Shown here: in pieces, positions 1 through 63,263 of the stretch | How the letters are laid out: each line of letters opens with the position of its first letter | Position numbering within the stretch: the stretch's first letter is position 1 | Assembly: GCF_000336635.1 (NCBI RefSeq) | Contig: NZ_AOLY01000009.1 | Span: 47,935 to 111,197, forward strand | Direction of reading: 5' to 3' | DNA from: Haloarcula japonica DSM 6131 | GTDB lineage: Archaea > Halobacteriota > Halobacteria > Halobacteriales > Haloarculaceae | Length of the DNA: 63,263 nt | Notes under the pieces: model-generated | What the model saw: only the letters and a program-made list of their open reading frames with translations | Told to the model about the DNA's origin: nothing | Database searches by the model: none | Made by a program: the position numbers and the translations under genes

Positions 1-60
1 GGGAACACTGTCACTTCGCTTCGCTCGTGACAAGCTCCCGCTTGGCAGTCGCGTCGTCGC

Positions 61-1365
61 CTACGGCGACAGACGCTGTCGGTCTCGCGGGAACAGCACC
101 GCTTCCCGGATGTTCTCCAGCCCGAGCATCGTCATGATGAGGCGCTCGCCGCCGAGGCCCCAGCCGGCGTGTGGCGGCATACCGTACTTGAACATCTTGG
201 TGTAGTACTCGAAGGCTTCCGGGTCCAGCCCTTGCTGTTCGAATCCTTCGACGAGGTGGTCGAAGCGGTGCTCACGCTGGCCGCCAGAGACTAGTTCCAT
301 CGACGGGTGCATCATGTCGAAGCCGGTCGAGACCTCTTCGTCGTCGTCGTGGTCCTTGATGTAGAACGGCTTGATCTCGCTGGGCCAGTCCGTGATGAAG
401 TAGTGTTCGCCGACCTCCTGACCGAGAACGTGCTCGGCTTCCGTCGAGAGGTCGTCGCCCCAGACCAGCGGCTCGTCGAGTTCGCCGGTGGCGTTGATCT
501 TGTCGAGCGCTTCCTCGTAGGTGAGCCGCGGGAAGTCGCCCTCAGGAGCCGCGAACTCGTCTTCGAGACCGAGCGCTTCGAGCTGGTCCCCGCAGTTCTC
601 GGCGACGCCCTCGTAGGCGGACTGGACGACGTGCTCGCAGGCGTCCATCGCCTCGGTGTGGTCGTAGAACGCCGACTCGAAGTCGATGGAGGTCGCCTCG
701 TTGAGGTGCCGCGGCGTGTTGTGCTCCTCGGCGCGGAAGATCGGACCGATTTCGAAGACGCGTTCGAGGCCGGAGCCGACCATCAGCTGTTTGAACAGCT
801 GCGGGCTCTGGTTCATGAACGCTTCCTGTCCGAAGTACGTGATCGGGAACAGTTCGGTACCGCCCTCGGTCCCCGTGGCGACGATTTTCGGCGTGTTGAT
901 CTCCGTACAGTTGATATCGCGGAACGCCTCGCGGACCGACCGGAGGACCTCAGCGCGGATCTCGAAGATGGCCTTCACCTCGTCTTTACGGAGGTCGAGC
1001 GTTCGGTTGTCGAGGCGGGTCGGGAGTTCGGCGTCGACCTTGCCCGACGGGTCGAGCGGCAGTTCGGGGTCGGCCTCCGAAATCACGTCGACGGACTCCG
1101 GCGTGACTTCGACACCGGTCGGCGCGCGTGGCTCCTCTTCGACGTCACCGGTCACCGAGATGACCGACTCGCGCTGGACGTTCAGCCCCGTTTCCACGAG
1201 GTCGTCGTCCATCTCGTCCTTCTCGAACTTCACCTGTATCTTTCCGGTGGTGTCCCGAAGAATAAGGAAGGCAATACCACCGAGGTCTCGGATCTCGTGG
1301 ACCCAGCCGGCGACGGTGACCGTGTCACCGGGCGTTGCGTCCGTCGTGTAGGTTCGGTTTTCCAT
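61..1365 (-). CDS. aspS: Aspartyl-tRNA synthetase, archaeal type
   Basis: 434-residue class II synthetase that attaches aspartate to tRNA in the cytoplasm. Residues 1 to about 105 form the N-terminal OB-fold anticodon-binding domain; the rest is the catalytic core, with motif 2 around residues 209-220 ([11 protein letters not shown]) and motif 3 near the C terminus (GLGGERL). The length is that of archaeal AspRS, which lacks the bacterial GAD insertion. Archaeal AspRS is often non-discriminating and also charges tRNA-Asn; gatB lies in the same window at 13.4-15.0 kb, so this one may feed amidation of Asp-tRNA-Asn. That is inference. The ATG start sits about 27 bases downstream of a TTAAG box, which fits a leaderless mRNA. 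Confidence 0.97.
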
Positions 1366-1388
1366 GGCTGTTCGTTCTTGTGGCCGTA

Positions 1389-1397
1389 ACTTAAGAA
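1389..1397 (-). promoter_or_regulatory. Probable TATA-like box of aspS
   Basis: On the minus strand a CTTAAGTTA stretch lies about 27 bases before the aspS start codon, the usual haloarchaeal spacing of box A to a leaderless start. Confidence 0.4.
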
Positions 1398-1525
1398 CAG
1401 TCTTTCGAGGCGAGGGCAGGGCACTCGCAGAACACGGTTGGTCTTAAAAAGGACACCAGTACCGTTCAGGTCCAACCGAAGCGATAGCTCGTTTTCGTCT
1501 AAACATACAAAAAGTTGATAGTGTG

Positions 1526-1534
1526 TTTTATATG
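1526..1534 (+). promoter_or_regulatory. TATA box of the ABC exporter operon
   Basis: TTTTATATG in an AT-rich stretch is centred 27 bases before the ATG at 1557. No Shine-Dalgarno sequence is visible, so a leaderless operon mRNA is likely. Confidence 0.55.
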
Positions 1535-1556
1535 ATATACTTTCAAACCCGACCAC

Positions 1557-2456
1557 ATGGCCCTCCCCCGATGGTTTCCCGTTGCACGGAAAGAGGCAAC
1601 CACGTTACTCAGATCGAAAGGCACCTGGATACTTGCACCCCTGCTCGTCGTCTGGGGGTATGGTCCTACTTACATCAGTTGGGATATCCTCGGCCCGGAC
1701 GTCACGGTCGGGTTCATTCAGGTAGCCGGGTCGACCCTCCTCCCGCTCTGTGTGCTGTTACTGACGTATCGGTCGATTATCCAGGAACGGACATCGGGCA
1801 GTCTGAAATTCCTGCTTGGCCTGCCCCTCACGCGGACTGATATCCTCATCGGCAAAGTCCTCGGTCGGAGCGTCGGCGCTGTGCTTCCGTTTGCCCTCGC
1901 AACAGTTGTTCTCGGCGTGATTGGCGGTGTCAAGTTCGGGCTGTTCTCACCGGTACGTTTCATCGGCGTGTTTCTGGTGACGGTGCTGTACATCGCTGTG
2001 CTCGTGTCGGTCGCAACAGCGGCATCGGCGGTGACGACCAGCACGGTCCGCGTAACTGCCGTGCTCTTCGGCGGTTTCTTTCTGCTGCTGACACTGGGGT
2101 GGAAAATCGTTGGTGTCCGTCTCTACTCGGCTGTGACCGGCAACCCAGTCAATCCGTTCGAACCGCCGGCCGACGGCCTGTTGTTCGCTATCCTTCGGAT
2201 TTCACCGGGCCGAGCGTACCGAACTATTACGAACTGGATACTCGGCGTCGGGAACTCCGGTGGCCAGTACACGTCCGTGATTGAGGTCCTATATCCTGGC
2301 ATCTCTACCAACGAGTACGTCGTTGACGCGGCCTTCAGTGGACAGCCAGTCCCAGCCTATCTCCACGAATCGATCGCTCTCGTCGTATTGCTTCTCTGGG
2401 GAGTCATCCCGCTGGCACTGGCCAGCTATCGATTCAACCGGGGTGACCTCGCATGA
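1557..2456 (+). CDS. ABC-2 type transporter permease
   Basis: 299-residue integral membrane protein with about six hydrophobic segments; the first follows a short N terminus and the last ends just before the C-terminal SYRFNRGDLA. The motif-like stretch QERTSGSLKFLLGLPLTR between the second and third segments is characteristic of ABC-2 family permeases (compare NosY and Nat-type exporters). It would form the membrane channel for the ATPase encoded next, whose start overlaps this stop by 4 bases (ATGA). The substrate cannot be told from sequence. It leads a three-gene operon ending in a Tat lipoprotein. Confidence 0.85.
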   Translation: MALPRWFPVARKEATTLLRSKGTWILAPLLVVWGYGPTYISWDILGPDVTVGFIQVAGSTLLPLCVLLLTYRSIIQERTSGSLKFLLGLPLTRTDILIGKVLGRSVGAVLPFALATVVLGVIGGVKFGLFSPVRFIGVFLVTVLYIAVLVSVATAASAVTTSTVRVTAVLFGGFFLLLTLGWKIVGVRLYSAVTGNPVNPFEPPADGLLFAILRISPGRAYRTITNWILGVGNSGGQYTSVIEVLYPGISTNEYVVDAAFSGQPVPAYLHESIALVVLLLWGVIPLALASYRFNRGDLA

Positions 2457-3202
2457 CGTCACCGGCAATCGAGACTGATGGCCTTTCGAAACAGTACGGC
2501 GAGGTTGTCGCGCTTGATGCGCTGAACATGACTGTTGCACAGGGCGAGGTGTACGGCTTCCTCGGCCCGAACGGTGCCGGCAAGTCGACCACAATCAATC
2601 TGCTGATGGACTACATCAAACCAACCTCGGGGACAGCGCGCGTTCTCGGCTACGACCCGTGGAACGATGTCGTCGCCTGTCATCAGCGCGTTGGTATTTG
2701 TCCCGACCGCTTCGAGACCTACGAGTCGCTGTCCGCGCGGCGGCATCTCGAACTGGTGATTGATACGAAGCGTGCGGACGACGATCCACGGGCACTGCTT
2801 GAGCACGTCGGACTGGCCGACGCTATCGAAAGACCCGCTGGTGAGTTCTCACAGGGGATGGAACAGCGGCTGGCACTCGCGATGAGCCTCGTCGGGGAGC
2901 CGGATCTCCTGATTCTCGACGAGCCGTTCACCGGGCTTGACCCCCACGGCGTCGCGCTGGTGCGAGATGTTGTCGAAGCTGAGTCCGAACGCGGTGCGAC
3001 GGTGTTCTTCTCCAGTCACGTCCTCGGGCAGGTCGATCTGGTCTGTGACCGCGTCGGGATTCTCTATGAGGGGGATCTCATTGTGGAAGGAACCCTGCCG
3101 GCGCTCCGTGACACCTGTGACCTTTCGTCTGACGCGACAGTCGAGGATATCTTCATGAGACTGACTGACGGCTCCGCACACGCCGGAGAGATGGACACAT
3201 GA
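2453..3202 (+). CDS. ABC transporter ATP-binding protein
   Basis: 249-residue ABC ATPase that would energise the permease encoded upstream. Walker A is at residues 38-46 (GPNGAGKST), the signature at about 133-140 (FSQGMEQR, a variant of LSGGQ), Walker B with the catalytic Glu at 153-159 (LLILDEP), and the switch His in SSH near residue 190. It overlaps the permease gene by 4 bases and the next gene by 4 bases, so the three are translationally coupled. The family is the CcmA/NatA-like group of ABC-2 exporters; the cargo is unknown. Confidence 0.93.
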   Translation: MTSPAIETDGLSKQYGEVVALDALNMTVAQGEVYGFLGPNGAGKSTTINLLMDYIKPTSGTARVLGYDPWNDVVACHQRVGICPDRFETYESLSARRHLELVIDTKRADDDPRALLEHVGLADAIERPAGEFSQGMEQRLALAMSLVGEPDLLILDEPFTGLDPHGVALVRDVVEAESERGATVFFSSHVLGQVDLVCDRVGILYEGDLIVEGTLPALRDTCDLSSDATVEDIFMRLTDGSAHAGEMDT

Positions 3203-3771
3203 ATCGCCGCCAGTATCTGGCCGTGTCGACGGCTGCGCTGTCCGGACTTGCCGGCTGTCTGGGCGATCCCGAGTACACTATTTCCAGCGTGGAAACCGAC
3301 GATGATTCGCACCCGCTCGCGCTTGACGTGGCGACAGTTGACCGAAATGTAGTGATCGAAAGTCCCGGACGGCTGAATATAACGCTCCGAAACACTGGAA
3401 CACAGGACGTTATCATCAAGAACACCGGCGTCTGGCCGCTCGGGGTGTTAGGACTGGTTCCAGCAGACGAGTCAGAGACCGCCGGCACCCTACTGGTGAC
3501 TGACGAGTATGAGCAGTCAAATACTGTCGAGGTACGGCCAAACGGGGCGAGTAAAGATAATGCCCCACTCACCGGAACGCTGGCAGCTGGTGAATCTATT
3601 CAGCGGCAGTACGAACTTATCGGGCGGCGGATTCCAAGGGCCGGCACGTACACGCTGCAGGGCTACTTTGACGAAGTTCCGCTCTCCTACCGCACAGGCG
3701 AGAACGCAGACTGGGTCGCATATCACCCGTCAGTAACCGTGACACTCACCGAACAGTCGGTGCTTCCCTGA
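3199..3771 (+). CDS. Tat-exported lipoprotein of the ABC operon
   Basis: 190-residue protein starting MNRRQYLAVS with a twin-arginine motif, a short hydrophobic core and the lipobox LAGC (Cys at about residue 21), so it is probably exported folded by Tat and lipid-anchored outside the membrane, as is common in haloarchaea. The mature part is beta-rich and looks like an immunoglobulin-like fold of the kind seen in CARDB-type domains (GRLNITLRNTGTQDVIIKN). Its start overlaps the ATPase stop by 4 bases, so it should act with the exporter, perhaps as an accessory or as cargo. No enzymatic motif is seen. Confidence 0.8.
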   Translation: MNRRQYLAVSTAALSGLAGCLGDPEYTISSVETDDDSHPLALDVATVDRNVVIESPGRLNITLRNTGTQDVIIKNTGVWPLGVLGLVPADESETAGTLLVTDEYEQSNTVEVRPNGASKDNAPLTGTLAAGESIQRQYELIGRRIPRAGTYTLQGYFDEVPLSYRTGENADWVAYHPSVTVTLTEQSVLP

Positions 3772-3917
3772 GACACAGCGGCGTCTGTGCCTCGAACCCG
3801 CGTAGTCCCCTGTGCTACTGGCGAGGCACAGATGAGTGTCGAGAACAGTCAGACGGTACCACAGCGTCCGGTCCAATATCCTGAACCTTTGTACTGGTAG
3901 CCGTCAAAACAGCCGAT

Positions 3918-4409
3918 ATGGCCGACGCGGAGTACCCTATCGACGACCTGGACCGGAACATCATCTACGCGCTCCAGCAGGACGCGAGACACACGTCAGC
4001 GAGTGAGATAGCCGAATCGCTTGACGTCTCCGCACGAACCGTTCGGAACCGCATCACGAAGCTCGAAGATGCCGGCGTCATCGCCGGCTACGATGTCGAT
4101 GTCGATTACGAGGCCGCGGGGTATCAACTCCACACGCTCATCGTCTGTACGGCACCGATCCACGAGCGCGAGGAGGTCGCACAGCGGGCACTCGATGTGT
4201 CCGGCGTCGTCGCCATCCGAGAGGTCATGACTGGGGCCGACAACGTCCACGTCGAGGTGGTCGGAACCGACGGAAACGACCTGAGCCGCATCGGCAGAGA
4301 TCTCAACGACATCGGGTTGGAGGTCGTCGACGAGGACCTTATCCGGAACGAGTACACCCGGCCGTTCCACCAGTTCGGGCACGACGACCCCGATCCGGAC
4401 ACTAAGTGA
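3918..4409 (+). CDS. Lrp/AsnC family transcriptional regulator
   Basis: 163-residue regulator. Residues about 8-60 form the winged helix-turn-helix (LDRNIIYALQQDARHTSASEIAESL, then SARTVRNRITKLEDAGVI), and about 70-145 the RAM ligand-binding and oligomerisation domain. Lrp/AsnC proteins respond to amino acids and control amino-acid metabolism or transport. The next genes encode an RCK-like protein and an amino-acid permease, so this regulator probably controls them; an AT-rich inverted repeat lies between. A TTTGTACT box about 30 bases before the ATG may be its promoter. Confidence 0.9.
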   Translation: MADAEYPIDDLDRNIIYALQQDARHTSASEIAESLDVSARTVRNRITKLEDAGVIAGYDVDVDYEAAGYQLHTLIVCTAPIHEREEVAQRALDVSGVVAIREVMTGADNVHVEVVGTDGNDLSRIGRDLNDIGLEVVDEDLIRNEYTRPFHQFGHDDPDPDTK

Positions 4410-4415
4410 TGTGTT

Positions 4416-4452
4416 TTCCGGTAATTGATTATATACATAAATATATCCGGAA
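4416..4452. promoter_or_regulatory. AT-rich inverted repeat, possible Lrp operator
   Basis: The arms TTCCGG (4416-4421) and CCGGAA (4447-4452) flank 25 bases of nearly pure A/T, and a second TATA-like box (TATTTATCGG, 4471-4480) follows before the next gene. AT-rich palindromes are typical Lrp-family sites. The position between the regulator and the transporter genes suggests an operator; no binding evidence exists here. Confidence 0.4.
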
Positions 4453-4496
4453 TCGGAATACGAACCTAGATATTTATCGGGTGTCGGAAACTATGT

Positions 4497-5000
4497 GTGC
4501 GTATTGGTCGGGTAGCTCCGGCCTCTACGAAACCAATGATCTCGCTTACAGGACTCCGCGAACGAGTGGACGACGACATCGACCCCCCGTCGGTGCTGGT
4601 CATCAGCGACCGCCACGTCGGGTCTGAGGTAGTAACGGCGTTAGATCGAGGCACCGATGCCTGTCTCGTCACCGACCACGACGGTGTTGCCGGGCAAACG
4701 CCCGACGACACCCGCGTGGTAGTCGGTGACGAGCGGGAGTGTGCTGTTCTCCGGGACGCTGGGGCCCAAACGACCGATATCGCACTGGTCTCGATGCAGA
4801 CAGACCGCGGGGCGTTCCTCGTGACACAACTGCTTCGGACGCAGTTCGATGTCGAAACCGTGGTCGTCGTGCTCAACGACCCGCAGCATCGACCGGCGTT
4901 CGAGTCGGTCGGCTCTGAGGTGGTCTGTGGCTCGCAGATCCTAGCAACCGAACTGGAACGCACTGTGGAAACAACGCTCCAGACGCACGAAACCGCGTAA
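4497..5000 (+). CDS. Degenerate TrkA-N/RCK-like protein
   Basis: 167 residues if the GTG at 4497 is used; an in-frame ATG at 4536 would give 154 residues (MISLTGLRER). The GTG lies about 25 bases after a TATTTAT box, and the ATG has no clear ribosome site, so the start is unresolved. The order of beta strands and helices resembles the Rossmann fold of TrkA-N domains (PSVLVISDRHVGSEVV, VVVGDERECAVLRDAGA, TDIALVSMQTDRGAFLVTQLL), but the glycine-rich nucleotide loop is not conserved. It ends 2 bases before the amino-acid permease gene, so it may be a regulatory subunit of that transporter. Function is inferred only. Confidence 0.7.
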   Translation: MRIGRVAPASTKPMISLTGLRERVDDDIDPPSVLVISDRHVGSEVVTALDRGTDACLVTDHDGVAGQTPDDTRVVVGDERECAVLRDAGAQTTDIALVSMQTDRGAFLVTQLLRTQFDVETVVVVLNDPQHRPAFESVGSEVVCGSQILATELERTVETTLQTHETA

Positions 5001-5002
5001 TC

Positions 5003-7207
5003 ATGGCCAAGGATCTGGAACGCGACCTCGGACTGCTGTCAGTGGTAGCGATATCAATCGGTGCAATGGTCGGCAGTGGCATCTTCATTTTGCCGGCACT
5101 GGCGGTGAAAGACGCCGGGGCCGGCATCATTGCCGCCTACCTGCTCGCAGGCGTGCTCGTGCTTCCCGCCGCACTCAGCAAGGCCGAGATGGCGACGGCC
5201 ATGCCCGAGGCCGGCGGCACCTACGTCTACATCGAGCGGTCGATGGGGCCGCTGCTGGGCACAGTTTCGGGACTCGGAACGTGGTTCTCCCTCTCGTTCA
5301 AGGGCGCGCTCGCGCTCGTCGGCGGCGTGCCGTACCTCGTCCTTCTGTTCGACCTGCCGATCCGTCCGGTCGCGATCACGCTCGCCGTCGTTCTCGTCCT
5401 TGTCAACATCCTCGGGGCGGAACAGACCGGCCGACTCCAGATCGGTATCGTCGCGGTGATGCTCGTGGCGATCGGCTGGTTCGTCGCCGGCGGCGGCCCG
5501 GCAGTCAACACCGCGACGTACGGCGGGATGTGGGACTACGGCGTCGAAGGGATCTTCGCCGCGACCGGCCTCGTGTTCGTCTCCTTCGCTGGCGTGACAA
5601 AGATCGCCTCCATCGCCGAGGAGGTCGAAGACCCGGACCGCGTTATCCCGCTGGGGATGCTCGGCTCCCTCGGCTTCACCACGCTGCTGTACGTGCTCGT
5701 CGTTGCCGTCGTCGTCGGCGTCATCCCACTTGACCAGCTCGCCGGGAGCACGACGCCCATCGCGGACGCGGCCGAAGCAACGTTGGGTACCGCCGGCGTC
5801 GCGGCCGTCGTCCTCGCGGCGATTCTGGCGCTGGTCAGTACGGCCAACGCCGGCATCCTCTCCTCATCGCGCTACCCGTTCGCCATGAGCCGCGACGGCC
5901 TCGCGCCCGGTCTGTTCAGCACAGTCAGCGACCGCTTTGGCACGCCGGTGACCGCGATCACGCTGACTGGCGGCGTGATGTTGCTCCTCATCCTCTTCGT
6001 TCCGATTCTGGAGATCGCGAAGCTCGCGAGCGCGTTCAAGATCCTCGTATTCGCGCTCATCAACGTCGCGCTCATCGGCTTCCGTGAAAGCGACGCACCC
6101 GACTACGACCCCTCCTTCGAGGTCCCGCTGTATCCGTGGACGCCGATATTCGGCACCCTGACCGGGTTCGCCCTGCTGACGCAGATGGGTCTCATCGCGA
6201 TTGTCGGGGCCGTCGGCATTGTCGTCGGCAGTGTCGTCTGGTATCTGGGCTACGTCCGACCGCGAGTCACCAGAGAGGGCGCGATCAAGGAGTCCGTCCG
6301 CCGGAGCATCGGCGACCGCGCGCTCGACCGGACGGAAGAGACGCTCGACGAGGCGGCGGAGACCTCCGTGCTTGTCGCACTCCCCGAGGGCGCTTCGCGG
6401 CAGAGCGAAGCGACACTGCTTGAAGTCGGGGCCGCGCTCTCGCCCGACGGCAGCGGTCTCTCCGTCGTCCAGTTCGACGAAGTGCCCGACCAGCAGCCAC
6501 TCGATTACGCCTCCGACGTGCAGTCCCCGGGCGACCTCAAATTCGAGTGTCGGACCGATACGCTGGCGGCTACCCTCGATGTTCCTGTCGAGTACGGCGA
6601 ACTCGTCAGCCACCACCCCGAGCGGGCTGTCGCCAATGCCGTCAACGAGCGGGATGTCGACGTGCTTCTGGTGGAACGTGGCGCGTCGTTCGAGGATTCG
6701 CTGCTGGGCGACAGTATCGACCGCATCCGCAAGCAGACCGACTGTGACACCATCGCCGTGGACGCACAGCCCCTCGAAGCGCTGGAGACTGTCACGCTCG
6801 TCACGACCCGCGGCCCGTACGATCCGTTGAAAGTCCGGGTCGGCAACGCCGTTGCGACGGAGACCGGGGCCGACCTCCGGTTCCTCTACCCGCTCGACGA
6901 GCGCCAGTCGGCGGAGGAGCGCCAGCAACTCGAAGCGTACCACGACGACCTGCTGGACCTCTGTGATGTGCCGACGGAGCGAAGCTTCGTCGACCGAGGC
7001 GACCTTTCAGCGGCGATAGACGCGGCTGACAGTGACAGAACGCTGCTCGTACACGCGAACAACGGTGGGCTTTCAGCCCGCGCGTCAAACGACGGCGGAA
7101 CCGCGCAGTCAGCAATTCAGGACAGCGATCACGCGTCGATGGAAGTGGATACGAAACGCCACCCCGGCGGCGTCGTCGGTCGACTGCTCGAACGGCTGGC
7201 GTTCTAG
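5003..7207 (+). CDS. APC family amino acid permease with C-terminal UspA domains
   Basis: 734-residue fusion. Residues 1 to about 420 carry about twelve membrane segments of the APC amino-acid/polyamine permease family, with the N-terminal signature GAMVGSGIF in the first segment. Residues about 450-730 are soluble and read as two UspA-like alpha/beta domains (SVLVALPEGAS and VTLVTTRGPYDPLKVRVGNAVA mark their first strands). Such permease-Usp fusions are frequent in haloarchaea; the cytoplasmic tail may sense nucleotides. It lies 2 bases after the RCK-like gene and downstream of an Lrp regulator. The transported amino acid is not determined by sequence. Confidence 0.9.
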   Translation: MAKDLERDLGLLSVVAISIGAMVGSGIFILPALAVKDAGAGIIAAYLLAGVLVLPAALSKAEMATAMPEAGGTYVYIERSMGPLLGTVSGLGTWFSLSFKGALALVGGVPYLVLLFDLPIRPVAITLAVVLVLVNILGAEQTGRLQIGIVAVMLVAIGWFVAGGGPAVNTATYGGMWDYGVEGIFAATGLVFVSFAGVTKIASIAEEVEDPDRVIPLGMLGSLGFTTLLYVLVVAVVVGVIPLDQLAGSTTPIADAAEATLGTAGVAAVVLAAILALVSTANAGILSSSRYPFAMSRDGLAPGLFSTVSDRFGTPVTAITLTGGVMLLLILFVPILEIAKLASAFKILVFALINVALIGFRESDAPDYDPSFEVPLYPWTPIFGTLTGFALLTQMGLIAIVGAVGIVVGSVVWYLGYVRPRVTREGAIKESVRRSIGDRALDRTEETLDEAAETSVLVALPEGASRQSEATLLEVGAALSPDGSGLSVVQFDEVPDQQPLDYASDVQSPGDLKFECRTDTLAATLDVPVEYGELVSHHPERAVANAVNERDVDVLLVERGASFEDSLLGDSIDRIRKQTDCDTIAVDAQPLEALETVTLVTTRGPYDPLKVRVGNAVATETGADLRFLYPLDERQSAEERQQLEAYHDDLLDLCDVPTERSFVDRGDLSAAIDAADSDRTLLVHANNGGLSARASNDGGTAQSAIQDSDHASMEVDTKRHPGGVVGRLLERLAF

Positions 7208-7921
7208 CTACCGGACTGTCGCCGTCGCGTCCTTCGCGCCTTTCACCGTTTCCTGCACCGCATCGACGCCTTCATCGTGAACGAGGTCGCCGACGACGAT
7301 GGTATCGGCGTGCTGTGCCATGGTGCGGGCGGACTCGTAGTCGTGGATGCCACCGCCGTAAAACAGCGTGGCGTCGTCGAGGATGTCCGCGGCGGCGGCG
7401 ACGATATCGGTGTCGCCAAGCATCCCCGAGTACTCCACGTAGATGATCTCTTGCCCGAGGAGGTGCTCTGCGGCTTCGGCGTACGCGGCCACGTCGGCCG
7501 CGTCGAGGTCGCAGTTCGCCTGCGTGTATGACGCAACCGACGCCTCCGGGTTCATGACGATGTAGGCCTCAGTGAAGGTCCGCGACCAGTCGATATCGTC
7601 GTCAATGCGTATCCACTCCTTGTGCGCACCGGTGATCCAGGCCACGTCGCCGGCGTTCATCACGACCGGGATGAGGTAGCCGTCGTGCCGGTCGCTGTGG
7701 ACGACAGACGCGGGATTGGATGGCTCGATATACACGGGGATGTCGTGTTTCCCGCAGGCGTCGACGACCCGCTTCATCTTCTCCTCTGTCATTCCGGTGG
7801 TCCCGCCGACTTCGATGGCGTCGGTCCCCGTCGCCGCGACGTCTTCGAACGTCTCTCCGTCGACCAGCGTCTTGTCGGGGTCTATCTTCACGATGTGGTC
7901 CCAGTCCGCCCAGTCGCTCAT
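7208..7921 (-). CDS. Geranylgeranylglyceryl phosphate synthase
   Basis: 237-residue TIM-barrel enzyme that joins geranylgeranyl diphosphate to sn-glycerol-1-phosphate, the first committed step of archaeal ether lipid synthesis. Visible signatures are HIVKIDPDK near the N terminus, [28 protein letters not shown] and the phosphate-binding LFYGGGI near the C terminus. The reading frame extends 54 residues upstream, but family alignment from memory places the start at the ATG at 7921 (MSDWADWDH). It is convergent with the permease gene: their ends abut without a gap. Confidence 0.94.
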
Positions 7922-8082
7922 ACCTGCCAGACTTGCGCGTGGCCGTATAACCGCTTCGGATACACCCATCACAGTGAGGCACGCTGACAGCCCACCCGAA
8001 CAGCCAGATAGCGACCGAGTGGCGTCGGTGCCATACGTATATCTCCGAAGATTTATGATGGCTATGTTACAATCGTCAGACA

Positions 8083-8559
8083 ATGACCGCGGACAAGCGC
8101 CGGTACGTCGTCGCTGCTATCCGAGCTGCGCTCGTTCTCACGGGCGCTGTCGTGACGGTGGCAGTGCTGTACTCGTTTTCGACGATGCCGACAGCGTCAC
8201 CGTCCGGCAACGGCTTCGTCCGCGGGCTCTCATATCTGTTCGGCAGCGTCCTGTTCGTCCTCGCGCTGGGCGGTGCCGGACTGGGTCTCGCCTTGCCATC
8301 GCTGTTGGGGGCTGAGGATGCGCTGGCGTTTGACCGCTGGCAACGCCGCTGTCTCCAGGGCGCTGGCGGCCTTTTCGTCGGTGGGTTCGTCGTCGGACTG
8401 GCGGCAGGACTGCTCACCGAGTTGCAGTTCGGTCTCTTTCTCTGGCTCGTTGCTATCGTCCTTGCCGTTCTCGTGGTCAGTTGTGTCCTGGTTTGGCGAC
8501 TGTTCGAGGTGTTCGTTACCGCATTGGTGCGTCTCATCGCCGCGGAGACCGGCGAGTGA
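8083..8559 (+). CDS. Four-helix haloarchaeal membrane protein
   Basis: 158 residues with about four membrane segments (residues about 8-30, 47-70, 92-115 and 118-140), separated by short loops. It has no recognised catalytic residues; it resembles a haloarchaea-specific family of unknown function (possibly DUF7536, from memory). A TTTATG box about 30 bases before the ATG suggests a leaderless mRNA. It is divergent from the lipid-synthesis gene on its left. Confidence 0.75.
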
Positions 8560-8618
8560 CGCGTACAGTTCCCGCACTACGGTAACGCTGATACCGGCGG
8601 CAGCCTAACGCGCCAGTC

Positions 8619-9020
8619 GTGCAGCGACTTACGACAGTCGAGACGGTACACGAGGACGGGTCGTGGCTGTTCACCGCCGAAGACGCCTACGGCGACCTGG
8701 AGGAGGTCGTTCTCGTGCCGTGTGACGACGGCGTCGAGGCCTGGGTGAACCGATGTACCCACGAAGCACAGCGGTTCGACACCGGACGGGGCGTCCCGAT
8801 GCGGGACGACCAGCTCATCTGCCCCCGGCACGGTTCGCTGTTCGATGCTTGCGACGGCGGCTGCGACAACGGCGACGCCGCGGGGACGACGCTCCCCGGC
8901 GTCGAAATTTCGGAGACCCACGGCGACGTGTTCCTCACGGACGACGACTATACGTTCGCCCACGAGGGCGGCATCGACGACGACGACGGTCCGAGTTCGA
9001 CATCCCACCTCCAGCTGTGA
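8619..9020 (+). CDS. Rieske [2Fe-2S] ferredoxin-like protein
   Basis: 133 residues from a GTG start. The Rieske ligands are clear: C46-T-H48 (NRCTHEAQRFD) and C68-P-R-H71 (ICPRHGSLFD). No membrane anchor or signal is present, so this is a soluble cytoplasmic Rieske protein, of the ferredoxin type that serves oxygenases or other redox partners rather than a bc1-complex subunit. After the second ligand pair there is an unusual acidic loop with two extra cysteines (FDACDGGCDNGD). Its stop overlaps the GTG start of the following zinc ribbon gene by 3 bases. Confidence 0.9.
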   Translation: MQRLTTVETVHEDGSWLFTAEDAYGDLEEVVLVPCDDGVEAWVNRCTHEAQRFDTGRGVPMRDDQLICPRHGSLFDACDGGCDNGDAAGTTLPGVEISETHGDVFLTDDDYTFAHEGGIDDDDGPSSTSHLQL

Positions 9021-9208
9021 CCGACGGCAACAGCATCGACCGGGACCGACTGCGAGCGGGCGTCGTCGAATGTCCGCTCTGTGAGCGCCAGATACCCGAG
9101 CCACTAACGCACGCCATCGTCTACGGCCCCGTCAACAGGGTGACGGCCGACAACGCCGAGGCCGTCGAGTGTCCGGTCTGTGACGGCGTGACGTTCGTCT
9201 CCGACTGA
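9017..9208 (+). CDS. Small zinc-ribbon protein coupled to the Rieske gene
   Basis: 63 residues from GTG at 9017, sharing TGA bases with the Rieske stop. It has two CPxC knuckles (ECPLCERQ and ECPVCDGV) about 30 residues apart, enough to hold one zinc ion. Small CPxC zinc fingers are abundant in haloarchaea and few have known functions. The overlap implies co-translation with the Rieske protein; partnership is inference. Confidence 0.75.
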   Translation: MTDGNSIDRDRLRAGVVECPLCERQIPEPLTHAIVYGPVNRVTADNAEAVECPVCDGVTFVSD

Positions 9209-9222
9209 CAGCGGAAGACTGC

Positions 9223-9621
9223 TCAGCCGCCGGTCAGGACCTCATCGGCCCTGATTCGGAGGATGACGCGCTCGGTCTGAATCGGGTTCGGATACTCGTC
9301 TTCGCCCATGTATCGCTGTGCCAGCGTGTCGATGTGTTCACGCGCTCCCTCCGTGGTCACTTCCTCGACCTCGCCCGTCACGGAGAGGAACCGATACGGG
9401 TTCTCCGGATCAGTCATGCTCACCGCGACAGTCGGGTCGGACTCGACGTTGCGCGCCTTCCGGCGGCCGCGCTCGGTGTTTATCAGCAGCCGGTCGTCGT
9501 CGCTGTCGTAATCGACCCAGACCGGCGTGGCGTGTGGCTCCCCGTCCGGCGTCATCGTCGTCACGTGCGCGAACGTCGCCTTCTCGAACAGGTCGTGGAA
9601 CTCCGTGGGTATAGATGGCAC
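9223..9621 (-). CDS. PPOX-class (F420- or flavin-binding) split-barrel protein
   Basis: About 132 residues from GTG at 9621 (VPSIPTEFHDLFEKATFAHV); a second GTG three codons earlier (9630) is also possible, while the longer open frame runs into topA and is not coding. The pattern FAHVTTMTPDGEPHATPVWVDYD, then NTERGRRKARNVESDPTVAVSM, is that of pyridoxamine-5'-phosphate-oxidase-like split barrels, most like the F420-dependent group. Such proteins bind FMN or F420 and reduce varied substrates; the substrate is unknown. It lies 43 bases downstream of topA on the same strand and may be co-transcribed with it. Confidence 0.82.
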   Translation of the reverse strand: MPSIPTEFHDLFEKATFAHVTTMTPDGEPHATPVWVDYDSDDDRLLINTERGRRKARNVESDPTVAVSMTDPENPYRFLSVTGEVEEVTTEGAREHIDTLAQRYMGEDEYPNPIQTERVILRIRADEVLTGG

Positions 9622-9664
9622 ACCTGCCACCAGTCCCGCGAGCGGATTAATGGTACCGCCGGCG

Positions 9665-12148
9665 TCAGGCTTCGAGTTCGTCCTGCCAGTCCCGGACCTG
9701 CGTGGCGCTGACGCCCTGGACTTCTGTGGCGACGCTGTCGGGGTCGGCCTCACGGAGCGCCGCCAGCGAGTCGACGCCGGCGTCGCCGAGCTTCTCCGCG
9801 GTCGCCGAGCCGATGCCGCTCAGGTCCTCCAAGTCCTCGACGGCGGTGCGGGCTTGGTACTCCTCGTAGTTGCAGATGGGACAACCCAGCTCCCAGGGGT
9901 CGTCGCTGTCGGCGTCGATGACCAGCTCCGGCAGGTCGTGCTCCTCACAGAACGCCTCGGTCACCGAGATGTCGCCGTTGCGGGGCAATGGCAGCGAGTA
10001 GTCACAGTCGGGGTAGCGCGTACAGCCGACGAGCCGGGAGCCCGAGCGGAGGTGTTTGATGGCCAATTCACCGTCGTGTTCGGAGCCGCATTCAGGACAC
10101 GGCCCGATGACCTCGTCCTCGCTTTCATCGGCCTTCTCGGCCTCACAGCGGGGGCAGCCGTGGACGAACGTGTCCCGGCCGGCGAGCATTTTGACGTGGT
10201 GCATATCGTGTTCCTCGCAGTGCTCTTCGAGCACTTGCGGCTCGCCCGTCGAGGTCAGCGGGAGCGTGTTGCGACACTCGGGGAAGCCGTCGCAGCCGAC
10301 GAAGTACGACCCCTGGCGCGAGCGCCGGACCAACATGTCCTCGCCGCACTTCGGACAGGGGCCGAGCGTCTTGTCGGCTTTCAGTGACTCCTGGAGGTGC
10401 TCGCCGATTTCCTCGCGGGAATCGCGCAGTTCATCGAACACCCGCTTGAGCATCTCGCGGGACTCGTCGGCCACGTCGTCGAGCGTCGCCTCGCCGTTGG
10501 CGATGGCGGTCATGTCAGCCTCTAACTGGGCGGTCATCTCGTCGCTGACGACGTGGTCAGCGAACTCCTCGGCGGCCTCGACGACGGCCATCGCCAGCGT
10601 CGTCGGCCGGGGCGGGTCGCCCTCGATGTAGCCGCGGTCGTACAGCTTCTCGATGGAGTTGTGTCGGGTCGACTTCGTCCCCAGGCCTTTGTCCTCCATC
10701 GTCTGGATGAGCCGGGACTGGCCGTAGCGACGTGGTGGCTGGGTCTGTTTGTCCTCCATCCGCACCTCGGAGATGGCCAGTTCCTCGCCTTCCTCCACGT
10801 CGGGGACGTGGTTCTCGCTGGCGCTGGAGTAGGGGTACACCTCGTGGTAGCCCGGTTCGACCAGGCGCTTGCCGTTGGCCTTCAGCGAGCGGCCGCCGGC
10901 GTCGGCGACGACGCGGAGGTGTTCCCACGTCGCGGCCTCGGCGACCGTCGCGAAGAAGCGCCGGACGACCAGTTCGTAGATCTCCCACTCGTCGTCCGAG
11001 AGGTCTGCCTTCGGCGGAATCTCGCCAGTCGGGTGAATGGGCGGGTGGTCAGTCGTCTCCTCGTCGCCTTCGGTGGCGGTGATGTCGTCTTGCTCCAGTA
11101 GCTTTTCGGCGTCCTCGCCGAAATGTCCGGCTCCCACGAACTCATCGAGCAAGGCGTCTTCTTCGAGGTCGTCCGGGTAGACGGTGTTGTCCGTCCGCGG
11201 GTAGGTGATGTAACCGGTGGTGTACAGTTCCTCGGCGATTGACATCGCCTGCTGGGCGGAGTAGCCCAGCGAACTCGCAGCGGAGATAAAGGCGGTGGTG
11301 TTGAACGGCGTCGGCGGGCTGTCGGTGCGGGTCCGGCGGCGGACGCTCGTCACCGTCGCTGCATCGACGCTCGTCAGGTCGGCGTAGGCCTCGTCGGCGT
11401 CGTCTTCGACCCAGACCCGCTCGGCCTCCTTGCCGTCGTCGTCGTAGAAATACTGGGCCTCGAAGCCCGAGCCGTTCTTCTGGAGGTCAGCGAAAATCTC
11501 CCAGTAGTCCTCGGGGTCGAAGGCCTGTATCTCCCGTTCGCGGTCGACGATGAGCTTCAGCGTCGGCGACTGGACCCGGCCCACGGAAATGAAGTCGTCA
11601 CCCAACTGTCGGGCCGACAGCGAGAGGAAGCGGGTAAGTGCGGCCCCCCATACGAGATCGATGATCTGCCGGGCCTCGCCGGCGGCCGCCAGGTCGAAGT
11701 CGATATCGTCGGGGTTGGCGAAGGCGTCCCGGACCTCCCGCTCGGTGATCGAGGAGAAGCGGACGCGGTCGACGGGCGCGTCGGTCTCCTCGCGGATGAG
11801 CTCGTAGGCCTCCTTGCCGATGAGCTCTCCTTCGCGGTCGTAGTCTGTCGCAATGGTGGCCTCGTCAGCTTCCCGTGCCAGTTGCTTCAGCGTCGTGACG
11901 ATGTTCTCCTGAGTCGGTTCCTTTGTCACGTCGGCGTCGATGAGCTCGACCGGCTCCACGTCACGCCAGTCGTTGTACTCCTCGGGGAAGTCGACGCCGA
12001 CGACGTGGCCGGAGAGGCCGACGACGCGCGTGTTCCCCCACCGATAGACGTTGACGCCGTTTTGCCGGCTCGCGGAGGCGCTCCCCTCGGAGAGGATCTC
12101 CGCGATGCGGCGGGCGGCGTTGTCCTTCTCGGTGATAATCAACCGCAT
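9665..12148 (-). CDS. topA: DNA topoisomerase I (type IA)
   Basis: 827 residues. Toprim domain at the N terminus (LIITEKDNAARRIAEIL, later ATDYDREGELIG with the metal-binding DxD), then the gated ring with active-site tyrosine in GYITYPRTDN. The C-terminal part has zinc knuckles (CPKCGEDM...GCDGFPEC, CPECGSEH...GCTRYPDC and a further Cys pair), and the last 60 residues form a helix-hairpin-helix domain (LSGIGSATAEKLGDAGV). It relaxes negative supercoils by passing one strand through a break. The HhH tail is not part of bacterial topoisomerase I. Its start is 223 bases from the next gene, which is divergent. Confidence 0.96.
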   Translation of the reverse strand: MRLIITEKDNAARRIAEILSEGSASASRQNGVNVYRWGNTRVVGLSGHVVGVDFPEEYNDWRDVEPVELIDADVTKEPTQENIVTTLKQLAREADEATIATDYDREGELIGKEAYELIREETDAPVDRVRFSSITEREVRDAFANPDDIDFDLAAAGEARQIIDLVWGAALTRFLSLSARQLGDDFISVGRVQSPTLKLIVDREREIQAFDPEDYWEIFADLQKNGSGFEAQYFYDDDGKEAERVWVEDDADEAYADLTSVDAATVTSVRRRTRTDSPPTPFNTTAFISAASSLGYSAQQAMSIAEELYTTGYITYPRTDNTVYPDDLEEDALLDEFVGAGHFGEDAEKLLEQDDITATEGDEETTDHPPIHPTGEIPPKADLSDDEWEIYELVVRRFFATVAEAATWEHLRVVADAGGRSLKANGKRLVEPGYHEVYPYSSASENHVPDVEEGEELAISEVRMEDKQTQPPRRYGQSRLIQTMEDKGLGTKSTRHNSIEKLYDRGYIEGDPPRPTTLAMAVVEAAEEFADHVVSDEMTAQLEADMTAIANGEATLDDVADESREMLKRVFDELRDSREEIGEHLQESLKADKTLGPCPKCGEDMLVRRSRQGSYFVGCDGFPECRNTLPLTSTGEPQVLEEHCEEHDMHHVKMLAGRDTFVHGCPRCEAEKADESEDEVIGPCPECGSEHDGELAIKHLRSGSRLVGCTRYPDCDYSLPLPRNGDISVTEAFCEEHDLPELVIDADSDDPWELGCPICNYEEYQARTAVEDLEDLSGIGSATAEKLGDAGVDSLAALREADPDSVATEVQGVSATQVRDWQDELEA

Positions 12149-12371
12149 CAGACACCACCTGTCTCTGTCATTACTCGTCGCTACGGAGTCAACTGTTCTA
12201 AAGGCTTTCGGGAAATCGGGCGACAGCGCGGGTGTGCGGGCGCTTGCGGGGCCGCTCGCGCCCGCGTGGAGGTAGCCCTTTACCAGTCCGGTACTTCCCT
12301 TGCGCCACCGTCGGCCCTACCGTCACTCGCCACTTCGACGCACTCTTGGCGCTGACACTCCGACTCTCAGT

Positions 12372-12917
12372 ATGGACCGCCGGACGACCAAATTCCTCCG
12401 TGGAACTGCCGCTGCACTCGTCTTCGCGACGGCGGCGTTTCACCTCTGGTGGGGACTCCCGCGCAGCATCATCTACGCGCAAGCCATGAGCGGACTCCTG
12501 GGACGGGGGCTCCCACCGGACCCCCGCCCGTTCCTGTTCGTCGCCTTCGCCGCGGTGTTGCTCGCCGGCCCGTATCTCATCACCCGGGGTATCATCGGCC
12601 TGCGGAACGCCTATATTGCCGGGACGCTCCTCATGATCGCGTCCATCGCCGGCTGGGTGTTCTGGCACGCTACCGGCCACGGTGCCTTCCTCGTCGAGGG
12701 GTTCTCTGCACCGTCGTCCAGTGGCGGCGGACACCACGGCGGGAGTACCGCCTTGCTGATACTAGACCATTTCAACACTGAACCGACCGAATCAGCTATC
12801 AAGACTCTCGAAGCGCTCGCCGCTGCGATCTTCGTCACGCTGCTGTGGAAGGACCCCGCAATCATCCCGGGCGAGCGGCGCGAGAGCGTCGAGTCGAACG
12901 CGGCGAGCGAACCGTAG
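12372..12917 (+). CDS. Haloarchaeal membrane protein of unknown function
   Basis: 181 residues with about four hydrophobic segments (residues about 9-30, 54-75, 82-104 and 135-158) and a Gly/His-rich loop (SSSGGGHHGGS) before the last. The ATG at 12372 is chosen because the upstream part of the frame is Arg-rich and unlike haloarchaeal protein. I do not recognise the family. It is divergent from topA. Confidence 0.7.
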   Translation: MDRRTTKFLRGTAAALVFATAAFHLWWGLPRSIIYAQAMSGLLGRGLPPDPRPFLFVAFAAVLLAGPYLITRGIIGLRNAYIAGTLLMIASIAGWVFWHATGHGAFLVEGFSAPSSSGGGHHGGSTALLILDHFNTEPTESAIKTLEALAAAIFVTLLWKDPAIIPGERRESVESNAASEP

Positions 12918-13047
12918 CACGAAGCTCAGCATAGCGGCTATCGCACCGCTCTCTCAAATCAGATATACCTGTAAGATTCAGGATCAATTCGGCAAGGAAC
13001 GGTGGTATCGTGACATTTATCATCAATAGTATGTCTCTTGTTACAGG

Positions 13048-13383
13048 ATGGAAACCTCTATCCCGGACGTGATATGGGACCCAGGGATGGACCGGGTGTT
13101 CGAGGCGTTGTTTACCCGCCGTCGTCGAATGATTCTGTTCATGCTGAAACAGCGTAGCCCACGGCAGATCGTCGACTTTCTGCCCAGAAGTGTCGGGGCG
13201 CAGAGTACTGAAACTGAACTCCGCCACGATGACTTACCCCGTCTGGCCAGTTTAGCATACATCAACTGGGACCGGGCAGCCGACGAAGTATCACGGGGCC
13301 AGCGATTCGACGAAATAGAACCGATGCTCGAACTACTTGAGAACCACGCTGACGAACTGCCAGACGACTGGCCACAGCGATGA
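13048..13383 (+). CDS. Small winged-helix-like haloarchaeal protein
   Basis: 111 residues. The stretch DRVFEALFTRRRRMILFMLKQRSPRQIVDFL reads as the first helices of a winged-helix DNA-binding domain of the ArsR-like kind common in haloarchaea, followed by a region that may carry the wing (TETELRHDDLPRLASLAYINWD). It could be a transcriptional regulator; target unknown. An ACATTTATC box about 32 bases before the ATG may be its promoter. Convergent with gatB. Confidence 0.7.
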   Translation: METSIPDVIWDPGMDRVFEALFTRRRRMILFMLKQRSPRQIVDFLPRSVGAQSTETELRHDDLPRLASLAYINWDRAADEVSRGQRFDEIEPMLELLENHADELPDDWPQR

Positions 13384-13436
13384 CTACAGCAATTCAGGCT
13401 CGCCACTGCACCACTCAGGCCGAGTAGGACGCTGTC

Positions 13437-14954
13437 TTAGCTCTCCAACTCCTCGCGAAGCAGCCCGTTCACGTCGCCGGGGTCGGCGCTCCCGCCGGTC
13501 TTCTGCATGACTTGTCCCACGAGGAAGTTGATCGCACCGTCCTCGCCGTTGTGGTAGTCCTCGACGGCGTCAGGGTTCTCGTCGATGGCGTCGACGACGG
13601 CCTGCTGGACCTCGTCGCCGGAGGTTTTGCCCAGTCCCTCGCGGTCGACGACTGAGTCAGGATCGTCACCCGTGTCGAGCATCTCCCGAAGCACGGTTTC
13701 CCGTGCGTTCTTCGCCGTGATCTCGTCCTCGGCGACGAATTCCACGAGCCGGGTCACCTCGTCGAAGCGGTCGTCGATGTCGGTGATAGCCATGTCCCGG
13801 TAGTTCAGTTCGCCGAGCAGGTTGTCGGCGACCCACGTCGCGGCCAGGTCGGCGTCGAAGCGCTCGGCCACGTCCTCGAAGAAGTCCGCAACCTGCTTGG
13901 TGCTCGTGAGCTTGGAGGCGGCCTCCTCGCTGAGGCCGTACTCGGCGACGAACCGTTCGCGGCGGGCGTCGGGGAGTTCCGGAATCGGGACCTCGTCCTT
14001 CCAGTGGCTGACTCGAAGCGGCGGCAGGTCGGCCTCCCGGAAGTAGCGGTAGTCCTTCTCCTCTTCCTTCGAGCGCATTGACACCGTGTTGCCGTGGGTC
14101 TCGTTGAAGTGGCGGGTCTCCTGCTCGACGGCGCGGCCGGACTGGATGAGCTTCCGCTGGCGGGAGGCCTCGAAGGACAGCGCCTGCTCCGCGCCCTTGT
14201 GGCTGGAGATGTTCTTGACCTCGGTACGGTTGGCGTCTTCGAGGACGGACTCGTCGATGTCACCGTCCTCGCCCACTGCGTCGGCGTCGACCATCGAGAG
14301 GTTCGCGTCGATACGGAGGCTGCCGTCCCGCGTCGCATCGAACACCCCCAGATACTCAAGCACTTCTTCGAGCTTTTCGAGGAACGACCGGACCTCGCCC
14401 GGCGCGCGGAAGTCCGGTTCCGTGACGATCTCCATTAGCGGCGTCCCGGCACGGTTGTAGTCGATGAGCGTGTAGTCCGCGCGCTCGATGGAACAGGTCC
14501 GGGACTCGAGCGGCCCAGTGCCCTCACGGACGTGCTTGATGGAGCCGGGGTCTTCTTCGAGGTGCGCCCGGCGGATGTCGACGCTACGGCGCTCGCTCTC
14601 GACGGAGAATTCGAGTTCCCCGTCCTGACAGATCGGCGAGTCGTACTGGGTTATCTGGAAGTTCTTCGGGAGGTCGGGGTAGTAGTAGTTCTTCCGGTGG
14701 AAGGTCGTCTCCTCTGGGATGTCGGCGTCGATGGCCTTGCCGACCTTCACGGCGGCCTCGACCGCACCCTCGTTGACCACCGGAAGCGCGCCGGGGAGGC
14801 CAAGACACACCGGGCAGGTGTGGGTGTTGGGTTCGGCATCGGCCACGTCGGTCGAACAGCCACAGAAGATCTTCGTCTCCGTCTCAAGCTGGACGTGGAC
14901 CTCCAGCCCGATGACGGCCGCGAGTTCGCGGGACTCGGACGCTTGCGCAGTCAT
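13437..14954 (-). CDS. gatB: Asp-tRNA(Asn)/Glu-tRNA(Gln) amidotransferase subunit B
   Basis: 505 residues, full length. It has the GatB catalytic cradle (AVIGLEVHVQLETETKIFCGC at the N terminus, with the cysteines of CGCSTD and CPVCLGLPGALPVVN) and the C-terminal YqeY-like tail domain (residues about 430-505). GatB activates the misacylated aminoacyl-tRNA and receives ammonia from GatA. Archaea use GatDE for Gln-tRNA, so GatCAB in this organism most likely serves Asp-tRNA-Asn, consistent with aspS in the same window. gatA and gatC are not in the window. Confidence 0.97.
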   Translation of the reverse strand: MTAQASESRELAAVIGLEVHVQLETETKIFCGCSTDVADAEPNTHTCPVCLGLPGALPVVNEGAVEAAVKVGKAIDADIPEETTFHRKNYYYPDLPKNFQITQYDSPICQDGELEFSVESERRSVDIRRAHLEEDPGSIKHVREGTGPLESRTCSIERADYTLIDYNRAGTPLMEIVTEPDFRAPGEVRSFLEKLEEVLEYLGVFDATRDGSLRIDANLSMVDADAVGEDGDIDESVLEDANRTEVKNISSHKGAEQALSFEASRQRKLIQSGRAVEQETRHFNETHGNTVSMRSKEEEKDYRYFREADLPPLRVSHWKDEVPIPELPDARRERFVAEYGLSEEAASKLTSTKQVADFFEDVAERFDADLAATWVADNLLGELNYRDMAITDIDDRFDEVTRLVEFVAEDEITAKNARETVLREMLDTGDDPDSVVDREGLGKTSGDEVQQAVVDAIDENPDAVEDYHNGEDGAINFLVGQVMQKTGGSADPGDVNGLLREELES

Positions 14955-15097
14955 TGTCCGGGGTTCGGTGGCGCGTGGCTAAAGGCTAACGACCCTGTAC
15001 AGCGTCGGGACGGACTCGGCCCTCCGGAGCGGACGTATCACTCGAACTTCCAATGTCTGACGTAGGTATAAGTGTCCACAATGGATGGGTTACGGAT

Positions 15098-15400
15098 ATG
15101 TGCGGCAACCGAGTCGAGGAACTCGAAACGCGCGTCAGAGAACTGGAAGCGTCGGTCGAAGGACTGACCGACGAACTCGTCGAATGCAAGGTCCGTATCC
15201 GGGAACTCGAAGCCAGCGTCGACGAAGACAACGGATTCAGCGCCGACGAGTCCGACTCGGAGGAATCGGCCGCCACGCCGGCGGAGGCCGACACACCTAA
15301 CACTGAGGATACCGACGAGGTTGATAACAGGGAGGAAGCCGAGGCCGCGTCGGAGGCCGAGACCGAGGAGGACTCGGAGTCCGACATCATCGTCGCGTAG
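15098..15400 (+). CDS. Small coiled-coil acidic protein upstream of smc
   Basis: About 100 residues from ATG at 15098 (MCGNRVEELETRV); an ATG at 15053 in frame would add 15 residues. Residues 1-45 are a clear heptad coiled coil (EELETRVRELEASVEGLTDELVE), and the rest is almost entirely Asp/Glu/Ala/Ser and probably disordered. I recall it as a DUF7518-like family. It ends 21 bases before smc on the same strand, so it may be co-transcribed with the condensin genes. Confidence 0.72.
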   Translation: MCGNRVEELETRVRELEASVEGLTDELVECKVRIRELEASVDEDNGFSADESDSEESAATPAEADTPNTEDTDEVDNREEAEAASEAETEEDSESDIIVA

Positions 15401-15421
15401 GGCTGTCGGCCACTCAACCGC

Positions 15422-18400
15422 ATGCATATCAAAGAGCTCGTCCTCGACAACTTCAAGAGCTTCGGGCGTAAGACCCGAATCCCGTTCTACGAAGATTTCA
15501 CTACTATCAGCGGCCCGAACGGCTCGGGCAAGTCCAACATTATCGACGCAATTTTGTTCGCGCTCGGACTCGCTCGCACCTCGGGTATCCGTGCCGAGAA
15601 ACTGACCGACCTCATTTACAACCCCGGTCACGCCGACGAAGACGCCGAGTACGACGGCGAGCGACAGGCCAGCGTCGAGGTGATTCTGGCCAATAACGAC
15701 CGGACGCTGTCACGCTCGCAGGTCGTCAACGCCGCCGGCACGGAGGACGTGGGCGACGTGGACGAAATCGCCATCAAACGCCGGGTCAAGGAGACCGAGG
15801 ACAACTACTACTCGTACTACTACATCAACGGCCGCTCGGTCAACCTCTCGGACATTCAGGACCTGCTCGCACAGGCCGGCGTGACCCCGGAAGGGTACAA
15901 CGTCGTCATGCAGGGCGACGTGACCGAGATCATCAACATGACCGCCGGCTCCCGTCGGGAGATCATCGACGAGATCGCCGGCGTCGCCCAGTTCGACGCG
16001 AAGAAGGCCGACGCCTTCGACGAACTGGAGGTCGTGCAGGAGCGCATCGACGAGGCCGAGCTCCGCATCGAGGAGAAACAGGAGCGCCTCGACCAACTGG
16101 AAGACGAGCGGGAAACGGCGCTCAAGTACCAGGACCTCCGCGAGGAGAAAGAGGAGTACGAGGGCTACCGCAAAGCCGCCGAGCTCGAAGACAAGCGAGA
16201 GGAACTGGCGGCCGTCGAGGAGGCTGTTGACGAGCTCGAAAGCGAACTCACCGAACTCCAGACGGAACTCGACGAGCGTCAGGGTGCAGTCATCCGGCTG
16301 GAAGACGAACTGCACGAACTCAACCAGGAAATCGAGCGCAAGGGCGAGGACGAACAGCTCGCCATCAAACGCGAAATCGAGGAGATCAAAGGCGATATCT
16401 CCCGGCTGGAGGACAAGATCGAGTCAGCCGAGGAAACGGTCGAAGAAGCCGAAAACGAGCGCCGCCAGGCGTTCGTCCAGATCGACCGCAAGCAGGAGAC
16501 CATCGACGACTTGGAAAGCGACATCCGCGAGACGAAGGTCGCCAAGTCAAACGTCAAGGCCGACATCGCTGAGAAGGAGTCCGAACTCGCGGAGGTCCAG
16601 CAGCGCATCGACGAGGTCGGCGAGGAGTTCCAGGAGGTCAAGGACGAACTGGAGGAGAAACGCTCGCGGCTGGAGACGCTCAAAAGCGAGAAGAACGACC
16701 TCCAGCGCGAGCAGGACCGGCTGCTCGACGAAGCCCGGCGGCGCTCGAACGCCGAAGACGAGAAGCGCGAGGCCATCGAGGAAGCCGAATCCGAGATCCC
16801 AGACCTCGAAGCGGACATCGAAGACTTAGAGACGGAACTGGAGAAGGCAAAGCAGAACAAGGCGACCATCGGCGAGGTCGTCGACGACCTGCGGTCCGAG
16901 AAGCGCGAGCTACAGTCGGACCTGGACGAACTGGAAGACGAGATCAGCGCGAAACAGCAGGAGTACGCCCAGCTAGAGGCGAAAGCCGGCGAGGACGGCG
17001 ACTCCTCGTACGGCCGCGCGGTGACGGCGATTTTGAATGCCGGCCAGGACGGCGTCCACGGTACCGTCGGTCAACTGGGTGGGGTCGACCCCGAGTACGC
17101 CACGGCCTGTGAGACGGCGGCAGGTGGGCGACTTGCCCACGTCGTCGTCGACGACGACAGCGTGGGCCAGCGCTGTATCGAGTACCTCAAATCCCGCAGC
17201 GCCGGCCGGGCGACGTTCCTGCCGATCACACAGATGCAGAACCGCTCGCTGGGCTCGCTGCCCAGCGCTGACGGCGTCATCGACTTCGCGTACAACCTCG
17301 TGGACTTCGACCGCGAGTACGCGGGCATCTTCTCGTACGTGCTCGGCGACACCGTCGTCGTCGACAGCATGGACACCGCCCGCGACTTGATGGGCGACTA
17401 TCGGATGGTCACCCTCGACGGCGACCTCGTCGAGAAGTCCGGTGCGATGACTGGGGGCTCCTCCTCGGGCACGCGCTACTCGTTCTCGGGCGGGGCGGGC
17501 AAGCTCGAACGGGTTGCCACACGAATCAACGAACTCGAAGACGAGCGCGCTGACGTGCGCGACGACCTCCGTGATGTTGAGGAGCGCCTCGACGATGCCC
17601 GCGAACGCGAGTCCGACGCGACCGAGCAGGTCCGGGACATCGAGACGAGCATCGAGCGCAAGCAGAGTGCCCTCGAAGACACCCGCGACCGCATCGAGCA
17701 ACTGGAAGCCGACCTCGAGGAGATCGCCACCGAGCGCGAGGACGTGGCCGACCAGATGGACGAACTGGAGGCTGACATCGAGGCAAAGACCGAGGAGATC
17801 GACGCGCTCCAGGCCGACATCGACGAGCTCGAAGCCGAGGTCGAGGACTCGGAACTGCCGGACCTGACCGACCAGCGGGAGTCCATCAAGGACGACATCG
17901 ACGCGCTGGAGGACCGGCAGAGCGACCTCGACGCGGAACTCAACGAGTACGAACTGGAAAAGCAGTACGCCGAGGACGCTATCGAGGACCTCCACGACGA
18001 TATCGAGGCGGCCCAGAACCGCAAGGCAGAACACGAGGAACGCATCGAGGACCTCGAAGCGAAGGTCGCCGAGAAGGAGGAGCTGAAGGCCGAGAAGGAG
18101 CAGGCCGTCGCCGATCTCGAAGAGGAACTGGCCGAACTCAAGTCCGAGCGAGAGGCCCTGAAAACCGACCTGCAGGAGGCCAAGGAAGCCCGCGACGAAC
18201 AACAGGCCGCTGTTTCCGAAATAGAGCGGGACCTCGAATCCGAGCAGGAAACCCAGGAGCGTTTAGAGTGGGAAATAGACGAGCTCGAAGCGCAGGTCGG
18301 CGACTACGATCCCGAAGACGTGCCTGACCACGACACGGTCGAACAAGAAATCGACCGGCTCGAGACGGAGATGGAGAAACTGGAGCCGGTCAACATGCGC

Positions 18401-19015
18401 GCCATCGAGGAGTACGACCGGGTCAACGACGACCTGCAGGAACTCGAAGAGAAGAAGGCGACGCTGGTCGAGGAGGCCGACGGCATCCGCGACCGCATCG
18501 ACACCTACGAGGCGCGCAAGAAGGAGACGTTCATGGAGTCGTACACGGAGATCAACGACCAGTTCCAGAACATCTTCGAGCGGCTCTCGAACGGTACCGG
18601 CCACCTCCACCTCGAAGACGAGGACGACCCCTTCGAGGGCGGACTGACGATGAAGGCCCAGCCGGGCGACAAGCCGATTCAGCGGCTGAACGCGATGTCG
18701 GGCGGCGAGAAGTCCCTGACGGCGCTGGCGTTTATCTTCGCTATCCAGCGGCACAACCCCGCGCCGTTCTACGCACTCGATGAAGTCGATGCCTTCCTCG
18801 ACGCCGCCAACGCCGACCTCGTCGGCGAACTGGTCGACGAACTCGCCGGTGACGCCCAGTTCGTCGTCGTCTCGCACCGCTCGGCCATGCTGGAGCGGTC
18901 CGAGCGGGCCATCGGCGTGATGATGCAGGGCGACAACGTGAGCGCGGTTACCGGGATTGACCTCTCAGGTGAGGGGTCGGACGACGGTGATGAGGAGGTG
19001 CCAGCGGATGACTAG
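15422..19015 (+). CDS. smc: Chromosome segregation protein SMC
   Basis: 1197 residues with the full SMC plan: Walker A GPNGSGKSN at about 33-41 in the N-terminal ATPase head, a first coiled coil from about 170 to 500, the hinge around residues 520-680 (SYGRAVTAILNAGQDGVHGTVGQL and the Gly-rich MTGGSSSGTRYSFSGG), a second coiled coil, and the C-terminal head with signature MSGGEKSLTA and Walker B FYALDEVDAFLD. It forms a dimeric ring that organises and segregates the chromosome. Its last 8 bases overlap scpA, so SMC and its kleisin are co-translated. Confidence 0.98.
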   Translation: MHIKELVLDNFKSFGRKTRIPFYEDFTTISGPNGSGKSNIIDAILFALGLARTSGIRAEKLTDLIYNPGHADEDAEYDGERQASVEVILANNDRTLSRSQVVNAAGTEDVGDVDEIAIKRRVKETEDNYYSYYYINGRSVNLSDIQDLLAQAGVTPEGYNVVMQGDVTEIINMTAGSRREIIDEIAGVAQFDAKKADAFDELEVVQERIDEAELRIEEKQERLDQLEDERETALKYQDLREEKEEYEGYRKAAELEDKREELAAVEEAVDELESELTELQTELDERQGAVIRLEDELHELNQEIERKGEDEQLAIKREIEEIKGDISRLEDKIESAEETVEEAENERRQAFVQIDRKQETIDDLESDIRETKVAKSNVKADIAEKESELAEVQQRIDEVGEEFQEVKDELEEKRSRLETLKSEKNDLQREQDRLLDEARRRSNAEDEKREAIEEAESEIPDLEADIEDLETELEKAKQNKATIGEVVDDLRSEKRELQSDLDELEDEISAKQQEYAQLEAKAGEDGDSSYGRAVTAILNAGQDGVHGTVGQLGGVDPEYATACETAAGGRLAHVVVDDDSVGQRCIEYLKSRSAGRATFLPITQMQNRSLGSLPSADGVIDFAYNLVDFDREYAGIFSYVLGDTVVVDSMDTARDLMGDYRMVTLDGDLVEKSGAMTGGSSSGTRYSFSGGAGKLERVATRINELEDERADVRDDLRDVEERLDDARERESDATEQVRDIETSIERKQSALEDTRDRIEQLEADLEEIATEREDVADQMDELEADIEAKTEEIDALQADIDELEAEVEDSELPDLTDQRESIKDDIDALEDRQSDLDAELNEYELEKQYAEDAIEDLHDDIEAAQNRKAEHEERIEDLEAKVAEKEELKAEKEQAVADLEEELAELKSEREALKTDLQEAKEARDEQQAAVSEIERDLESEQETQERLEWEIDELEAQVGDYDPEDVPDHDTVEQEIDRLETEMEKLEPVNMRAIEEYDRVNDDLQELEEKKATLVEEADGIRDRIDTYEARKKETFMESYTEINDQFQNIFERLSNGTGHLHLEDEDDPFEGGLTMKAQPGDKPIQRLNAMSGGEKSLTALAFIFAIQRHNPAPFYALDEVDAFLDAANADLVGELVDELAGDAQFVVVSHRSAMLERSERAIGVMMQGDNVSAVTGIDLSGEGSDDGDEEVPADD

Positions 19016-20021
19016 CGAGCCGCCACGCGGTTCGGAATCGCGAACGGGGAGCGACGCGACCCGTGAGCCAGAAGACGATGCCGAGGATATTCCGCTCGAC
19101 ATCACCGGCCACGAGGACCGCGAGCCACCCGGCGAATCAGGTGATGCGGCGGCGCTGCTGGGGAACGACTCGGACGGGGATGATGACGCGCTGGAGCAGG
19201 ACCAGCCGACAGACGAGCAGACTGCCAACGACAGCGAGGACGAAGACGTCGAACCGGTCGAGGTGCTGGTCCAGCTCGCGGACGACGGCGAAATCGACCC
19301 GTGGGACATCGACGTGGTGCGGGTCACCGACAAGTTCCTCCAGCGAATCGATGACGCGGACCTGCGCACGTCGGGCCGGGCGCTGTTCTACGCGAGCGTC
19401 TTGATTCGGATGAAAAGCGACGCCATGCTCGGTGAGGGCGAGGACGAGGAAGAACCGGCCGAGCCGTGGGAGCAAGCGATGCACGAGGATGCCCCCATCG
19501 AGGACCCGGACCCCTTCGCCGCGCTGGAGTCCGAGATGGACCGCCGGCTCGAACGCCGCCGGGCCCGCGGGATGCCACAGACGCTCGACGAACTCGTCCG
19601 GGACCTCCGCGACGCTGAGCGGGAGTCGTGGTGGAAAGAGTCCCGCGAGTACGACACCAGCGATTCCCCGAGCGGGTACGACCGCGGGACACAGGAGCTT
19701 GACTACCGCGGGGCAGACGACATGCGACTGGACGAGGAGCCGTCGGCGGCGGACGTGACCGGGACAGCCCACGCCGAGAACATCGACGACATCATCGCCG
19801 ACGTACACGACGCCGTCCGCGAGCAGTACGACCAGGGCCGCGAAGAGGTGCTGTACCGCGAGGTCGACACCGCCGGCGGGACCCGCGTCGAGACGTTCCT
19901 CGGACTGCTCTTTTTAGCCCATCGTGGCCAGGTCCGCCTTCAGCAGGATGACCTCTTCGGCGACCTCTGGATTCAGGACCCCAGCGCCGCGACCGGGTCG
20001 GACGAGGCCGTCGCGGACTGA
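19008..20021 (+). CDS. scpA: Segregation and condensation protein A (kleisin)
   Basis: 337 residues from ATG at 19008, overlapping the smc stop by 8 bases. The first 75 residues are an acidic haloarchaeal extension. The conserved ScpA core begins at PVEVLVQLADDGEIDPWDIDVVRVTDKFL and includes the helical DLRTSGRALFYASVLIRMKSDAML; the C terminus holds the winged helix (RVETFLGLLFLAHRGQVRLQQDDLFGDLWI) that binds the SMC head. As a kleisin it bridges the SMC dimer. No scpB gene is seen next to it. Confidence 0.95.
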   Translation: MTSEPPRGSESRTGSDATREPEDDAEDIPLDITGHEDREPPGESGDAAALLGNDSDGDDDALEQDQPTDEQTANDSEDEDVEPVEVLVQLADDGEIDPWDIDVVRVTDKFLQRIDDADLRTSGRALFYASVLIRMKSDAMLGEGEDEEEPAEPWEQAMHEDAPIEDPDPFAALESEMDRRLERRRARGMPQTLDELVRDLRDAERESWWKESREYDTSDSPSGYDRGTQELDYRGADDMRLDEEPSAADVTGTAHAENIDDIIADVHDAVREQYDQGREEVLYREVDTAGGTRVETFLGLLFLAHRGQVRLQQDDLFGDLWIQDPSAATGSDEAVAD

Positions 20022-20115
20022 CCGCTTCGCCCGCACGCCTGCTGCGGGGCGACACCGACCGCCCAGCGGTGACACAGCAAACAGGTTCAAACGGGTCGAA
20101 CCCCAAACGCGAGTA

Positions 20116-21219
20116 ATGGCGACACAGTCCTCGCCGCCGGAGTTGCCGGACCCGGAATCGCTTGCCGACACGTTCTACGTGTACGAGATCGACAGGACCG
20201 CCGAGGACGGTGTCCGGTACTACGGCGAGCCGGTGACCGAGTCAGAACAGGTCATCCATCGCATCGCACCGGCCTTCCGGCAGCGCGGGTACCGCGTGGC
20301 GCTCAAGCGGGAAATGGGCGAGTGGGTACTGATCGCACGGGAGCGGTCGCTCGGCGTCGACGGGGTTCCGTGGCTGAACGTCGGGCTCGCCGTCCTGACG
20401 CTGCTGTCGACGCTGTACGCCGGGACGCGCTGGTACGGGCTGTCTGTGCTCGAAGACCCGACAGCGATGCTCACGGCGTGGCCCTTTGCCGCGGCGGCGC
20501 TGGGTATCCTCGCCGTCCACGAGTTCGGCCACTACGTCATGAGTCGCTACCACGAGGTGGAGGCGAGCCTGCCGTACTTCCTGCCGTTCCCGAACGTGCT
20601 CGGGACGCTGGGTGCGGTCATCAGCATGAACGACCACATCCCCGACCGCAAGGCGCTGTTCGACATCGGCGTCGCCGGCCCGCTGGCGGGCCTCGTCGCG
20701 ACTGTCGTCGTGACCGCAATCGGCGTGACGCTCCCGCCAGTAGAGGTGACCCGCGGCATCGTCACGAACATCGAACTCGGCTATCCGCTCCTCCTGCAGG
20801 GGATCGCCGCAGTCATGGGTGAGCCGCTGGAGTACGCGAACCCGCAACTCCTTCCGAACCCGGTCGTCATCGGCGGCTGGGTGGGGGCGTTCGTGACCTT
20901 CCTGAACCTCCTCCCGGTCGGCCAACTCGACGGCGCACACGTCGCCCGGTCGCTGTTCGGCGACCGTCTATCGCTGGTCCAACTCGCCGTCCCCGTGGCT
21001 CTGTTTGGGCTCGCAGGCTACCTCGTGGTCTTCGAGGGGGGCCGCGCGGCCGGACTGTGGGCGTTCTGGGGGATTCTGGCGCTTGTGTTCGGACGGCTCG
21101 GCTCCGCGACACCGCTGGACGAGACGCCGCTGGGGCCGGGCCGCTGGGCTGTCGGCCTGCTTACGTTCGTCCTGGGGATGCTCTGTTTCGTCCCGGTGCC
21201 GCTCGTCATCACGATGTAG
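20116..21219 (+). CDS. Site-2 protease family (M50) membrane metalloprotease
   Basis: 367 residues. After an N-terminal soluble part of about 85 residues come six or seven membrane segments. The zinc motif HEFGH is at 135-139, and the third ligand lies in the distal LLPVGQLDGAH, a variant of NPDG. It resembles the plant EGY-type branch of intramembrane proteases. The target is unknown. The ATG at 20116 is chosen because the upstream frame has non-haloarchaeal Arg-rich composition. It lies 94 bases downstream of scpA. Confidence 0.9.
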   Translation: MATQSSPPELPDPESLADTFYVYEIDRTAEDGVRYYGEPVTESEQVIHRIAPAFRQRGYRVALKREMGEWVLIARERSLGVDGVPWLNVGLAVLTLLSTLYAGTRWYGLSVLEDPTAMLTAWPFAAAALGILAVHEFGHYVMSRYHEVEASLPYFLPFPNVLGTLGAVISMNDHIPDRKALFDIGVAGPLAGLVATVVVTAIGVTLPPVEVTRGIVTNIELGYPLLLQGIAAVMGEPLEYANPQLLPNPVVIGGWVGAFVTFLNLLPVGQLDGAHVARSLFGDRLSLVQLAVPVALFGLAGYLVVFEGGRAAGLWAFWGILALVFGRLGSATPLDETPLGPGRWAVGLLTFVLGMLCFVPVPLVITM

Positions 21220-21240
21220 CGGCATTGCTCTCCTGACCCT

Positions 21241-21891
21241 TCACAGCCCGTACGGGTCGTACTCGGGCCTGCTGTCCGCGTCGGCAGAGAGGTCGTATCG
21301 CTCCCGGAATTCCGTGAGTAGTTCGCCAGCGTCAGCGGTGAACAGCACGGCGACACCGTACGGTCGGGCGTACGAGTCAGCATCGGGCGGATCAGGGTCG
21401 ATAAAAATAGCGTCAGTCGGTGGCTCGCCGATACCGGGGAGTTCGGTCAGCAGTGATTCCATCGGCACGAGGCCAGTGAGTACGCTCGGGACAAAGGTAC
21501 CGCCGGGCAGCGGTGCGCGCGGCTGAACGAAACACTCCGCGACCGGCTCGCCGTCCTCTTCGAGCATGGTGCTTGCCGGGCGTTCGAGCCCAGGCTCCCA
21601 GAGTTCCGCCGCCACTTCCGGGACATCGGCGTCAACGGCGAAGTCCATCGCGACGCCGTCCAGTCGCTCGAACGACAGTAGCGACCAGGCCTCATCCGAA
21701 TCGTCGGGGTCGCCGCCCAGCGTCGCCTCGACGAGGTCACCTGTCCGGAGGCCGTCGACTGCCGGCTGTCGCTCGCCATAGCCGGACTGGTACACGGTGT
21801 AGAGCCGCGTTGCATCGGTGTCGAATAGATTGATGTGCGGGACCGCATCGACGACGCGGTAGACCCTGAACACGCCCGTACGCTCGTCCAT
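21241..21891 (-). CDS. Conserved haloarchaeal protein, unknown function
   Basis: 216 residues from ATG at 21891 (MDERTGVFRVYRVVD); a GGGGGAA stretch just upstream could serve as ribosome site. It is acidic and soluble, beta-rich at the N terminus, with a later segment (PYGVAVLFTADAGELLTEFRERYDL) that reminds me of DUF6663 haloarchaeal proteins. No catalytic motif is evident. It is convergent with the M50 protease gene (21 bases apart). Confidence 0.7.
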   Translation of the reverse strand: MDERTGVFRVYRVVDAVPHINLFDTDATRLYTVYQSGYGERQPAVDGLRTGDLVEATLGGDPDDSDEAWSLLSFERLDGVAMDFAVDADVPEVAAELWEPGLERPASTMLEEDGEPVAECFVQPRAPLPGGTFVPSVLTGLVPMESLLTELPGIGEPPTDAIFIDPDPPDADSYARPYGVAVLFTADAGELLTEFRERYDLSADADSRPEYDPYGL

Positions 21892-21939
21892 ATTCCCCCG
21901 ATGCGCTCCATCGTCAAGACTCCGCGGACTCACCGGCGC

Positions 21940-22176
21940 TCAGGCAGCCGTCATGAGCTTGAGCCACTCGGTCAGGCAGTCGTCGCTACAGTGGTGGTGA
22001 CGCTGTCGGTCGCCGTTCGTGTCCAGAACACCGACGACGAGATGCCAGTCGTCGGCGTAGACGTGGCCGCCACAGACCACGCAATCGCGCACCGTCTCGT
22101 CGTCCGCCCGTTTCCCGACGGACACCGTTTCGACGTAGTAGGTCCCTCCGAGGGCATACGGCGTTTCCAGTTCCAT
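21940..22176 (-). CDS. Small zinc-finger protein (DUF7576-like)
   Basis: 78 residues from ATG at 22176. It has a CVVCGGHVY knuckle followed about 25 residues later by HHHCSDDCLTEWL, a Cys4-type treble-clef-like site seen in small haloarchaeal zinc fingers. Likely cytoplasmic; function unknown. It precedes the uncharacterised gene ending at 21241 by 48 bases on the same strand, so they may share a transcript. Confidence 0.72.
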   Translation of the reverse strand: MELETPYALGGTYYVETVSVGKRADDETVRDCVVCGGHVYADDWHLVVGVLDTNGDRQRHHHCSDDCLTEWLKLMTAA

Positions 22177-22270
22177 CAGCGCAGTCTGAGGACTACACAC
22201 CACTAAATGGCGGGGGCAAACCGACCGGTTCGACACAACACGGAGGTAGCCTCGGCTCCAAGCAACAGGT

Positions 22271-22522
22271 ATGAGCCGATCCACAGACCTCAAGGAGCCG
22301 GACCCGGAACAGCTTCGCTTGGCCGTCGAACGACTGCTCGACGAGACGGTCGACCGCGACGAGTCGCTCCACATCGCTGCCGACGACGTGGCGGTCTCCG
22401 TGCCGATGAGGTTCGGCTCGGACGCCCCGCAGGCGACGTGGCGGTTCGACGGCGACGTGACGATATCAGTCGACGGTGTTCGGGGGCCGCTCAGGGAGTG
22501 GGTCGCCCTCCACGAAGAGTAG
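22271..22522 (+). CDS. Small acidic haloarchaeal protein
   Basis: 83 residues, soluble and acidic: an N-terminal helix (DPEQLRLAVERLLDETVD) followed by about four beta strands (HIAADDVAVSVPMRF, ATWRFDGDVTISVDG). I do not recognise it. It is divergent from the zinc-finger gene on its left and convergent with the SDR gene on its right. Confidence 0.6.
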   Translation: MSRSTDLKEPDPEQLRLAVERLLDETVDRDESLHIAADDVAVSVPMRFGSDAPQATWRFDGDVTISVDGVRGPLREWVALHEE

Positions 22523-22547
22523 TCGCGGACAGCGGAGTCGAACTGAA

Positions 22548-23246
22548 TCAGAACTCCTCGACGTGGGGGCGGAGGTCGAGTTCCAGCGTCCACGCCGAGC
22601 GGTCCTGTTCGACGAGGTGCCAGTACGACTGTGCGATCTCGTCGGGATCAAGATACGACTGGGCGTCGCGGTCGGCTGTGTCCGCGGTGTCTGGTGGAAG
22701 AATCTGGCCGTCGATGATGACGTGAGCGACGTGGATGCCTTCGGGACCGAGTTCCCGCGCCATCGACTCGGCCATCCCGCGAACGGCGAACTTGGCGGCG
22801 CTAAACCCGACTGCGCCGTCGCGGCCCCGAACAGCGGATGTCGCACCGGTGAAGATGATCGTCCCGCCGTCGCCGGCCAGCATGTCGTCGACGGCCTCCT
22901 GCGAACAGGCCAGCCCGCCTGCTGGACCGACGGCGAGCGCGCGCTGGAACTCGTCGTGTGTAATCTCTTGCGTGCCTTTCCACGCGCCGCCGCTGGCGTG
23001 GTTCACGAGGACGTCGACGGGACCGAATTCGTCTCGGACCTGCTCGAAGCCTGCCGCGACCTGGTCTGGGCTGGTGATATCAGTCTGTACTGCAAGCGCG
23101 TCGTCGCCGAGGGTTGCCGACAGTGACTCCAGATACGACGCCGACCGGGCGAACAGGCCGACCTGACAACCTTCGTCGATGAACGTTCTGGCCAGTGACT
23201 CCCCGAGGCCCGGACCGACGCCTGCGATGACCGCTGTCCGTGACAT
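22548..23246 (-). CDS. SDR-family protein with Phe replacing the catalytic Tyr
   Basis: 232 residues from ATG at 23246 (MSRTAVIAGVGPG). It has a Rossmann fold with a modified glycine motif (GVGPGLGESLA in place of TGxxxGxG), the NHASG motif (canonical NNAG), and Ser137 in TGATSAVRG. The usual YxxxK is FSAAK (Phe148, Lys152), so the general acid-base Tyr is missing. I recall a conserved SDR subgroup (cd05373, c10) with exactly this combination, so it is a family trait and not decay. It may be a non-oxidoreductase or use another residue; substrate unknown. Confidence 0.85.
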   Translation of the reverse strand: MSRTAVIAGVGPGLGESLARTFIDEGCQVGLFARSASYLESLSATLGDDALAVQTDITSPDQVAAGFEQVRDEFGPVDVLVNHASGGAWKGTQEITHDEFQRALAVGPAGGLACSQEAVDDMLAGDGGTIIFTGATSAVRGRDGAVGFSAAKFAVRGMAESMARELGPEGIHVAHVIIDGQILPPDTADTADRDAQSYLDPDEIAQSYWHLVEQDRSAWTLELDLRPHVEEF

Positions 23247-23351
23247 ATGCACACGAACGACGACCGGATGGATGAAAGTATGGTCACAGCGGCGGTTCGG
23301 AGTGGAGGGCCGCAATATCCACGGGTATGCCTGGAGTCACAGGGTTCCGTG

Positions 23352-23597
23352 TCAGTCATCTCCGCTGTATGCGTGGCCGATACGCAGCGTCACGGCGTTG
23401 AAGACGACGAGCGCGGCAAACGCGATCCGCGTCGCCCCGGAGTTCAGGCCGGTAATCAGTAGCGGGAGATATAAAAACGGGAGCGCAATCGCTGTCCAGA
23501 ACGCGATACCTCGAACGGCGGAGACGAGCGACTCGTCGAACTCCGGTACGGACTCATCAAACTGGGCGAGTAATTCGTATGTGGACGAACTTGACAT
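23352..23597 (-). CDS. Small two-helix membrane protein
   Basis: 81 residues with an acidic, Ser-rich N terminus (YELLAQFDESVPEFDESLV) and two membrane segments (residues about 27-50 and 55-75). A GTTATAAGC stretch about 35 bases upstream could be its promoter. Function unknown; the family appears limited to haloarchaea. Confidence 0.62.
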   Translation of the reverse strand: MSSSSTYELLAQFDESVPEFDESLVSAVRGIAFWTAIALPFLYLPLLITGLNSGATRIAFAALVVFNAVTLRIGHAYSGDD

Positions 23598-23810
23598 AGG
23601 GGGGACCTATCCACGGCTTCTACTGGAGATAGCTTATAACCGCTAGAGGTTTCCGCCCGTTTCGCTTCGTTTCACGCATAGCGGCCCCTAGTCGTTCATT
23701 TTATTACCGGATGAGCGAGTCTTAGACGTTTTATCGGCGGTGTAGTTTTGGTATGATACGGTATAGCACTCCCAGTCGCGATGACACCTCCGGTGGACGT
23801 GTACAACCGA

Positions 23811-24242
23811 TTATGCGCCTAGTAGTGACACAGTTACGTCGTGTCCTGTGTCGCTTAGTGTCGTGCTATCGACGACGTGGTCCGGAAGCGACTCCCGCCA
23901 CTCGGCAAGTCGCTGCTCGTGATAGGTCCGATGGCGCTCCAGCGAGTATGTCGCATCGTCGTCAGCCCGAAGTTCGTCAGCGGTGTCATCGGGCGTCGGA
24001 TACGGCGGTACATCCGTGGTCAGCAGCGAGCCAGGCTCGATGTGAATCGTGTCATCGTCGTCGTCGGGCTGAACAACGTGGAGACGCGCCCGCATCCGGC
24101 CGCTGAACGGTGGTGTGACGCGTAACACGGTCTCTGATCCGTCTGCAGTCGCTTCAATGGCCGCAACGAGGTCAGTGGCGCTTATCGCGATTGATTTGAT
24201 GTCTGTCGGGTCAGTGTCCATAGCTGAGTCTGTGTGTTCCAT
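23811..24242 (-). CDS. Conserved haloarchaeal protein, unknown function
   Basis: 143 residues; an alternative ATG seven codons in (24221) is possible. The N terminus looks like an alpha-beta fold (IKSIAISATDLVAAIEATADGSETVLRVTPPFSGRMRARLHV), followed by an acidic segment and a helical His/Arg/Glu stretch (YSLERHRTYHEQRLAEWRESLP). I do not recognise it. It begins 12 bases after the stop of the PPOX-like gene on the same strand, so the two probably form an operon. Confidence 0.65.
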   Translation of the reverse strand: MEHTDSAMDTDPTDIKSIAISATDLVAAIEATADGSETVLRVTPPFSGRMRARLHVVQPDDDDDTIHIEPGSLLTTDVPPYPTPDDTADELRADDDATYSLERHRTYHEQRLAEWRESLPDHVVDSTTLSDTGHDVTVSLLGA

Positions 24243-24254
24243 TGGTTCAGGCAG

Positions 24255-24692
24255 TTACATCCGGTTGCTGTAGTCCCAGGTGTGGAGTCGGTCCGGCGTA
24301 ATCGTGATCTGTATCTCACGGCGGTCAGGTGCAAGCAGTCGTTCGGCCAGCGGTGAGTCAGTGCCGCCGAGATACCGGTGCAACAAGTCGGTGAGTACCG
24401 TCTTGTCCTCGTCCGTTGTCATCGTCGCTGTGCCATTGCCTCTGACGCCGCGGTACGGCGGCTCGTTCGTCGAGACTTCGAACGAGACGTGGGCGTCGTA
24501 GTCGAGGTAGTCGATAACGGCCGCGTCTGCCCCGGTCGCACACTCGAAGGCACCGTCAACGAATCGGTACCAGAGCGAGAGCATCCAGGGTTTGTCTGCC
24601 GGAGTTCGGCACCCGAGACGGAGTGGCACAGTTTCGGTGCTGAGAAACTGTTCCATCTCCTCGTTCGTCCACGGTCCGGAGACGGTCACCAT
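24255..24692 (-). CDS. PPOX-like flavin-binding split-barrel protein
   Basis: 145 residues from ATG at 24692 (MVTVSGPWTNEEMEQFL); a longer frame starts 14 codons earlier at 24734, but a TTAACAG box 27 bases before 24692 supports the shorter leaderless form. The pattern VPLRLGCRTPADKPWMLSLWYRFVDGAFECAT resembles the pyridoxamine-5'-phosphate-oxidase-like fold, with the second conserved segment near PYRGVRGNGTATM. Probable FMN- or F420-binding protein; substrate unknown. It leads a two-gene operon. Confidence 0.75.
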   Translation of the reverse strand: MVTVSGPWTNEEMEQFLSTETVPLRLGCRTPADKPWMLSLWYRFVDGAFECATGADAAVIDYLDYDAHVSFEVSTNEPPYRGVRGNGTATMTTDEDKTVLTDLLHRYLGGTDSPLAERLLAPDRREIQITITPDRLHTWDYSNRM

Positions 24693-24817
24693 ACACGCAA
24701 CGTACGGTCGCCGCTCTGTTAACATCTCTGGCATGAGTCACTGCTTTGTGACAGTACCCCTCGAAAAAGTCAACAGACCAACTGCAGTGTTCTCAGAATC
24801 GATAATATGCTGGGTAC

Positions 24818-24827
24818 CTTTATTTTG
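24818..24827 (+). promoter_or_regulatory. TATA-like box of the HalX regulator gene
   Basis: CTTTATTTTG lies 32-41 bases before the GTG start, giving a start site about ten bases upstream of the codon. Confidence 0.4.
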
Positions 24828-24858
24828 CTGTTCGGGAAAGTCACCCTGAGAGCAGTAC

Positions 24859-25473
24859 GTGGGTCGACAGGAGGAACAACAAGTGCAAAAGCGTGTTGAG
24901 ACGGAGGAGGCAACGGTTCTCGTCGTCGACGATGAGCAAGATATCGCGGATCTGTATTCGACGTGGCTGCTGACCGCACACAACGTTCGGACCGCACACA
25001 GCGGGACGGAAGCGCTCCAGGTAGTCGATGCGTCGGTCGACGTCGTCTTTCTGGACCGGCAGATGCCCGATATGAGCGGTGACGAGGTTCTCGATACCAT
25101 CGCAGAACGGGGTATCGACCCGGCAGTGGTGATGGTGACGGCCGTCGATCCGGACTTCGACATCGTCGAGATGCCCTTCGACGAGTACCTGACTAAGCCG
25201 GTCAACCGCGAGGACCTCCTGGACATTGTCTCGGAGATGCTCGTCCGGACCACGTACGACGATCAGGTACAGGAGTACTTCGCCGTGGCCTCGAAGAAAG
25301 CGACGCTGGAAACGCAGAAGAACACCGCACAACTGGAAGCCAACGACGAGTACCGGACTGTCAGCGAGCGACTCGAAGAACTCCGCGAGACAGCTGATTC
25401 CACGGCCGCAGAGATCGACGACTTCGAAGCCGTGTTTCAGGAGTTCCCTGGCGGCGGCCTCTCGTCTGACTGA
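24859..25473 (+). CDS. Response regulator with HalX output domain
   Basis: 204 residues from GTG. Residues about 18-130 are a receiver domain: acidic pair DD (24-25), phosphoacceptor D66 (VVFLDRQMPDMSG), Thr in MVTA, and Lys113 in YLTKPV. Residues about 130-200 form the HalX domain (YFAVASKKATLETQKNTAQLE, then a helical acidic tail), a haloarchaeal output module with no known DNA-binding motif. It should be phosphorylated by a histidine kinase; no kinase is adjacent, although a soluble multi-PAS kinase lies about 3 kb downstream. Confidence 0.93.
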   Translation: MGRQEEQQVQKRVETEEATVLVVDDEQDIADLYSTWLLTAHNVRTAHSGTEALQVVDASVDVVFLDRQMPDMSGDEVLDTIAERGIDPAVVMVTAVDPDFDIVEMPFDEYLTKPVNREDLLDIVSEMLVRTTYDDQVQEYFAVASKKATLETQKNTAQLEANDEYRTVSERLEELRETADSTAAEIDDFEAVFQEFPGGGLSSD

Positions 25474-25668
25474 TCGCTGGCGATGCTTCTCCTGTGAAAC
25501 TATCGTCTAAGTCTCCAAACAGTCGCGACAAACGCGACGGCGTTCGGGGACGACTCAGCAAGGATGCCGTCTGCTCGCTCGAGGCAACACTGCTCGGGCT
25601 AGTCGCGTGCTGTTTGTCCAGTACAGGCCAGTGATACTGCTGGCTGCTGGTCGATGTGATCTGGAAAA

Positions 25669-25813
25669 TGCCCGGGGAGGGCTCCGAACCCTCGATCTCC
25701 GCATGGCCCAGGTCTGGGGCGTGACGAGCGCCCCGGGGTCATGACGGGTGCACTGCCGCATGAGTCGAGAGACCCTATGAGTGCGGCGCTATGTCCAGCT
25801 AAGCCACCCGGGC
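25669..25813 (-). tRNA. Elongator tRNA-Met (CAT) with a 71-base intron
   Basis: Exon 1 is 25776-25813 (38 bases, ending in anticodon CAT at 25777-25779 plus A37); exon 2 is 25669-25704 (36 bases). The intron is 25705-25775. A canonical bulge-helix-bulge can be drawn: anticodon stem CCGCA:TGCGG, 3-base bulges TAG and CCA, central 4-bp helix CTCA:TGGG, and inner helix GGTC:GACC; cutting after the second base of each bulge gives the exons stated. The acceptor stem GCCCGGG/CCCGGGC starts with G-C, unlike archaeal initiator tRNA, so this is the elongator. The CCA end is not encoded. Elongator tRNA-Met introns are known in haloarchaea. Confidence 0.93.
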
Positions 25814-25958
25814 GCGGGTGCATTCAGCCGTTGGCCGTTAGCCGTCTTGAAGGTTCTCATCTCTGCCGGGACTGTGGCACAGTCCCACGCTGTGTCTGCC
25901 TGATAGGCGCTGATAATCGACCCGCGGATTTAAGCCACCACGCAGGTATGCAGGCAGT

Positions 25959-26969
25959 ATGGAGATACCAGACCTCGTCCAGCAGGAACTCGGGGACGAG
26001 GAGATCCGGGGCGGTGTCAACCTCGGCGACGAAGACGCGGCCTGTTTCACACCGACCCGGACGCTCGTCTACCGCGGTGAGGGCCTTCTCAGCGACGAGA
26101 AGGTCGCCAGCTATCCGCACGACTTCGAACGGCTCACGGTTTCGGAAGGCCGCCGCAAGACCAAGTTCTCGCTCATCTACACCAGCGAGAAGCTCGAACT
26201 GTCTGTTCCCGGGAGCCGTAGCGACGCCGTCCTCGAACGGCTGCTCGAAGGGAAGCTCACTGTCTCGGGCGGTATCGCCCCAGACGAGAGTCTCGCCGGC
26301 GTGTTCCGGTTCAGCGAACTCACACTGGTCGTTACCGACCGCCAGTTGCTCAAGCACATCGGTAACGTCACCTGGGACGCCGACTACGAGGCGTTCTCCT
26401 TCGACGACGTGACCGGCTTGGAGTTCGAGGAGGGGAGCGTCGCTACAGCTGTCGTCCTCTCGTTTAACGAGCGGCCAGAGCGCATCAAAGCGCCGTCTGA
26501 GCAGGCACCGATGGTCCGGAAAACACTCGAAGAGGCCCTCTTCCCGTACCACGAGGTCGGTTCGCTCGCTGAGCTCAATGCCAAGGTTGGGGCCAGTGCC
26601 GAGAAGAATGCCGACGAAGCCGGCAACGGTCTCGGCCTCGAATCCGGTATCGACCCGCTTGTGAGCAACGACGAGCAGGGCGGTGACGGTTCCGAAGGTG
26701 ACTCCGCAAGCGCCGGTACGCAGGCCACGCCCGCAACGACCACTGAGCAGGGAACCACCGCCGAAGCGACAGCGGATTCCCAACCCAGCGATACATCCGG
26801 CATTGACACCGACCCGGTCGAGCCGGACACCTCGGCAGACCCCGACATCGCTGAACTCGAAGCACAGGTCGCTGAACTGGCCGCTGCTGTCGAGGCCCAG
26901 AACGAACAGCTCCAGAAGCAGGAGCGGACCATCAAACAGCTCATCAAGGAACTCCGCCAGGGCCGCTGA
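25959..26969 (+). CDS. Haloarchaeal protein with C-terminal coiled coil (DUF7115-like)
   Basis: 336 residues. Residues 1 to about 205 are a folded beta-rich domain with PH-like repeats (ACFTPTRTLVYRGEGLLSDEK and TLVVTDRQLLKHIG), then an acidic/Thr-rich disordered linker (about 210-290), and a C-terminal coiled coil (ELEAQVAELAAAVEAQNEQL). I recall the N-terminal part as DUF7115. A TTTAAG box 27 bases before the ATG marks a leaderless start. Function unknown. Confidence 0.78.
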   Translation: MEIPDLVQQELGDEEIRGGVNLGDEDAACFTPTRTLVYRGEGLLSDEKVASYPHDFERLTVSEGRRKTKFSLIYTSEKLELSVPGSRSDAVLERLLEGKLTVSGGIAPDESLAGVFRFSELTLVVTDRQLLKHIGNVTWDADYEAFSFDDVTGLEFEEGSVATAVVLSFNERPERIKAPSEQAPMVRKTLEEALFPYHEVGSLAELNAKVGASAEKNADEAGNGLGLESGIDPLVSNDEQGGDGSEGDSASAGTQATPATTTEQGTTAEATADSQPSDTSGIDTDPVEPDTSADPDIAELEAQVAELAAAVEAQNEQLQKQERTIKQLIKELRQGR

Positions 26970-27135
26970 GCCGTCTGGTTTTGACTTCACTCGTGTGTTT
27001 GGGGGCGTTTGTCTAACGTCGTGACCGCGGCTACGACCTCGCTGCCACCAGGGCCGCTCTGCTATTGCGCTGCTCACGGCTCCTTCCGTCGCTGTTCGCA
27101 TCAACGAGGGCCGCTCACTCCGTTCGCTCCCGTCG

Positions 27136-27501
27136 CTACTCTCGCCCTAACACTTTCCGAATGCACGTCGACCCGAACGGGCCCAGTTCACCGCCGTCGA
27201 ACTGGACGAAGTGGCCCGTACTGATAGCCGCGCCACAGCGCTGACACGAGAACTCGCCCTCGCGGACGACCACGTCGCTGTCGAAGTTCACGTACGACCC
27301 CTGTGACCGCGGACGGACGACGCCGTTCTCGCGTTCGATGAGCCCGCGCATCACTGCGGTGTCGAGTATCTCGCGCTGGACCTGTGGGTTGGTCGTCACC
27401 GTCTCGATGCGGTCGAGCGCGTCGGCGACGGACAGCTCCCCGTGTTCCAGATGGGCAAGCAGTTCGACGCCGAGTTCGACCGGGTCTCGCGTCTCGGACA
27501 C
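27136..27501 (-). CDS. Haloarchaeal protein with C-terminal zinc knuckle (DUF5830-like)
   Basis: About 121 residues from GTG at 27501 (VSETRDPVELGVELL). An ATG at 27540 would add 13 residues, but a TTTTAG box within that stretch sits about 27 bases before the GTG, favouring a leaderless GTG start. The N terminus is helical (winged-helix-like, ADALDRIETVTTNPQVQREILDTAVMRGLIE), followed by a zinc knuckle CQRCGAAIS and a distal Cys (GSTCIRK). Matches my memory of the DUF5830 family. Divergent from the membrane gene at 27577. Confidence 0.72.
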   Translation of the reverse strand: MSETRDPVELGVELLAHLEHGELSVADALDRIETVTTNPQVQREILDTAVMRGLIERENGVVRPRSQGSYVNFDSDVVVREGEFSCQRCGAAISTGHFVQFDGGELGPFGSTCIRKVLGRE

Positions 27502-27576
27502 AATCGCCGTTTCAACCCCGAGTACCCTAAAAGATACCACAAAGCGTTTGTCGATTGCTACCGCTCAATTGGGTAG

Positions 27577-28236
27577 ATGGACCGCCTCGCGAAGCGACAG
27601 CTGGTCGGGACTGCCGGGCTGGTGGTAGTCGTCGCTATCGCGACAACACTGCTCACCCCCGAACGAGTGGTGGCCCAAACGACGCATCTCGCCGACCACC
27701 CTGTCTACCTCGCGGGCGTCATCGTCGGGCTGTATCTCATCCGACCCTTCTTCGCATGGCCGACGATGCCGCTATCCGCGTTCGTCGGGTTCGTCCTCGG
27801 CATCAAATACGGCTTCCCGGTCGCGTTGATGGGGGCACTTGTCACCTGCCTCATCCCCTACCGGTTCGCGCTCCGGGCCGGCGAACAGGGCGGGATGTTC
27901 GGCTGGCTGGGGGACTCCGGCCGGCGGATTATCGAGGTAACAGGTGAGACGCGGGGTGTCCTCGCGGCGCGGCTCTCACCGGTGCCCGCGGACCCTGTCT
28001 CCTATGGGGCCGGGTTCGCCCGCGTCTCGCCACGTTCGTTCGCTGTCGGGACGTTCCTCGGTGAGATTCCGTGGGTCGCGGTCGAGGTCACCGCGGGTGC
28101 GTCGCTCCGGTCGTTGACGCTCACTGGCCTCACTATCGATGCGCTCCCGCACGTCCTGCTGTTCTCCGCGGCGCTGGCCGTACTGGTGCTTGCGGGGCCG
28201 GCTTACCGTCACGTCAACACTCCGAACTCGTCGTGA
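27577..28236 (+). CDS. TVP38/TMEM64 (VTT) family membrane protein
   Basis: 219 residues with about five membrane segments. The conserved VTT/DedA core is visible as PTMPLSAFVGFVLGIKYGFP followed by the glycine-rich segments and the C-terminal FLGEIPWVAVEVTAGASL. These proteins are putative lipid scramblases or small-molecule transporters; the haloarchaeal members are uncharacterised. Its 3' end overlaps that of the convergent histidine kinase gene by 23 bases. Confidence 0.85.
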   Translation: MDRLAKRQLVGTAGLVVVVAIATTLLTPERVVAQTTHLADHPVYLAGVIVGLYLIRPFFAWPTMPLSAFVGFVLGIKYGFPVALMGALVTCLIPYRFALRAGEQGGMFGWLGDSGRRIIEVTGETRGVLAARLSPVPADPVSYGAGFARVSPRSFAVGTFLGEIPWVAVEVTAGASLRSLTLTGLTIDALPHVLLFSAALAVLVLAGPAYRHVNTPNSS

Positions 28237-30748
28237 ACTCGAACCGCGTGCCGCCGCCTTCGCTCTCTGTCACTGACACAGACCAGCCGTGGGCCTGTGC
28301 GATCTCAGCGACGATTGCCAGCCCGAACCCGGTTCCGGTGGTACTTGTGGTGTAGCCGCGCTCGAACACGTCGTCTCGCTCTTCCGGCGGGATACCGACG
28401 CCGTTGTCGGCGACGTAAAACCCGCTGTCCGTTGTACCGACGGAGACAGTGACCGGGGCTGCGCTGTCCGCACAACGTCCGTGTTCCACACTGTTCCGGA
28501 ACAGGTTCTCGAACACCGTACGGAGCCGTGCCGCGTCGGCTTCGACCGTCGCAGTCCCGTCCTTTTCGAGCGTGGCCTCGCCGGTTTCGACATCGATCCA
28601 GGCCTGGCTTGCGAGGGAAACGAGGTCGATCATCGTCGTCTCGCCGACCGTATCGCCCTGTCTGGCAAGCGTCAACAGATCGTTGATGAGTTCGTCCATC
28701 CGGTCGGCTGCGGACTCCGCCGCCTCGAGGTGTGATACGTCACCCGACGTCCGGGCGACCGATATCCGCCCTTTGACCACGTTCAGCGGGTTTCGAAGGT
28801 CGTGGCTGACGACAGATGCGAACTCCGCGAGCTGTTGCTCTCTCTCTTTCCGGTCGCTGATATCGCGGATGACGCCCGCTGTACCGTTGAACTCCTCATC
28901 GGCGGCCGGAAGCAACGCAATGTGGATCTCGATAGGGGTGTGCTCCCCGTTCTGGTCGACGATATCCGTTTCGAAGGTCACGTTCTGCCGGGTCGGGTCA
29001 GACAGCATGGTCCGGATGAGGTCACTGCCGCGGTTGATGTCCTCGCCGGCCATGATTGTGGAGATGTGCTCGCCGACGAGTTCGTCGGGTTCGAACCCCG
29101 TCAGTCGCTCTATTGCCTCGTTCACGTAGGTGAACACGCCCTCGTCATCGAGGGTGTACACCGGGTCGCCGACGGCCTCGATGATCGTCTCGTAGCGTTC
29201 GAGCTCCCGTTCGCGCTGCTTGCGCTCCGTCGTCTCCCGCATCACGCCGACTGTGCCGTCGAAGTTCCCGTCCTCGTCGAACAGCGGTGCGACCCTGTCC
29301 TCGTTGATACGGACTGTCCCGTCAGCGGCTATCGTCCGCATCTCGTAGGCCGCCCACGTCCGATTATCGTCGTCAATCAGGTCACGAATGAGTGCTGTCC
29401 CTCTCTCGACGTCTCCCTCGGGCATGAACCGGGACGGCTCCGAGTCAATGATTTCCGAGCGGTCGTACCCCAGATGGACGGCCATCGCCTCGTTCACCAT
29501 CTCTATCGTCCCGGTCCTATCGAGGACGTACATCGGGTCCCCAACGTTTTCGACCAGCGTCCGATACTCCTTGAGCTCCCGTTCCCGGCGCTTCCGCTCA
29601 GTGATGTCTCGGCCGATACCGGCAATCCCGAACATGTCACCGCGCTCGTCCTCGATGAGCGATCCCTTGAATTCATACTGAAGCCGCTCACCGTCAGCCG
29701 TCTCAACACCTGCCTCGATAGTACCATACCCGGTTTCTAGCGTCTCCTCGAATATCCGCCATAATTTATCGTGGTCGGAATCCGCGATGAGTGCTTCAAT
29801 GCCCATCGACGCTAACTCCTCGTTTGTGTAGCCGGTCACCGACTGGACGGTGTCATTCCATCGGACTAAACTGCCGTCGGGGCCGACGACGTAGAACATA
29901 TCGTCGACGGAGTCGATGAGCTTCTCGGTGAACGCCCGCTGGTTCGCGAGTTCCCGCTCGCGCTCCTCGCGCGCGGTTACGTCCGTGATGAACCCCTCAA
30001 GGATTTCGACGCCGTCGTCATCAGTGCCGACGACACGCCCGCGCTCCCACATCCAGCGGGTCTCACCGTCGGCCGTCTCAATCTGGTAGGAGACTTCGAA
30101 CGGTTCGTCGGCGGCGATACAGGTCTGGACCGTCTCCCAGAGACGCTCCGTCTCGGATTCCTTGATCAGCGTGCCCCAGGAGACCTCGCCGCTCTCGATT
30201 GCCGCCGAACTGTAGCCGATTAGCTCCGCTGCACCGTCGCTGACGAACTGCATCGGCCACTCGGGTTCGTTCCGCGCGCGGTACACCATTCCCGGGAGGT
30301 TCGAAATGAGCGTCGACAGCATCCGCTCGGACTCTTCGAGCGCTGATTTAGCCCGCCGCTCCCCCACGGCCCGTTCGATACGATTGGCGAGCACCGCGTA
30401 CTGGTCCGTTCCGACCCCCTTCTGAAGGTATTCCGTGACGCCGGCAGAGATCGCATCGCTTGCGATTTCCTCGTTTCCTTTGCCAGTAAAGAGAATAAAC
30501 GGGAGTTCCTCGTACTCTTCGCGGACGACCTTCAGAAATTCGAGCCCGTCCATACCCGGCATGTCGTGATCGCTGACGACACAGTCAAACGCCTGTTCGG
30601 ACAATCGCTCTAACCCGTCGGCCGCACTTCGCTCGGTACAGACAGAGATATCGCCATGCGTTTGCTCCAGATGGACCGCAACGAGGTCGCCGAGGTCGGG
30701 GTCGTCGTCGACATGCAACACCGAAATCTCTTCCCCGTGACCACTCAT
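28214..30748 (-). CDS. Soluble sensor histidine kinase: receiver, four PAS, HisKA, HATPase
   Basis: 844 residues from ATG at 30748 (MSGHGEEISVLHVDDD). Order of domains: receiver (about 8-125, phosphoacceptor in CVVSDHDMPGMDG), four PAS/PAC domains (about 140-630, each ending in a TxRERE or ITERKRRERE-like linker), HisKA with phosphoacceptor His in VVSHDLRNPL, and a HATPase with N box (FENLFRNSVEHG), G1 (DNGVGIP) and G2 (GTGFGLAI). No membrane segment is present, so it senses intracellular cues. With an N-terminal receiver it could act in a phosphorelay. It overlaps the convergent VTT gene by 23 bases. The frame is open a further 112 codons upstream but is not coding in style. Confidence 0.92.
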   Translation of the reverse strand: MSGHGEEISVLHVDDDPDLGDLVAVHLEQTHGDISVCTERSAADGLERLSEQAFDCVVSDHDMPGMDGLEFLKVVREEYEELPFILFTGKGNEEIASDAISAGVTEYLQKGVGTDQYAVLANRIERAVGERRAKSALEESERMLSTLISNLPGMVYRARNEPEWPMQFVSDGAAELIGYSSAAIESGEVSWGTLIKESETERLWETVQTCIAADEPFEVSYQIETADGETRWMWERGRVVGTDDDGVEILEGFITDVTAREERERELANQRAFTEKLIDSVDDMFYVVGPDGSLVRWNDTVQSVTGYTNEELASMGIEALIADSDHDKLWRIFEETLETGYGTIEAGVETADGERLQYEFKGSLIEDERGDMFGIAGIGRDITERKRRERELKEYRTLVENVGDPMYVLDRTGTIEMVNEAMAVHLGYDRSEIIDSEPSRFMPEGDVERGTALIRDLIDDDNRTWAAYEMRTIAADGTVRINEDRVAPLFDEDGNFDGTVGVMRETTERKQRERELERYETIIEAVGDPVYTLDDEGVFTYVNEAIERLTGFEPDELVGEHISTIMAGEDINRGSDLIRTMLSDPTRQNVTFETDIVDQNGEHTPIEIHIALLPAADEEFNGTAGVIRDISDRKEREQQLAEFASVVSHDLRNPLNVVKGRISVARTSGDVSHLEAAESAADRMDELINDLLTLARQGDTVGETTMIDLVSLASQAWIDVETGEATLEKDGTATVEADAARLRTVFENLFRNSVEHGRCADSAAPVTVSVGTTDSGFYVADNGVGIPPEERDDVFERGYTTSTTGTGFGLAIVAEIAQAHGWSVSVTESEGGGTRFEFTTSSEC

Positions 30749-30794
30749 ACCACCCAATTCGTGGTTCCACGGTAATAAACCCGTGGGCGTCTCG

Positions 30795-30917
30795 TCAGTA
30801 GAACGTGTCAGCGCAGTCGTACACGACGCCGTGTTCCGGACAGACGTACTTGCAGTGTCGGTGGTACATCGCCCGCTCACAGAGCGGACAGGGCCGACCG
30901 CCAGGCTGCTCGTCCAT
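30795..30917 (-). CDS. 40-residue zinc-finger protein
   Basis: A tiny gene of 40 codons with ATG at 30917 and TGA at 30795-30797. It encodes CPLCERAMYHRHCKYVCPEH and then GVVYDCADTFY: four cysteine/histidine pairs, enough for one or two zinc ions. This is of the kind of small CPxC zinc finger that is widely conserved in haloarchaea (I recall a HVO_2523-like family). It lies 46 bases upstream of the histidine kinase gene on the same strand and 105 bases from the divergent oxidoreductase gene. Function is unknown. Confidence 0.75.
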   Translation of the reverse strand: MDEQPGGRPCPLCERAMYHRHCKYVCPEHGVVYDCADTFY

Positions 30918-31022
30918 GATTCCGTAGAACAGCCCCGCTCGCTTGTGTCTTCCGGAGTTTCGGAACGGAATCTGGGTGAAATTGGAACAATCCCTTTTGC
31001 CGGGTAGACCCTCAGCTTATCC

Positions 31023-32543
31023 ATGACTGACGACCTTCTCGATTCGCCCGGCGGCCGGCTGCTGGTCAGCGCCGTCGCAGCCATCGCCGGCCTGGCCGGC
31101 TCCTACGCGGTCACTGGCTACGCACCCACGTTCATCGCCTCACCTATCGAACGGACGCTCGCGCGGTCGATGCCCGGCATCGTCGTCTCGACCGCTATTT
31201 CGACGGTCGGCAGCCTCGGTCAGCAACTCAATCTCCTGCTCGCGATTGGCCTCGCGGGGCTGTTCATCGCGCTGGCTGCCAGAGCGGCCATCCTCACCGG
31301 CCAACTGGCGAACAACCGTGCCCTCCCGGTCGTCGGAACGGCTGTCGTAACCTGGGCTGTCAGTGTCGTTCTCACCGGCGAGGTCGTCCTCGCCGCCGGA
31401 CCGGCGGTGTCCGCTGCCGCCGTCGTCGGAGTTGCACAGACCCTTGACGGGCTCAGCGGCTCGGTGTCACCGATATCCTCGAAACGACGGCGGGCGCTCT
31501 CGACGGTCGGTGTGGCTGTTGGGGCGGCAACGGTCGGCTACACGGTTGGCAACCGACGATCAGTCGCCGCGACTGGGGACGGTGCGCCGGCACTCGCTGC
31601 CCCGGGAGCTGACCTCGCCGACGTCGAGGAAAAACTCGCCGTCGCGACCGACTACTCCCTGCAGCTCGACGACATCGATCCGCTGGTCAGCGAGCGCTTC
31701 TACGAGGTCGACATCAACTCCATCGACCCGGAGCTGTCGGCCGACGACTGGTCGCTCTCTATCACCGGTGCTGTCGAGGAAGAGATCACGCTGGACTACG
31801 AGGACCTCCAGCAGATGGACGCCGAAAACCGGTTCGTTACGCTCCGCTGCGTCGGCGAGAGTCTGAACGGACACAAGACGGACACCGCGCTGTGGACCGG
31901 CGTTCCCGTCGACAGTCTGCTCGAAGAAGCCGGCGTACAGAGCGGCTGTGAGTGCGTGATGCTCCGGGCCGACGACGACTACTACGAGGAGTTCCCCATC
32001 GACGCGTTGCGGGGCGGGATGCTCGCCTACGGTATGAACGGGAAGATCCTTCCGCGCGGCCACGGCTACCCCGTCCGGGCGCTGGTCCCCGGCCACTGGG
32101 GCGAGGTCAACGTCAAGTGGCTCTCGGAGATCGAAGTCCTCGACGAGGAAGCCGACGGCTACTGGGAGAAACGCGGCTGGCAGGGGACCGGGCCGGTGAA
32201 TCCGGTCGCCAAGCTCCACCACGAATCGATGCTTTCCGACGGCCGCCGCCGAATCGGTGGCCACGCCTACGCCGGCCTGCACGGCGTCCAGCGCGTCGAA
32301 GTCTCTACCGACGACGGCGAGACGTGGGCGGACGCAACGCTCTCGGACCAGCTGCCGGCAGCCGACGGCGACGGCCCCGCCGAGGACGCGTGGCGACAGT
32401 GGGAGTACACCTACGACCCGCCCTCGGACGGTCATACGGTCGTCGTCCGGATGGTCGACCAGCGCGGCGAGACGCAGCCCGCGGACGAGACCGACTCGTA
32501 TCCCAGCGGGGCCTCTGGCTGGGTGTCCAAACAGTACTCATAG
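31023..32543 (+). CDS. Membrane-anchored sulfite-oxidase-like molybdenum enzyme
   Basis: 506 residues. Residues 1-180 contain about five or six membrane segments; residues about 215-395 form the SUOX fold that binds molybdopterin, with the molybdenum-coordinating Cys276 in FVTLRCVGESLNG and the conserved RGHGYPVRALVPGHWG; residues about 400-490 are the Mo-cofactor dimerisation beta domain (GVQRVEVSTDDGETW). It probably oxidises or reduces a small sulfur or sulfoxide compound with electrons passed through the membrane part; no Tat twin-arginine signal is seen, so the side of the membrane is uncertain. CTTTTG is about 27 bases before the ATG. Confidence 0.88.
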   Translation: MTDDLLDSPGGRLLVSAVAAIAGLAGSYAVTGYAPTFIASPIERTLARSMPGIVVSTAISTVGSLGQQLNLLLAIGLAGLFIALAARAAILTGQLANNRALPVVGTAVVTWAVSVVLTGEVVLAAGPAVSAAAVVGVAQTLDGLSGSVSPISSKRRRALSTVGVAVGAATVGYTVGNRRSVAATGDGAPALAAPGADLADVEEKLAVATDYSLQLDDIDPLVSERFYEVDINSIDPELSADDWSLSITGAVEEEITLDYEDLQQMDAENRFVTLRCVGESLNGHKTDTALWTGVPVDSLLEEAGVQSGCECVMLRADDDYYEEFPIDALRGGMLAYGMNGKILPRGHGYPVRALVPGHWGEVNVKWLSEIEVLDEEADGYWEKRGWQGTGPVNPVAKLHHESMLSDGRRRIGGHAYAGLHGVQRVEVSTDDGETWADATLSDQLPAADGDGPAEDAWRQWEYTYDPPSDGHTVVVRMVDQRGETQPADETDSYPSGASGWVSKQYS

Positions 32544-32586
32544 TGCAAAGCGAGCGGCACATACCGCTGTAGTCGCTACCGTGCGT

Positions 32587-32877
32587 ATGGACGAGACGAT
32601 TGCGGGCGAGGTAATCCACGTCGTCCCGCCGGCCGACCACGAGGACTACGACTTCGAGCCCAAGATGGCGTCGCTCGCTGAGTCACGCTACGTCATCGTC
32701 TGCCGTAAGGGCGGGAAGCCGTCGTGGCTCGAACGGATAGTGGCATTTCTCCGCCGCCAGCCCATCGAGCCGGTCACGCTCGTCGCAGATTCGGCGGCCG
32801 AGGAAGGAACAGAAGTCACCGCGGCCGTCGAGGAAACGACGATTACCGGCGTGTACGACGTGACGGAATTCCGGTAG
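32587..32877 (+). CDS. Small haloarchaeal protein, unknown function
   Basis: 96 residues, ATG at 32587. Predicted beta-alpha (MDETIAGEVIHVVPPADHEDYDFEP ... RYVIVCRKGGKPSWLERIVAFLRRQPIEPVTLVAD). It has no recognised motif. It follows the molybdenum enzyme by 43 bases on the same strand and could belong to its transcript. Confidence 0.6.
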   Translation: MDETIAGEVIHVVPPADHEDYDFEPKMASLAESRYVIVCRKGGKPSWLERIVAFLRRQPIEPVTLVADSAAEEGTEVTAAVEETTITGVYDVTEFR

Positions 32878-32938
32878 CGGACGCTGCGGATAGCGATACT
32901 AAAGCCCCTATAGAATTATAAAACTGAGTGTCATTTAT

Positions 32939-33370
32939 TCAGCAAGGGGTGATTTCGTCTCCTTTAAGTCTCATTATATTCGGACCATCAATTAGATAGA
33001 GAGCCTTTGATTCGTAATCTGCTTCTAATTCTTTAGTTGAGTAGTGATACGGGACGTTTGCCTCAACATATTTTCCACGATTTGTCTCATTTATTATTTT
33101 AGCATATTTGGTTCCAGTTTGCCCGCCAGGTGCACCACTTGCACAAGAAGCATTTTGTAGCTGATTAAAAACATAATCCTCTTCAGCGGATAGTGCTCGC
33201 TTTTTTGCACTGTCATTTAGCACTACTTGAGGAGTTTGCTCATCGGTTGTTGCATCCTCATGTGAAGGCTCAGTTGATGTTATGATCTCAGAACTATTCG
33301 GAGACACACAACCCGCACCAACCAGACATAGGATAAGTGCTGCCAGAAAGACTGATCGTGAGAAGTTCAT
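32939..33370 (-). CDS. AT-rich putative lipoprotein
   Basis: 143 residues with a signal sequence (MNFSRSVFLAALILCLVGAGC) and a lipobox Cys at residue 21. The mature protein is hydrophilic with Cys residues at NASCASG and at the very C terminus, which could form a disulfide. Its base composition is visibly more AT-rich than any neighbour, and both flanks (32880-33638) are AT-rich too, so it may be acquired DNA. Codon use is unlike its surroundings. No family recognised. Confidence 0.6.
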   Translation of the reverse strand: MNFSRSVFLAALILCLVGAGCVSPNSSEIITSTEPSHEDATTDEQTPQVVLNDSAKKRALSAEEDYVFNQLQNASCASGAPGGQTGTKYAKIINETNRGKYVEANVPYHYSTKELEADYESKALYLIDGPNIMRLKGDEITPC

Positions 33371-33638
33371 TACAGTTTAGTTAGTATTATCAAGTGAATA
33401 CTTTGTGTTCCAACTCATATAGGCCCATATACCGAGTGGACACTCTTGCCGGAACCATTGAGAAAGAGCGGATAATGTTGATCAATAGCCCTTTGATGAT
33501 TTAATCAGTATATCATCTGTATTGACCATCTATCAATAACCGACACGGGGTTTGCGAATAATTCTATGACACGCTGTTACTAGAAAAGAAACGGCGTCAA
33601 TCGCGGTGAAAGTCGACTCCGTGTGTCACACGACTACG

Positions 33639-36600
33639 TCAGCACTCGGACCAGCCACAGGACTCGCAGGTCTTGCAACCCTCTGAGTAGTACAGCGACA
33701 GCGAGCCACAGTCAGGACACTCCGGGCTTTCGCCGGCGTCGATGATGTCCTGCTGGTCGCCGCTCGCGTCGGCGGCGGCCGCACCGCCGTCGGTCTGCGT
33801 CTGTGTGGCAGCCTCGCTCTCTCTCTCGGCGGTTTCTCCGGCTTTCTCGGCCGTCTCCTCCAGCGTGGTCTGGTCGGGGTAGGCCTTGTCGACGTCGCCG
33901 TCGAGGTAGCGACGGAGAGCCGTGCCGATGGCGTCCGGGATGGACTGGATCTGCTCGCCCTTGTCCCAAGCGACCTTCGGCGACCGGATGCCCTGCAGTT
34001 CGTCGGCGATTTCCTCTGGGTCGACGCCCGAGCGGAGTGCCGTCGAGATAGTCTTGGCCAGCGCCTCAGTGAAGGAGGCGGTGAAGCCGCCGGAGTTGCC
34101 GATGTTGGCGAACAGCTCGAACGGCCGGTCGGCCTCGGGGTCCTCGTTGATATTGACGTAGAGCTTCCCGTAGCCGGTGTCGATGCGCTGTGTGACGCCG
34201 TGGAGCACGTCCGGTCGGGTCTGCTTCTCGGCGTAGTCGGCATCCCCGTCGGCGACACCCAGCACCTGCTGGATGGAGTCGTCGATGGCGGCCTGAACGG
34301 CCTCGTCTTCGAGGAAGCCCTCGATGCCGCCGAAGACCTCCTCGATCTGGGCGACGATCTCGTCGGCGTCCATGTCCGAGAACTCCGTGTTCTGGGCGCG
34401 CGTGGTCAGCACCTGCTTGCTGCGGGTGCCGTCGCGGTAGTAGGTGACGCCCTTGCCGCCGTGGTCGTAGATGTACTCGAACACTTCGGCGGCGTCCTCG
34501 GTCGTGGAGTCGTTCGGGGCGTTGACCGTCTTCGAGATGGCGGAGTCGACGCCCTCCTGACAGGCGACCTGGATGCCCGCGTGCTGCTTCGCGGAGAGGT
34601 CGCCCGTCGTGACGAACAGTTCGCCGATGGCGTCGGGCACGGTCGTCAGCCCGTCGACGCCGTCGAACTCGTTGTTGGCCATCTGCTCCTGGGCCTCCTG
34701 TTTGACGGCCTCGACGTCGATGTCGTTGTCCTCCAGCGCGCGGAGGAAGTAGTCGTCGAACTCCACGAGCATCTCGTCGCCCTGCACGTCGTCGGAGACG
34801 TTCTTGTAGTAAGCGACGTTGTAGATCGGTTCGCACCCGCCGGTCGTGTTGCCGATCATCGAGGTTGTCCCGGTCGGGGCGATGGTCGTGGTGTTGTGGT
34901 TCCGGATCGGGTAGCCGTCCGCCCAGTCCTCGGCGTCCTCGCCGGTCTGCTTCTCGAACCAGTCGGAGTAATCCGTCGGGTTCGCGTACTTGGAGTTCTC
35001 CCACTCGGAGAAGACACCGCGTTCCTCGGCGAGTTCGTGGCTCGTGGCCTTGGACCCGTGGTTGATGTGGCGCATCGTCTGGCGGGCGATTTCGTTGGCT
35101 TCCTCGGTCCCATAGGCGACGCCCAGTTGGATGTACAGCTGGGCCAGGCCCATGATACCGAGCCCGATCTTGCGCATCTCCCGGACTTTCTGCTCGATCT
35201 TCTCGACCGGGAAGTCGGACATCGTAACGACATTTTCGAGGAAGCGGGTGCCGAGTTCGATGCGTCGGTCGAACTCGTCCCAGTCGATGGCGTCCTCGAG
35301 GAACGCGTCGATAGCGGCTTCCGTCGAGTCATACTCGTCGGCGTGGGCCTCCGACCAGACGCGCCAGTCTGGGGCGTTCGTGGCGGCCAGCGTCGAGAGG
35401 TTGATGTGTCCGAGGTTGCAGGCCTCGTACTCCTCGAGTGGCTGTTCGCCACACGGGTTCGTCGCGAGAATCTCGTGGTCGGGATGCTCCTCGACGTCGA
35501 AGGAGTGCTGCTTGTTCACCCGTTCGAGGTAGATGACGCCGGGCTCGCCGTTTTCGTGAGCGCCCTCGACGATGTCATCCCAGAGTTCCTCGGCCGGAAT
35601 CGAGAGTTCCTCTCCGACCTCAACGTGTTCGCCGAGGCCGAACATGTCGTACAGTTCCTTCGTCTCCTCGGTGACGATGTGGGCCTCACCCGTTCGCGGG
35701 TTCGTGAAGGTGAATTCCTCACCGGCCTTCAGCGCCTCCATGAAGTCGTCGGTGACGCCGACGGAGATGTTAAAGTTCGACAGGTGACCCTCGACGGCGT
35801 TCCGGAGGTGCTTTGGCACCTTTCCGTCGTCGTCGATGAGTTCTCGTGCTTCCTCCAGCGCTTCGGCGAAGGAGTTGTGTGTGAAGTCGTCGGGATCGTT
35901 CAGGCGCAGCGTCTCGGCCAGCGAGACGTCCTTGTTCTTGGCGTGGATGAATTGGATGACGTCCGGATGGGAGACGCGCATGACGCCCATCTGGGCCCCG
36001 CGGCGGGCCCCACCCTGTGCGATGGTCTCGCACATCTGGTCGTAGGTCCGCATGAACGTGATCGGCCCGGAGGCGATGCCGCCGGTCGAGCCGACGGGGT
36101 CGCCGTACGGGCGGAGCTTCCAGAACGCGTAGCCCATGCCACCGCCGGACTGGAAGACCTGGGCGGCCTCCTTTGCAGTCTGGTGGATGTCGTCGATGTC
36201 GTCGCCCGGCGAGTCGACGAAACAGGCCGAAAGCTGCTGGAGTTCGTCGCCGGCGTTCATCAGCGTCGGCGAGTTCGGCATAAAGGAGAGCTGCTCCATC
36301 TGCTCTTGGAAGGCGTCGGCGGTCGATTCGACGTGCTCGCGGACGCCGTCGGGCAGTTCCGGTACGACCGTCTCGTAGGCGAACTTGTTGACGTTGTAGA
36401 CAGAGAGTTCGGTCTCGACGTCGTCGTCGACAGACGTCCCCTTGCCGAACACCTCGTCGGCGAGCTCGTCACGGCGCGGGTGATCGGGCTTCAGCTGGTC
36501 GGGCGAGACGGAGACGTCGACACCCTGCTTGTCGGCCTCGAAGACGGCCTCGGCGAGCGCGATGTTCTTCGCGACACGGTCGAAGAGGTCTTCGGGTTCC

Positions 36601-36752
36601 TCGATGAGGTCACCGTTGGCGTCCTTCCGGAGGTAGCGAGCCGGGAGGATATTGTGGTAGGCGTTGCCTGTGAGTCGCTCTTCGATAGTGTCACCGTCGG
36701 TACGTTTTATCGGCAGCGTGATCTCGTCAGCGGAAAGGTCGCTGTTACTCAT
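33639..36752 (-). CDS. nrdJ: Adenosylcobalamin-dependent (class II) ribonucleotide reductase
   Basis: 1037 residues from ATG at 36752, preceded by the strong ribosome site GGAGGAGG about 8 bases upstream. It converts ribonucleoside diphosphates to deoxyribonucleotides using vitamin B12 to make a thiyl radical. The active-site loop NPCGEQPLEEYEACNLGHINL and the substrate-binding PTGTTSMIGNTTGG are conserved; the first catalytic Cys is in QLSACFVDSPGD. The C terminus has two Cys pairs (CPDCGS and CKTCESCGWSEC), a zinc-ribbon and redox tail. The regulatory ATP-cone is not visible. It should depend on B12 supply. Confidence 0.96.
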   Translation of the reverse strand: MSNSDLSADEITLPIKRTDGDTIEERLTGNAYHNILPARYLRKDANGDLIEEPEDLFDRVAKNIALAEAVFEADKQGVDVSVSPDQLKPDHPRRDELADEVFGKGTSVDDDVETELSVYNVNKFAYETVVPELPDGVREHVESTADAFQEQMEQLSFMPNSPTLMNAGDELQQLSACFVDSPGDDIDDIHQTAKEAAQVFQSGGGMGYAFWKLRPYGDPVGSTGGIASGPITFMRTYDQMCETIAQGGARRGAQMGVMRVSHPDVIQFIHAKNKDVSLAETLRLNDPDDFTHNSFAEALEEARELIDDDGKVPKHLRNAVEGHLSNFNISVGVTDDFMEALKAGEEFTFTNPRTGEAHIVTEETKELYDMFGLGEHVEVGEELSIPAEELWDDIVEGAHENGEPGVIYLERVNKQHSFDVEEHPDHEILATNPCGEQPLEEYEACNLGHINLSTLAATNAPDWRVWSEAHADEYDSTEAAIDAFLEDAIDWDEFDRRIELGTRFLENVVTMSDFPVEKIEQKVREMRKIGLGIMGLAQLYIQLGVAYGTEEANEIARQTMRHINHGSKATSHELAEERGVFSEWENSKYANPTDYSDWFEKQTGEDAEDWADGYPIRNHNTTTIAPTGTTSMIGNTTGGCEPIYNVAYYKNVSDDVQGDEMLVEFDDYFLRALEDNDIDVEAVKQEAQEQMANNEFDGVDGLTTVPDAIGELFVTTGDLSAKQHAGIQVACQEGVDSAISKTVNAPNDSTTEDAAEVFEYIYDHGGKGVTYYRDGTRSKQVLTTRAQNTEFSDMDADEIVAQIEEVFGGIEGFLEDEAVQAAIDDSIQQVLGVADGDADYAEKQTRPDVLHGVTQRIDTGYGKLYVNINEDPEADRPFELFANIGNSGGFTASFTEALAKTISTALRSGVDPEEIADELQGIRSPKVAWDKGEQIQSIPDAIGTALRRYLDGDVDKAYPDQTTLEETAEKAGETAERESEAATQTQTDGGAAAADASGDQQDIIDAGESPECPDCGSLSLYYSEGCKTCESCGWSEC

Positions 36753-37060
36753 CGCCCGCTCCTCCTCCCGACAGCGGCCGTCTGTCGGTCGATACCCCTC
36801 GTCGTAGCTACCCGTGATCCTGTCATTTCTGGCGGCGAATACGTATTCATCGATAGCGTTTAATCCTTCTTGTCTGCGATTCCGCGGCGACCGTAGCAAT
36901 CTCCGGAGTCACAGCTACGGTGCTCGACGAACTGTGCTGGTGACGCGTGAAACGATAGCCGCGTACAACGGGATAGATGCCGTCGATTCTCCTTAATACT
37001 GTCCAGACCGGGGTGAAAGTGAAACCCGGACCCTGTGAACCGCCGGACGCGGGTGAGATA

Positions 37061-37082
37061 TCCAGTGGAAACCGGCGGGGGT
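37061..37082 (+). repeat. Origin recognition box-like element
   Basis: The sequence TCCAGTGGAAAC followed by CGGC and GGGGGT matches the pattern of archaeal ORB sites as I remember them (TCCANNGGAAAC, short spacer, G-tract). A related AGTGGAAA lies 24 bases on (37088-37095). Only one full match is seen and no orc1/cdc6 gene adjoins, so this may be a single Orc1 site or a chance or regulatory motif. Confidence 0.4.
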
Positions 37083-37262
37083 TTTCGAGTGGAAATATAC
37101 ACTCACTAACAGTGTGTAGGGAGTTAGTACCGCTTCGTCAGACGTATCGCCGTAGTGCGGTTTTGACGGAACTTGACTGTCAGCCCGTGCGGTGTCGGTA
37201 CAGCGTGCTGTCGTGTCGTTCTGGCCCCGGTGTGACCGGAGCAGTCTCCCCGCAATTGAGTC

Positions 37263-37316
37263 CGGTCTACAGACCGATTGGTGCGAGAGGCGGGACCCTT
37301 ACGGGCCTGTAGACCG
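37263..37316. promoter_or_regulatory. Inverted repeat flanking the J-domain gene promoter
   Basis: Perfect 10-base arms CGGTCTACAG (37263-37272) and CTGTAGACCG (37307-37316) lie 34 bases apart; the first arm also contains its own imperfect palindrome GGTCTACAGACC. The promoter-like ACCCTTACGG sits between the arms, about 28 bases before the GTG start. This layout suggests a regulator binding site. Confidence 0.5.
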
Positions 37317-37327
37317 AAGGGAACCGC

Positions 37328-37897
37328 GTGCAGTACGATGGGCTCACCAAAGGAATCGCAGTGGTTTTTGGAGGCCTGACAGTCGTCCTGACGGCGGTGG
37401 GCCTCGTAATCAATCCTGCGGTGCTCTTTCTGGCGCTCATGTTCGGGGTGTCGACGTATTTCATGTACTACCACGTCAGCGGGAAGATGGCCGCGAACCT
37501 CTACGAGCGGGTCGAGCGACAGGCGGCACAGAACACGGGGAACGCCCGTCGCGGTGGGTTTGGCGCTGGCCCACGTGAGGAGTGGGAACCGCCGCGGGAC
37601 GGCCGCCGAGCGCGTCGTTCACAGGCAACTCAGGGCAGCCAACGCCGCCGGCAGGGACGACAGCGACAGCGACGCCAGACAGCGGCCGGTCGGCAACGTC
37701 AACAACCCGTTCAGTCGTCGGGGCCGAGTCCGGCAGAGGCCTACCGGCGGCTGGGTCTGGACCCGGATGCCGACCAGAGTACGATCAAGCGGGCCTATCG
37801 GGAGAAAGTCAAGGAAGTCCACCCCGATACCGACAGCGGAAGCGAAGCGGAGTTCAAGCAGGTACAAGCGGCCTACGAGACGCTGACCGACGACTGA
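37328..37897 (+). CDS. Membrane-anchored J-domain protein
   Basis: 189 residues from GTG. Two membrane segments at about 8-26 and 28-48, a linker (about 90-128) very rich in Arg and Gln, and a C-terminal J domain (about 136-189) with HPD at 165-167. The J domain would recruit DnaK (Hsp70) and stimulate its ATPase at the membrane. The strongly basic linker is unusual in an acidic haloarchaeal proteome and could bind nucleic acid or lipid head groups. It is a DnaJ-like membrane protein rather than full DnaJ: no Gly/Phe region or zinc fingers. It is preceded by a perfect inverted repeat around its promoter. Confidence 0.85.
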   Translation: MQYDGLTKGIAVVFGGLTVVLTAVGLVINPAVLFLALMFGVSTYFMYYHVSGKMAANLYERVERQAAQNTGNARRGGFGAGPREEWEPPRDGRRARRSQATQGSQRRRQGRQRQRRQTAAGRQRQQPVQSSGPSPAEAYRRLGLDPDADQSTIKRAYREKVKEVHPDTDSGSEAEFKQVQAAYETLTDD

Positions 37898-37934
37898 CCG
37901 CAATCCCCATATGTGGTGCTCCGAACCCGGACGT

Positions 37935-38618
37935 ATGGACAACGACACGCCGCCGCTTATCGTCGATATCGACGGGACGCTGACTGACGAGAACCGCGCA
38001 ATTGACCACCGAGTCATGCCAGTCCTCCGCGAGTGGCCCGCACACGTCGTCATCGCGACTGGGAAGGCGATGCCGTTCCCGATTGCGCTCTGTGAGTTCC
38101 TCGGCATCGAGCGGACGGTCGTCGCCGAGAACGGCGGCGTGGTGTTCGTCGAAGCCACTGATGAACTCAGACTGGAAGGTGATCACGAGGCGACGTTGGC
38201 GGTCGGCGAGGCCTACCGCGATTTGGGCCACGACCTCGGCTTCGGACAGATCGACCTGGCGAACCGGTGGCGAGAGACAGAGCTCGTCGTGTCGCTCGAC
38301 CAGCCGCTCGAACCGCTGGAAGAACTGGCCGCCGAGCACGGACTCGTCGTCCTCGACACCGGCTTCGCCTACCACGTGACGGACCCGGTCGTCGACAAAG
38401 GCACCGGCCTCGAATCGGTGTGTGCAGAGTTGGACTTGGAGCCGGAAGCCTTCCTGGCAGTCGGCGACTCGGTGAACGACGCGCAGATGTTCGACCTGGC
38501 CGGGGAGGCCGTGGCCGTCGCTAATGCCGACGAGACGGCGCTCGAACGGGCCGACCGGGTGACCGATGCGACCTACGGCGACGGCTTTCTCGAAGCGGTC
38601 GCGCCGTACCGGGACTGA
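37935..38618 (+). CDS. Phosphoglycolate phosphatase (archaeal HAD type)
   Basis: 227 residues from ATG at 37935. HAD motif I is DIDGTLTDE at about 11-19 with nucleophile Asp; motif II Ser/Thr is in IATGKA; the Lys and the DD-type motif IV appear as DKGTGLESVC and VGDSVNDAQMF. The cap is the C2B type seen in the archaeal TA0175-like phosphoglycolate phosphatases. It likely clears phosphoglycolate formed in the cell; other small sugar phosphates are possible. Starts 37 bases after the J-domain gene. Confidence 0.88.
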   Translation: MDNDTPPLIVDIDGTLTDENRAIDHRVMPVLREWPAHVVIATGKAMPFPIALCEFLGIERTVVAENGGVVFVEATDELRLEGDHEATLAVGEAYRDLGHDLGFGQIDLANRWRETELVVSLDQPLEPLEELAAEHGLVVLDTGFAYHVTDPVVDKGTGLESVCAELDLEPEAFLAVGDSVNDAQMFDLAGEAVAVANADETALERADRVTDATYGDGFLEAVAPYRD

Positions 38619-38852
38619 CGGGCGCGTGACCGAGGGGAGACCAGTCGCTACAGGATAGGCGAACAGGTGACGCCATCGAACCGGCCGTCACACGGAGCGG
38701 CGTCACGCGACCGCGACCCCCGCGTGGCCGTTCAGTCCACGAATCGTGCTGGTCCCGTCATCGCGTATAAATATCCGTCCGAGCGCTACTGTGAGAGATA
38801 CACTCAGCCACCGGATTCAGGAGGGCTCTGGAGGGAGAAATCCGGAGAAGGC

Positions 38853-38860
38853 TTATGTTT
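38853..38860 (+). promoter_or_regulatory. TATA-like box of the GTPBP1-like gene
   Basis: TTATGTTT centres 27 bases before the ATG at 38882, consistent with a leaderless mRNA. A second strong TATA-like stretch (TATAAATAT, about 38765-38773) lies further upstream and could start a longer leader. Confidence 0.4.
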
Positions 38861-38881
38861 GCCCCACGGTAACGGGGGAAT

Positions 38882-40513
38882 ATGAGCCCCGACCGGGCTG
38901 TCCTCCGGCGCGCGCTTGACCGCGGCGAGCGGGAGGGCGGCAGCGTCGAGTTCAAAGAACGGCTCACCGAGAACCTCCACCTATCCGAGGGGCGGCTCGA
39001 ATCCCTCGCAGCGCAACTGCGCCACCGCGTTCTCTCCGGGGATGGTGAGGCGACCTACGTCGTCGGCGTCACCGACGACGGCGGTCTCGCCGGCATCTCG
39101 CCGGCGGAGTTCTCAGAGTCGATGGACGTACTCAGCCTGCTGGCAGAGGAGGCCGGCGCACACATCGAGGAGGTGAAAACGTGGGGCGTCGACGGCGTCT
39201 CGGAGAACGGGTCGGCGGCCACCGACGGCATCGTGGGTGTCGCGACGGTCTCGGAGGGGTCGGTCCTCGCGGACGACGACCACATCGTCGTAGGGACCGC
39301 CGGCCACGTCGACCACGGCAAATCCACGCTCGTGGGATCACTGGTCACCGGCGACGCTGACGACGGCGAAGGCGGGACCCGCGGCTTTCTCGACGTGCAG
39401 CCTCACGAAGTCGAGCGGGGACTGTCCGCGGACCTCTCCTACGGCGTCTACGGCTTCGACGACGAGGGCGAGCCGATCCGCATGGACAATCCGCATCGGA
39501 AGGACGACCGCGCCCGCGTCGTCGAGGAGTCCGACCGGCTGGTCTCTTTCGTCGATACCGTGGGTCACGAGCCGTGGCTCCGGACGACGATCCGCGGCCT
39601 CGTCGGCCAGAAGCTCGACTACGGCCTCCTGACCGTCGCTGCCGACGACGGCGTGACCGAGACGACGCGGGAGCACCTCGGCATCCTGCTGGCGACGGAC
39701 CTCCCGACTATCGTCGCTATCACGAAATGCGACCTCGTCGACGAGGAACGGGTCGCCGAGGTCGAACGCGACGTCGAACAGGCACTGCGGGAGGTCGACA
39801 AGACGCCGCTCCGGGTCGAGCGCCACGGCGTCGATACGGCCATCGACGAGATCTCCGAGACCGTCGTTCCCGTCGTCACCACCAGCGCCGTCACGAAGGC
39901 GGGCCTGGACGACCTCGACGAGATGTTCGAGGCGCTGCCCAAGACCGCCGGCGAGGTGGGCGACTTCCGCATGTACGTCGACCGGACGTACAACGTCCAG
40001 GGCGTCGGCGCGGTCGCCTCGGGCACCATCAAGTCAGGCGAGGTCGAAGCCGGCGACGAACTCCTGCTCGGGCCGATGCAGGACGGGAGCTTCCGCGACG
40101 TCGAGGTCCGGTCCATCGAGATGCACTACCACCGGGTCGACGAGGCCAAGGCCGGCCGCATCGTCGGTATCGCGCTGAAGGGCGTCCGCGAAGCGGACAT
40201 CGAGCGCGGGATGGTCCTGCTGCCGAGCGACGCGGACCCGTCGCCAGTCCGCGAGTTCGAGGCCGAGGTGATGGTGCTGAACCACCCGACCCGCATCGGC
40301 GACGGCTACGAACCCGTGGTCCACCTCGAAACAGTCAGCGAGGCCGCGGCCTTCTACCCGGAAGGCGGGCAGTTACTCCCGGGCGACGCCGGCAAGACCC
40401 GAGTCCGGTTCAAGTTCCGCTCCTACCTCGTCGAGGAAGGACAGAAGTTCGTCTTCCGCGAGGGGAGTTCGAAGGGCGTGGGCACTGTCACCGACATCGA
40501 CCCAGTGGAGTAG
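38882..40513 (+). CDS. GTPBP1-like translational GTPase
   Basis: 543 residues. N-terminal domain of about 130 residues (SVEFKERLTENLHLSEGRLE), then an EF1A-like G domain: G1 GTAGHVDHGKST (about 138-149), G3 DTVGHEP, G4 TKCD (in place of NKxD, as in this family), G5 near TTSAV. Two beta-barrel domains follow (from about 365, GDFRMYVDRTYNVQGVGAVASGTI). Members of the GTPBP1/2 group bind GTP and are linked to translation or ribosome rescue in eukaryotes; the archaeal role is unproven. It is transcribed alone and divergent from nothing near; the next genes are on the other strand. Confidence 0.9.
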   Translation: MSPDRAVLRRALDRGEREGGSVEFKERLTENLHLSEGRLESLAAQLRHRVLSGDGEATYVVGVTDDGGLAGISPAEFSESMDVLSLLAEEAGAHIEEVKTWGVDGVSENGSAATDGIVGVATVSEGSVLADDDHIVVGTAGHVDHGKSTLVGSLVTGDADDGEGGTRGFLDVQPHEVERGLSADLSYGVYGFDDEGEPIRMDNPHRKDDRARVVEESDRLVSFVDTVGHEPWLRTTIRGLVGQKLDYGLLTVAADDGVTETTREHLGILLATDLPTIVAITKCDLVDEERVAEVERDVEQALREVDKTPLRVERHGVDTAIDEISETVVPVVTTSAVTKAGLDDLDEMFEALPKTAGEVGDFRMYVDRTYNVQGVGAVASGTIKSGEVEAGDELLLGPMQDGSFRDVEVRSIEMHYHRVDEAKAGRIVGIALKGVREADIERGMVLLPSDADPSPVREFEAEVMVLNHPTRIGDGYEPVVHLETVSEAAAFYPEGGQLLPGDAGKTRVRFKFRSYLVEEGQKFVFREGSSKGVGTVTDIDPVE

Positions 40514-40525
40514 CGACCCGCCGTC

Positions 40526-41023
40526 TCACCGGTCCGTTCCGTGTTTAATCGGGTGCCTGTAGCCGCCATCCGTTTTCTCGGCCAGTCCGAATATTTCGGC
40601 CCATTCCAGCAGATTCGTGACACGCTCCCGCCAGACGGGCCCCCAGTCGGCGTGCCGCTCGCGCTCCCAGCGGGGGATCTCGTCTCGGACTGCATCGAAC
40701 GCAGCATCGGTATCTATCGGTTCAGAACCGAGCGCAGCGAGGAGCATGTCGACGCCGAAGACCGACTCCTCGAACGCCGTTGCCAGGTCCGCTCGGTCGA
40801 CGTCCTCCCTCGTCCTGTAGTACCCCCGGTCGCTCTCGGCGACCAGTCCCAGGGCCTGCAAGAAGACCAGATACTCCTGTACCGTTTCACGGTCGGACAC
40901 GTCGGTCGCCGTCTGTATCGCCCGGCAACAGTCAGCCTCGCTGTCGGGGACCAGCGGAATCGCCGTTCTGGCAGTCTCTAGAAACGAGCACGAGCGAGCC
41001 GGCGGTGCGACCTTGTAGCGCAC
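40526..41023 (-). CDS. Haloarchaeal wHTH-like protein, unknown function
   Basis: 165 residues, acidic. Residues about 30-70 resemble a winged-helix (CCRAIQTATDVSDRETVQEYLVFLQALGLVAESDRGYYRT), and the C-terminal part has a second such feature (VTNLLEWAEIFGLAEKTDGGYRHP). It could be a regulator or adaptor. It follows mch by 5 bases on the same strand and is likely co-transcribed with it. Confidence 0.7.
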   Translation of the reverse strand: MRYKVAPPARSCSFLETARTAIPLVPDSEADCCRAIQTATDVSDRETVQEYLVFLQALGLVAESDRGYYRTREDVDRADLATAFEESVFGVDMLLAALGSEPIDTDAAFDAVRDEIPRWERERHADWGPVWRERVTNLLEWAEIFGLAEKTDGGYRHPIKHGTDR

Positions 41024-41028
41024 GGTTC

Positions 41029-41961
41029 CTACAGGCCGAAGCTCTCGGCTAACACGCCTTCGCTCGTCTCGCCGACTACGTGCGTGTCGCCGCCGACCAC
41101 GTCGATGGTGACCGCGGCGGGACCGAACAGTTCGACGGGGAGCTCCGCGAAGTCCCAGTCCACGTCCTCGAAGACGCCCTCCAGCGGTTCGCCGTATTCA
41201 CGGGCTGCGATGGAGGGAACCTCGTCGAAGCGGTCGAAGGACTCGTCGACGGTGAGGTGGACTTCGCTGCCATAGGCCAGCGCGTCAGTGGTCCGGGCCA
41301 TCGCGGTCGCTTCGTCGCCGGCAACCGGCGCAACCGGCGCGCGGCCGCTGGCCGACAGCACCGACACCGGGTCGAAGCCAAGTTCGGCCAACCGGAAGAC
41401 GGCCAGTTCGGCGGCACGGGCCGCGGCGACGACGCTCCCGGTGACGCTCGCGGTTGCGAACGACGGCAGGAACACGCCCGTCTCCGGGACGCCAGTGCGC
41501 TCGGCGACCTGGCTTGCGACGGCTTCATCCGGCAGTTCGTCAGTCTCCAATGCCAGCACGGCGAAGTCGGCGTCCTCTCGGTAACCGATGCGCTGGAAGG
41601 CTTCCTCCTCAGCGACGAGTGCGCGTGCGGGACCGCTTCCCAGCGCCTCGAAGCCGTCGGCGGCCAGCTCCCAGCCGCCCTTCTGTGAGCACAGCAGGGC
41701 CAGCGCCGGGTGGTCCGTCGACAGTTCGACGTGGTTCAGCGGCGCGCCGCTGATGGTGTCCATCGTTGACTGGACCGTCGCCAGCCCGGCCGTCTGGATT
41801 TCCGCGAGTAGCATGCCGGCTTCCACAGCGCCGGGGACCTCGACGCCGAAGTCCAGCACCGCGGCGTCGCCGTCAAGCGCGTGTACGTCTATTGTGAGTT
41901 CGTCGGCGAAGTCGATGGCCTCGTCAACGAGTTCCGTGGCCATCCGATTGAGACTATCCAT
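41029..41961 (-). CDS. mch: Methenyltetrahydromethanopterin cyclohydrolase
   Basis: 310 residues, full length, with the conserved cyclohydrolase core seen in SLNRMATELVDEAIDFADEL and in the later RAAELAVFRLAELGFDPVSVLSASGRAPVAPVAGDEATAMARTTDALAYG stretch. It interconverts methenyl- and formyl-tetrahydro(methano)pterin. Haloarchaea are not methanogens, so here it likely serves one-carbon metabolism with a pterin or folate carrier. It is followed 5 bases later by the wHTH-like gene and preceded 24 bases by a thiamine-binding-family gene, so the three are likely one operon. Confidence 0.95.
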   Translation of the reverse strand: MDSLNRMATELVDEAIDFADELTIDVHALDGDAAVLDFGVEVPGAVEAGMLLAEIQTAGLATVQSTMDTISGAPLNHVELSTDHPALALLCSQKGGWELAADGFEALGSGPARALVAEEEAFQRIGYREDADFAVLALETDELPDEAVASQVAERTGVPETGVFLPSFATASVTGSVVAAARAAELAVFRLAELGFDPVSVLSASGRAPVAPVAGDEATAMARTTDALAYGSEVHLTVDESFDRFDEVPSIAAREYGEPLEGVFEDVDWDFAELPVELFGPAAVTIDVVGGDTHVVGETSEGVLAESFGL

Positions 41962-41985
41962 ACGCCGTCTTTGGCACCCTTCCCT

Positions 41986-42318
41986 TTAATCTCCGCCTTC
42001 GGCCGCGTCGCTTCTGGCCGCCCGGCCCAGATGCTCCTCGACGGCGTCGACCTTGTCCCGTGCCTGCTGGTCGACGGTTCGCTTGTCGTCGATCTTCAGG
42101 AATGTGCTCACGCGGTCGGTCTGCTCGCCGACGGCCTCGTGGGCGGCGTGGGTGGCCGCGAACAGCTCCTCACTATCCTCCGCCTCGATGATGGTCCCCA
42201 TCGGCGTCGTCTCGTACTCGACATCGAACGCCTCCAGCGCCGCGACGGCGTCGGCGACGTACGACGACATGCTGCCTTCGATGACCGGTGCGACCGAGAG
42301 GAACCCTATACAGGTCAT
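41986..42318 (-). CDS. MTH1187/YkoF-like thiamine-binding family protein
   Basis: About 110 residues from ATG at 42318 (MTCIGFLSVAP). The pattern FLSVAPVIEGSMSSYVADAVAALEAFDVEYETTPMGTIIEAED is the MTH1187-type ferredoxin-like fold that binds thiamine or related pyrimidines. It is a probable cytoplasmic small-molecule binding protein. The ATG four codons upstream (42330) is less likely. It lies 24 bases upstream of mch. Confidence 0.85.
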   Translation of the reverse strand: MTCIGFLSVAPVIEGSMSSYVADAVAALEAFDVEYETTPMGTIIEAEDSEELFAATHAAHEAVGEQTDRVSTFLKIDDKRTVDQQARDKVDAVEEHLGRAARSDAAEGGD

Positions 42319-42419
42319 GTCGGCCCGCACGCGTGGCCGCGACTAAACGCTTCCCCAGCGCGCTTGTCGCTCCCGGCACGCGATGTCCGCGAAAAATACT
42401 GTCTCGGCTCGAAATGCCG

Positions 42420-43070
42420 CTACTCGGCCTCTTCGACGGCGGCCCCTCGGGCGTTCGACTTGACGCTTTCCAGCCCTTGCTTGGCCTTCTGCTTGGAGGA
42501 GTACCCCTGGCCGCAGTCCGCGATGATCTCCCCGTTGTCGTGGCGGAGCCGCCAGCGGGCCTTGTCCTCGCTGTCTTTGAACAGCTCGAAGGTCGCCTTG
42601 CTGCCGCCTTCGTCGGCGGGCGCGTCCTCGTCCTTGGACTCGTCGACGACGTACGCGCCGGGCGCGTTGTTCTTGACGCTTTCCAGCCCCTGTTCGGCCT
42701 TCTGCTTGGAGGCGTACCCCTCGCCACTGTCGGCGATGATGTTCCCGTTGTCGTGACGGAGCCGCCAGCGGTACTGCTCGGCGCTGTCCTCGTACACCTC
42801 GAAGGTGGCCTTGCTCGCGACGACATCGGTCTCGACCTCGCCCTCCGCTTCGTCCCATTCCATCTCGATTTCGAGGCTGACAGTGCCGTCCTCGCGCTCG
42901 ACCTCGACCTCGAACTCGGATTCGGCCGGCGGTGTGACCGTCACAGTCTGTTCCTCATCAGCCGGCGCGGGCTCACCGCGGCTGAGCCTGTTTGCCAATC
43001 GCCGGAAGTACGACGCGATTCCTCTTCGACTCCGTGTTTCCTGTGACTCGTGGACCGTCTCGTCCGTCAT
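42420..43070 (-). CDS. Acidic protein with two DUF1508 (YegP-like) repeats
   Basis: 216 residues. Residues about 1-85 are a basic N terminus (RRGIASYFRRLANRLSRG) and an acidic beta segment; two DUF1508 modules follow (about 86-145: KATFEVYEDSAEQYRWRLRHDNGNIIADSGEGYASKQKAEQGLESVK; and about 158-216: KATFELFKDSEDKARWRLRHDNGEIIADCGQGY). The modules are nearly identical in pattern, so they arose by duplication. The family binds unknown small ligands; haloarchaeal members are uncharacterised. The stop is 101 bases from the thiamine-binding gene. Confidence 0.85.
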   Translation of the reverse strand: MTDETVHESQETRSRRGIASYFRRLANRLSRGEPAPADEEQTVTVTPPAESEFEVEVEREDGTVSLEIEMEWDEAEGEVETDVVASKATFEVYEDSAEQYRWRLRHDNGNIIADSGEGYASKQKAEQGLESVKNNAPGAYVVDESKDEDAPADEGGSKATFELFKDSEDKARWRLRHDNGEIIADCGQGYSSKQKAKQGLESVKSNARGAAVEEAE

Positions 43071-43213
43071 ACACTCTCACTGTCGATGGGGTAACAAATA
43101 ATGGTACTCCCCAAGGTGCCGAGCGACGTTCCGACGACTCAGATGAGTGCATGACAGCGATACCATGCGATTGGGCGGCACGATGAAACGCGTCGCTTGC
43201 GAACTTGGAAGCA

Positions 43214-43239
43214 GAGAAGTGCGCTGGCTGGGAGTGAAC
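43214..43239. repeat. Partial repeat of the tRNA-Gly 3' end
   Basis: The stretch agaagTGCGCTGGCTGGGAgtgaac repeats the 3' part of the tRNA-Gly gene lying 190 bases to the right (43410-43423): 14 identical bases plus flanking similarity. Sequence between 43280 and 43345 also has T-arm-like pieces (GAACCCGATGCAAATCC, GATTCAAATCC). It could be a scar of a duplicated tRNA or an integration event; 43083-43409 holds no gene that I can support. Confidence 0.55.
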
Positions 43240-43409
43240 AATCGCGACGCGATTGCGAGCCACGACGGACGTAGTCCGTCGGTGTTTGAACCCGATGCAA
43301 ATCCTCACTGACGCTCGGATTTCCGTGATTCAAATCCAGTACGATTACACGACTCACGGATACCGAGCACACGTGACGCAGTGCTCGGTGAAATAGTTCG
43401 TCGTAGAAA

Positions 43410-43481
43410 TGCGCTGGCTGGGATTTGAACCCAGGTTGTGACCATGGCAAGGTCACGTGATACCAACTACACTACCAGCGC
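43410..43481 (-). tRNA. tRNA-Gly (GCC)
   Basis: 72-base gene on the minus strand with acceptor stem GCGCTGG/CCAGCGC, D arm, anticodon stem TGACC/GGTCA around the loop TTGCCAT (anticodon GCC), and T arm ACCTGGGTTCAAATCCCAGC. The CCA end is not encoded. No intron. Confidence 0.95.
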
Positions 43482-43829
43482 TCACTTTGTACGCCCTGAC
43501 CTTCGCGACCGTGGGTCGCTCAGTACCAGCGCGCAACGCCTCGTTGCAATCAAATCTGGCGGGGGTGAGAGTAAAAAGCCTTCCGTTTTCCGGGGAAAAC
43601 CATGGGAAGTGAGGGCAATCACCGCCCCGCCTGAGCGCGGGATCATGTGATGTCGTCACGAGACATGGCCTTTCGGAAGCGGCAATCCAGCGAATGGCTG
43701 CATCGGTCCCGAACCGGCATGACGGACCATGTGAACGCGACGCATCGCGAACGCGAAACGGGGGCTTTTTAAGCCCTGGAAAGGGAGATATCGGCACAGT
43801 CTAGTGGCGCGACGTGGAAGCGTCACGGC
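43482..43829. other. Intergenic leader of the ribosomal cluster
   Basis: About 350 bases between tRNA-Gly and the SPOUT methyltransferase. It holds the probable tRNA-Gly promoter side and, near 43765, the promoter of the ribosomal transcript. I see no gene. Confidence 0.6.
43763..43777 (+). promoter_or_regulatory. Promoter of the ribosomal cluster with dyad
   Basis: GGGCTTTTTAAGCCC is a 6-base inverted repeat with T3 loop that contains a TTTTTAAG box. A start site about 27 bases downstream would give a leader of some 40 bases before the ATG at 43830. The T-rich hairpin could also act as a terminator for transcription from upstream. Confidence 0.45.
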
Positions 43830-44675
43830 ATGACGACCAGCGTACTCGTGCCGTCTTCCCTCGCACGGGAAGCCGAAGACAGACGCGAGGCAACTCGCAA
43901 GCTCGGTTACGTGGCCCGCGCGGCCGCGGTCTACCGGGTTGATCGGCTGACAGTGTACCCCGACCCTGACGGGGCGGGCAAATGGGAAGACGGGTTCGTC
44001 GAAACCGTGCTGCGGTACGCCGCGACGCCCCCACACCTCCGAAAGGAGATGTGGGGTAAGCGGGACGAACTGGAGTACGTCGGCGTCCTGCCGCCGCTCC
44101 GCGTGCGTTCACAGACCGGCTCCGGATCTGAGGGTTCGGGGTCGTTAAGACAGGGAATCGTGACCGAGGTCGGAGCTGATGGGCGCGTCCGGGTCAATTG
44201 CGGCATGCAACACCCGATCTCCCTTCCCGTCCCAGCGGCTATGGACGTGGAACAGGGGGAGCGCGTGACCGTCAGGGTCTCTTCGCGACGGCCGGTCCGG
44301 GCGAAACTCGTCGACGCCCCCACAACGGGATTCGACGTTGTCGCCGCGGACCTCGATGCGGCACTCTCGCGCGACGATGCCGGGCTCACTATCGCGTCCT
44401 CGCGATACGGCGAGCCGGTAACGTCGACCCGTCTCGGCCAGCTGGCCGAGCGGCGCGACGCCGAGGGCGGCATGACTGTCGCCTTCGGGGCACCCGAGCG
44501 CGGGTTACCGTCGATACTCGACGTTGCCCCGGACGCCGTCGGGGGAGACCAGACGAGCGACGAACCAGAAGGGTTCGACCTCTGGCTGAATACGGTTCCG
44601 AACCAGGGCAGTGAGGTTGTGCGAACGGAAGAAGCTCTGTTCGCCTCCCTCACCTGTCTAACCCTCACGGAGTAA
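43830..44675 (+). CDS. SPOUT-family RNA methyltransferase (SPOUT1/DUF171 type)
   Basis: 281 residues. The N terminus (SVLVPSSLAREAEDRREATRKLGYVARAAAVYRVDRLTVYPD) and the C-terminal knot segment (VTVAFGAPERGLPSILDV ... DLWLNTVPNQGSEVVRTEEAL) fit the family of putative RNA (likely rRNA or tRNA) uridine methyltransferases with an inserted OB-like beta domain (about 85-160). It is conserved as the first gene of archaeal S10 clusters. It ends 4 bases before the uL3 start. Confidence 0.9.
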   Translation: MTTSVLVPSSLAREAEDRREATRKLGYVARAAAVYRVDRLTVYPDPDGAGKWEDGFVETVLRYAATPPHLRKEMWGKRDELEYVGVLPPLRVRSQTGSGSEGSGSLRQGIVTEVGADGRVRVNCGMQHPISLPVPAAMDVEQGERVTVRVSSRRPVRAKLVDAPTTGFDVVAADLDAALSRDDAGLTIASSRYGEPVTSTRLGQLAERRDAEGGMTVAFGAPERGLPSILDVAPDAVGGDQTSDEPEGFDLWLNTVPNQGSEVVRTEEALFASLTCLTLTE

Positions 44676-44679
44676 ACGA

Positions 44680-45696
44680 ATGCCACAACCAAGCAGACCA
44701 CGCAAAGGCTCGCTGGGCTTCGGCCCGCGCAAGCGCTCGACGAGCGAGACGCCTCGCTTCAATAGCTGGCCGTCTGACGACGGGCAGCCGGGCGTCCAAG
44801 GGTTCGCCGGCTACAAGGCAGGCATGACACACGTCGTGCTTGTCAACGACGAACCTAACTCCCCCCGCGAGGGGATGGAGGAGACTGTCCCGGTGACAGT
44901 CATCGAGACGCCGCCGATGCGCGCCGTCGCCCTGCGAGCGTACGAAGACACGCCGTACGGTCAGCGTCCGCTGACGGAAGTCTGGACCGACGAGTTCCAC
45001 TCGGAACTCGACCGGACCCTGGACGTTCCGGAGGACCACGACCCGGACGCTGCTGAGGAACAGATACGCGACGCACACGAGGCCGGTGACCTCGGGGACC
45101 TGCGACTCATTACGCACACCGTCCCCGACGCCGTCCCGAGCGTCCCGAAGAAAAAGCCCGACGTGATGGAGACTCGCGTCGGCGGTGGATCCGTTTCGGA
45201 CCGCCTCGACCACGCCCTCGACCTCGTCGAGGACGGTGGCGAACACGCCATGAACGACATCTTCCGCGCCGGCGAGTACGCCGACGTGGCCGGTGTCACG
45301 AAAGGCAAGGGGACACAGGGTCCCGTCAAGCGATGGGGCGTCCAGAAGCGGAAAGGCAAGCACGCCCGTCAGGGCTGGCGCCGACGGATCGGCAACCTCG
45401 GTCCGTGGAACCCGTCCCGCGTGCGCTCGACGGTCCCCCAGCAGGGGCAGACCGGTTACCACCAGCGTACCGAGCTCAACAAGCGCCTCATCGACATCGG
45501 CGAGGGCGACGAGCCTACCGTCGATGGCGGCTTCGTCAACTACGGCGAGGTCGATGGGCCGTACACGCTCGTGAAGGGCTCCGTGCCCGGTCCGGACAAG
45601 CGCCTGGTGCGCTTCCGGCCCGCGGTGCGTCCGAACGACCAGCCGCGCCTCGACCCCGAGGTGCGCTACGTCTCCAACGAATCGAACCAGGGATAA
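44680..45696 (+). CDS. rpl3: Ribosomal protein uL3
   Basis: 338 residues of the archaeal/eukaryotic L3 form, with the long basic loop (VTKGKGTQGPVKRWGVQKRKGKHARQGWRR) that reaches toward the peptidyl transferase centre. It reads nearly identical to the Haloarcula marismortui protein as I recall it. It is the first ribosomal gene of the cluster. Confidence 0.98.
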   Translation: MPQPSRPRKGSLGFGPRKRSTSETPRFNSWPSDDGQPGVQGFAGYKAGMTHVVLVNDEPNSPREGMEETVPVTVIETPPMRAVALRAYEDTPYGQRPLTEVWTDEFHSELDRTLDVPEDHDPDAAEEQIRDAHEAGDLGDLRLITHTVPDAVPSVPKKKPDVMETRVGGGSVSDRLDHALDLVEDGGEHAMNDIFRAGEYADVAGVTKGKGTQGPVKRWGVQKRKGKHARQGWRRRIGNLGPWNPSRVRSTVPQQGQTGYHQRTELNKRLIDIGEGDEPTVDGGFVNYGEVDGPYTLVKGSVPGPDKRLVRFRPAVRPNDQPRLDPEVRYVSNESNQG

Positions 45697-45699
45697 CCT

Positions 45700-46440
45700 A
45701 TGCAGGCAACAATCTACGACCTGGACGGCAACACAGACGGCGAGGTCGACCTGCCGGACGTCTTCGAGACGCCGGTTCGGACCGACCTCATCGGCAAAGC
45801 TGTACGTGCCGCACAGGCCAACCGAAAGCAGGACTACGGGTCCGACGAGTACGCCGGCCTCCGAACGCCGGCAGAGTCCTTCGGTAGCGGCCGCGGGCAG
45901 GCACACATCCCGAAGCAGGACGGCCGTGCCCGCCGCGTCCCGCAGGCGGTCAAAGGGCGAAGCGCCCACCCGCCGAAAACCGAGAAGGACCGCTCGCTCG
46001 ACCTCAACGACAAGGAACGGCAACTGGCCGTTCGCTCGGCGCTGGCCGCGACGGCCGACGCCGACCTCGTCGCCGACCGCGGCCACGAGTTCGACCGTGA
46101 CGAAGTGCCCGTCGTCGTCTCCGACGACTTCGAGGACCTCGTCAAGACGCAGGAAGTCGTCTCGCTGCTGGAGGCGCTCGACGTCCACGCGGACATCGAC
46201 CGCGCCGACGAGACGAAGATCAAGGCTGGACAGGGTTCGGCCCGTGGACGGAAGTACCGTCGTCCCGCCTCGATCCTCTTCGTGACCAGCAACGAGCCAT
46301 CGAAGGCCGCCCGCAACCTCGCGGGAGCCGACGTGGCGACCGCCAGCGAGGTCAACACTGAAGACCTCGCGCCCGGCGGCGCACCCGGTCGACTCACCGT
46401 CTTCACGGAATCCGCACTCGCGGAGGTGGCCGAGCGATGA
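45700..46440 (+). CDS. rpl4: Ribosomal protein uL4
   Basis: 246 residues, archaeal L4 type. The Arg-rich loop around residues 60-95 (GSGRGQAHIPKQDGRARRVPQAVKG) lines the peptide exit tunnel. Starts 3 bases after uL3 and overlaps uL23 by 4. Confidence 0.98.
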   Translation: MQATIYDLDGNTDGEVDLPDVFETPVRTDLIGKAVRAAQANRKQDYGSDEYAGLRTPAESFGSGRGQAHIPKQDGRARRVPQAVKGRSAHPPKTEKDRSLDLNDKERQLAVRSALAATADADLVADRGHEFDRDEVPVVVSDDFEDLVKTQEVVSLLEALDVHADIDRADETKIKAGQGSARGRKYRRPASILFVTSNEPSKAARNLAGADVATASEVNTEDLAPGGAPGRLTVFTESALAEVAER

Positions 46441-46694
46441 GCTGGGATGTCATCAAACACCCACACGTCACTGAGAAGGCCATGAACGACATGGACTTCC
46501 AGAACAAGCTCCAGTTCGCCGTTGACGACCGCGCCTCCAAGGGTGAGGTCGCCGACGCCGTCGAGGAGCAGTACGACGTGACAGTCGAACAGGTCAACAC
46601 GCAGAACACGATGGACGGCGAGAAGAAGGCCGTCGTTCGCCTCTCCGAGGACGACGACGCCCAGGAAGTCGCCTCCAGAATTGGGGTGTTCTAA
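46437..46694 (+). CDS. rpl23: Ribosomal protein uL23
   Basis: 85 residues (SWDVIKHPHVTEKAMNDMDFQNKLQFAVDD), full archaeal length. It sits at the tunnel exit and binds signal recognition particle and nascent chains. Overlaps uL4 by 4 bases. Confidence 0.98.
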   Translation: MSWDVIKHPHVTEKAMNDMDFQNKLQFAVDDRASKGEVADAVEEQYDVTVEQVNTQNTMDGEKKAVVRLSEDDDAQEVASRIGVF

Positions 46695-46696
46695 CG

Positions 46697-47419
46697 ATGG
46701 GACGACGAATCCAAGGACAACGGCGCGGCCGCGGGACCTCCACGTTCCGTGCTCCGTCGCACCGTTACAAGGCTGATCTGGAGCACCGCAAGGTCGAGGA
46801 CGGCGACGTTGTCGCCGGCACGGTCGTCGACATCGAGCACGACCCGGCCCGCTCGGCCCCGGTCGCCGCCATCGAGTTCGAAGACGGCGACCGTCGACTC
46901 ATCCTCGCGCCGGAAGGCGTCGGGGTGGGCGACGAGCTACAGGTCGGCGTCAGCGCCGAGATCGCACCCGGGAACACGCTCCCGCTGGCTGAAATCCCAG
47001 AGGGGGTCCCGGTGTGCAACGTCGAATCCAGCCCCGGTGACGGTGGGAAGTTCGCCCGCGCGTCGGGTGTCAACGCCCAGCTGCTCACCCACGACCGCAA
47101 CGTCGCGGTCGTCAAGCTCCCCTCCGGGGAGATGAAGCGGCTTGATCCGCAGTGTCGCGCCACCATCGGCGTCGTCGCCGGTGGCGGCCGAACTGACAAG
47201 CCGTTCGTGAAGGCTGGCAACAAGCACCACAAGATGAAAGCGCGAGGGACGAAGTGGCCCAACGTCCGCGGTGTGGCGATGAACGCCGTCGACCACCCGT
47301 TCGGTGGTGGCGGACGCCAGCACCCCGGTAAGCCCAAGTCCATCTCGCGGAACGCCCCGCCTGGCCGTAAGGTCGGGGACATCGCCTCGAAGCGAACAGG
47401 TCGAGGTGGCAACGAATGA
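46697..47419 (+). CDS. rpl2: Ribosomal protein uL2
   Basis: 240 residues, starting [18 protein letters not shown]. The C-terminal [13 protein letters not shown] motif, needed near the peptidyl transferase centre, is present. Differs from the H. marismortui protein I recall at only a few positions (for example GDVVAG and VVAGGG). Confidence 0.98.
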
Positions 47420-47838
47420 GCTCAGAATATCAAATCGGCCACGAAGGAGAGTTCTCCTTCCGCGGCCACACGCTCGACGAGCTGCAGGAGATGGAGCTCG
47501 AGGACGTCGCGGAACTGCTCCCCGCTCGACAGCGGCGAAGTATCGTACGCGGCCTGACCGAGGAGAAACACAAGCTCCTCGAAAAGGCCCGCGAGGCCGG
47601 CGAAGAGGAGACAGCCAACGACCCGATCCGGACACACCTGCGCGACATGCCGGTGGTCCCGGAGATGGTCGGGCTGACCTTCGCCGTCCACGACGGCCAG
47701 AACTTCGAGCGTGTCAAAGTCGAGCCCGAGATGCTCGGCCACTACCTCGGTGAGTTCCAGCTCACCCGGAGTAGTGTCGAACACGGTCAGGCCGGTATCG
47801 GAGCGACACGCTCCTCGAAGTTCGTACCGCTCAAATAA
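47416..47838 (+). CDS. rps19: Ribosomal protein uS19
   Basis: 140 residues of the archaeal form, with the conserved core [13 protein letters not shown] and the C-terminal [24 protein letters not shown] that lies near the decoding A site. Overlaps uL2 by 4 bases. Confidence 0.97.
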
Positions 47839-47840
47839 TC

Positions 47841-48308
47841 ATGGGAATCAGTTACTCAGTCGAAGCCGACCCGGACACGACGGCCAAAGCGATGCTCCGG
47901 GAGCGGCAGATGAGCTTCAAGCACAGCAAGGCCATCGCCCGCGAGATCAAGGGCAAAACGGCCGGCGAGGCTGTCGACTACCTCGAAGCGGTTATCGAGG
48001 GCGACCAGCCCGTTCCGTTCAAACAGCACAACTCGGGCGTCGGCCACAAGAGCAAGGTCGACGGCTGGGACGCCGGACGCTACCCGGAGAAGGCCAGCAA
48101 GGCCTTCATCGACCTGCTCGAGAACGCAGTCGGCAACGCCGACCACCAGGGCTTCGACGGTGAAGCCATGACGATCAAGCACGTCGCCGCCCACAAGGTC
48201 GGCGAGCAGCAGGGTCGCAAGCCCCGCGCGATGGGGCGTGCCTCAGCGTGGAACAGCCCGCAGGTCGACGTCGAACTCATCCTCGAAGAGCCGGAGGTCG
48301 AAGACTAA
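47841..48308 (+). CDS. rpl22: Ribosomal protein uL22
   Basis: 155 residues (archaeal form with N-terminal extension). It includes the tunnel-lining hairpin (GRKPRAMGRASAWNSPQ). Its stop shares a base with the uS3 start. Confidence 0.97.
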   Translation: MGISYSVEADPDTTAKAMLRERQMSFKHSKAIAREIKGKTAGEAVDYLEAVIEGDQPVPFKQHNSGVGHKSKVDGWDAGRYPEKASKAFIDLLENAVGNADHQGFDGEAMTIKHVAAHKVGEQQGRKPRAMGRASAWNSPQVDVELILEEPEVED

Positions 48309-49240
48309 TGGCCGACGAACAACAGTTCATCGAGGACGGACTCCAGCGGACCCAGATCGACGAGTTCTTCGCAGAAGAACTCGGTCGAGCCGGCTACGGC
48401 GGCATGGACGTCGCCAAGACGCCGATGGGGACCCAGATCGTGCTCAAAGCCGAGAAGCCAGGGATGGTCATCGGCAAGGGCGGGAAGAACATCCGGAAGA
48501 TCACGACGGAACTCGAGGACCGATTCAACCTCGACGACCCGCAAGTCGACGTGCAGGAAGTCGACGAACCGGACCTCAACGCCCGCATCGTCGCGGACCG
48601 ACTGGCCAACGCACTCGAGCGTGGCTGGTACTTCCGCAAAGCGGGCCACACCACCATCGACCGCATCATGGAGTCGGGCGCACTCGGCGCAGAGATCGTC
48701 CTCTCCGGGAAGGTCACTGGTGCGCGCTCACGCGTTGAGAAGTTCAACCGTGGCTACGTCAAGCACAACGGCGAACCCGCGGAGGAGATCGTCGACAGCG
48801 GCGTCGGCGTCGCGGTGATGAAGCTCGGGACCATCGGGGTCCGAGTCAAGATCATCCCGCCGGACGCGGAGCTCCCCGACGACTTCGAGATCTACGAGGA
48901 TGTCGACGTCGAGGACTACGTGGCCGACACCGACGGGGAATCCGTCGAGGAACTCCTCGAAGGCGAGCCCGAAGACAGCGAGACGGCCGAAGAACTCGAC
49001 GAAGACGTGGCCGCCGGGGCCGCCGACGACTCCGAGGCTGACGAGGAGTTCGTCGACGAGGAAATCGTCGAGGAAGACGTCGAAGTCCCGACTGACGACG
49101 ATGTCGAGGACGTCGATGTCGACGAACTCGAAGACGCTGTCGACGAGGAACTCGACGAGGACGTTGAGGCGGAAGCCGAAGAACTCATGGACGAGATGGA
49201 CGACGAGTCCGCGGACGATGAGGAGGGTGACGACGAATGA
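48308..49240 (+). CDS. rps3: Ribosomal protein uS3 with acidic tail
   Basis: 310 residues from ATG at 48308. Residues 1 to about 200 are the KH domain ([18 protein letters not shown]) and C-terminal globular domain of archaeal uS3, which lines the mRNA entry. The last 100 residues are almost wholly Asp/Glu with a few Val and Ala ([29 protein letters not shown]), a haloarchaeal extension. Overlaps uL29 by 4 bases. Confidence 0.97.
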
Positions 49241-49452
49241 CCGTCCTCCACGTCCAGGAGATTCGGGACATGACGCCCGCCGAGCGCGAGGCGGAACTCG
49301 ACGACCTGAAGACCGAACTACTGAACGCCCGGGCCGTCCAGGCCGCGGGTGGTGCGCCGGAGAACCCCGGTCGCATCAAGGAGCTGCGGAAGGCCATCGC
49401 CCGCATCAAGACGATTCAGGGCGAAGAAGGCGACCTGCAGGAGAACGAATAA
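49237..49452 (+). CDS. rpl29: Ribosomal protein uL29
   Basis: 71 residues, helical, with the L29 signature near the C terminus ([18 protein letters not shown]). Overlaps uS3 by 4 bases and RNase P protein by one base. Confidence 0.97.
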
Positions 49453-49736
49453 TGCCACTGACACCCGAGACGCTCCCGCGACACGAACTAGTCGGCCTCG
49501 ACTGCGAGGTCGTCGCGGCGTCCAATCCGGACGTCGTCGGTATCAGCGGAACTGTCGTCATGGAGACGACACAGATGCTGACACTCGAGGGTGCCGACCG
49601 GGTGTGGCACGTGCCGAAGGACAGCGCGACGTTCGCGTTTGACCTGTCGACCGAGACGGTTCTCGTCGATGGCGACCGACTCGTCGCACGTCCCGCTCGT
49701 CGCACAGAGAACACAGGAGATTCACTATGGCGCTAG
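49452..49736 (+). CDS. rnp1: RNase P protein component 1 (Rpp29)
   Basis: 94 residues from ATG at 49452 ([15 protein letters not shown]). The Rpp29/Pop4 barrel is recognisable in [24 protein letters not shown]. It binds RNase P RNA with Rpp21 and helps make tRNA 5' ends. Its location between uL29 and uS17 is the conserved archaeal order. It overlaps uS17 by 10 bases. Confidence 0.92.
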
Positions 49737-50065
49737 GACTGAACGTACAGGAACCGGAGGAAACCTGTGCCGATCAGAACTGCCCGTTCCACGGAGAGCT
49801 CTCCGTGCGCGGACAGACACTGAACGGCGAGGTAGCCTCCACTGACATGGAGAAGACCGTTGTCGTCGAGCGCGAGTACGACGTGAAGGTGCCGAAATAC
49901 GACCGCTTCATGAAGCGGCGGAGCCGCGTTCCGGCTCACGCACCCGACTGTCTCGACCTCGCGGTCGGTGACACGGTCACGATAGCAGAGTGTCGACCGC
50001 TCTCGAAAACGAAAAGCCACGTCGTCGTTGGCGTGGTCGCCGATGAACAGGACGGTGATGCCTGA
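49727..50065 (+). CDS. rps17: Ribosomal protein uS17
   Basis: 112 residues, archaeal form with N-terminal [21 protein letters not shown] and the OB-fold signature EKTVVVERE. The start overlaps the RNase P protein gene by 10 bases. Confidence 0.97.
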
Positions 50066-50463
50066 TGGAAGCACTCGGTGCTGACGTCACGCAAGGCCTG
50101 GAGAAGGGCTCGCTCATCACGTGTGCGGACAACACGGGAGCGCGCGAACTCAAGGTCATTTCCGTCCACGGCTACTCGGGAACGAAGAACCGCCACCCCA
50201 AGGCTGGGCTGGGCGACAAGATCACGGTCTCGGTCACCAAGGGGACGCCCGAAATGCGTCGCCAGGTGCTCGAAGCCGTCGTCGTCCGCCAGCGAAAGCC
50301 GATCCGTCGGCCTGACGGCACCCGCGTCAAGTTCGAAGACAACGCGGCCGTCATCGTCGACGAGAACGAGGACCCGCGTGGGACCGAGCTGAAAGGCCCC
50401 ATCGCACGGGAAGTCGCACAGCGATTCGGCAGTGTGGCATCAGCAGCGACGATGATCGTATAG
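50065..50463 (+). CDS. rpl14: Ribosomal protein uL14
   Basis: 132 residues with signature [17 protein letters not shown] and the C-terminal ASAATMIV. Binds at the factor-binding side of the large subunit. Overlaps uS17 by one base. Confidence 0.98.
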
Positions 50464-50467
50464 AACC

Positions 50468-50830
50468 ATGAGCAAGCAACCAGACAAACAACGCAAGAGT
50501 CAACGACGTGCCCCGCTTCACGAGCGGCACAAGCAGGTCCGGGCGACGCTGTCTGCCGACCTCCGCGAGGAGTACGGTCAGCGAAACGTCCGCGTCAACG
50601 CCGGTGACACCGTCGAGGTGCTCCGCGGCGACTTCGCTGGCGAAGACGGCGAAGTCATCAAGGTCGACCTCGACAAGGCTGTCATCCACGTCGAAGACGT
50701 CACGCTCGAGAAGACGGACGGCGAGGAAGTCCCGCGACCGCTGGATACCTCGAACGTCCGCGTGACGGACTTAGACCTCGAAGACGAGAAGCGCGAGGCG
50801 CGTCTCGAATCGGAGGATGATTCCGCATGA
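50468..50830 (+). CDS. rpl24: Ribosomal protein uL24
   Basis: 120 residues; the KOW motif ([23 protein letters not shown]) is at about 45-67. Its acidic C terminus is longer than in bacteria. Overlaps eS4 by 4 bases. Confidence 0.97.
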
Positions 50831-51531
50831 GTAACCACCAGAAGCGACTCTCGGTGCCGAACAGTTGGCCCGTAGAGCGCAAGACCGCGACGTTTACGGT
50901 GAAAGCCGGCGCCGGCCCGCACGGTGAGGATGGGGTTCCCCTACTCATCGTCCTTCGGGACGTACTCGGCTACGCCGACAACCGCAAAGAAGCCCGCTAC
51001 GCCCTCAACGAGGACAACGTCCTCATCAACGGGAAGGCCATCTCCGACGAGGAACGTCCCGTCGGGATGTTCGACATCCTGGCCTTTACCGAGCGCGAGG
51101 AGTACTACCGCGTGTTCCCCGGCGAGGGTGGTCGGCTGGCGCTGACCGCAATCGACCCGGACGCGGCCGAATCCAAGCTCGGCAAAATCGTCACCAAAAC
51201 CCACGTCTCCGGTGGCGACGTCCAGCTGGGCCTCCACGACGGTGAGACGCTCATCGTCGAGGACGACCAGACCTACGACGCTGGCGACTCTATCGTCGTC
51301 GGCAACGAGGACGGCGAAATCGTCGCCCACTTCGAGTACGAAGAGGGCGCGCTCGTCACCGCCGTCGACGGTGCCCACGCGGGCGAAGTCGGCGAAGTCG
51401 AGGAGATTCAGGTGACGCCGGGTTCGGCCCAGAACAACGTGATCGTCTCCCAGGACGAGGGCGAAGGCTTCGAGACAGTCGAAGAGTACGTCGTCGTCAT
51501 CGACGAGAACTTCACGGGTGATGATGAATGA
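50827..51531 (+). CDS. rps4e: Ribosomal protein eS4
   Basis: 234 residues, the archaeal/eukaryotic S4e with an S4-like RNA-binding motif around residues 40-70 and a KOW-like segment ([20 protein letters not shown]). Overlaps uL24 and uL5 by 4 bases each. Confidence 0.97.
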
Positions 51532-52061
51532 GCTCCGAGAGTGAGTCCGGCGGCGACTTCCACGAGATGCGCGAACCGCGCATCGAGAAGGTCGTCGTTC
51601 ACATGGGTATCGGCCACGGTGGGCGCGACCTCGCTAACGCAGAGGACATCCTCGGGGAGATCACCGGGCAGACGCCGGTGCGAACGAAGGCCAAGCGGAC
51701 TGTCGGCGAGTTCGACATCCGCGAGGGCGACCCCATCGGTGCGAAGGTCACCCTCCGCGACGAGATGGCCGAGGAGTTCCTCCAGACGGCGCTGCCGCTC
51801 GCTGAACTGGCGACGAGTCAGTTCGACGACACCGGCAACTTCAGCTTCGGCGTCGAGGAACACACCGAGTTCCCGAGCCAGGAGTACGACCCGAGCATCG
51901 GAATCTACGGGCTGGACGTAACGGTTAACCTCGTCCGCCCCGGCTACCGCGTCGCCAAGCGCGACAAGGCGTCGCGCTCGATTCCGACGAAGCATCGACT
52001 CAATCCGGCGGACGCCGTCGCCTTCATCGAGTCGACCTACGACGTGGAGGTGAGCGAATGA
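51528..52061 (+). CDS. rpl5: Ribosomal protein uL5
   Basis: 177 residues with the L5 core ([50 protein letters not shown]). It binds 5S rRNA with uL18. Overlaps its neighbours by 4 bases at each end. Confidence 0.97.
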
Positions 52062-52243
52062 GCGAAAGTGAAACCACAGACGAGCCCGATTCCGAGACGG
52101 CATCCAGTGAGCGAACTGGCCAGCTCGAGTCCTGTCAGCGCTGCGGTCGCGAACAGGGACTCGTCGGCAAGTACGACATCTGGCTGTGCCGCCAGTGCTT
52201 CCGCGAGATTTCGCGGGGCATGGGCTTCAGGAAGTACAGCTAA
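52058..52243 (+). CDS. rps14: Ribosomal protein uS14, zinc type
   Basis: 61 residues. Zinc ligands CQRCGR and CRQCF are present, with the conserved [12 protein letters not shown] at the C terminus. An acidic N-terminal extension of about 25 residues precedes the core, typical of haloarchaea. Confidence 0.97.
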
Positions 52244-52245
52244 CA

Positions 52246-52638
52246 ATGACAGGGAACGACCCATTTGCCAACGCACTGTCGGCGCTTAACAACGCCGAAA
52301 GCGTCGGGCACCTAGAGCAGACAGTATCGCCCGCTTCGAACGAGATCGGCAGCGTCCTCGAGGTCTTCTACGACCGCGGGTACATCGACGGATTCAGTTT
52401 CGTCGACGACGGCAAAGCCGGCGAGTTCGAAGTCGAACTGAAAGGAGCCATCAACGAGTGTGGCCCGGTCAAGCCCCGCTACTCTGCGGGCGCAGACGAG
52501 TTCGAGAAGTGGGAGAAGCGGTTCCTCCCCGCCCGTGACTACGGGACTCTCGTCGTTACGACCAGCCACGGCATCATGAGCCACTACGAGGCTCGTGAGC
52601 AGGGCGTTGGTGGCCAAGTCATCGCGTACGTATACTAA
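52246..52638 (+). CDS. rps8: Ribosomal protein uS8
   Basis: 130 residues from ATG at 52246 (MTGNDPFANALSALNNAES). Archaeal S8 length and the C-terminal VVTTSHGIMSHYEAREQGVGGQVIAYVY. Starts 2 bases after uS14. Confidence 0.97.
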   Translation: MTGNDPFANALSALNNAESVGHLEQTVSPASNEIGSVLEVFYDRGYIDGFSFVDDGKAGEFEVELKGAINECGPVKPRYSAGADEFEKWEKRFLPARDYGTLVVTTSHGIMSHYEAREQGVGGQVIAYVY

Positions 52639-52640
52639 CA

Positions 52641-53177
52641 ATGCCACGAGTAGAACTGGAGATTCCGGAGGACGTGGACGCCGAGCAGGACCATCTCGAC
52701 ATCACTGTCGAGGGGGACAACGGCAGCGTCACGCGTCGGCTCTGGTACCCTGACATCGACGTGTCCGTCGACGGCGACACAGTCGTCATCGAATCCGATG
52801 AGGACAACGCCAAGACGATGTCGACGATCGGTACCTTCCAGAGCCACATCGAGAACATGTTCCACGGCGTGACCGAGGGCTGGGAGTACGGCATGGAGGT
52901 CTTTTACTCTCACTTCCCGATGCAGGTCGACGTCGAGGGTGACGAAGTCGTCATCGAGAACTTCCTGGGCGAGAAGGCCCCCCGCCGAACGACGATCCAC
53001 GGCGACACGGACGTCGAGATCGACGGCGAGGAGCTGACCATCAGCGGTCCCGACATCGAAGCCGTCGGCCAGACCGCTGCGGACATCGAACAGCTCACGC
53101 GCATCAACGACAAGGACGTGCGTGTGTTCCAGGACGGGGTGTACATCACCCGAAAACCGAACCGAGGTGACGCCTGA
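52641..53177 (+). CDS. rpl6: Ribosomal protein uL6
   Basis: 178 residues with two L6 domains; conserved C-terminal region [32 protein letters not shown]. It lies near the sarcin-ricin loop. Overlaps eL32 by one base. Confidence 0.97.
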
Positions 53178-53902
53178 TGGCGGACGACGAAGAAGACGTC
53201 GAGACAGAGGAAGAGTACACCGAGCTGACCGACATCAGCGGCGTCGGTCCGTCCAAGGCGGAGTCGCTCCGTGAGGCCGGCTTCGAGTCGGTCGAGGACG
53301 TTCGCGGTGCCGACCAGTCCGCGCTCGCCGATGTCAGCGGTATCGGCAACGCGCTGGCGGCCCGAATCAAGGCCGACGTCGGCGGACTCGAAGTCGAGTC
53401 CGAGACCGAAGCCGAAGTCGAAGAGGAAGGCGGCGAGGAAGCGCCCGACGAGGACGTGGAGACGGAACTCCAGGCCCGCGGGCTCACCGAGAAGACGCCG
53501 GACCTCTCCGACGAGGACGCGCGGCTACTGACCCAGCGACACCGGGTCGGCAAGCCGCAGTTCAACCGCCAGGATCACCACAAGAAAAAGCGCGTCTCGA
53601 CCTCGTGGCGCCGCCCCCGCGGCCAGCTCTCGAAGCAGCGCCGCGGTGTCAAGGGCAAGGGCGACACTGTCGAGGCGGGCTTCCGCTCGCCGACCGCGGT
53701 TCGCGGCAAGCACCCGTCTGGCTTCGAGGAGGTTCGCGTGCACAACGTGGACGACCTCGAAGGCGTCGACGGCGACACCGAGGCCGTTCGAATCGCCTCG
53801 AAGGTCGGCGCTCGCAAGCGCGAGCGAATCGAAGAGGAAGCCGAGGACGCGGGCATCCGCGTGCTCAATCCCACCTACGTCGAAGTCGAGGTGAGTGAGT
53901 GA
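53177..53902 (+). CDS. rpl32e: Ribosomal protein eL32 with N-terminal HhH domain
   Basis: 241 residues. The first 100 residues contain a helix-hairpin-helix repeat ([24 protein letters not shown], then [17 protein letters not shown]) and an acidic stretch; the eL32 core begins at about 105 ([23 protein letters not shown]). The extension is also in the known Haloarcula marismortui protein. Shares a base with eL19. Confidence 0.97.
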
Positions 53903-54351
53903 TGACTGATCTCTCCGCACAGAAGCGACTCGCGGCTGACGTCCTCGACGTCGGGAAGAACCGCGTCTGGTTCAACCCCGAGCGACAGGGCGACATCGCC
54001 GACGCGATCACCCGCGAGGACGTTCGCGAACTGGTTGATGAGGGCGCCATTCAGGCGAAAGACAAGAAAGGCAACTCCCGTGGACGCGCCCGGGAGCGCC
54101 AGAAGAAGCGTGCGTACGGCCACCAGAAGGGAGCCGGTTCCCGGAAGGGCAAGGCAGGCGCACGGCAGAACTCCAAGGAGGACTGGGAGTCACGCATCCG
54201 CGCACAGCGGACGAAGCTGCGCGAACTGCGTGACGAGGGAACGCTTTCGAGTTCGCAGTACCGCGACCTGTACGACAAGGCCGGCGGTGGCGAGTTCGAC
54301 AGCGTTGCCGATCTCGAACGTTACATCGACGCAAACCACGGTGACGCATAA
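53902..54351 (+). CDS. rpl19e: Ribosomal protein eL19
   Basis: 149 residues from ATG at 53902 ([23 protein letters not shown]), very basic middle segment and helical tail. An in-frame GTG lies one codon upstream. Overlaps eL32 and uL18 by one base. Confidence 0.97.
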   Translation: MTDLSAQKRLAADVLDVGKNRVWFNPERQGDIADAITREDVRELVDEGAIQAKDKKGNSRGRARERQKKRAYGHQKGAGSRKGKAGARQNSKEDWESRIRAQRTKLRELRDEGTLSSSQYRDLYDKAGGGEFDSVADLERYIDANHGDA

Positions 54352-54914
54352 TGGCGACAGGACCACGATACAAAGTACCGATGCGGCGACGCCGCGAGGC
54401 CAGAACCGATTACCATCAGCGGTTGCGCCTGTTGAAATCCGGTAAGCCACGTCTCGTTGCTCGAAAGAGCAATAAACACGTCAGGGCGCAGCTGGTGACG
54501 CTTGGCCCCAATGGCGACGACACTCTCGCATCCGCTCACTCGAGCGACCTCGCCGAGTACGGCTGGGAGGCCCCGACGGGCAACATGCCCTCGGCCTACC
54601 TCACCGGTCTGCTCGCCGGGCTTCGCGCGAAGGAAGCGGGTATCGAGGAGGCAGTGCTCGACATCGGACTCAACAGCCCGACCCCCGGAAGCAAAGTATT
54701 CGCAATACAGGAAGGCGCAATCGACGCCGGCCTGGACATTCCGCACAACGACGACGTACTCGCCGACTGGCAGCGCACGCGCGGTGCCCACATCGCCGAG
54801 TACGACGAGCAGCTTGAGGAGCCGCTGTACAGCGGCGACTTCGACGCTGCAGACCTCCCGGAGCATTTCGACGAGCTCCGAGAGACCCTACTGGACGGTG
54901 ACATCGAACTATGA
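54351..54914 (+). CDS. rpl18: Ribosomal protein uL18
   Basis: 187 residues, archaeal/eukaryotic L18 form; basic N terminus ([36 protein letters not shown]). Binds 5S rRNA together with uL5. Overlaps uS5 by 4 bases. Confidence 0.97.
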
Positions 54915-55549
54915 GTGCTAACAACGGATGGGAGCCACGGACACGCCTCGGCAAGCAGGTCGTCGAGGGCGAGATCGACTCCATGCAGGAGGCGCTGAAC
55001 TCCGGGCTCCCGCTGAAAGAATCGGAAGTCGTCGACCAGCTCGTTCCCGACCTGGAAGACGAAGTGCTGGACATCAACATGGTCCAGCGGATGACAGACT
55101 CCGGCCGCCGCGTGAAGTTCCGCTGCGTGGTCGCCGTTGGCAACCGAGACGGTCTCATCGGCTACGCTGAGGGGCGTGACGATCAGGTCGGCGGTGCCAT
55201 CCAGAAAGCCATCGACATCGCGAAGCTGAACATCATCGACATCTCCCGCGGCTGCGGGTCCTGGGAGTGTGGCTGTGGCCGTCCGCACACGGTCGCGCTG
55301 CGCACCGAGGGCAAGGCCGGGAGCGTCGAGGTCGAGCTCCAGCCGGCCCCACGAGGGCTGGGTCTGGCGGGCGGAGAGACCGTCCGCAAGGTGCTCGAGC
55401 TCGCCGGTATCGAAGACATCTGGACACGCAGTAGCGGGAACACGCGCACCACGGTCAACTTCGCAAAGGCGACGTTCAACGCCTTGCAGAACACGGCCGA
55501 GGCGCGCGTCCCCGAACGAACCTTCGAGAAACGAGAGGTGATCGAGTGA
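54911..55549 (+). CDS. rps5: Ribosomal protein uS5
   Basis: 212 residues with the S5 double-stranded-RNA-like N-terminal motif ([24 protein letters not shown]) and the C-terminal alpha-beta domain. It shares a base with uL30. Confidence 0.97.
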
Positions 55550-56013
55550 TGCACGCGCTCGTCCAGCTCCGTGGCGAAGTCAACATGCATACCGACATTC
55601 AGGACACGCTGGAGATGCTCAACATCCACCACGTGAACCACTGCACGCTCGTCCCTGAGACGGACGCCTACCGCGGCATGGTGGCGAAGGTCAACGACTT
55701 CGTCGCCTTCGGCGAGCCGAGCCAGGAGACGCTGGAGACGGTTCTGGCAACGCGCGCTGAGCCGCTTGAGGGCGACGCTGACGTGGACGACGAGTGGGTC
55801 GCCGAGAACACGGACTACGACGACATCTCCGGTCTCGCGTTCGCGCTCCTCTCTGAGGAGACGACGCTACGCGAGCAAGGTCTGTCCCCGACGCTCCGTC
55901 TGCACCCGCCTCGCGGCGGCCACGACGGCGTCAAACACCCCGTCAAGGAGGGCGGGCAGCTCGGGAAACACGACACCGAGGGAATCGACGACCTCCTGGA
56001 GGCGATGCGATAA
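55549..56013 (+). CDS. rpl30: Ribosomal protein uL30
   Basis: 154 residues from ATG at 55549 ([13 protein letters not shown]), archaeal long form with a His-containing N terminus and C-terminal GGHDGVKHPVKEGGQLGKH. The frame also has a GTG just before, not favoured. Confidence 0.97.
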   Translation: MHALVQLRGEVNMHTDIQDTLEMLNIHHVNHCTLVPETDAYRGMVAKVNDFVAFGEPSQETLETVLATRAEPLEGDADVDDEWVAENTDYDDISGLAFALLSEETTLREQGLSPTLRLHPPRGGHDGVKHPVKEGGQLGKHDTEGIDDLLEAMR

Positions 56014-56510
56014 TGACGAGTAAAAAGAAACGACAGCGCGGCTCGCGCACGCACGGCGGCGGCTCACACAAGAACCGACGTGGTGCCGGCCACCGCGGTG
56101 GTCGCGGTGCCGCAGGCCGTGACAAACACGAGTTCCATAACCACGAGCCGCTCGGCAAGAGCGGCTTCAAGCGCCCGCAGAAGGTGCAGGAAGAGGCCGC
56201 AACCATCGACGTTCGCGAGATTGACGAGAACGTCACACTGCTGGCCGCCGATGACGTCGCCGAAGTCGAAGACGGTGGCTTCCGCGTCGATGTCCGTGAT
56301 GTGGTCGAAGAGGCCGACGACGCCGACTACGTGAAGGTACTCGGTGCCGGCCAGGTTCGCCACGAACTCACGCTCGTCGCCGACGACTTCTCCGAGGGCG
56401 CTCGCGAGAAGGTCGAAGCCGCAGGCGGGAGCGTCGAACTGACCGACCTCGGCGAGGAGCGCCAGGCCGAGGCCGAAGAAACCGACGACGCGGACGCGGA
56501 CGAGGAATAA
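56013..56510 (+). CDS. rpl15: Ribosomal protein uL15
   Basis: 165 residues: basic Gly/Arg-rich N terminus (SKKKRQRGSRTHGGGSHKNRRGAGHRGGRG), then a typical L15 core, and a strongly acidic C terminus (EERQAEAEETDDADADEE). Starts on the last base of uL30. Confidence 0.97.
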   Translation: MTSKKKRQRGSRTHGGGSHKNRRGAGHRGGRGAAGRDKHEFHNHEPLGKSGFKRPQKVQEEAATIDVREIDENVTLLAADDVAEVEDGGFRVDVRDVVEEADDADYVKVLGAGQVRHELTLVADDFSEGAREKVEAAGGSVELTDLGEERQAEAEETDDADADEE

Positions 56511-56516
56511 CGAACG

Positions 56517-57980
56517 ATGAGCTGGAAGGACACCGCCGAACCACTGCTTGTCCGGATGCCCGCAGTCCAGCGGCCGGAAGGACACGTCCCGTTCAAGCGC
56601 AAGCTCACTTGGACAGGTGGCGTGCTCTTGCTGTATTTCTTCCTGACGAACGTGAAGCTGTTCGGGCTGGACATCGACGCCAGCCAACAGGTGTTCGGGC
56701 GCTTCTCCTCGATTCTGGCCTCCGGCCAGGGGAGCATCTTGCAGCTGGGTATCGGTCCGATCGTTACGGCGTCCATCGTGTTGCAGCTCCTCGGTGGGGC
56801 GGACCTGCTCGGGCTGAACACCCAAGACGATCCACGTGACCAGATCCTCTATCAGGGGCTTCAGAAGCTGCTGGTACTCGTGATGATCTGCCTCACCGGG
56901 CTCCCGATGGTGTTTGCCGGCGGCTTCCTCCCGGCTGACACGGCGGTCGCAAGTTCCCTGGGTATCGGCACGACCGGTGTCCAGTGGCTCATCTTCGGCC
57001 AGATGTTCGTCGGCGGTGTCCTCATCCTGTTCATGGACGAGGTCATCTCCAAGTGGGGCGTCGGCTCCGGTATCGGCCTGTTCATCGTCGCTGGCGTGAG
57101 CCAACGGCTCATCGGCGGCGTCCTGACGACGCCGTTTATCGGCAACAGCGAAGGGATCATCTACACCTGGTACCTGTTCATCACCGGCGAGCGCGGCACC
57201 GGGCCAGTGCTGGCCGCTGATGGGCTCCAGACCGTGCTGCTCCAGGGCGAACTGCTGGGGCTGTTCACGACACTCCTCATCTTCGCAGTGGTCGTCTACG
57301 CCGAATCTGTCCGTGTCGAGATCCCGCTGTCGAACGCCCGCGTGAAAGGAGCCCGTGGCCGGTTCCCGGTCAAGCTCATCTACGCAAGCGTCTTGCCGAT
57401 GATCCTCGTCCGGGCGCTCCAGGCGAACATCCAGTTCTTGGGCCGGATCCTCGACGCCCAGCTGGGTTCGATGCCGGCGTTCCTCGGCACGTACGCCAAC
57501 GGCCAGCCGACCGGCGGCCTGTTTTACTTCCTCGCCCCCATCCAGAGCCGTGGTGACTGGATGTGGTGGCTCGAAGGAACCACCCAACCGGTCTGGCAGA
57601 TCCTGACCCGCGTCGGCATCGACCTGTTCGTCATGCTGGTCGGCGGCGCAGTCTTCGCCGTATTCTGGGTCGAAACCACCGACATGGGTCCGGAAGCGAC
57701 TGCCAAGCAGATCCACAACTCCGGGATGCAGATTCCCGGCTTCCGACAGAACGTCGGTGTCATCGAGAAAGTCCTTGAGCGGTATATCCCGCAAGTGACC
57801 GTTATTGGTGGGGCCTTGGTTGGGCTGCTAGCTGTCATGGCCAACATGCTGGGTACCATCGGCGGCGTCTCCGGTACCGGGCTGCTGCTGACGGTCTCCA
57901 TTACGTACAAGCTGTACGAGGAGATCGCCGAAGAGCAGCTCATGGAGATGCATCCGATGATGCGCCAGATGTTTGGCTGA
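56517..57980 (+). CDS. secY: Preprotein translocase subunit SecY
   Basis: 487 residues with ten membrane segments. It starts with MSWKDTAEPLLVRMPAVQRPEGHVPFKRKLTWTGGVLLLYFFLTN and the plug region follows in the first extracellular loop; the cytosolic loop EIPLSNARVKGARGRFPVKLIYAS is conserved. It forms the protein-conducting channel with SecE and Sec61beta. It is the last gene of the cluster and is followed by decayed DNA. Confidence 0.98.
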   Translation: MSWKDTAEPLLVRMPAVQRPEGHVPFKRKLTWTGGVLLLYFFLTNVKLFGLDIDASQQVFGRFSSILASGQGSILQLGIGPIVTASIVLQLLGGADLLGLNTQDDPRDQILYQGLQKLLVLVMICLTGLPMVFAGGFLPADTAVASSLGIGTTGVQWLIFGQMFVGGVLILFMDEVISKWGVGSGIGLFIVAGVSQRLIGGVLTTPFIGNSEGIIYTWYLFITGERGTGPVLAADGLQTVLLQGELLGLFTTLLIFAVVVYAESVRVEIPLSNARVKGARGRFPVKLIYASVLPMILVRALQANIQFLGRILDAQLGSMPAFLGTYANGQPTGGLFYFLAPIQSRGDWMWWLEGTTQPVWQILTRVGIDLFVMLVGGAVFAVFWVETTDMGPEATAKQIHNSGMQIPGFRQNVGVIEKVLERYIPQVTVIGGALVGLLAVMANMLGTIGGVSGTGLLLTVSITYKLYEEIAEEQLMEMHPMMRQMFG

Positions 57981-57986
57981 GTTCTA

Positions 57987-58009
57987 CATTTATTCTATAT
58001 CAGTTTTTA
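57987..58009 (+). terminator. T-rich terminator after secY
   Basis: Alternating T runs (ATTTATTCTATATCAGTTTTT) begin 6 bases after the secY stop. Archaeal termination commonly uses such U-rich stretches, so the ribosomal transcript probably ends here. Confidence 0.5.
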
Positions 58010-58140
58010 GCGTCTAGATCCGCATCAATTGTGATTTGTTGGATGTACAGGTAATGTTTGATGCGTGCGTCTTTGGTCGTGAACTGCCAGTCGATATCAG
58101 AGTCATCGTCGTTGTGAGTTCGCTCTGCGAAATTCAACCG
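58000..58140 (-). pseudogene. Remnant of a transposase C terminus
   Basis: On the minus strand a frame of 44 codons, without its own start, ends at TGA 58000-58002. It reads NFAERTHNDDDSDIDWQFTTKDARIK and then loses the pattern. The string WQFTTxDARIK resembles the end of haloarchaeal transposases (IS630-type, as I remember them). Only this fragment remains. Confidence 0.4.
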
Positions 58141-58151
58141 GAAGGAACACC

Positions 58152-58680
58152 GTGCCTGTATCACCGACAGGTATGGTGATCACGGAACTTGGATCATCTG
58201 ATGAGACACCGTACGACGGGAGTCACCTCCGCGTGATTCTGGAGCATCGCACCGTTGCGGATGGCGTGCTCGACGGAGACGCCATTCTGGAGGTTGCTGC
58301 TCTTGCTGCGAAGGGGGACTCACGCAAGACCGTGGACACTCTCTATGAGGCCGGTCAGCTCGCGGAGAAAGAGTATAGGGTGTCCGTCGACCACTTCGAC
58401 GATACCGTCCAGCAAGCCGAAACCAATTGCTTCCAGAGGGTCGGGAGCGGGACGACGCCGCACGTCAAACATATCCTGCACCGTGGCGCTGGACCGCGAA
58501 CCATCCCGATCGAGAGGCGTTTCTTACCCCTCATATCTATGAATTGTACAGCGGATCGTGGATCGAGTGGACTCCGGCCCACTCTCGGAGGATCGCGCGT
58601 ATCGACTGCTCAAAGAACAGGCGACTATTGAAGTTGTTTCAGTATGGATTGTGATGAAACAGGCATTCAATCTGTCTGAC
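58152..58680 (+). pseudogene. Frameshifted remnant of orc1/cdc6 (C-terminal half)
   Basis: The fragment has no Walker motifs. In the first frame are HLRVILEHRTVADGVLDGD and AILEVAALAAKGDSRKTVDTL, then EAGQLAEKE, which match the lid region of archaeal Orc1/Cdc6. A second frame continues with TANHPDREAFLTPHIYELY, and a third with IVDRVDSGPLSEDRAYRLLKEQATIEVVSVW, which match the winged-helix DNA-binding domain. At least two frameshifts separate them. The AAA+ N terminus is missing. It is therefore a broken initiator gene, perhaps a plasmid-type Orc. Confidence 0.7.
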
Positions 58681-59330
58681 TATTTTGTACCCAGAACGTA
58701 GATTTTTCTCCACTGTAGGACTAAACAGGCAATCGATTTCTTTAAACTAAGTTCTTTATATGAATAGTCAAAAATACTCTTATCATCTATCCGCGTCACA
58801 TTAGTGTCAAAACCAACACTCTCTAAAAGACCAAGTACATCTTCTGTATCAAAATGATGAGGATGAGGCTTATCTATCATATTCAAATGAGATAAGATAA
58901 TATCTGGCAATTCATATACATTTAGACGAAAAATGAGGATTCCATCATCGTCAAGAATCCTGAAAATCTCTTCTGCTACTTTCTCTGGATTTATAGTGTG
59001 GTCCAACACATTATAGCAGATAACGGCATCGAAATATGTATCGGGGAACGGAAGCGACTCCCCCACACCAGTTATTAATTCCGCTGAACTTTGCTCAATA
59101 TCTTGGATTGAGCTATTTGTAATTGGGTCGATAGAGACGCTTTCTTCGCTGTCTATCGCATGAATCATCCCCGTTCCCCCACCAACAGCCAAAATTTTCT
59201 TGTCTTCTAATTCCTGAATTTCAATAGGAAAATTATTTAGTTTATTCTTAGCCTCTGTCTCCGAGTCGAGAGATATGTGATGTTGATGTGATTGCTCTAC
59301 CTCTTGGGCACGATCCCATCGTGTGTCCAT
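58680..59330 (-). CDS. Class I SAM-dependent methyltransferase
   Basis: 216 residues. The SAM-binding glycine motif is LAVGGGTGMIHAID, followed by GVGESLPFPDTYFDAVICYNVLDHT (motif post I to II) and FRILDDDGILIFRLNV. It belongs to the Methyltransf_11 type; the substrate is unknown but the neighbours suggest a glycan or lipid. The gene is clearly AT-richer than the genome average. A TTTTTAAC box 27 bases upstream of the ATG suggests a leaderless mRNA. Its stop meets the end of the orc1 remnant. Confidence 0.88.
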   Translation of the reverse strand: MDTRWDRAQEVEQSHQHHISLDSETEAKNKLNNFPIEIQELEDKKILAVGGGTGMIHAIDSEESVSIDPITNSSIQDIEQSSAELITGVGESLPFPDTYFDAVICYNVLDHTINPEKVAEEIFRILDDDGILIFRLNVYELPDIILSHLNMIDKPHPHHFDTEDVLGLLESVGFDTNVTRIDDKSIFDYSYKELSLKKSIACLVLQWRKIYVLGTK

Positions 59331-59387
59331 AACGATGAGTAGATAGGATTGTTAAAAATATTATCGAAGACTACCATCAAAAGGCAC

Positions 59388-59813
59388 CTACGTACTGAAC
59401 CCCTCTGGGAGGTCCCAATCAGATTCATCATAGTAGTTGTGCAATCCGCCGTCGGTATTCGTCCCTGAAGTCGCATCCATATTGCCCGTTAGGAGGTTTC
59501 CATCGCCAAATCTTAATCGACTTCGATAACCGGACCAGAGACTGACCTTTCACCGGAATTGTTAATGTAAGCGGTATTAGAGAGGTCGGCGATTTGGCGA
59601 CCGCCGTTAGCAATCTGAACGAAAACGGGTCAGTCAATTGTAACGGTACCAAGATCGGAAATGTCGTGAACGCCCGCCTCAGAGAATCCGTGCAGCTGTT
59701 CGGTGTTTCGTCGTACCGTGTTTGGAGGTTGCCGCCCGGAGACACAAAGGTAGTTGTACTGTTTAATCCGCCTGCATTGGCACCCCAGGATAGAGAGAAA
59801 TGGAGATGATCTG
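59388..59813 (-). pseudogene. Decayed gene, surface-protein-like
   Basis: No intact reading frame, but coding-like text appears in the minus strand across several frames: GANAGGLNSTTTFVSPGGNL, then FSEAGVHDISDLGTVTID followed by an in-frame stop, then PVFVQIANGGRQIADLSNTAY and INNSGERSVSGPVIEVD, a stop, and finally RFGDGNLLTGNMDAT and DESDWDLPEGFST ending at TAG (59388-59390). The composition (Gly, Asn, Thr, Asp) suggests a secreted or surface protein. It has at least two stops and one or two frameshifts. Family not identified. Confidence 0.55.
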
Positions 59814-59913
59814 CTACTGATGTAACGGAACGAATCGGTTTGATTTAGTGTCTTCACTGGCCACTGGATAATGATGGACGAGGTACTGAAATCATATACT
59901 GGGTTTGATATAT

Positions 59914-61413
59914 ATGTCTGATGATGAGACAGAGATGGATATTCTGGCGACCCTCTCTAGGGGGGCGTCGTTGCACGTTGTCGGGAAGATCTTTTTTAAT
60001 GTTTTCGGATTTTTATTGCACCTCGTTCTTTCAAGGGGACTTGGCGCAGGATTGTATGGTATTTACGCGTATGGGAAAACGCTCTCTCGCATAGCGATTG
60101 TTTTCACCAACCTCGGCTCCGATCAGTCTGTACTGAAGTATCTGCCAGAGTACTCGGATGACGCTGCTCAGCAACGGCTCTTTTTCGGGCTGTCTGTGCT
60201 CACGTCTCTGGTTGGTTCGATCGTCGCCGCCGCTGTGTTGGCGGTGTATGCCCCGGTAATCTCAAATCTCACAATAGATAGGCCGGAGTTCATCGGTGTT
60301 TTGCGCTTATTTGCGATCATCACCGTCTTTGACACGCTCGCACGAATAATACACAGCAGCTTTCGGGGGCTTGAACGACTGGAGTACGAGGTACTGTCCA
60401 GCAAGATATCTCGTCCGATTCTCCGACTTATTGGGGTTGTCGGAGCACTTTCGCTTGGCTATTCTCTTACTGGTGTGATGGTTGCACTCGTCGTTGCGAG
60501 TGGCCTCGTGCTTGGGATCGCCTCATACCTTCTACTTAGTCGGTTCGAATTGCGGCCGTGGATATCTTCAGACCAAGTCACAAGAAGTAGCGTCTTCGAG
60601 TACTACAATTTCTCGATTCCGCTTACGATGAAGAATGCTGCGGATATTCTGATCCGACGAGTCGATATTTTCATGGTGGGATTGTTTTTTTCGTCTACAG
60701 TTGTCGGCTATTACAATATCTCATTACTCATTGCTGGATTCCTGACGATTCCTCTGATGGGATTTAATCAACTCTTTCCGCCGATTGCGTCACGACTCTA
60801 CATGAACGGCGAAATCCCCAAGCTCAATTCGCTGTATAATACTGTCACTCGATGGGTTTTCACGATCTCTTTTCTGATGGCTATCGGTGCGTTCGTGTAC
60901 CGTGCAGAGATTCTGTCCCTATTCGGTGAGGATTTCACAGCTGGGACACCCGTTCTGGCATTGTTTGTCGTTGGCCAGTTGTTCAACTGTCTCGGTGGTC
61001 CAAATGGATATCTCCTGATGATGACTGAACGCCAGTACGTGTTGGTCGTGAACCAGTGGGTCTTCGGTATCGTGAACGTCGTTCTCAACTACGTGATGAT
61101 CACTACGTTCGGGGTTCTCGGGGCCGCTGTTGCGACAGCTGGGGTCTTTGCCATGCTGAACATAGTCCAGACGATCGAACTATGGTACTTTGAGCGTCTG
61201 TTTCCCTACTCTCTGAATTTCTTGAAACCACTGTTTGCGGGTGTCATCACGACGATTGTGATGGTTTCCATACGCTACGTCATGAGCGATACCGTTCTGT
61301 TGATCATCGGAGGGCTCACTGGTGTAGTGACGTATGGAATTGTGTTACTGGCTATCGGTATTGAGGAAGATGATAAGGAATTCTTCGGGAAAGTCACAGA
61401 CGGAGTCAAATAA
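59914..61413 (+). CDS. Wzx-like flippase (polysaccharide biosynthesis membrane protein)
   Basis: 499 residues from ATG at 59914; a TTG three codons upstream is possible but unlikely. About twelve to fourteen membrane segments, N-terminal SLHVVGKIFFNVFGFLLHLVLSRGLGAGLYGIYAYGKT fits the MATE/Wzx (polysaccharide flippase) superfamily. It would flip lipid-linked glycans from the inner to the outer face for N-glycosylation or exopolysaccharide. Close in kind to haloarchaeal Agl15. It stands next to methyltransferase and sulfatase-like genes, consistent with a glycan cluster. GC is lower than in the ribosomal region. Confidence 0.87.
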   Translation: MSDDETEMDILATLSRGASLHVVGKIFFNVFGFLLHLVLSRGLGAGLYGIYAYGKTLSRIAIVFTNLGSDQSVLKYLPEYSDDAAQQRLFFGLSVLTSLVGSIVAAAVLAVYAPVISNLTIDRPEFIGVLRLFAIITVFDTLARIIHSSFRGLERLEYEVLSSKISRPILRLIGVVGALSLGYSLTGVMVALVVASGLVLGIASYLLLSRFELRPWISSDQVTRSSVFEYYNFSIPLTMKNAADILIRRVDIFMVGLFFSSTVVGYYNISLLIAGFLTIPLMGFNQLFPPIASRLYMNGEIPKLNSLYNTVTRWVFTISFLMAIGAFVYRAEILSLFGEDFTAGTPVLALFVVGQLFNCLGGPNGYLLMMTERQYVLVVNQWVFGIVNVVLNYVMITTFGVLGAAVATAGVFAMLNIVQTIELWYFERLFPYSLNFLKPLFAGVITTIVMVSIRYVMSDTVLLIIGGLTGVVTYGIVLLAIGIEEDDKEFFGKVTDGVK

Positions 61414-61415
61414 TA

Positions 61416-62738
61416 TCACATGTACCCAAGATCCTGTAGTTGGCTTTTGATGTCTTCGGACATTGTGTTATCTGGCATCTCTTGGACATCTATTTCCGTG
61501 ATATCCATGGCTTCTATTAAATTCTCAATCTTTGATTGAGGAACTGTCTTTTCTGGTTCGCCTTGTTCGATAAACTCTCCTTGTGGAGTCTCGTACCCAT
61601 AGTAATTCTCTGGCATCGCAATTCCGCGTAGCGGTTGATCGATCATTTCTAAAAATTCAGGATCGATATCGGACTGTTTGAGCGTCTGTAGTTGTGATGT
61701 TCTGAGGCCGTGCGATTCGGTAAGGTACTCTCTGCTGGTGGGGTTCTCTATAAGATTCTGTCCGCGAGAGGGTGCGTCTATACCCGCTAAATCAAGGATT
61801 GTTTTGTGGACATCTAAAAGACTCACAGTTGCGTCAATTGATTCTGTATCGAGGTCGTCGTGGTAGATGTTTACCGGCACGTGGGTGAGTTCGGGATAGA
61901 CGCCGTAGTGATGTTTACTTGTGTTGTGTTCTCCAAAGAGCTCTCCATGATCGGAAACTGTAATCACATAATCAAAATTCTGCTGAAGTATTTCGAAGAT
62001 CAATTTATATATGTCTGATAGATAGTTTACAGCGTTTTTGTATGCTTGTTTCTGGTTTACAAGATTGGATTGTTTGACGTGTATTCCGTCGTCGATTCTT
62101 CTCTGAGTGTACTCCGTCGTTCGGTATTTTTCCGGAGGATAGTAAGGTGCATGAGCGTTCATTATATTTATGAATACGAATTCTTCATCACCGAAATTAG
62201 TAGCTGAAAGTATATCTAACGTTTCATTGGCTGAGTCAAATCGATTTCCGAACTTTAGCTTCCACCCAATTTTTATCGATTGAATAAATGATGAATCTGA
62301 CAGAGCACATTGCCCAATCATGTACAATTCTCTAATAGTCTTGGGTAAATTTGAGTTTTGAGCTCGATTTTTCCAAGAAAATACGTTGTCATCGCGTAAT
62401 TTTGCCCGCCCTGTATGATGAAACTCTTCAAATCCTCTATCAAACGCGTTCATCGGGGAAGCTAGGAGATTCCCACTAATTGCTTGTGTTTTGTAACCGT
62501 TGGCATAGAGTGTTTCAGCTAGGGTGGCTTCATTACAGGTCAACTGCTCAGATTTAGCGTGAACGCCGATTTCTGAGGCATACTTTCCAGTAAACATTGA
62601 TGCATGTGCTGGTACCGTGTAATGTGCAGGTGACCAAGCATTTACATAGTGCACGCCAGGAAGCCAGTCAAAGTAGCTCTCGAAAATATCTTGTCGCACA
62701 GTATCGAGAACGACAAGTGCGATATTTGGAGCAGACAT
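61416..62738 (-). CDS. Sulfatase-like hydrolase with Thr at the nucleophile position
   Basis: 440 residues of the alkaline-phosphatase superfamily. Metal-binding Asp12 is in VVLDTVRQD, the second set of metal ligands in VSDHGELFGEH. Where sulfatases have CxPxR or SxPxR, this protein has TVPAH (Thr41), so it lacks the residue converted to formylglycine. Thr is used as nucleophile in phosphodiesterase and phosphoethanolamine transferase relatives. It has no signal peptide or membrane segment. The gene is AT-rich. It ends 2 bases after the flippase stop on the other strand. Confidence 0.82.
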   Translation of the reverse strand: MSAPNIALVVLDTVRQDIFESYFDWLPGVHYVNAWSPAHYTVPAHASMFTGKYASEIGVHAKSEQLTCNEATLAETLYANGYKTQAISGNLLASPMNAFDRGFEEFHHTGRAKLRDDNVFSWKNRAQNSNLPKTIRELYMIGQCALSDSSFIQSIKIGWKLKFGNRFDSANETLDILSATNFGDEEFVFINIMNAHAPYYPPEKYRTTEYTQRRIDDGIHVKQSNLVNQKQAYKNAVNYLSDIYKLIFEILQQNFDYVITVSDHGELFGEHNTSKHHYGVYPELTHVPVNIYHDDLDTESIDATVSLLDVHKTILDLAGIDAPSRGQNLIENPTSREYLTESHGLRTSQLQTLKQSDIDPEFLEMIDQPLRGIAMPENYYGYETPQGEFIEQGEPEKTVPQSKIENLIEAMDITEIDVQEMPDNTMSEDIKSQLQDLGYM

Positions 62739-62827
62739 ATTGTGATGATACCCCCTATTCAGATATATGATTTGTGGAGCAAGTTCGAAGAAGTTATACC
62801 TGAGATAATACCATACTTAATAAGCTG
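62739..62827. promoter_or_regulatory. Divergent promoter region of the two hydrolase genes
   Basis: 89-base AT-rich spacer. On the minus strand ATATATCTG is about 27 bases before the sulfatase-like gene; on the plus strand GTTATACC is about 27 bases before the ATG at 62828. Both fit leaderless starts. Confidence 0.45.
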
Positions 62828-63187
62828 ATGTACTCGCTTGAGCAGATTACTAAAGGTATTAAAGATCCGCACAAGATCGCCTATGAATTAAATAAAATAG
62901 GATACACTCGGGGCGGATATCGTCAGCAGAACCCAAAAGGTGTGAACTTTTTGAAGGAAGATTGGGATAATCTGATAATACTCGACGCCTGTAGATATGA
63001 CTATTTCAAACGATGCACTGATTTCTCTGGTCATCTTGAGTATCGCCACTCACTTGGAAGTGCAACAAGACAGTTCGTAAGAGAGAATTTTAAAAATAAA
63101 ACACTGCATGATACGGTATATATCGGAGCAAACACTTGGTTTCTGAAACTTCAAGAGGAGATCAATGCTGAAGTCATTCGTCTTTAG
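62828..63187 (+). pseudogene. Truncated alkaline-phosphatase-like (sulfatase family) gene
   Basis: 119 residues with the N-terminal family signature WDNLIILDACRYDYFKRC and the later SLGSATRQFVRENFKNKTLHDTVYIGAN, as in archaeal sulfatase-like proteins of glycosylation clusters. It stops after EINAEVIRL, where relatives carry on for well over 100 more residues. The next 76 bases show no continuation in the other frames. So it is truncated, or interrupted beyond the window. It faces the other hydrolase gene. Confidence 0.6.
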
Positions 63188-63263
63188 CTAACACCAGTAG
63201 TAATTCTTGGAAATGAAATTATAACTGTGGATGTTAGGAGAACCAATTCCGTCGGTCGAGGTG

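Follow-up and report, generated by a model that had tools for sequence, protein, structure and literature searches.

Just downstream of secY, an Orc1/Cdc6 gene survives in Haloarcula japonica DSM 6131 only as a decayed C-terminal half, with the lid domain and a winged helix that is broken. This half occupies positions 58209-58638 of the 63,263-nt stretch of DNA analysed here, which we call the window. With a probability of roughly 0.85, we read it as a non-functional relic of the cdc6D type that would have been imported from outside Haloarcula, truncated beside scraps of mobile elements and then decayed. It is a pseudogene of a known kind, probably of foreign origin, located at a hot spot of a known type.

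Structure of the relic and its junction with secY

The features around the relic are listed below by window position.

56517-57980, plus strand: secY, intact, which closes the ribosomal cluster and forms the conserved left border of the variable island (NCBIfam SecY models)
58014-58125, minus strand: remnant of an IS630-family transposase gene, 3' end (83% over 113 columns to a Halapricum desulfuricans plasmid copy)
58118-58200, plus strand: internal piece resembling a tyrosine integrase, tentative (aligned over 84 columns with an ORF from genome G031, 83%)
58152-58631, plus strand: chimeric open frame of 159 codons that starts in the integrase-like piece, enters the relic and then leaves the relic's frame
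58209-58481, plus strand: Orc1/Cdc6 relic segment 1, lid domain up to TPHVKHILH (Cdc6_lid, and tblastn with homologs)
58490-58552, plus strand: relic segment 2, in a different frame, start of the winged helix (tblastn with the G033 and G072 homologs)
58543-58638, plus strand: relic segment 3, in a third frame, PLSEDRAYRLLKEQ of the winged helix (tblastn)
58680-59330, minus strand: SAM-dependent methyltransferase, the first island gene (Methyltransf_11)
59905-61413, plus strand: polysaccharide flippase, Wzx/Polysacc_synt (Polysacc_synt)
61416-62738, minus strand: sulfatase-family protein (Sulfatase, PF00884)

The stop-to-stop frame 58083-58628 matched the Pfam model Cdc6_lid with 32.9 bits (E 6e-8, cut-off 27 bits). 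TIGR02928 (orc1/cdc6) gave a partial match to the same frame, with 51.9 bits, below its full-length cut-off of 181. Frame-aware comparison and tblastn showed that the relic segments were collinear with intact homologs across three frames, with an E of 1e-43 for the three-frame match to the G033 homolog. The real lid segment scored 83-105 bits with nine homologs, and the top score with the same nine was 26.6 bits in 500 block shuffles of the region. In a PDB sequence search, archaeal Cdc6 structures (2v1u, 2qby) were matched weakly; an engineered repeat protein among the matches was taken as a chance match. Phage records had no match to the relic, and no further copy of the region was found above chance in the own genome.

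The alignment to the G072 homolog (407 residues) spanned only residues 221-371, and residues 1-220 had no match in 57981-58800. Therefore, the ATPase part (the AAA+ core with its Walker motifs) and the final ~36 residues are absent. What remains of the winged helix is spread over three frames. The lid part differs from its homologs by three gaps of 6 nt each, all in frame. Because the ATPase core is lost, the relic can hardly function as an initiator.

An earlier note on this DNA had described a broken C-terminal Orc1/Cdc6 part in three frames, with the AAA+ domain gone, next to the ribosomal cluster. The domain and tblastn matches bear this out, and the translated search it proposed returned both lid and winged-helix matches to haloarchaeal Orc1. 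The location is also correct, with secY, the last gene of the ribosomal cluster, ending at 57980, upstream of the relic. The proposed extent, 58152-58680, had to be narrowed to the Orc1 portion given above, as position 58152 falls in the integrase-like piece. For the same reason, the 159-codon frame is a chimeric chance frame; it was rejected as a gene with a role of its own, since it starts in that piece and exits the Orc1 frame.

The relic begins abruptly, right after the IS630 and integrase-like pieces. Both lie after the secY stop and ahead of the relic, which is therefore truncated at a mobile-element junction. Both mobile pieces are incomplete: ~113 bp of the transposase 3' end are left of the IS630 element, and ~83 bp of the integrase-like gene, too little for a complete catalytic domain. 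The G031 reference ORF of the latter scored 24.2 bits with Phage_integrase, below the cut-off of 27.1.

A DNA match to secY was present in all 32 Haloarcula genomes. Genome G027 has two secY copies ~7 kb apart (C1:1854631-1855117 and 1861779-1862255), with glycan-type genes between them. Extra divergent copies (75-79% DNA identity) were seen in G014 (C4) and in the own genome (C48:28613-29085), and plasmids from three genera (Haloarcula, Haloferax and Natronorubrum) also have an annotated secY.

Affiliation with cdc6D and affinity to other genera

When compared with the 32 Haloarcula genomes, the relic matched a single protein group, found in nine other genomes with 54-64% identity. The remaining Orc1 genes in the relic's genome reached 26-46%, over parts of the relic only. 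We infer that the matched group is cdc6D of H. hispanica (G007:C3). In a tree of 14 rows and 97 lid columns, the relic was placed inside the H. hispanica cdc6D clade with a support of 100/99.

The search was widened to 391 genomes of the class, 26 of which, own genome counted, had a match at E 1e-20. The nearest homologs, with 73% lid identity, came from G033 and G072, which represent two genera of this family other than Haloarcula. The relic grouped with both at a support of 98/88, to be read with the fact that both trees have only 97 alignment columns and a long relic branch (0.33-0.46). At the DNA level, identity was 77.6% over 438 columns with G033 and 72.1% with G072, both matches starting exactly at 58209; with most Haloarcula cdc6D copies it was 65-70%.

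The relic and the G033 homolog differed by 12/11/33 nucleotides at codon positions 1/2/3 in 91 codons, compared with 2/2/27 between the cdc6D genes of H. argentinensis and H. hispanica. By these counts, the lineage of the relic mostly diverged under selection before the gene died, and a recent derivation from the Haloarcula gene does not apply. The changes at positions 1 and 2 nevertheless exceed those between intact homologs of similar third-position distance.

A plasmid that integrated here together with an Orc1 origin of its own is an unlikely source of the relic. The IS630 and integrase-like pieces next to it would fit a plasmid, Orc1 is frequent on haloarchaeal plasmids, and farther into this region, outside the window, a protein is encoded that weakly matches TrwB_AAD_bind, a T4SS coupling domain. 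However, the best lid identity among 50 plasmid records was 51%, which is not a close match, and no plasmid backbone was seen beside the relic. The 73% homologs sit on larger contigs (241 kb and 2.8 Mb), also with glycan genes. The earlier note had suggested a former plasmid or origin-bearing element that integrated and decayed. Its foreign and decayed character agrees with the other-genus homologs, the IS630 and integrase-like scraps and the lack of a cdc6D-type ORB nearby; the plasmid comparison speaks rather against a plasmid.

Less probable still is a relic of the native Haloarcula cdc6D, displaced from its usual locus into the secY island, where it would have decayed. This gene is located in the variable region VR1 of four Haloarcula species (Wu 2014, PMC4441112), and oriC3-cdc6D occurs in H. 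hispanica, H. amylolytica, H. argentinensis and H. sinaiiensis (Wu 2012, PMC3528665; Wu 2014, PMC4441112). The relic lies at secY instead. A move would fit the state of the VR1-like region of the own genome (C33:34961-41994). Its two flanks are collinear with those of cdc6D in H. argentinensis (88.8% and 86.9%), yet the gene is lacking: 442 bp stand in place of 2.1 kb including cdc6D (reference 8597-10673). No cdc6D remnant was found there (tblastn, E 1e-2, C33:20000-53000). Against a move, the proteins of H. hispanica and H. argentinensis had only 59-61% lid identity with the relic. The codon-position differences between the relic and these two copies were 23-24/16-17/59 in 91 codons, far from the 2/2/27 that separate the two from each other, and the tree grouped the relic with other genera. 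A recent move from VR1 is ruled out by these distances. Since the VR1-like locus is collinear but without cdc6D, its emptiness and the secY relic are best read as separate histories.

Origin repeats were searched in the window with a cdc6D ORB pattern derived from repeats, with a 4-base spacer. It had six matches in the H. amylolytica cdc6D control locus and a single one in the 63-kb window, at 15291, which is at chance level (chance 0.19); none was near the relic. A pattern with a 5-base spacer was dropped, having zero matches in its own positive control. The own genome keeps open Orc1 genes that appear to be of the cdc6A type (C4:60862) and the cdc6E type (C9:373026-374216).

The surface-glycan island and its second Orc1 relic

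The relic is located at the left edge of a surface-glycan island, with a methyltransferase, a flippase and sulfatases to its right. Past the window end, the island continues with glycosyltransferases and an asparagine-synthase-like protein, and it has a second Orc1 relic there. The island region ends on the right with what we take to be a trkA-like gene, named from its N-terminal sequence.

The second Orc1 pseudogene (C9:120711-121824, equivalent to window positions 72777-73890) lies ~14 kb beyond the first and ~10 kb past the window end. It is nearly full-length, with a frameshift and a TAG, and does not belong to the cdc6D group. Its identity to the intact Orc1 of the H. marismortui island (G013), a 404-aa protein of a different group located 27 kb downstream of secY, was 50%. 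A decayed relative of the H. marismortui gene is found in the same island of G023. We infer that the H. marismortui gene is the published cdc6g of VR2 (PMC4441112); the equation is ours because secY goes unmentioned in PMC3528665 (2012). The cdc6g-associated origin and our relic probably share one chromosomal island. Unlike the relic, cdc6g belongs to the other Orc1 group, its relative here being the second pseudogene.

The DNA after secY varies from genome to genome, as seen at 20 loci of 19 genomes, and many of the nearest ones have glycan-type ORFs. The earlier note had also considered an ancestral extra chromosomal origin of Haloarcula downstream of secY, lost in most lineages. This is the least probable history: the intact H. 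marismortui Orc1 and its decayed relatives in the own genome and in G023 do occupy the same island, but they belong to another Orc1 group, the 4-17 kb of sequence read after secY at each of the 20 loci contained no Orc1, none of the 31 other Haloarcula genomes has a cdc6D-type piece beside secY, the Haloarcula place of cdc6D is another locus, present here without the gene, and copies from other genera are closer to the relic than those of Haloarcula.

Proposed history and a possible link between cdc6D and glycan genes

In the preferred reading, import from another genus, a glycan or origin-bearing segment with a cdc6D-type gene would have entered the secY island from outside Haloarcula. The 5' half and the origin may then have been lost, either by IS630 or integrase insertion followed by deletion, or by repeated illegitimate recombination; the route of truncation would accordingly be an IS, an integrase or plain recombination. 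The remainder could have decayed at no cost, because intact Orc1 genes, including the cdc6A-like and cdc6E-like ones, remain elsewhere in the genome. The 6-nt lid gaps speak against this reading, since three in-frame gaps are slightly odd for a long-dead gene. An end-to-end donor segment from G033 or G072 was not found in the island: with G072, it shares only the orc piece, a glycosyltransferase at 72% and a 60-bp match, and with G033 only the orc piece and a 44-bp match.

Glycan-type neighbours were counted within ~10 kb of hand-picked Orc1 loci, using seven glycan-type query proteins; the choice of both loci and queries somewhat favours the cdc6D set. At least one neighbour was present at 13 of 17 cdc6D loci, and absent at the other four, versus 1 of 20 other Orc1 loci. 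At least two were present at 10/17 versus 0/20 (Fisher p 6e-5, too optimistic a value because the loci are mutually related). Tentatively, cdc6D-type initiators might travel recurrently with surface-glycan islands across haloarchaeal genera, the glycan genes staying, the initiator decaying and the relics recording the transfer. If the link is general, initiator relics could show when and along which paths cell-surface gene clusters moved; such clusters are probably relevant to virus escape and mating in haloarchaea.

Several published systems resemble the relic. For Haloarcula polysaccharide regions, gain, loss and disruption of origins have been published, cdc6D included (PMC3528665, PMC4441112). 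Polysaccharide genes surround the variable origins (PMC3528665), and the cdc6D origin is reported to be disrupted or inactive in H. hispanica, with loss in related species (PMC4441112). Like oriC3-cdc6D, the relic belongs to this Orc1 clade and is found in a variable polysaccharide region with transposases; unlike it, only the C-terminal half is left, at secY and not in VR1, and it is closer to other-genus copies. The split Cdc6H/Cdc6H_C of the H. hispanica minichromosome (PMC4441112) is likewise an Orc1 gene broken beside integrases and transposases. There, a perfect match to the missing C-terminal domain persists as a small gene (Cdc6H_C) ~123 kb off, whereas our relic is one frameshifted piece. 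In Haloferax, orc1 is found inside low-GC, variable glycosylation clusters, for which the authors suggested replicating mobile elements (PMC5867893). The setting is similar, but the genus is another.

Alone, the relic is one more trace of the secondary-origin gain, loss and disruption described by Wu and colleagues for Haloarcula variable regions. It adds the secY island to the places reached by a cdc6D-type gene, here one nearer to copies from other genera than to those of Haloarcula, and shows that relics of two unrelated initiators lie in this island. Neither the secY relic nor a cross-genus statement on cdc6D and glycan genes was found in the excerpts of the published literature searched.

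Two further cdc6D-type loci deserve mention. In G030 (C1; locus L091, 9509-10503), cdc6D is a split gene in two open frames, another decaying copy. In G154 (C2; locus L197, 8006-10477), the cdc6D-type gene has a shorter open frame than the other copies, and it adjoins, on the opposite strand, an Orc1 resembling that of the H. marismortui secY island.
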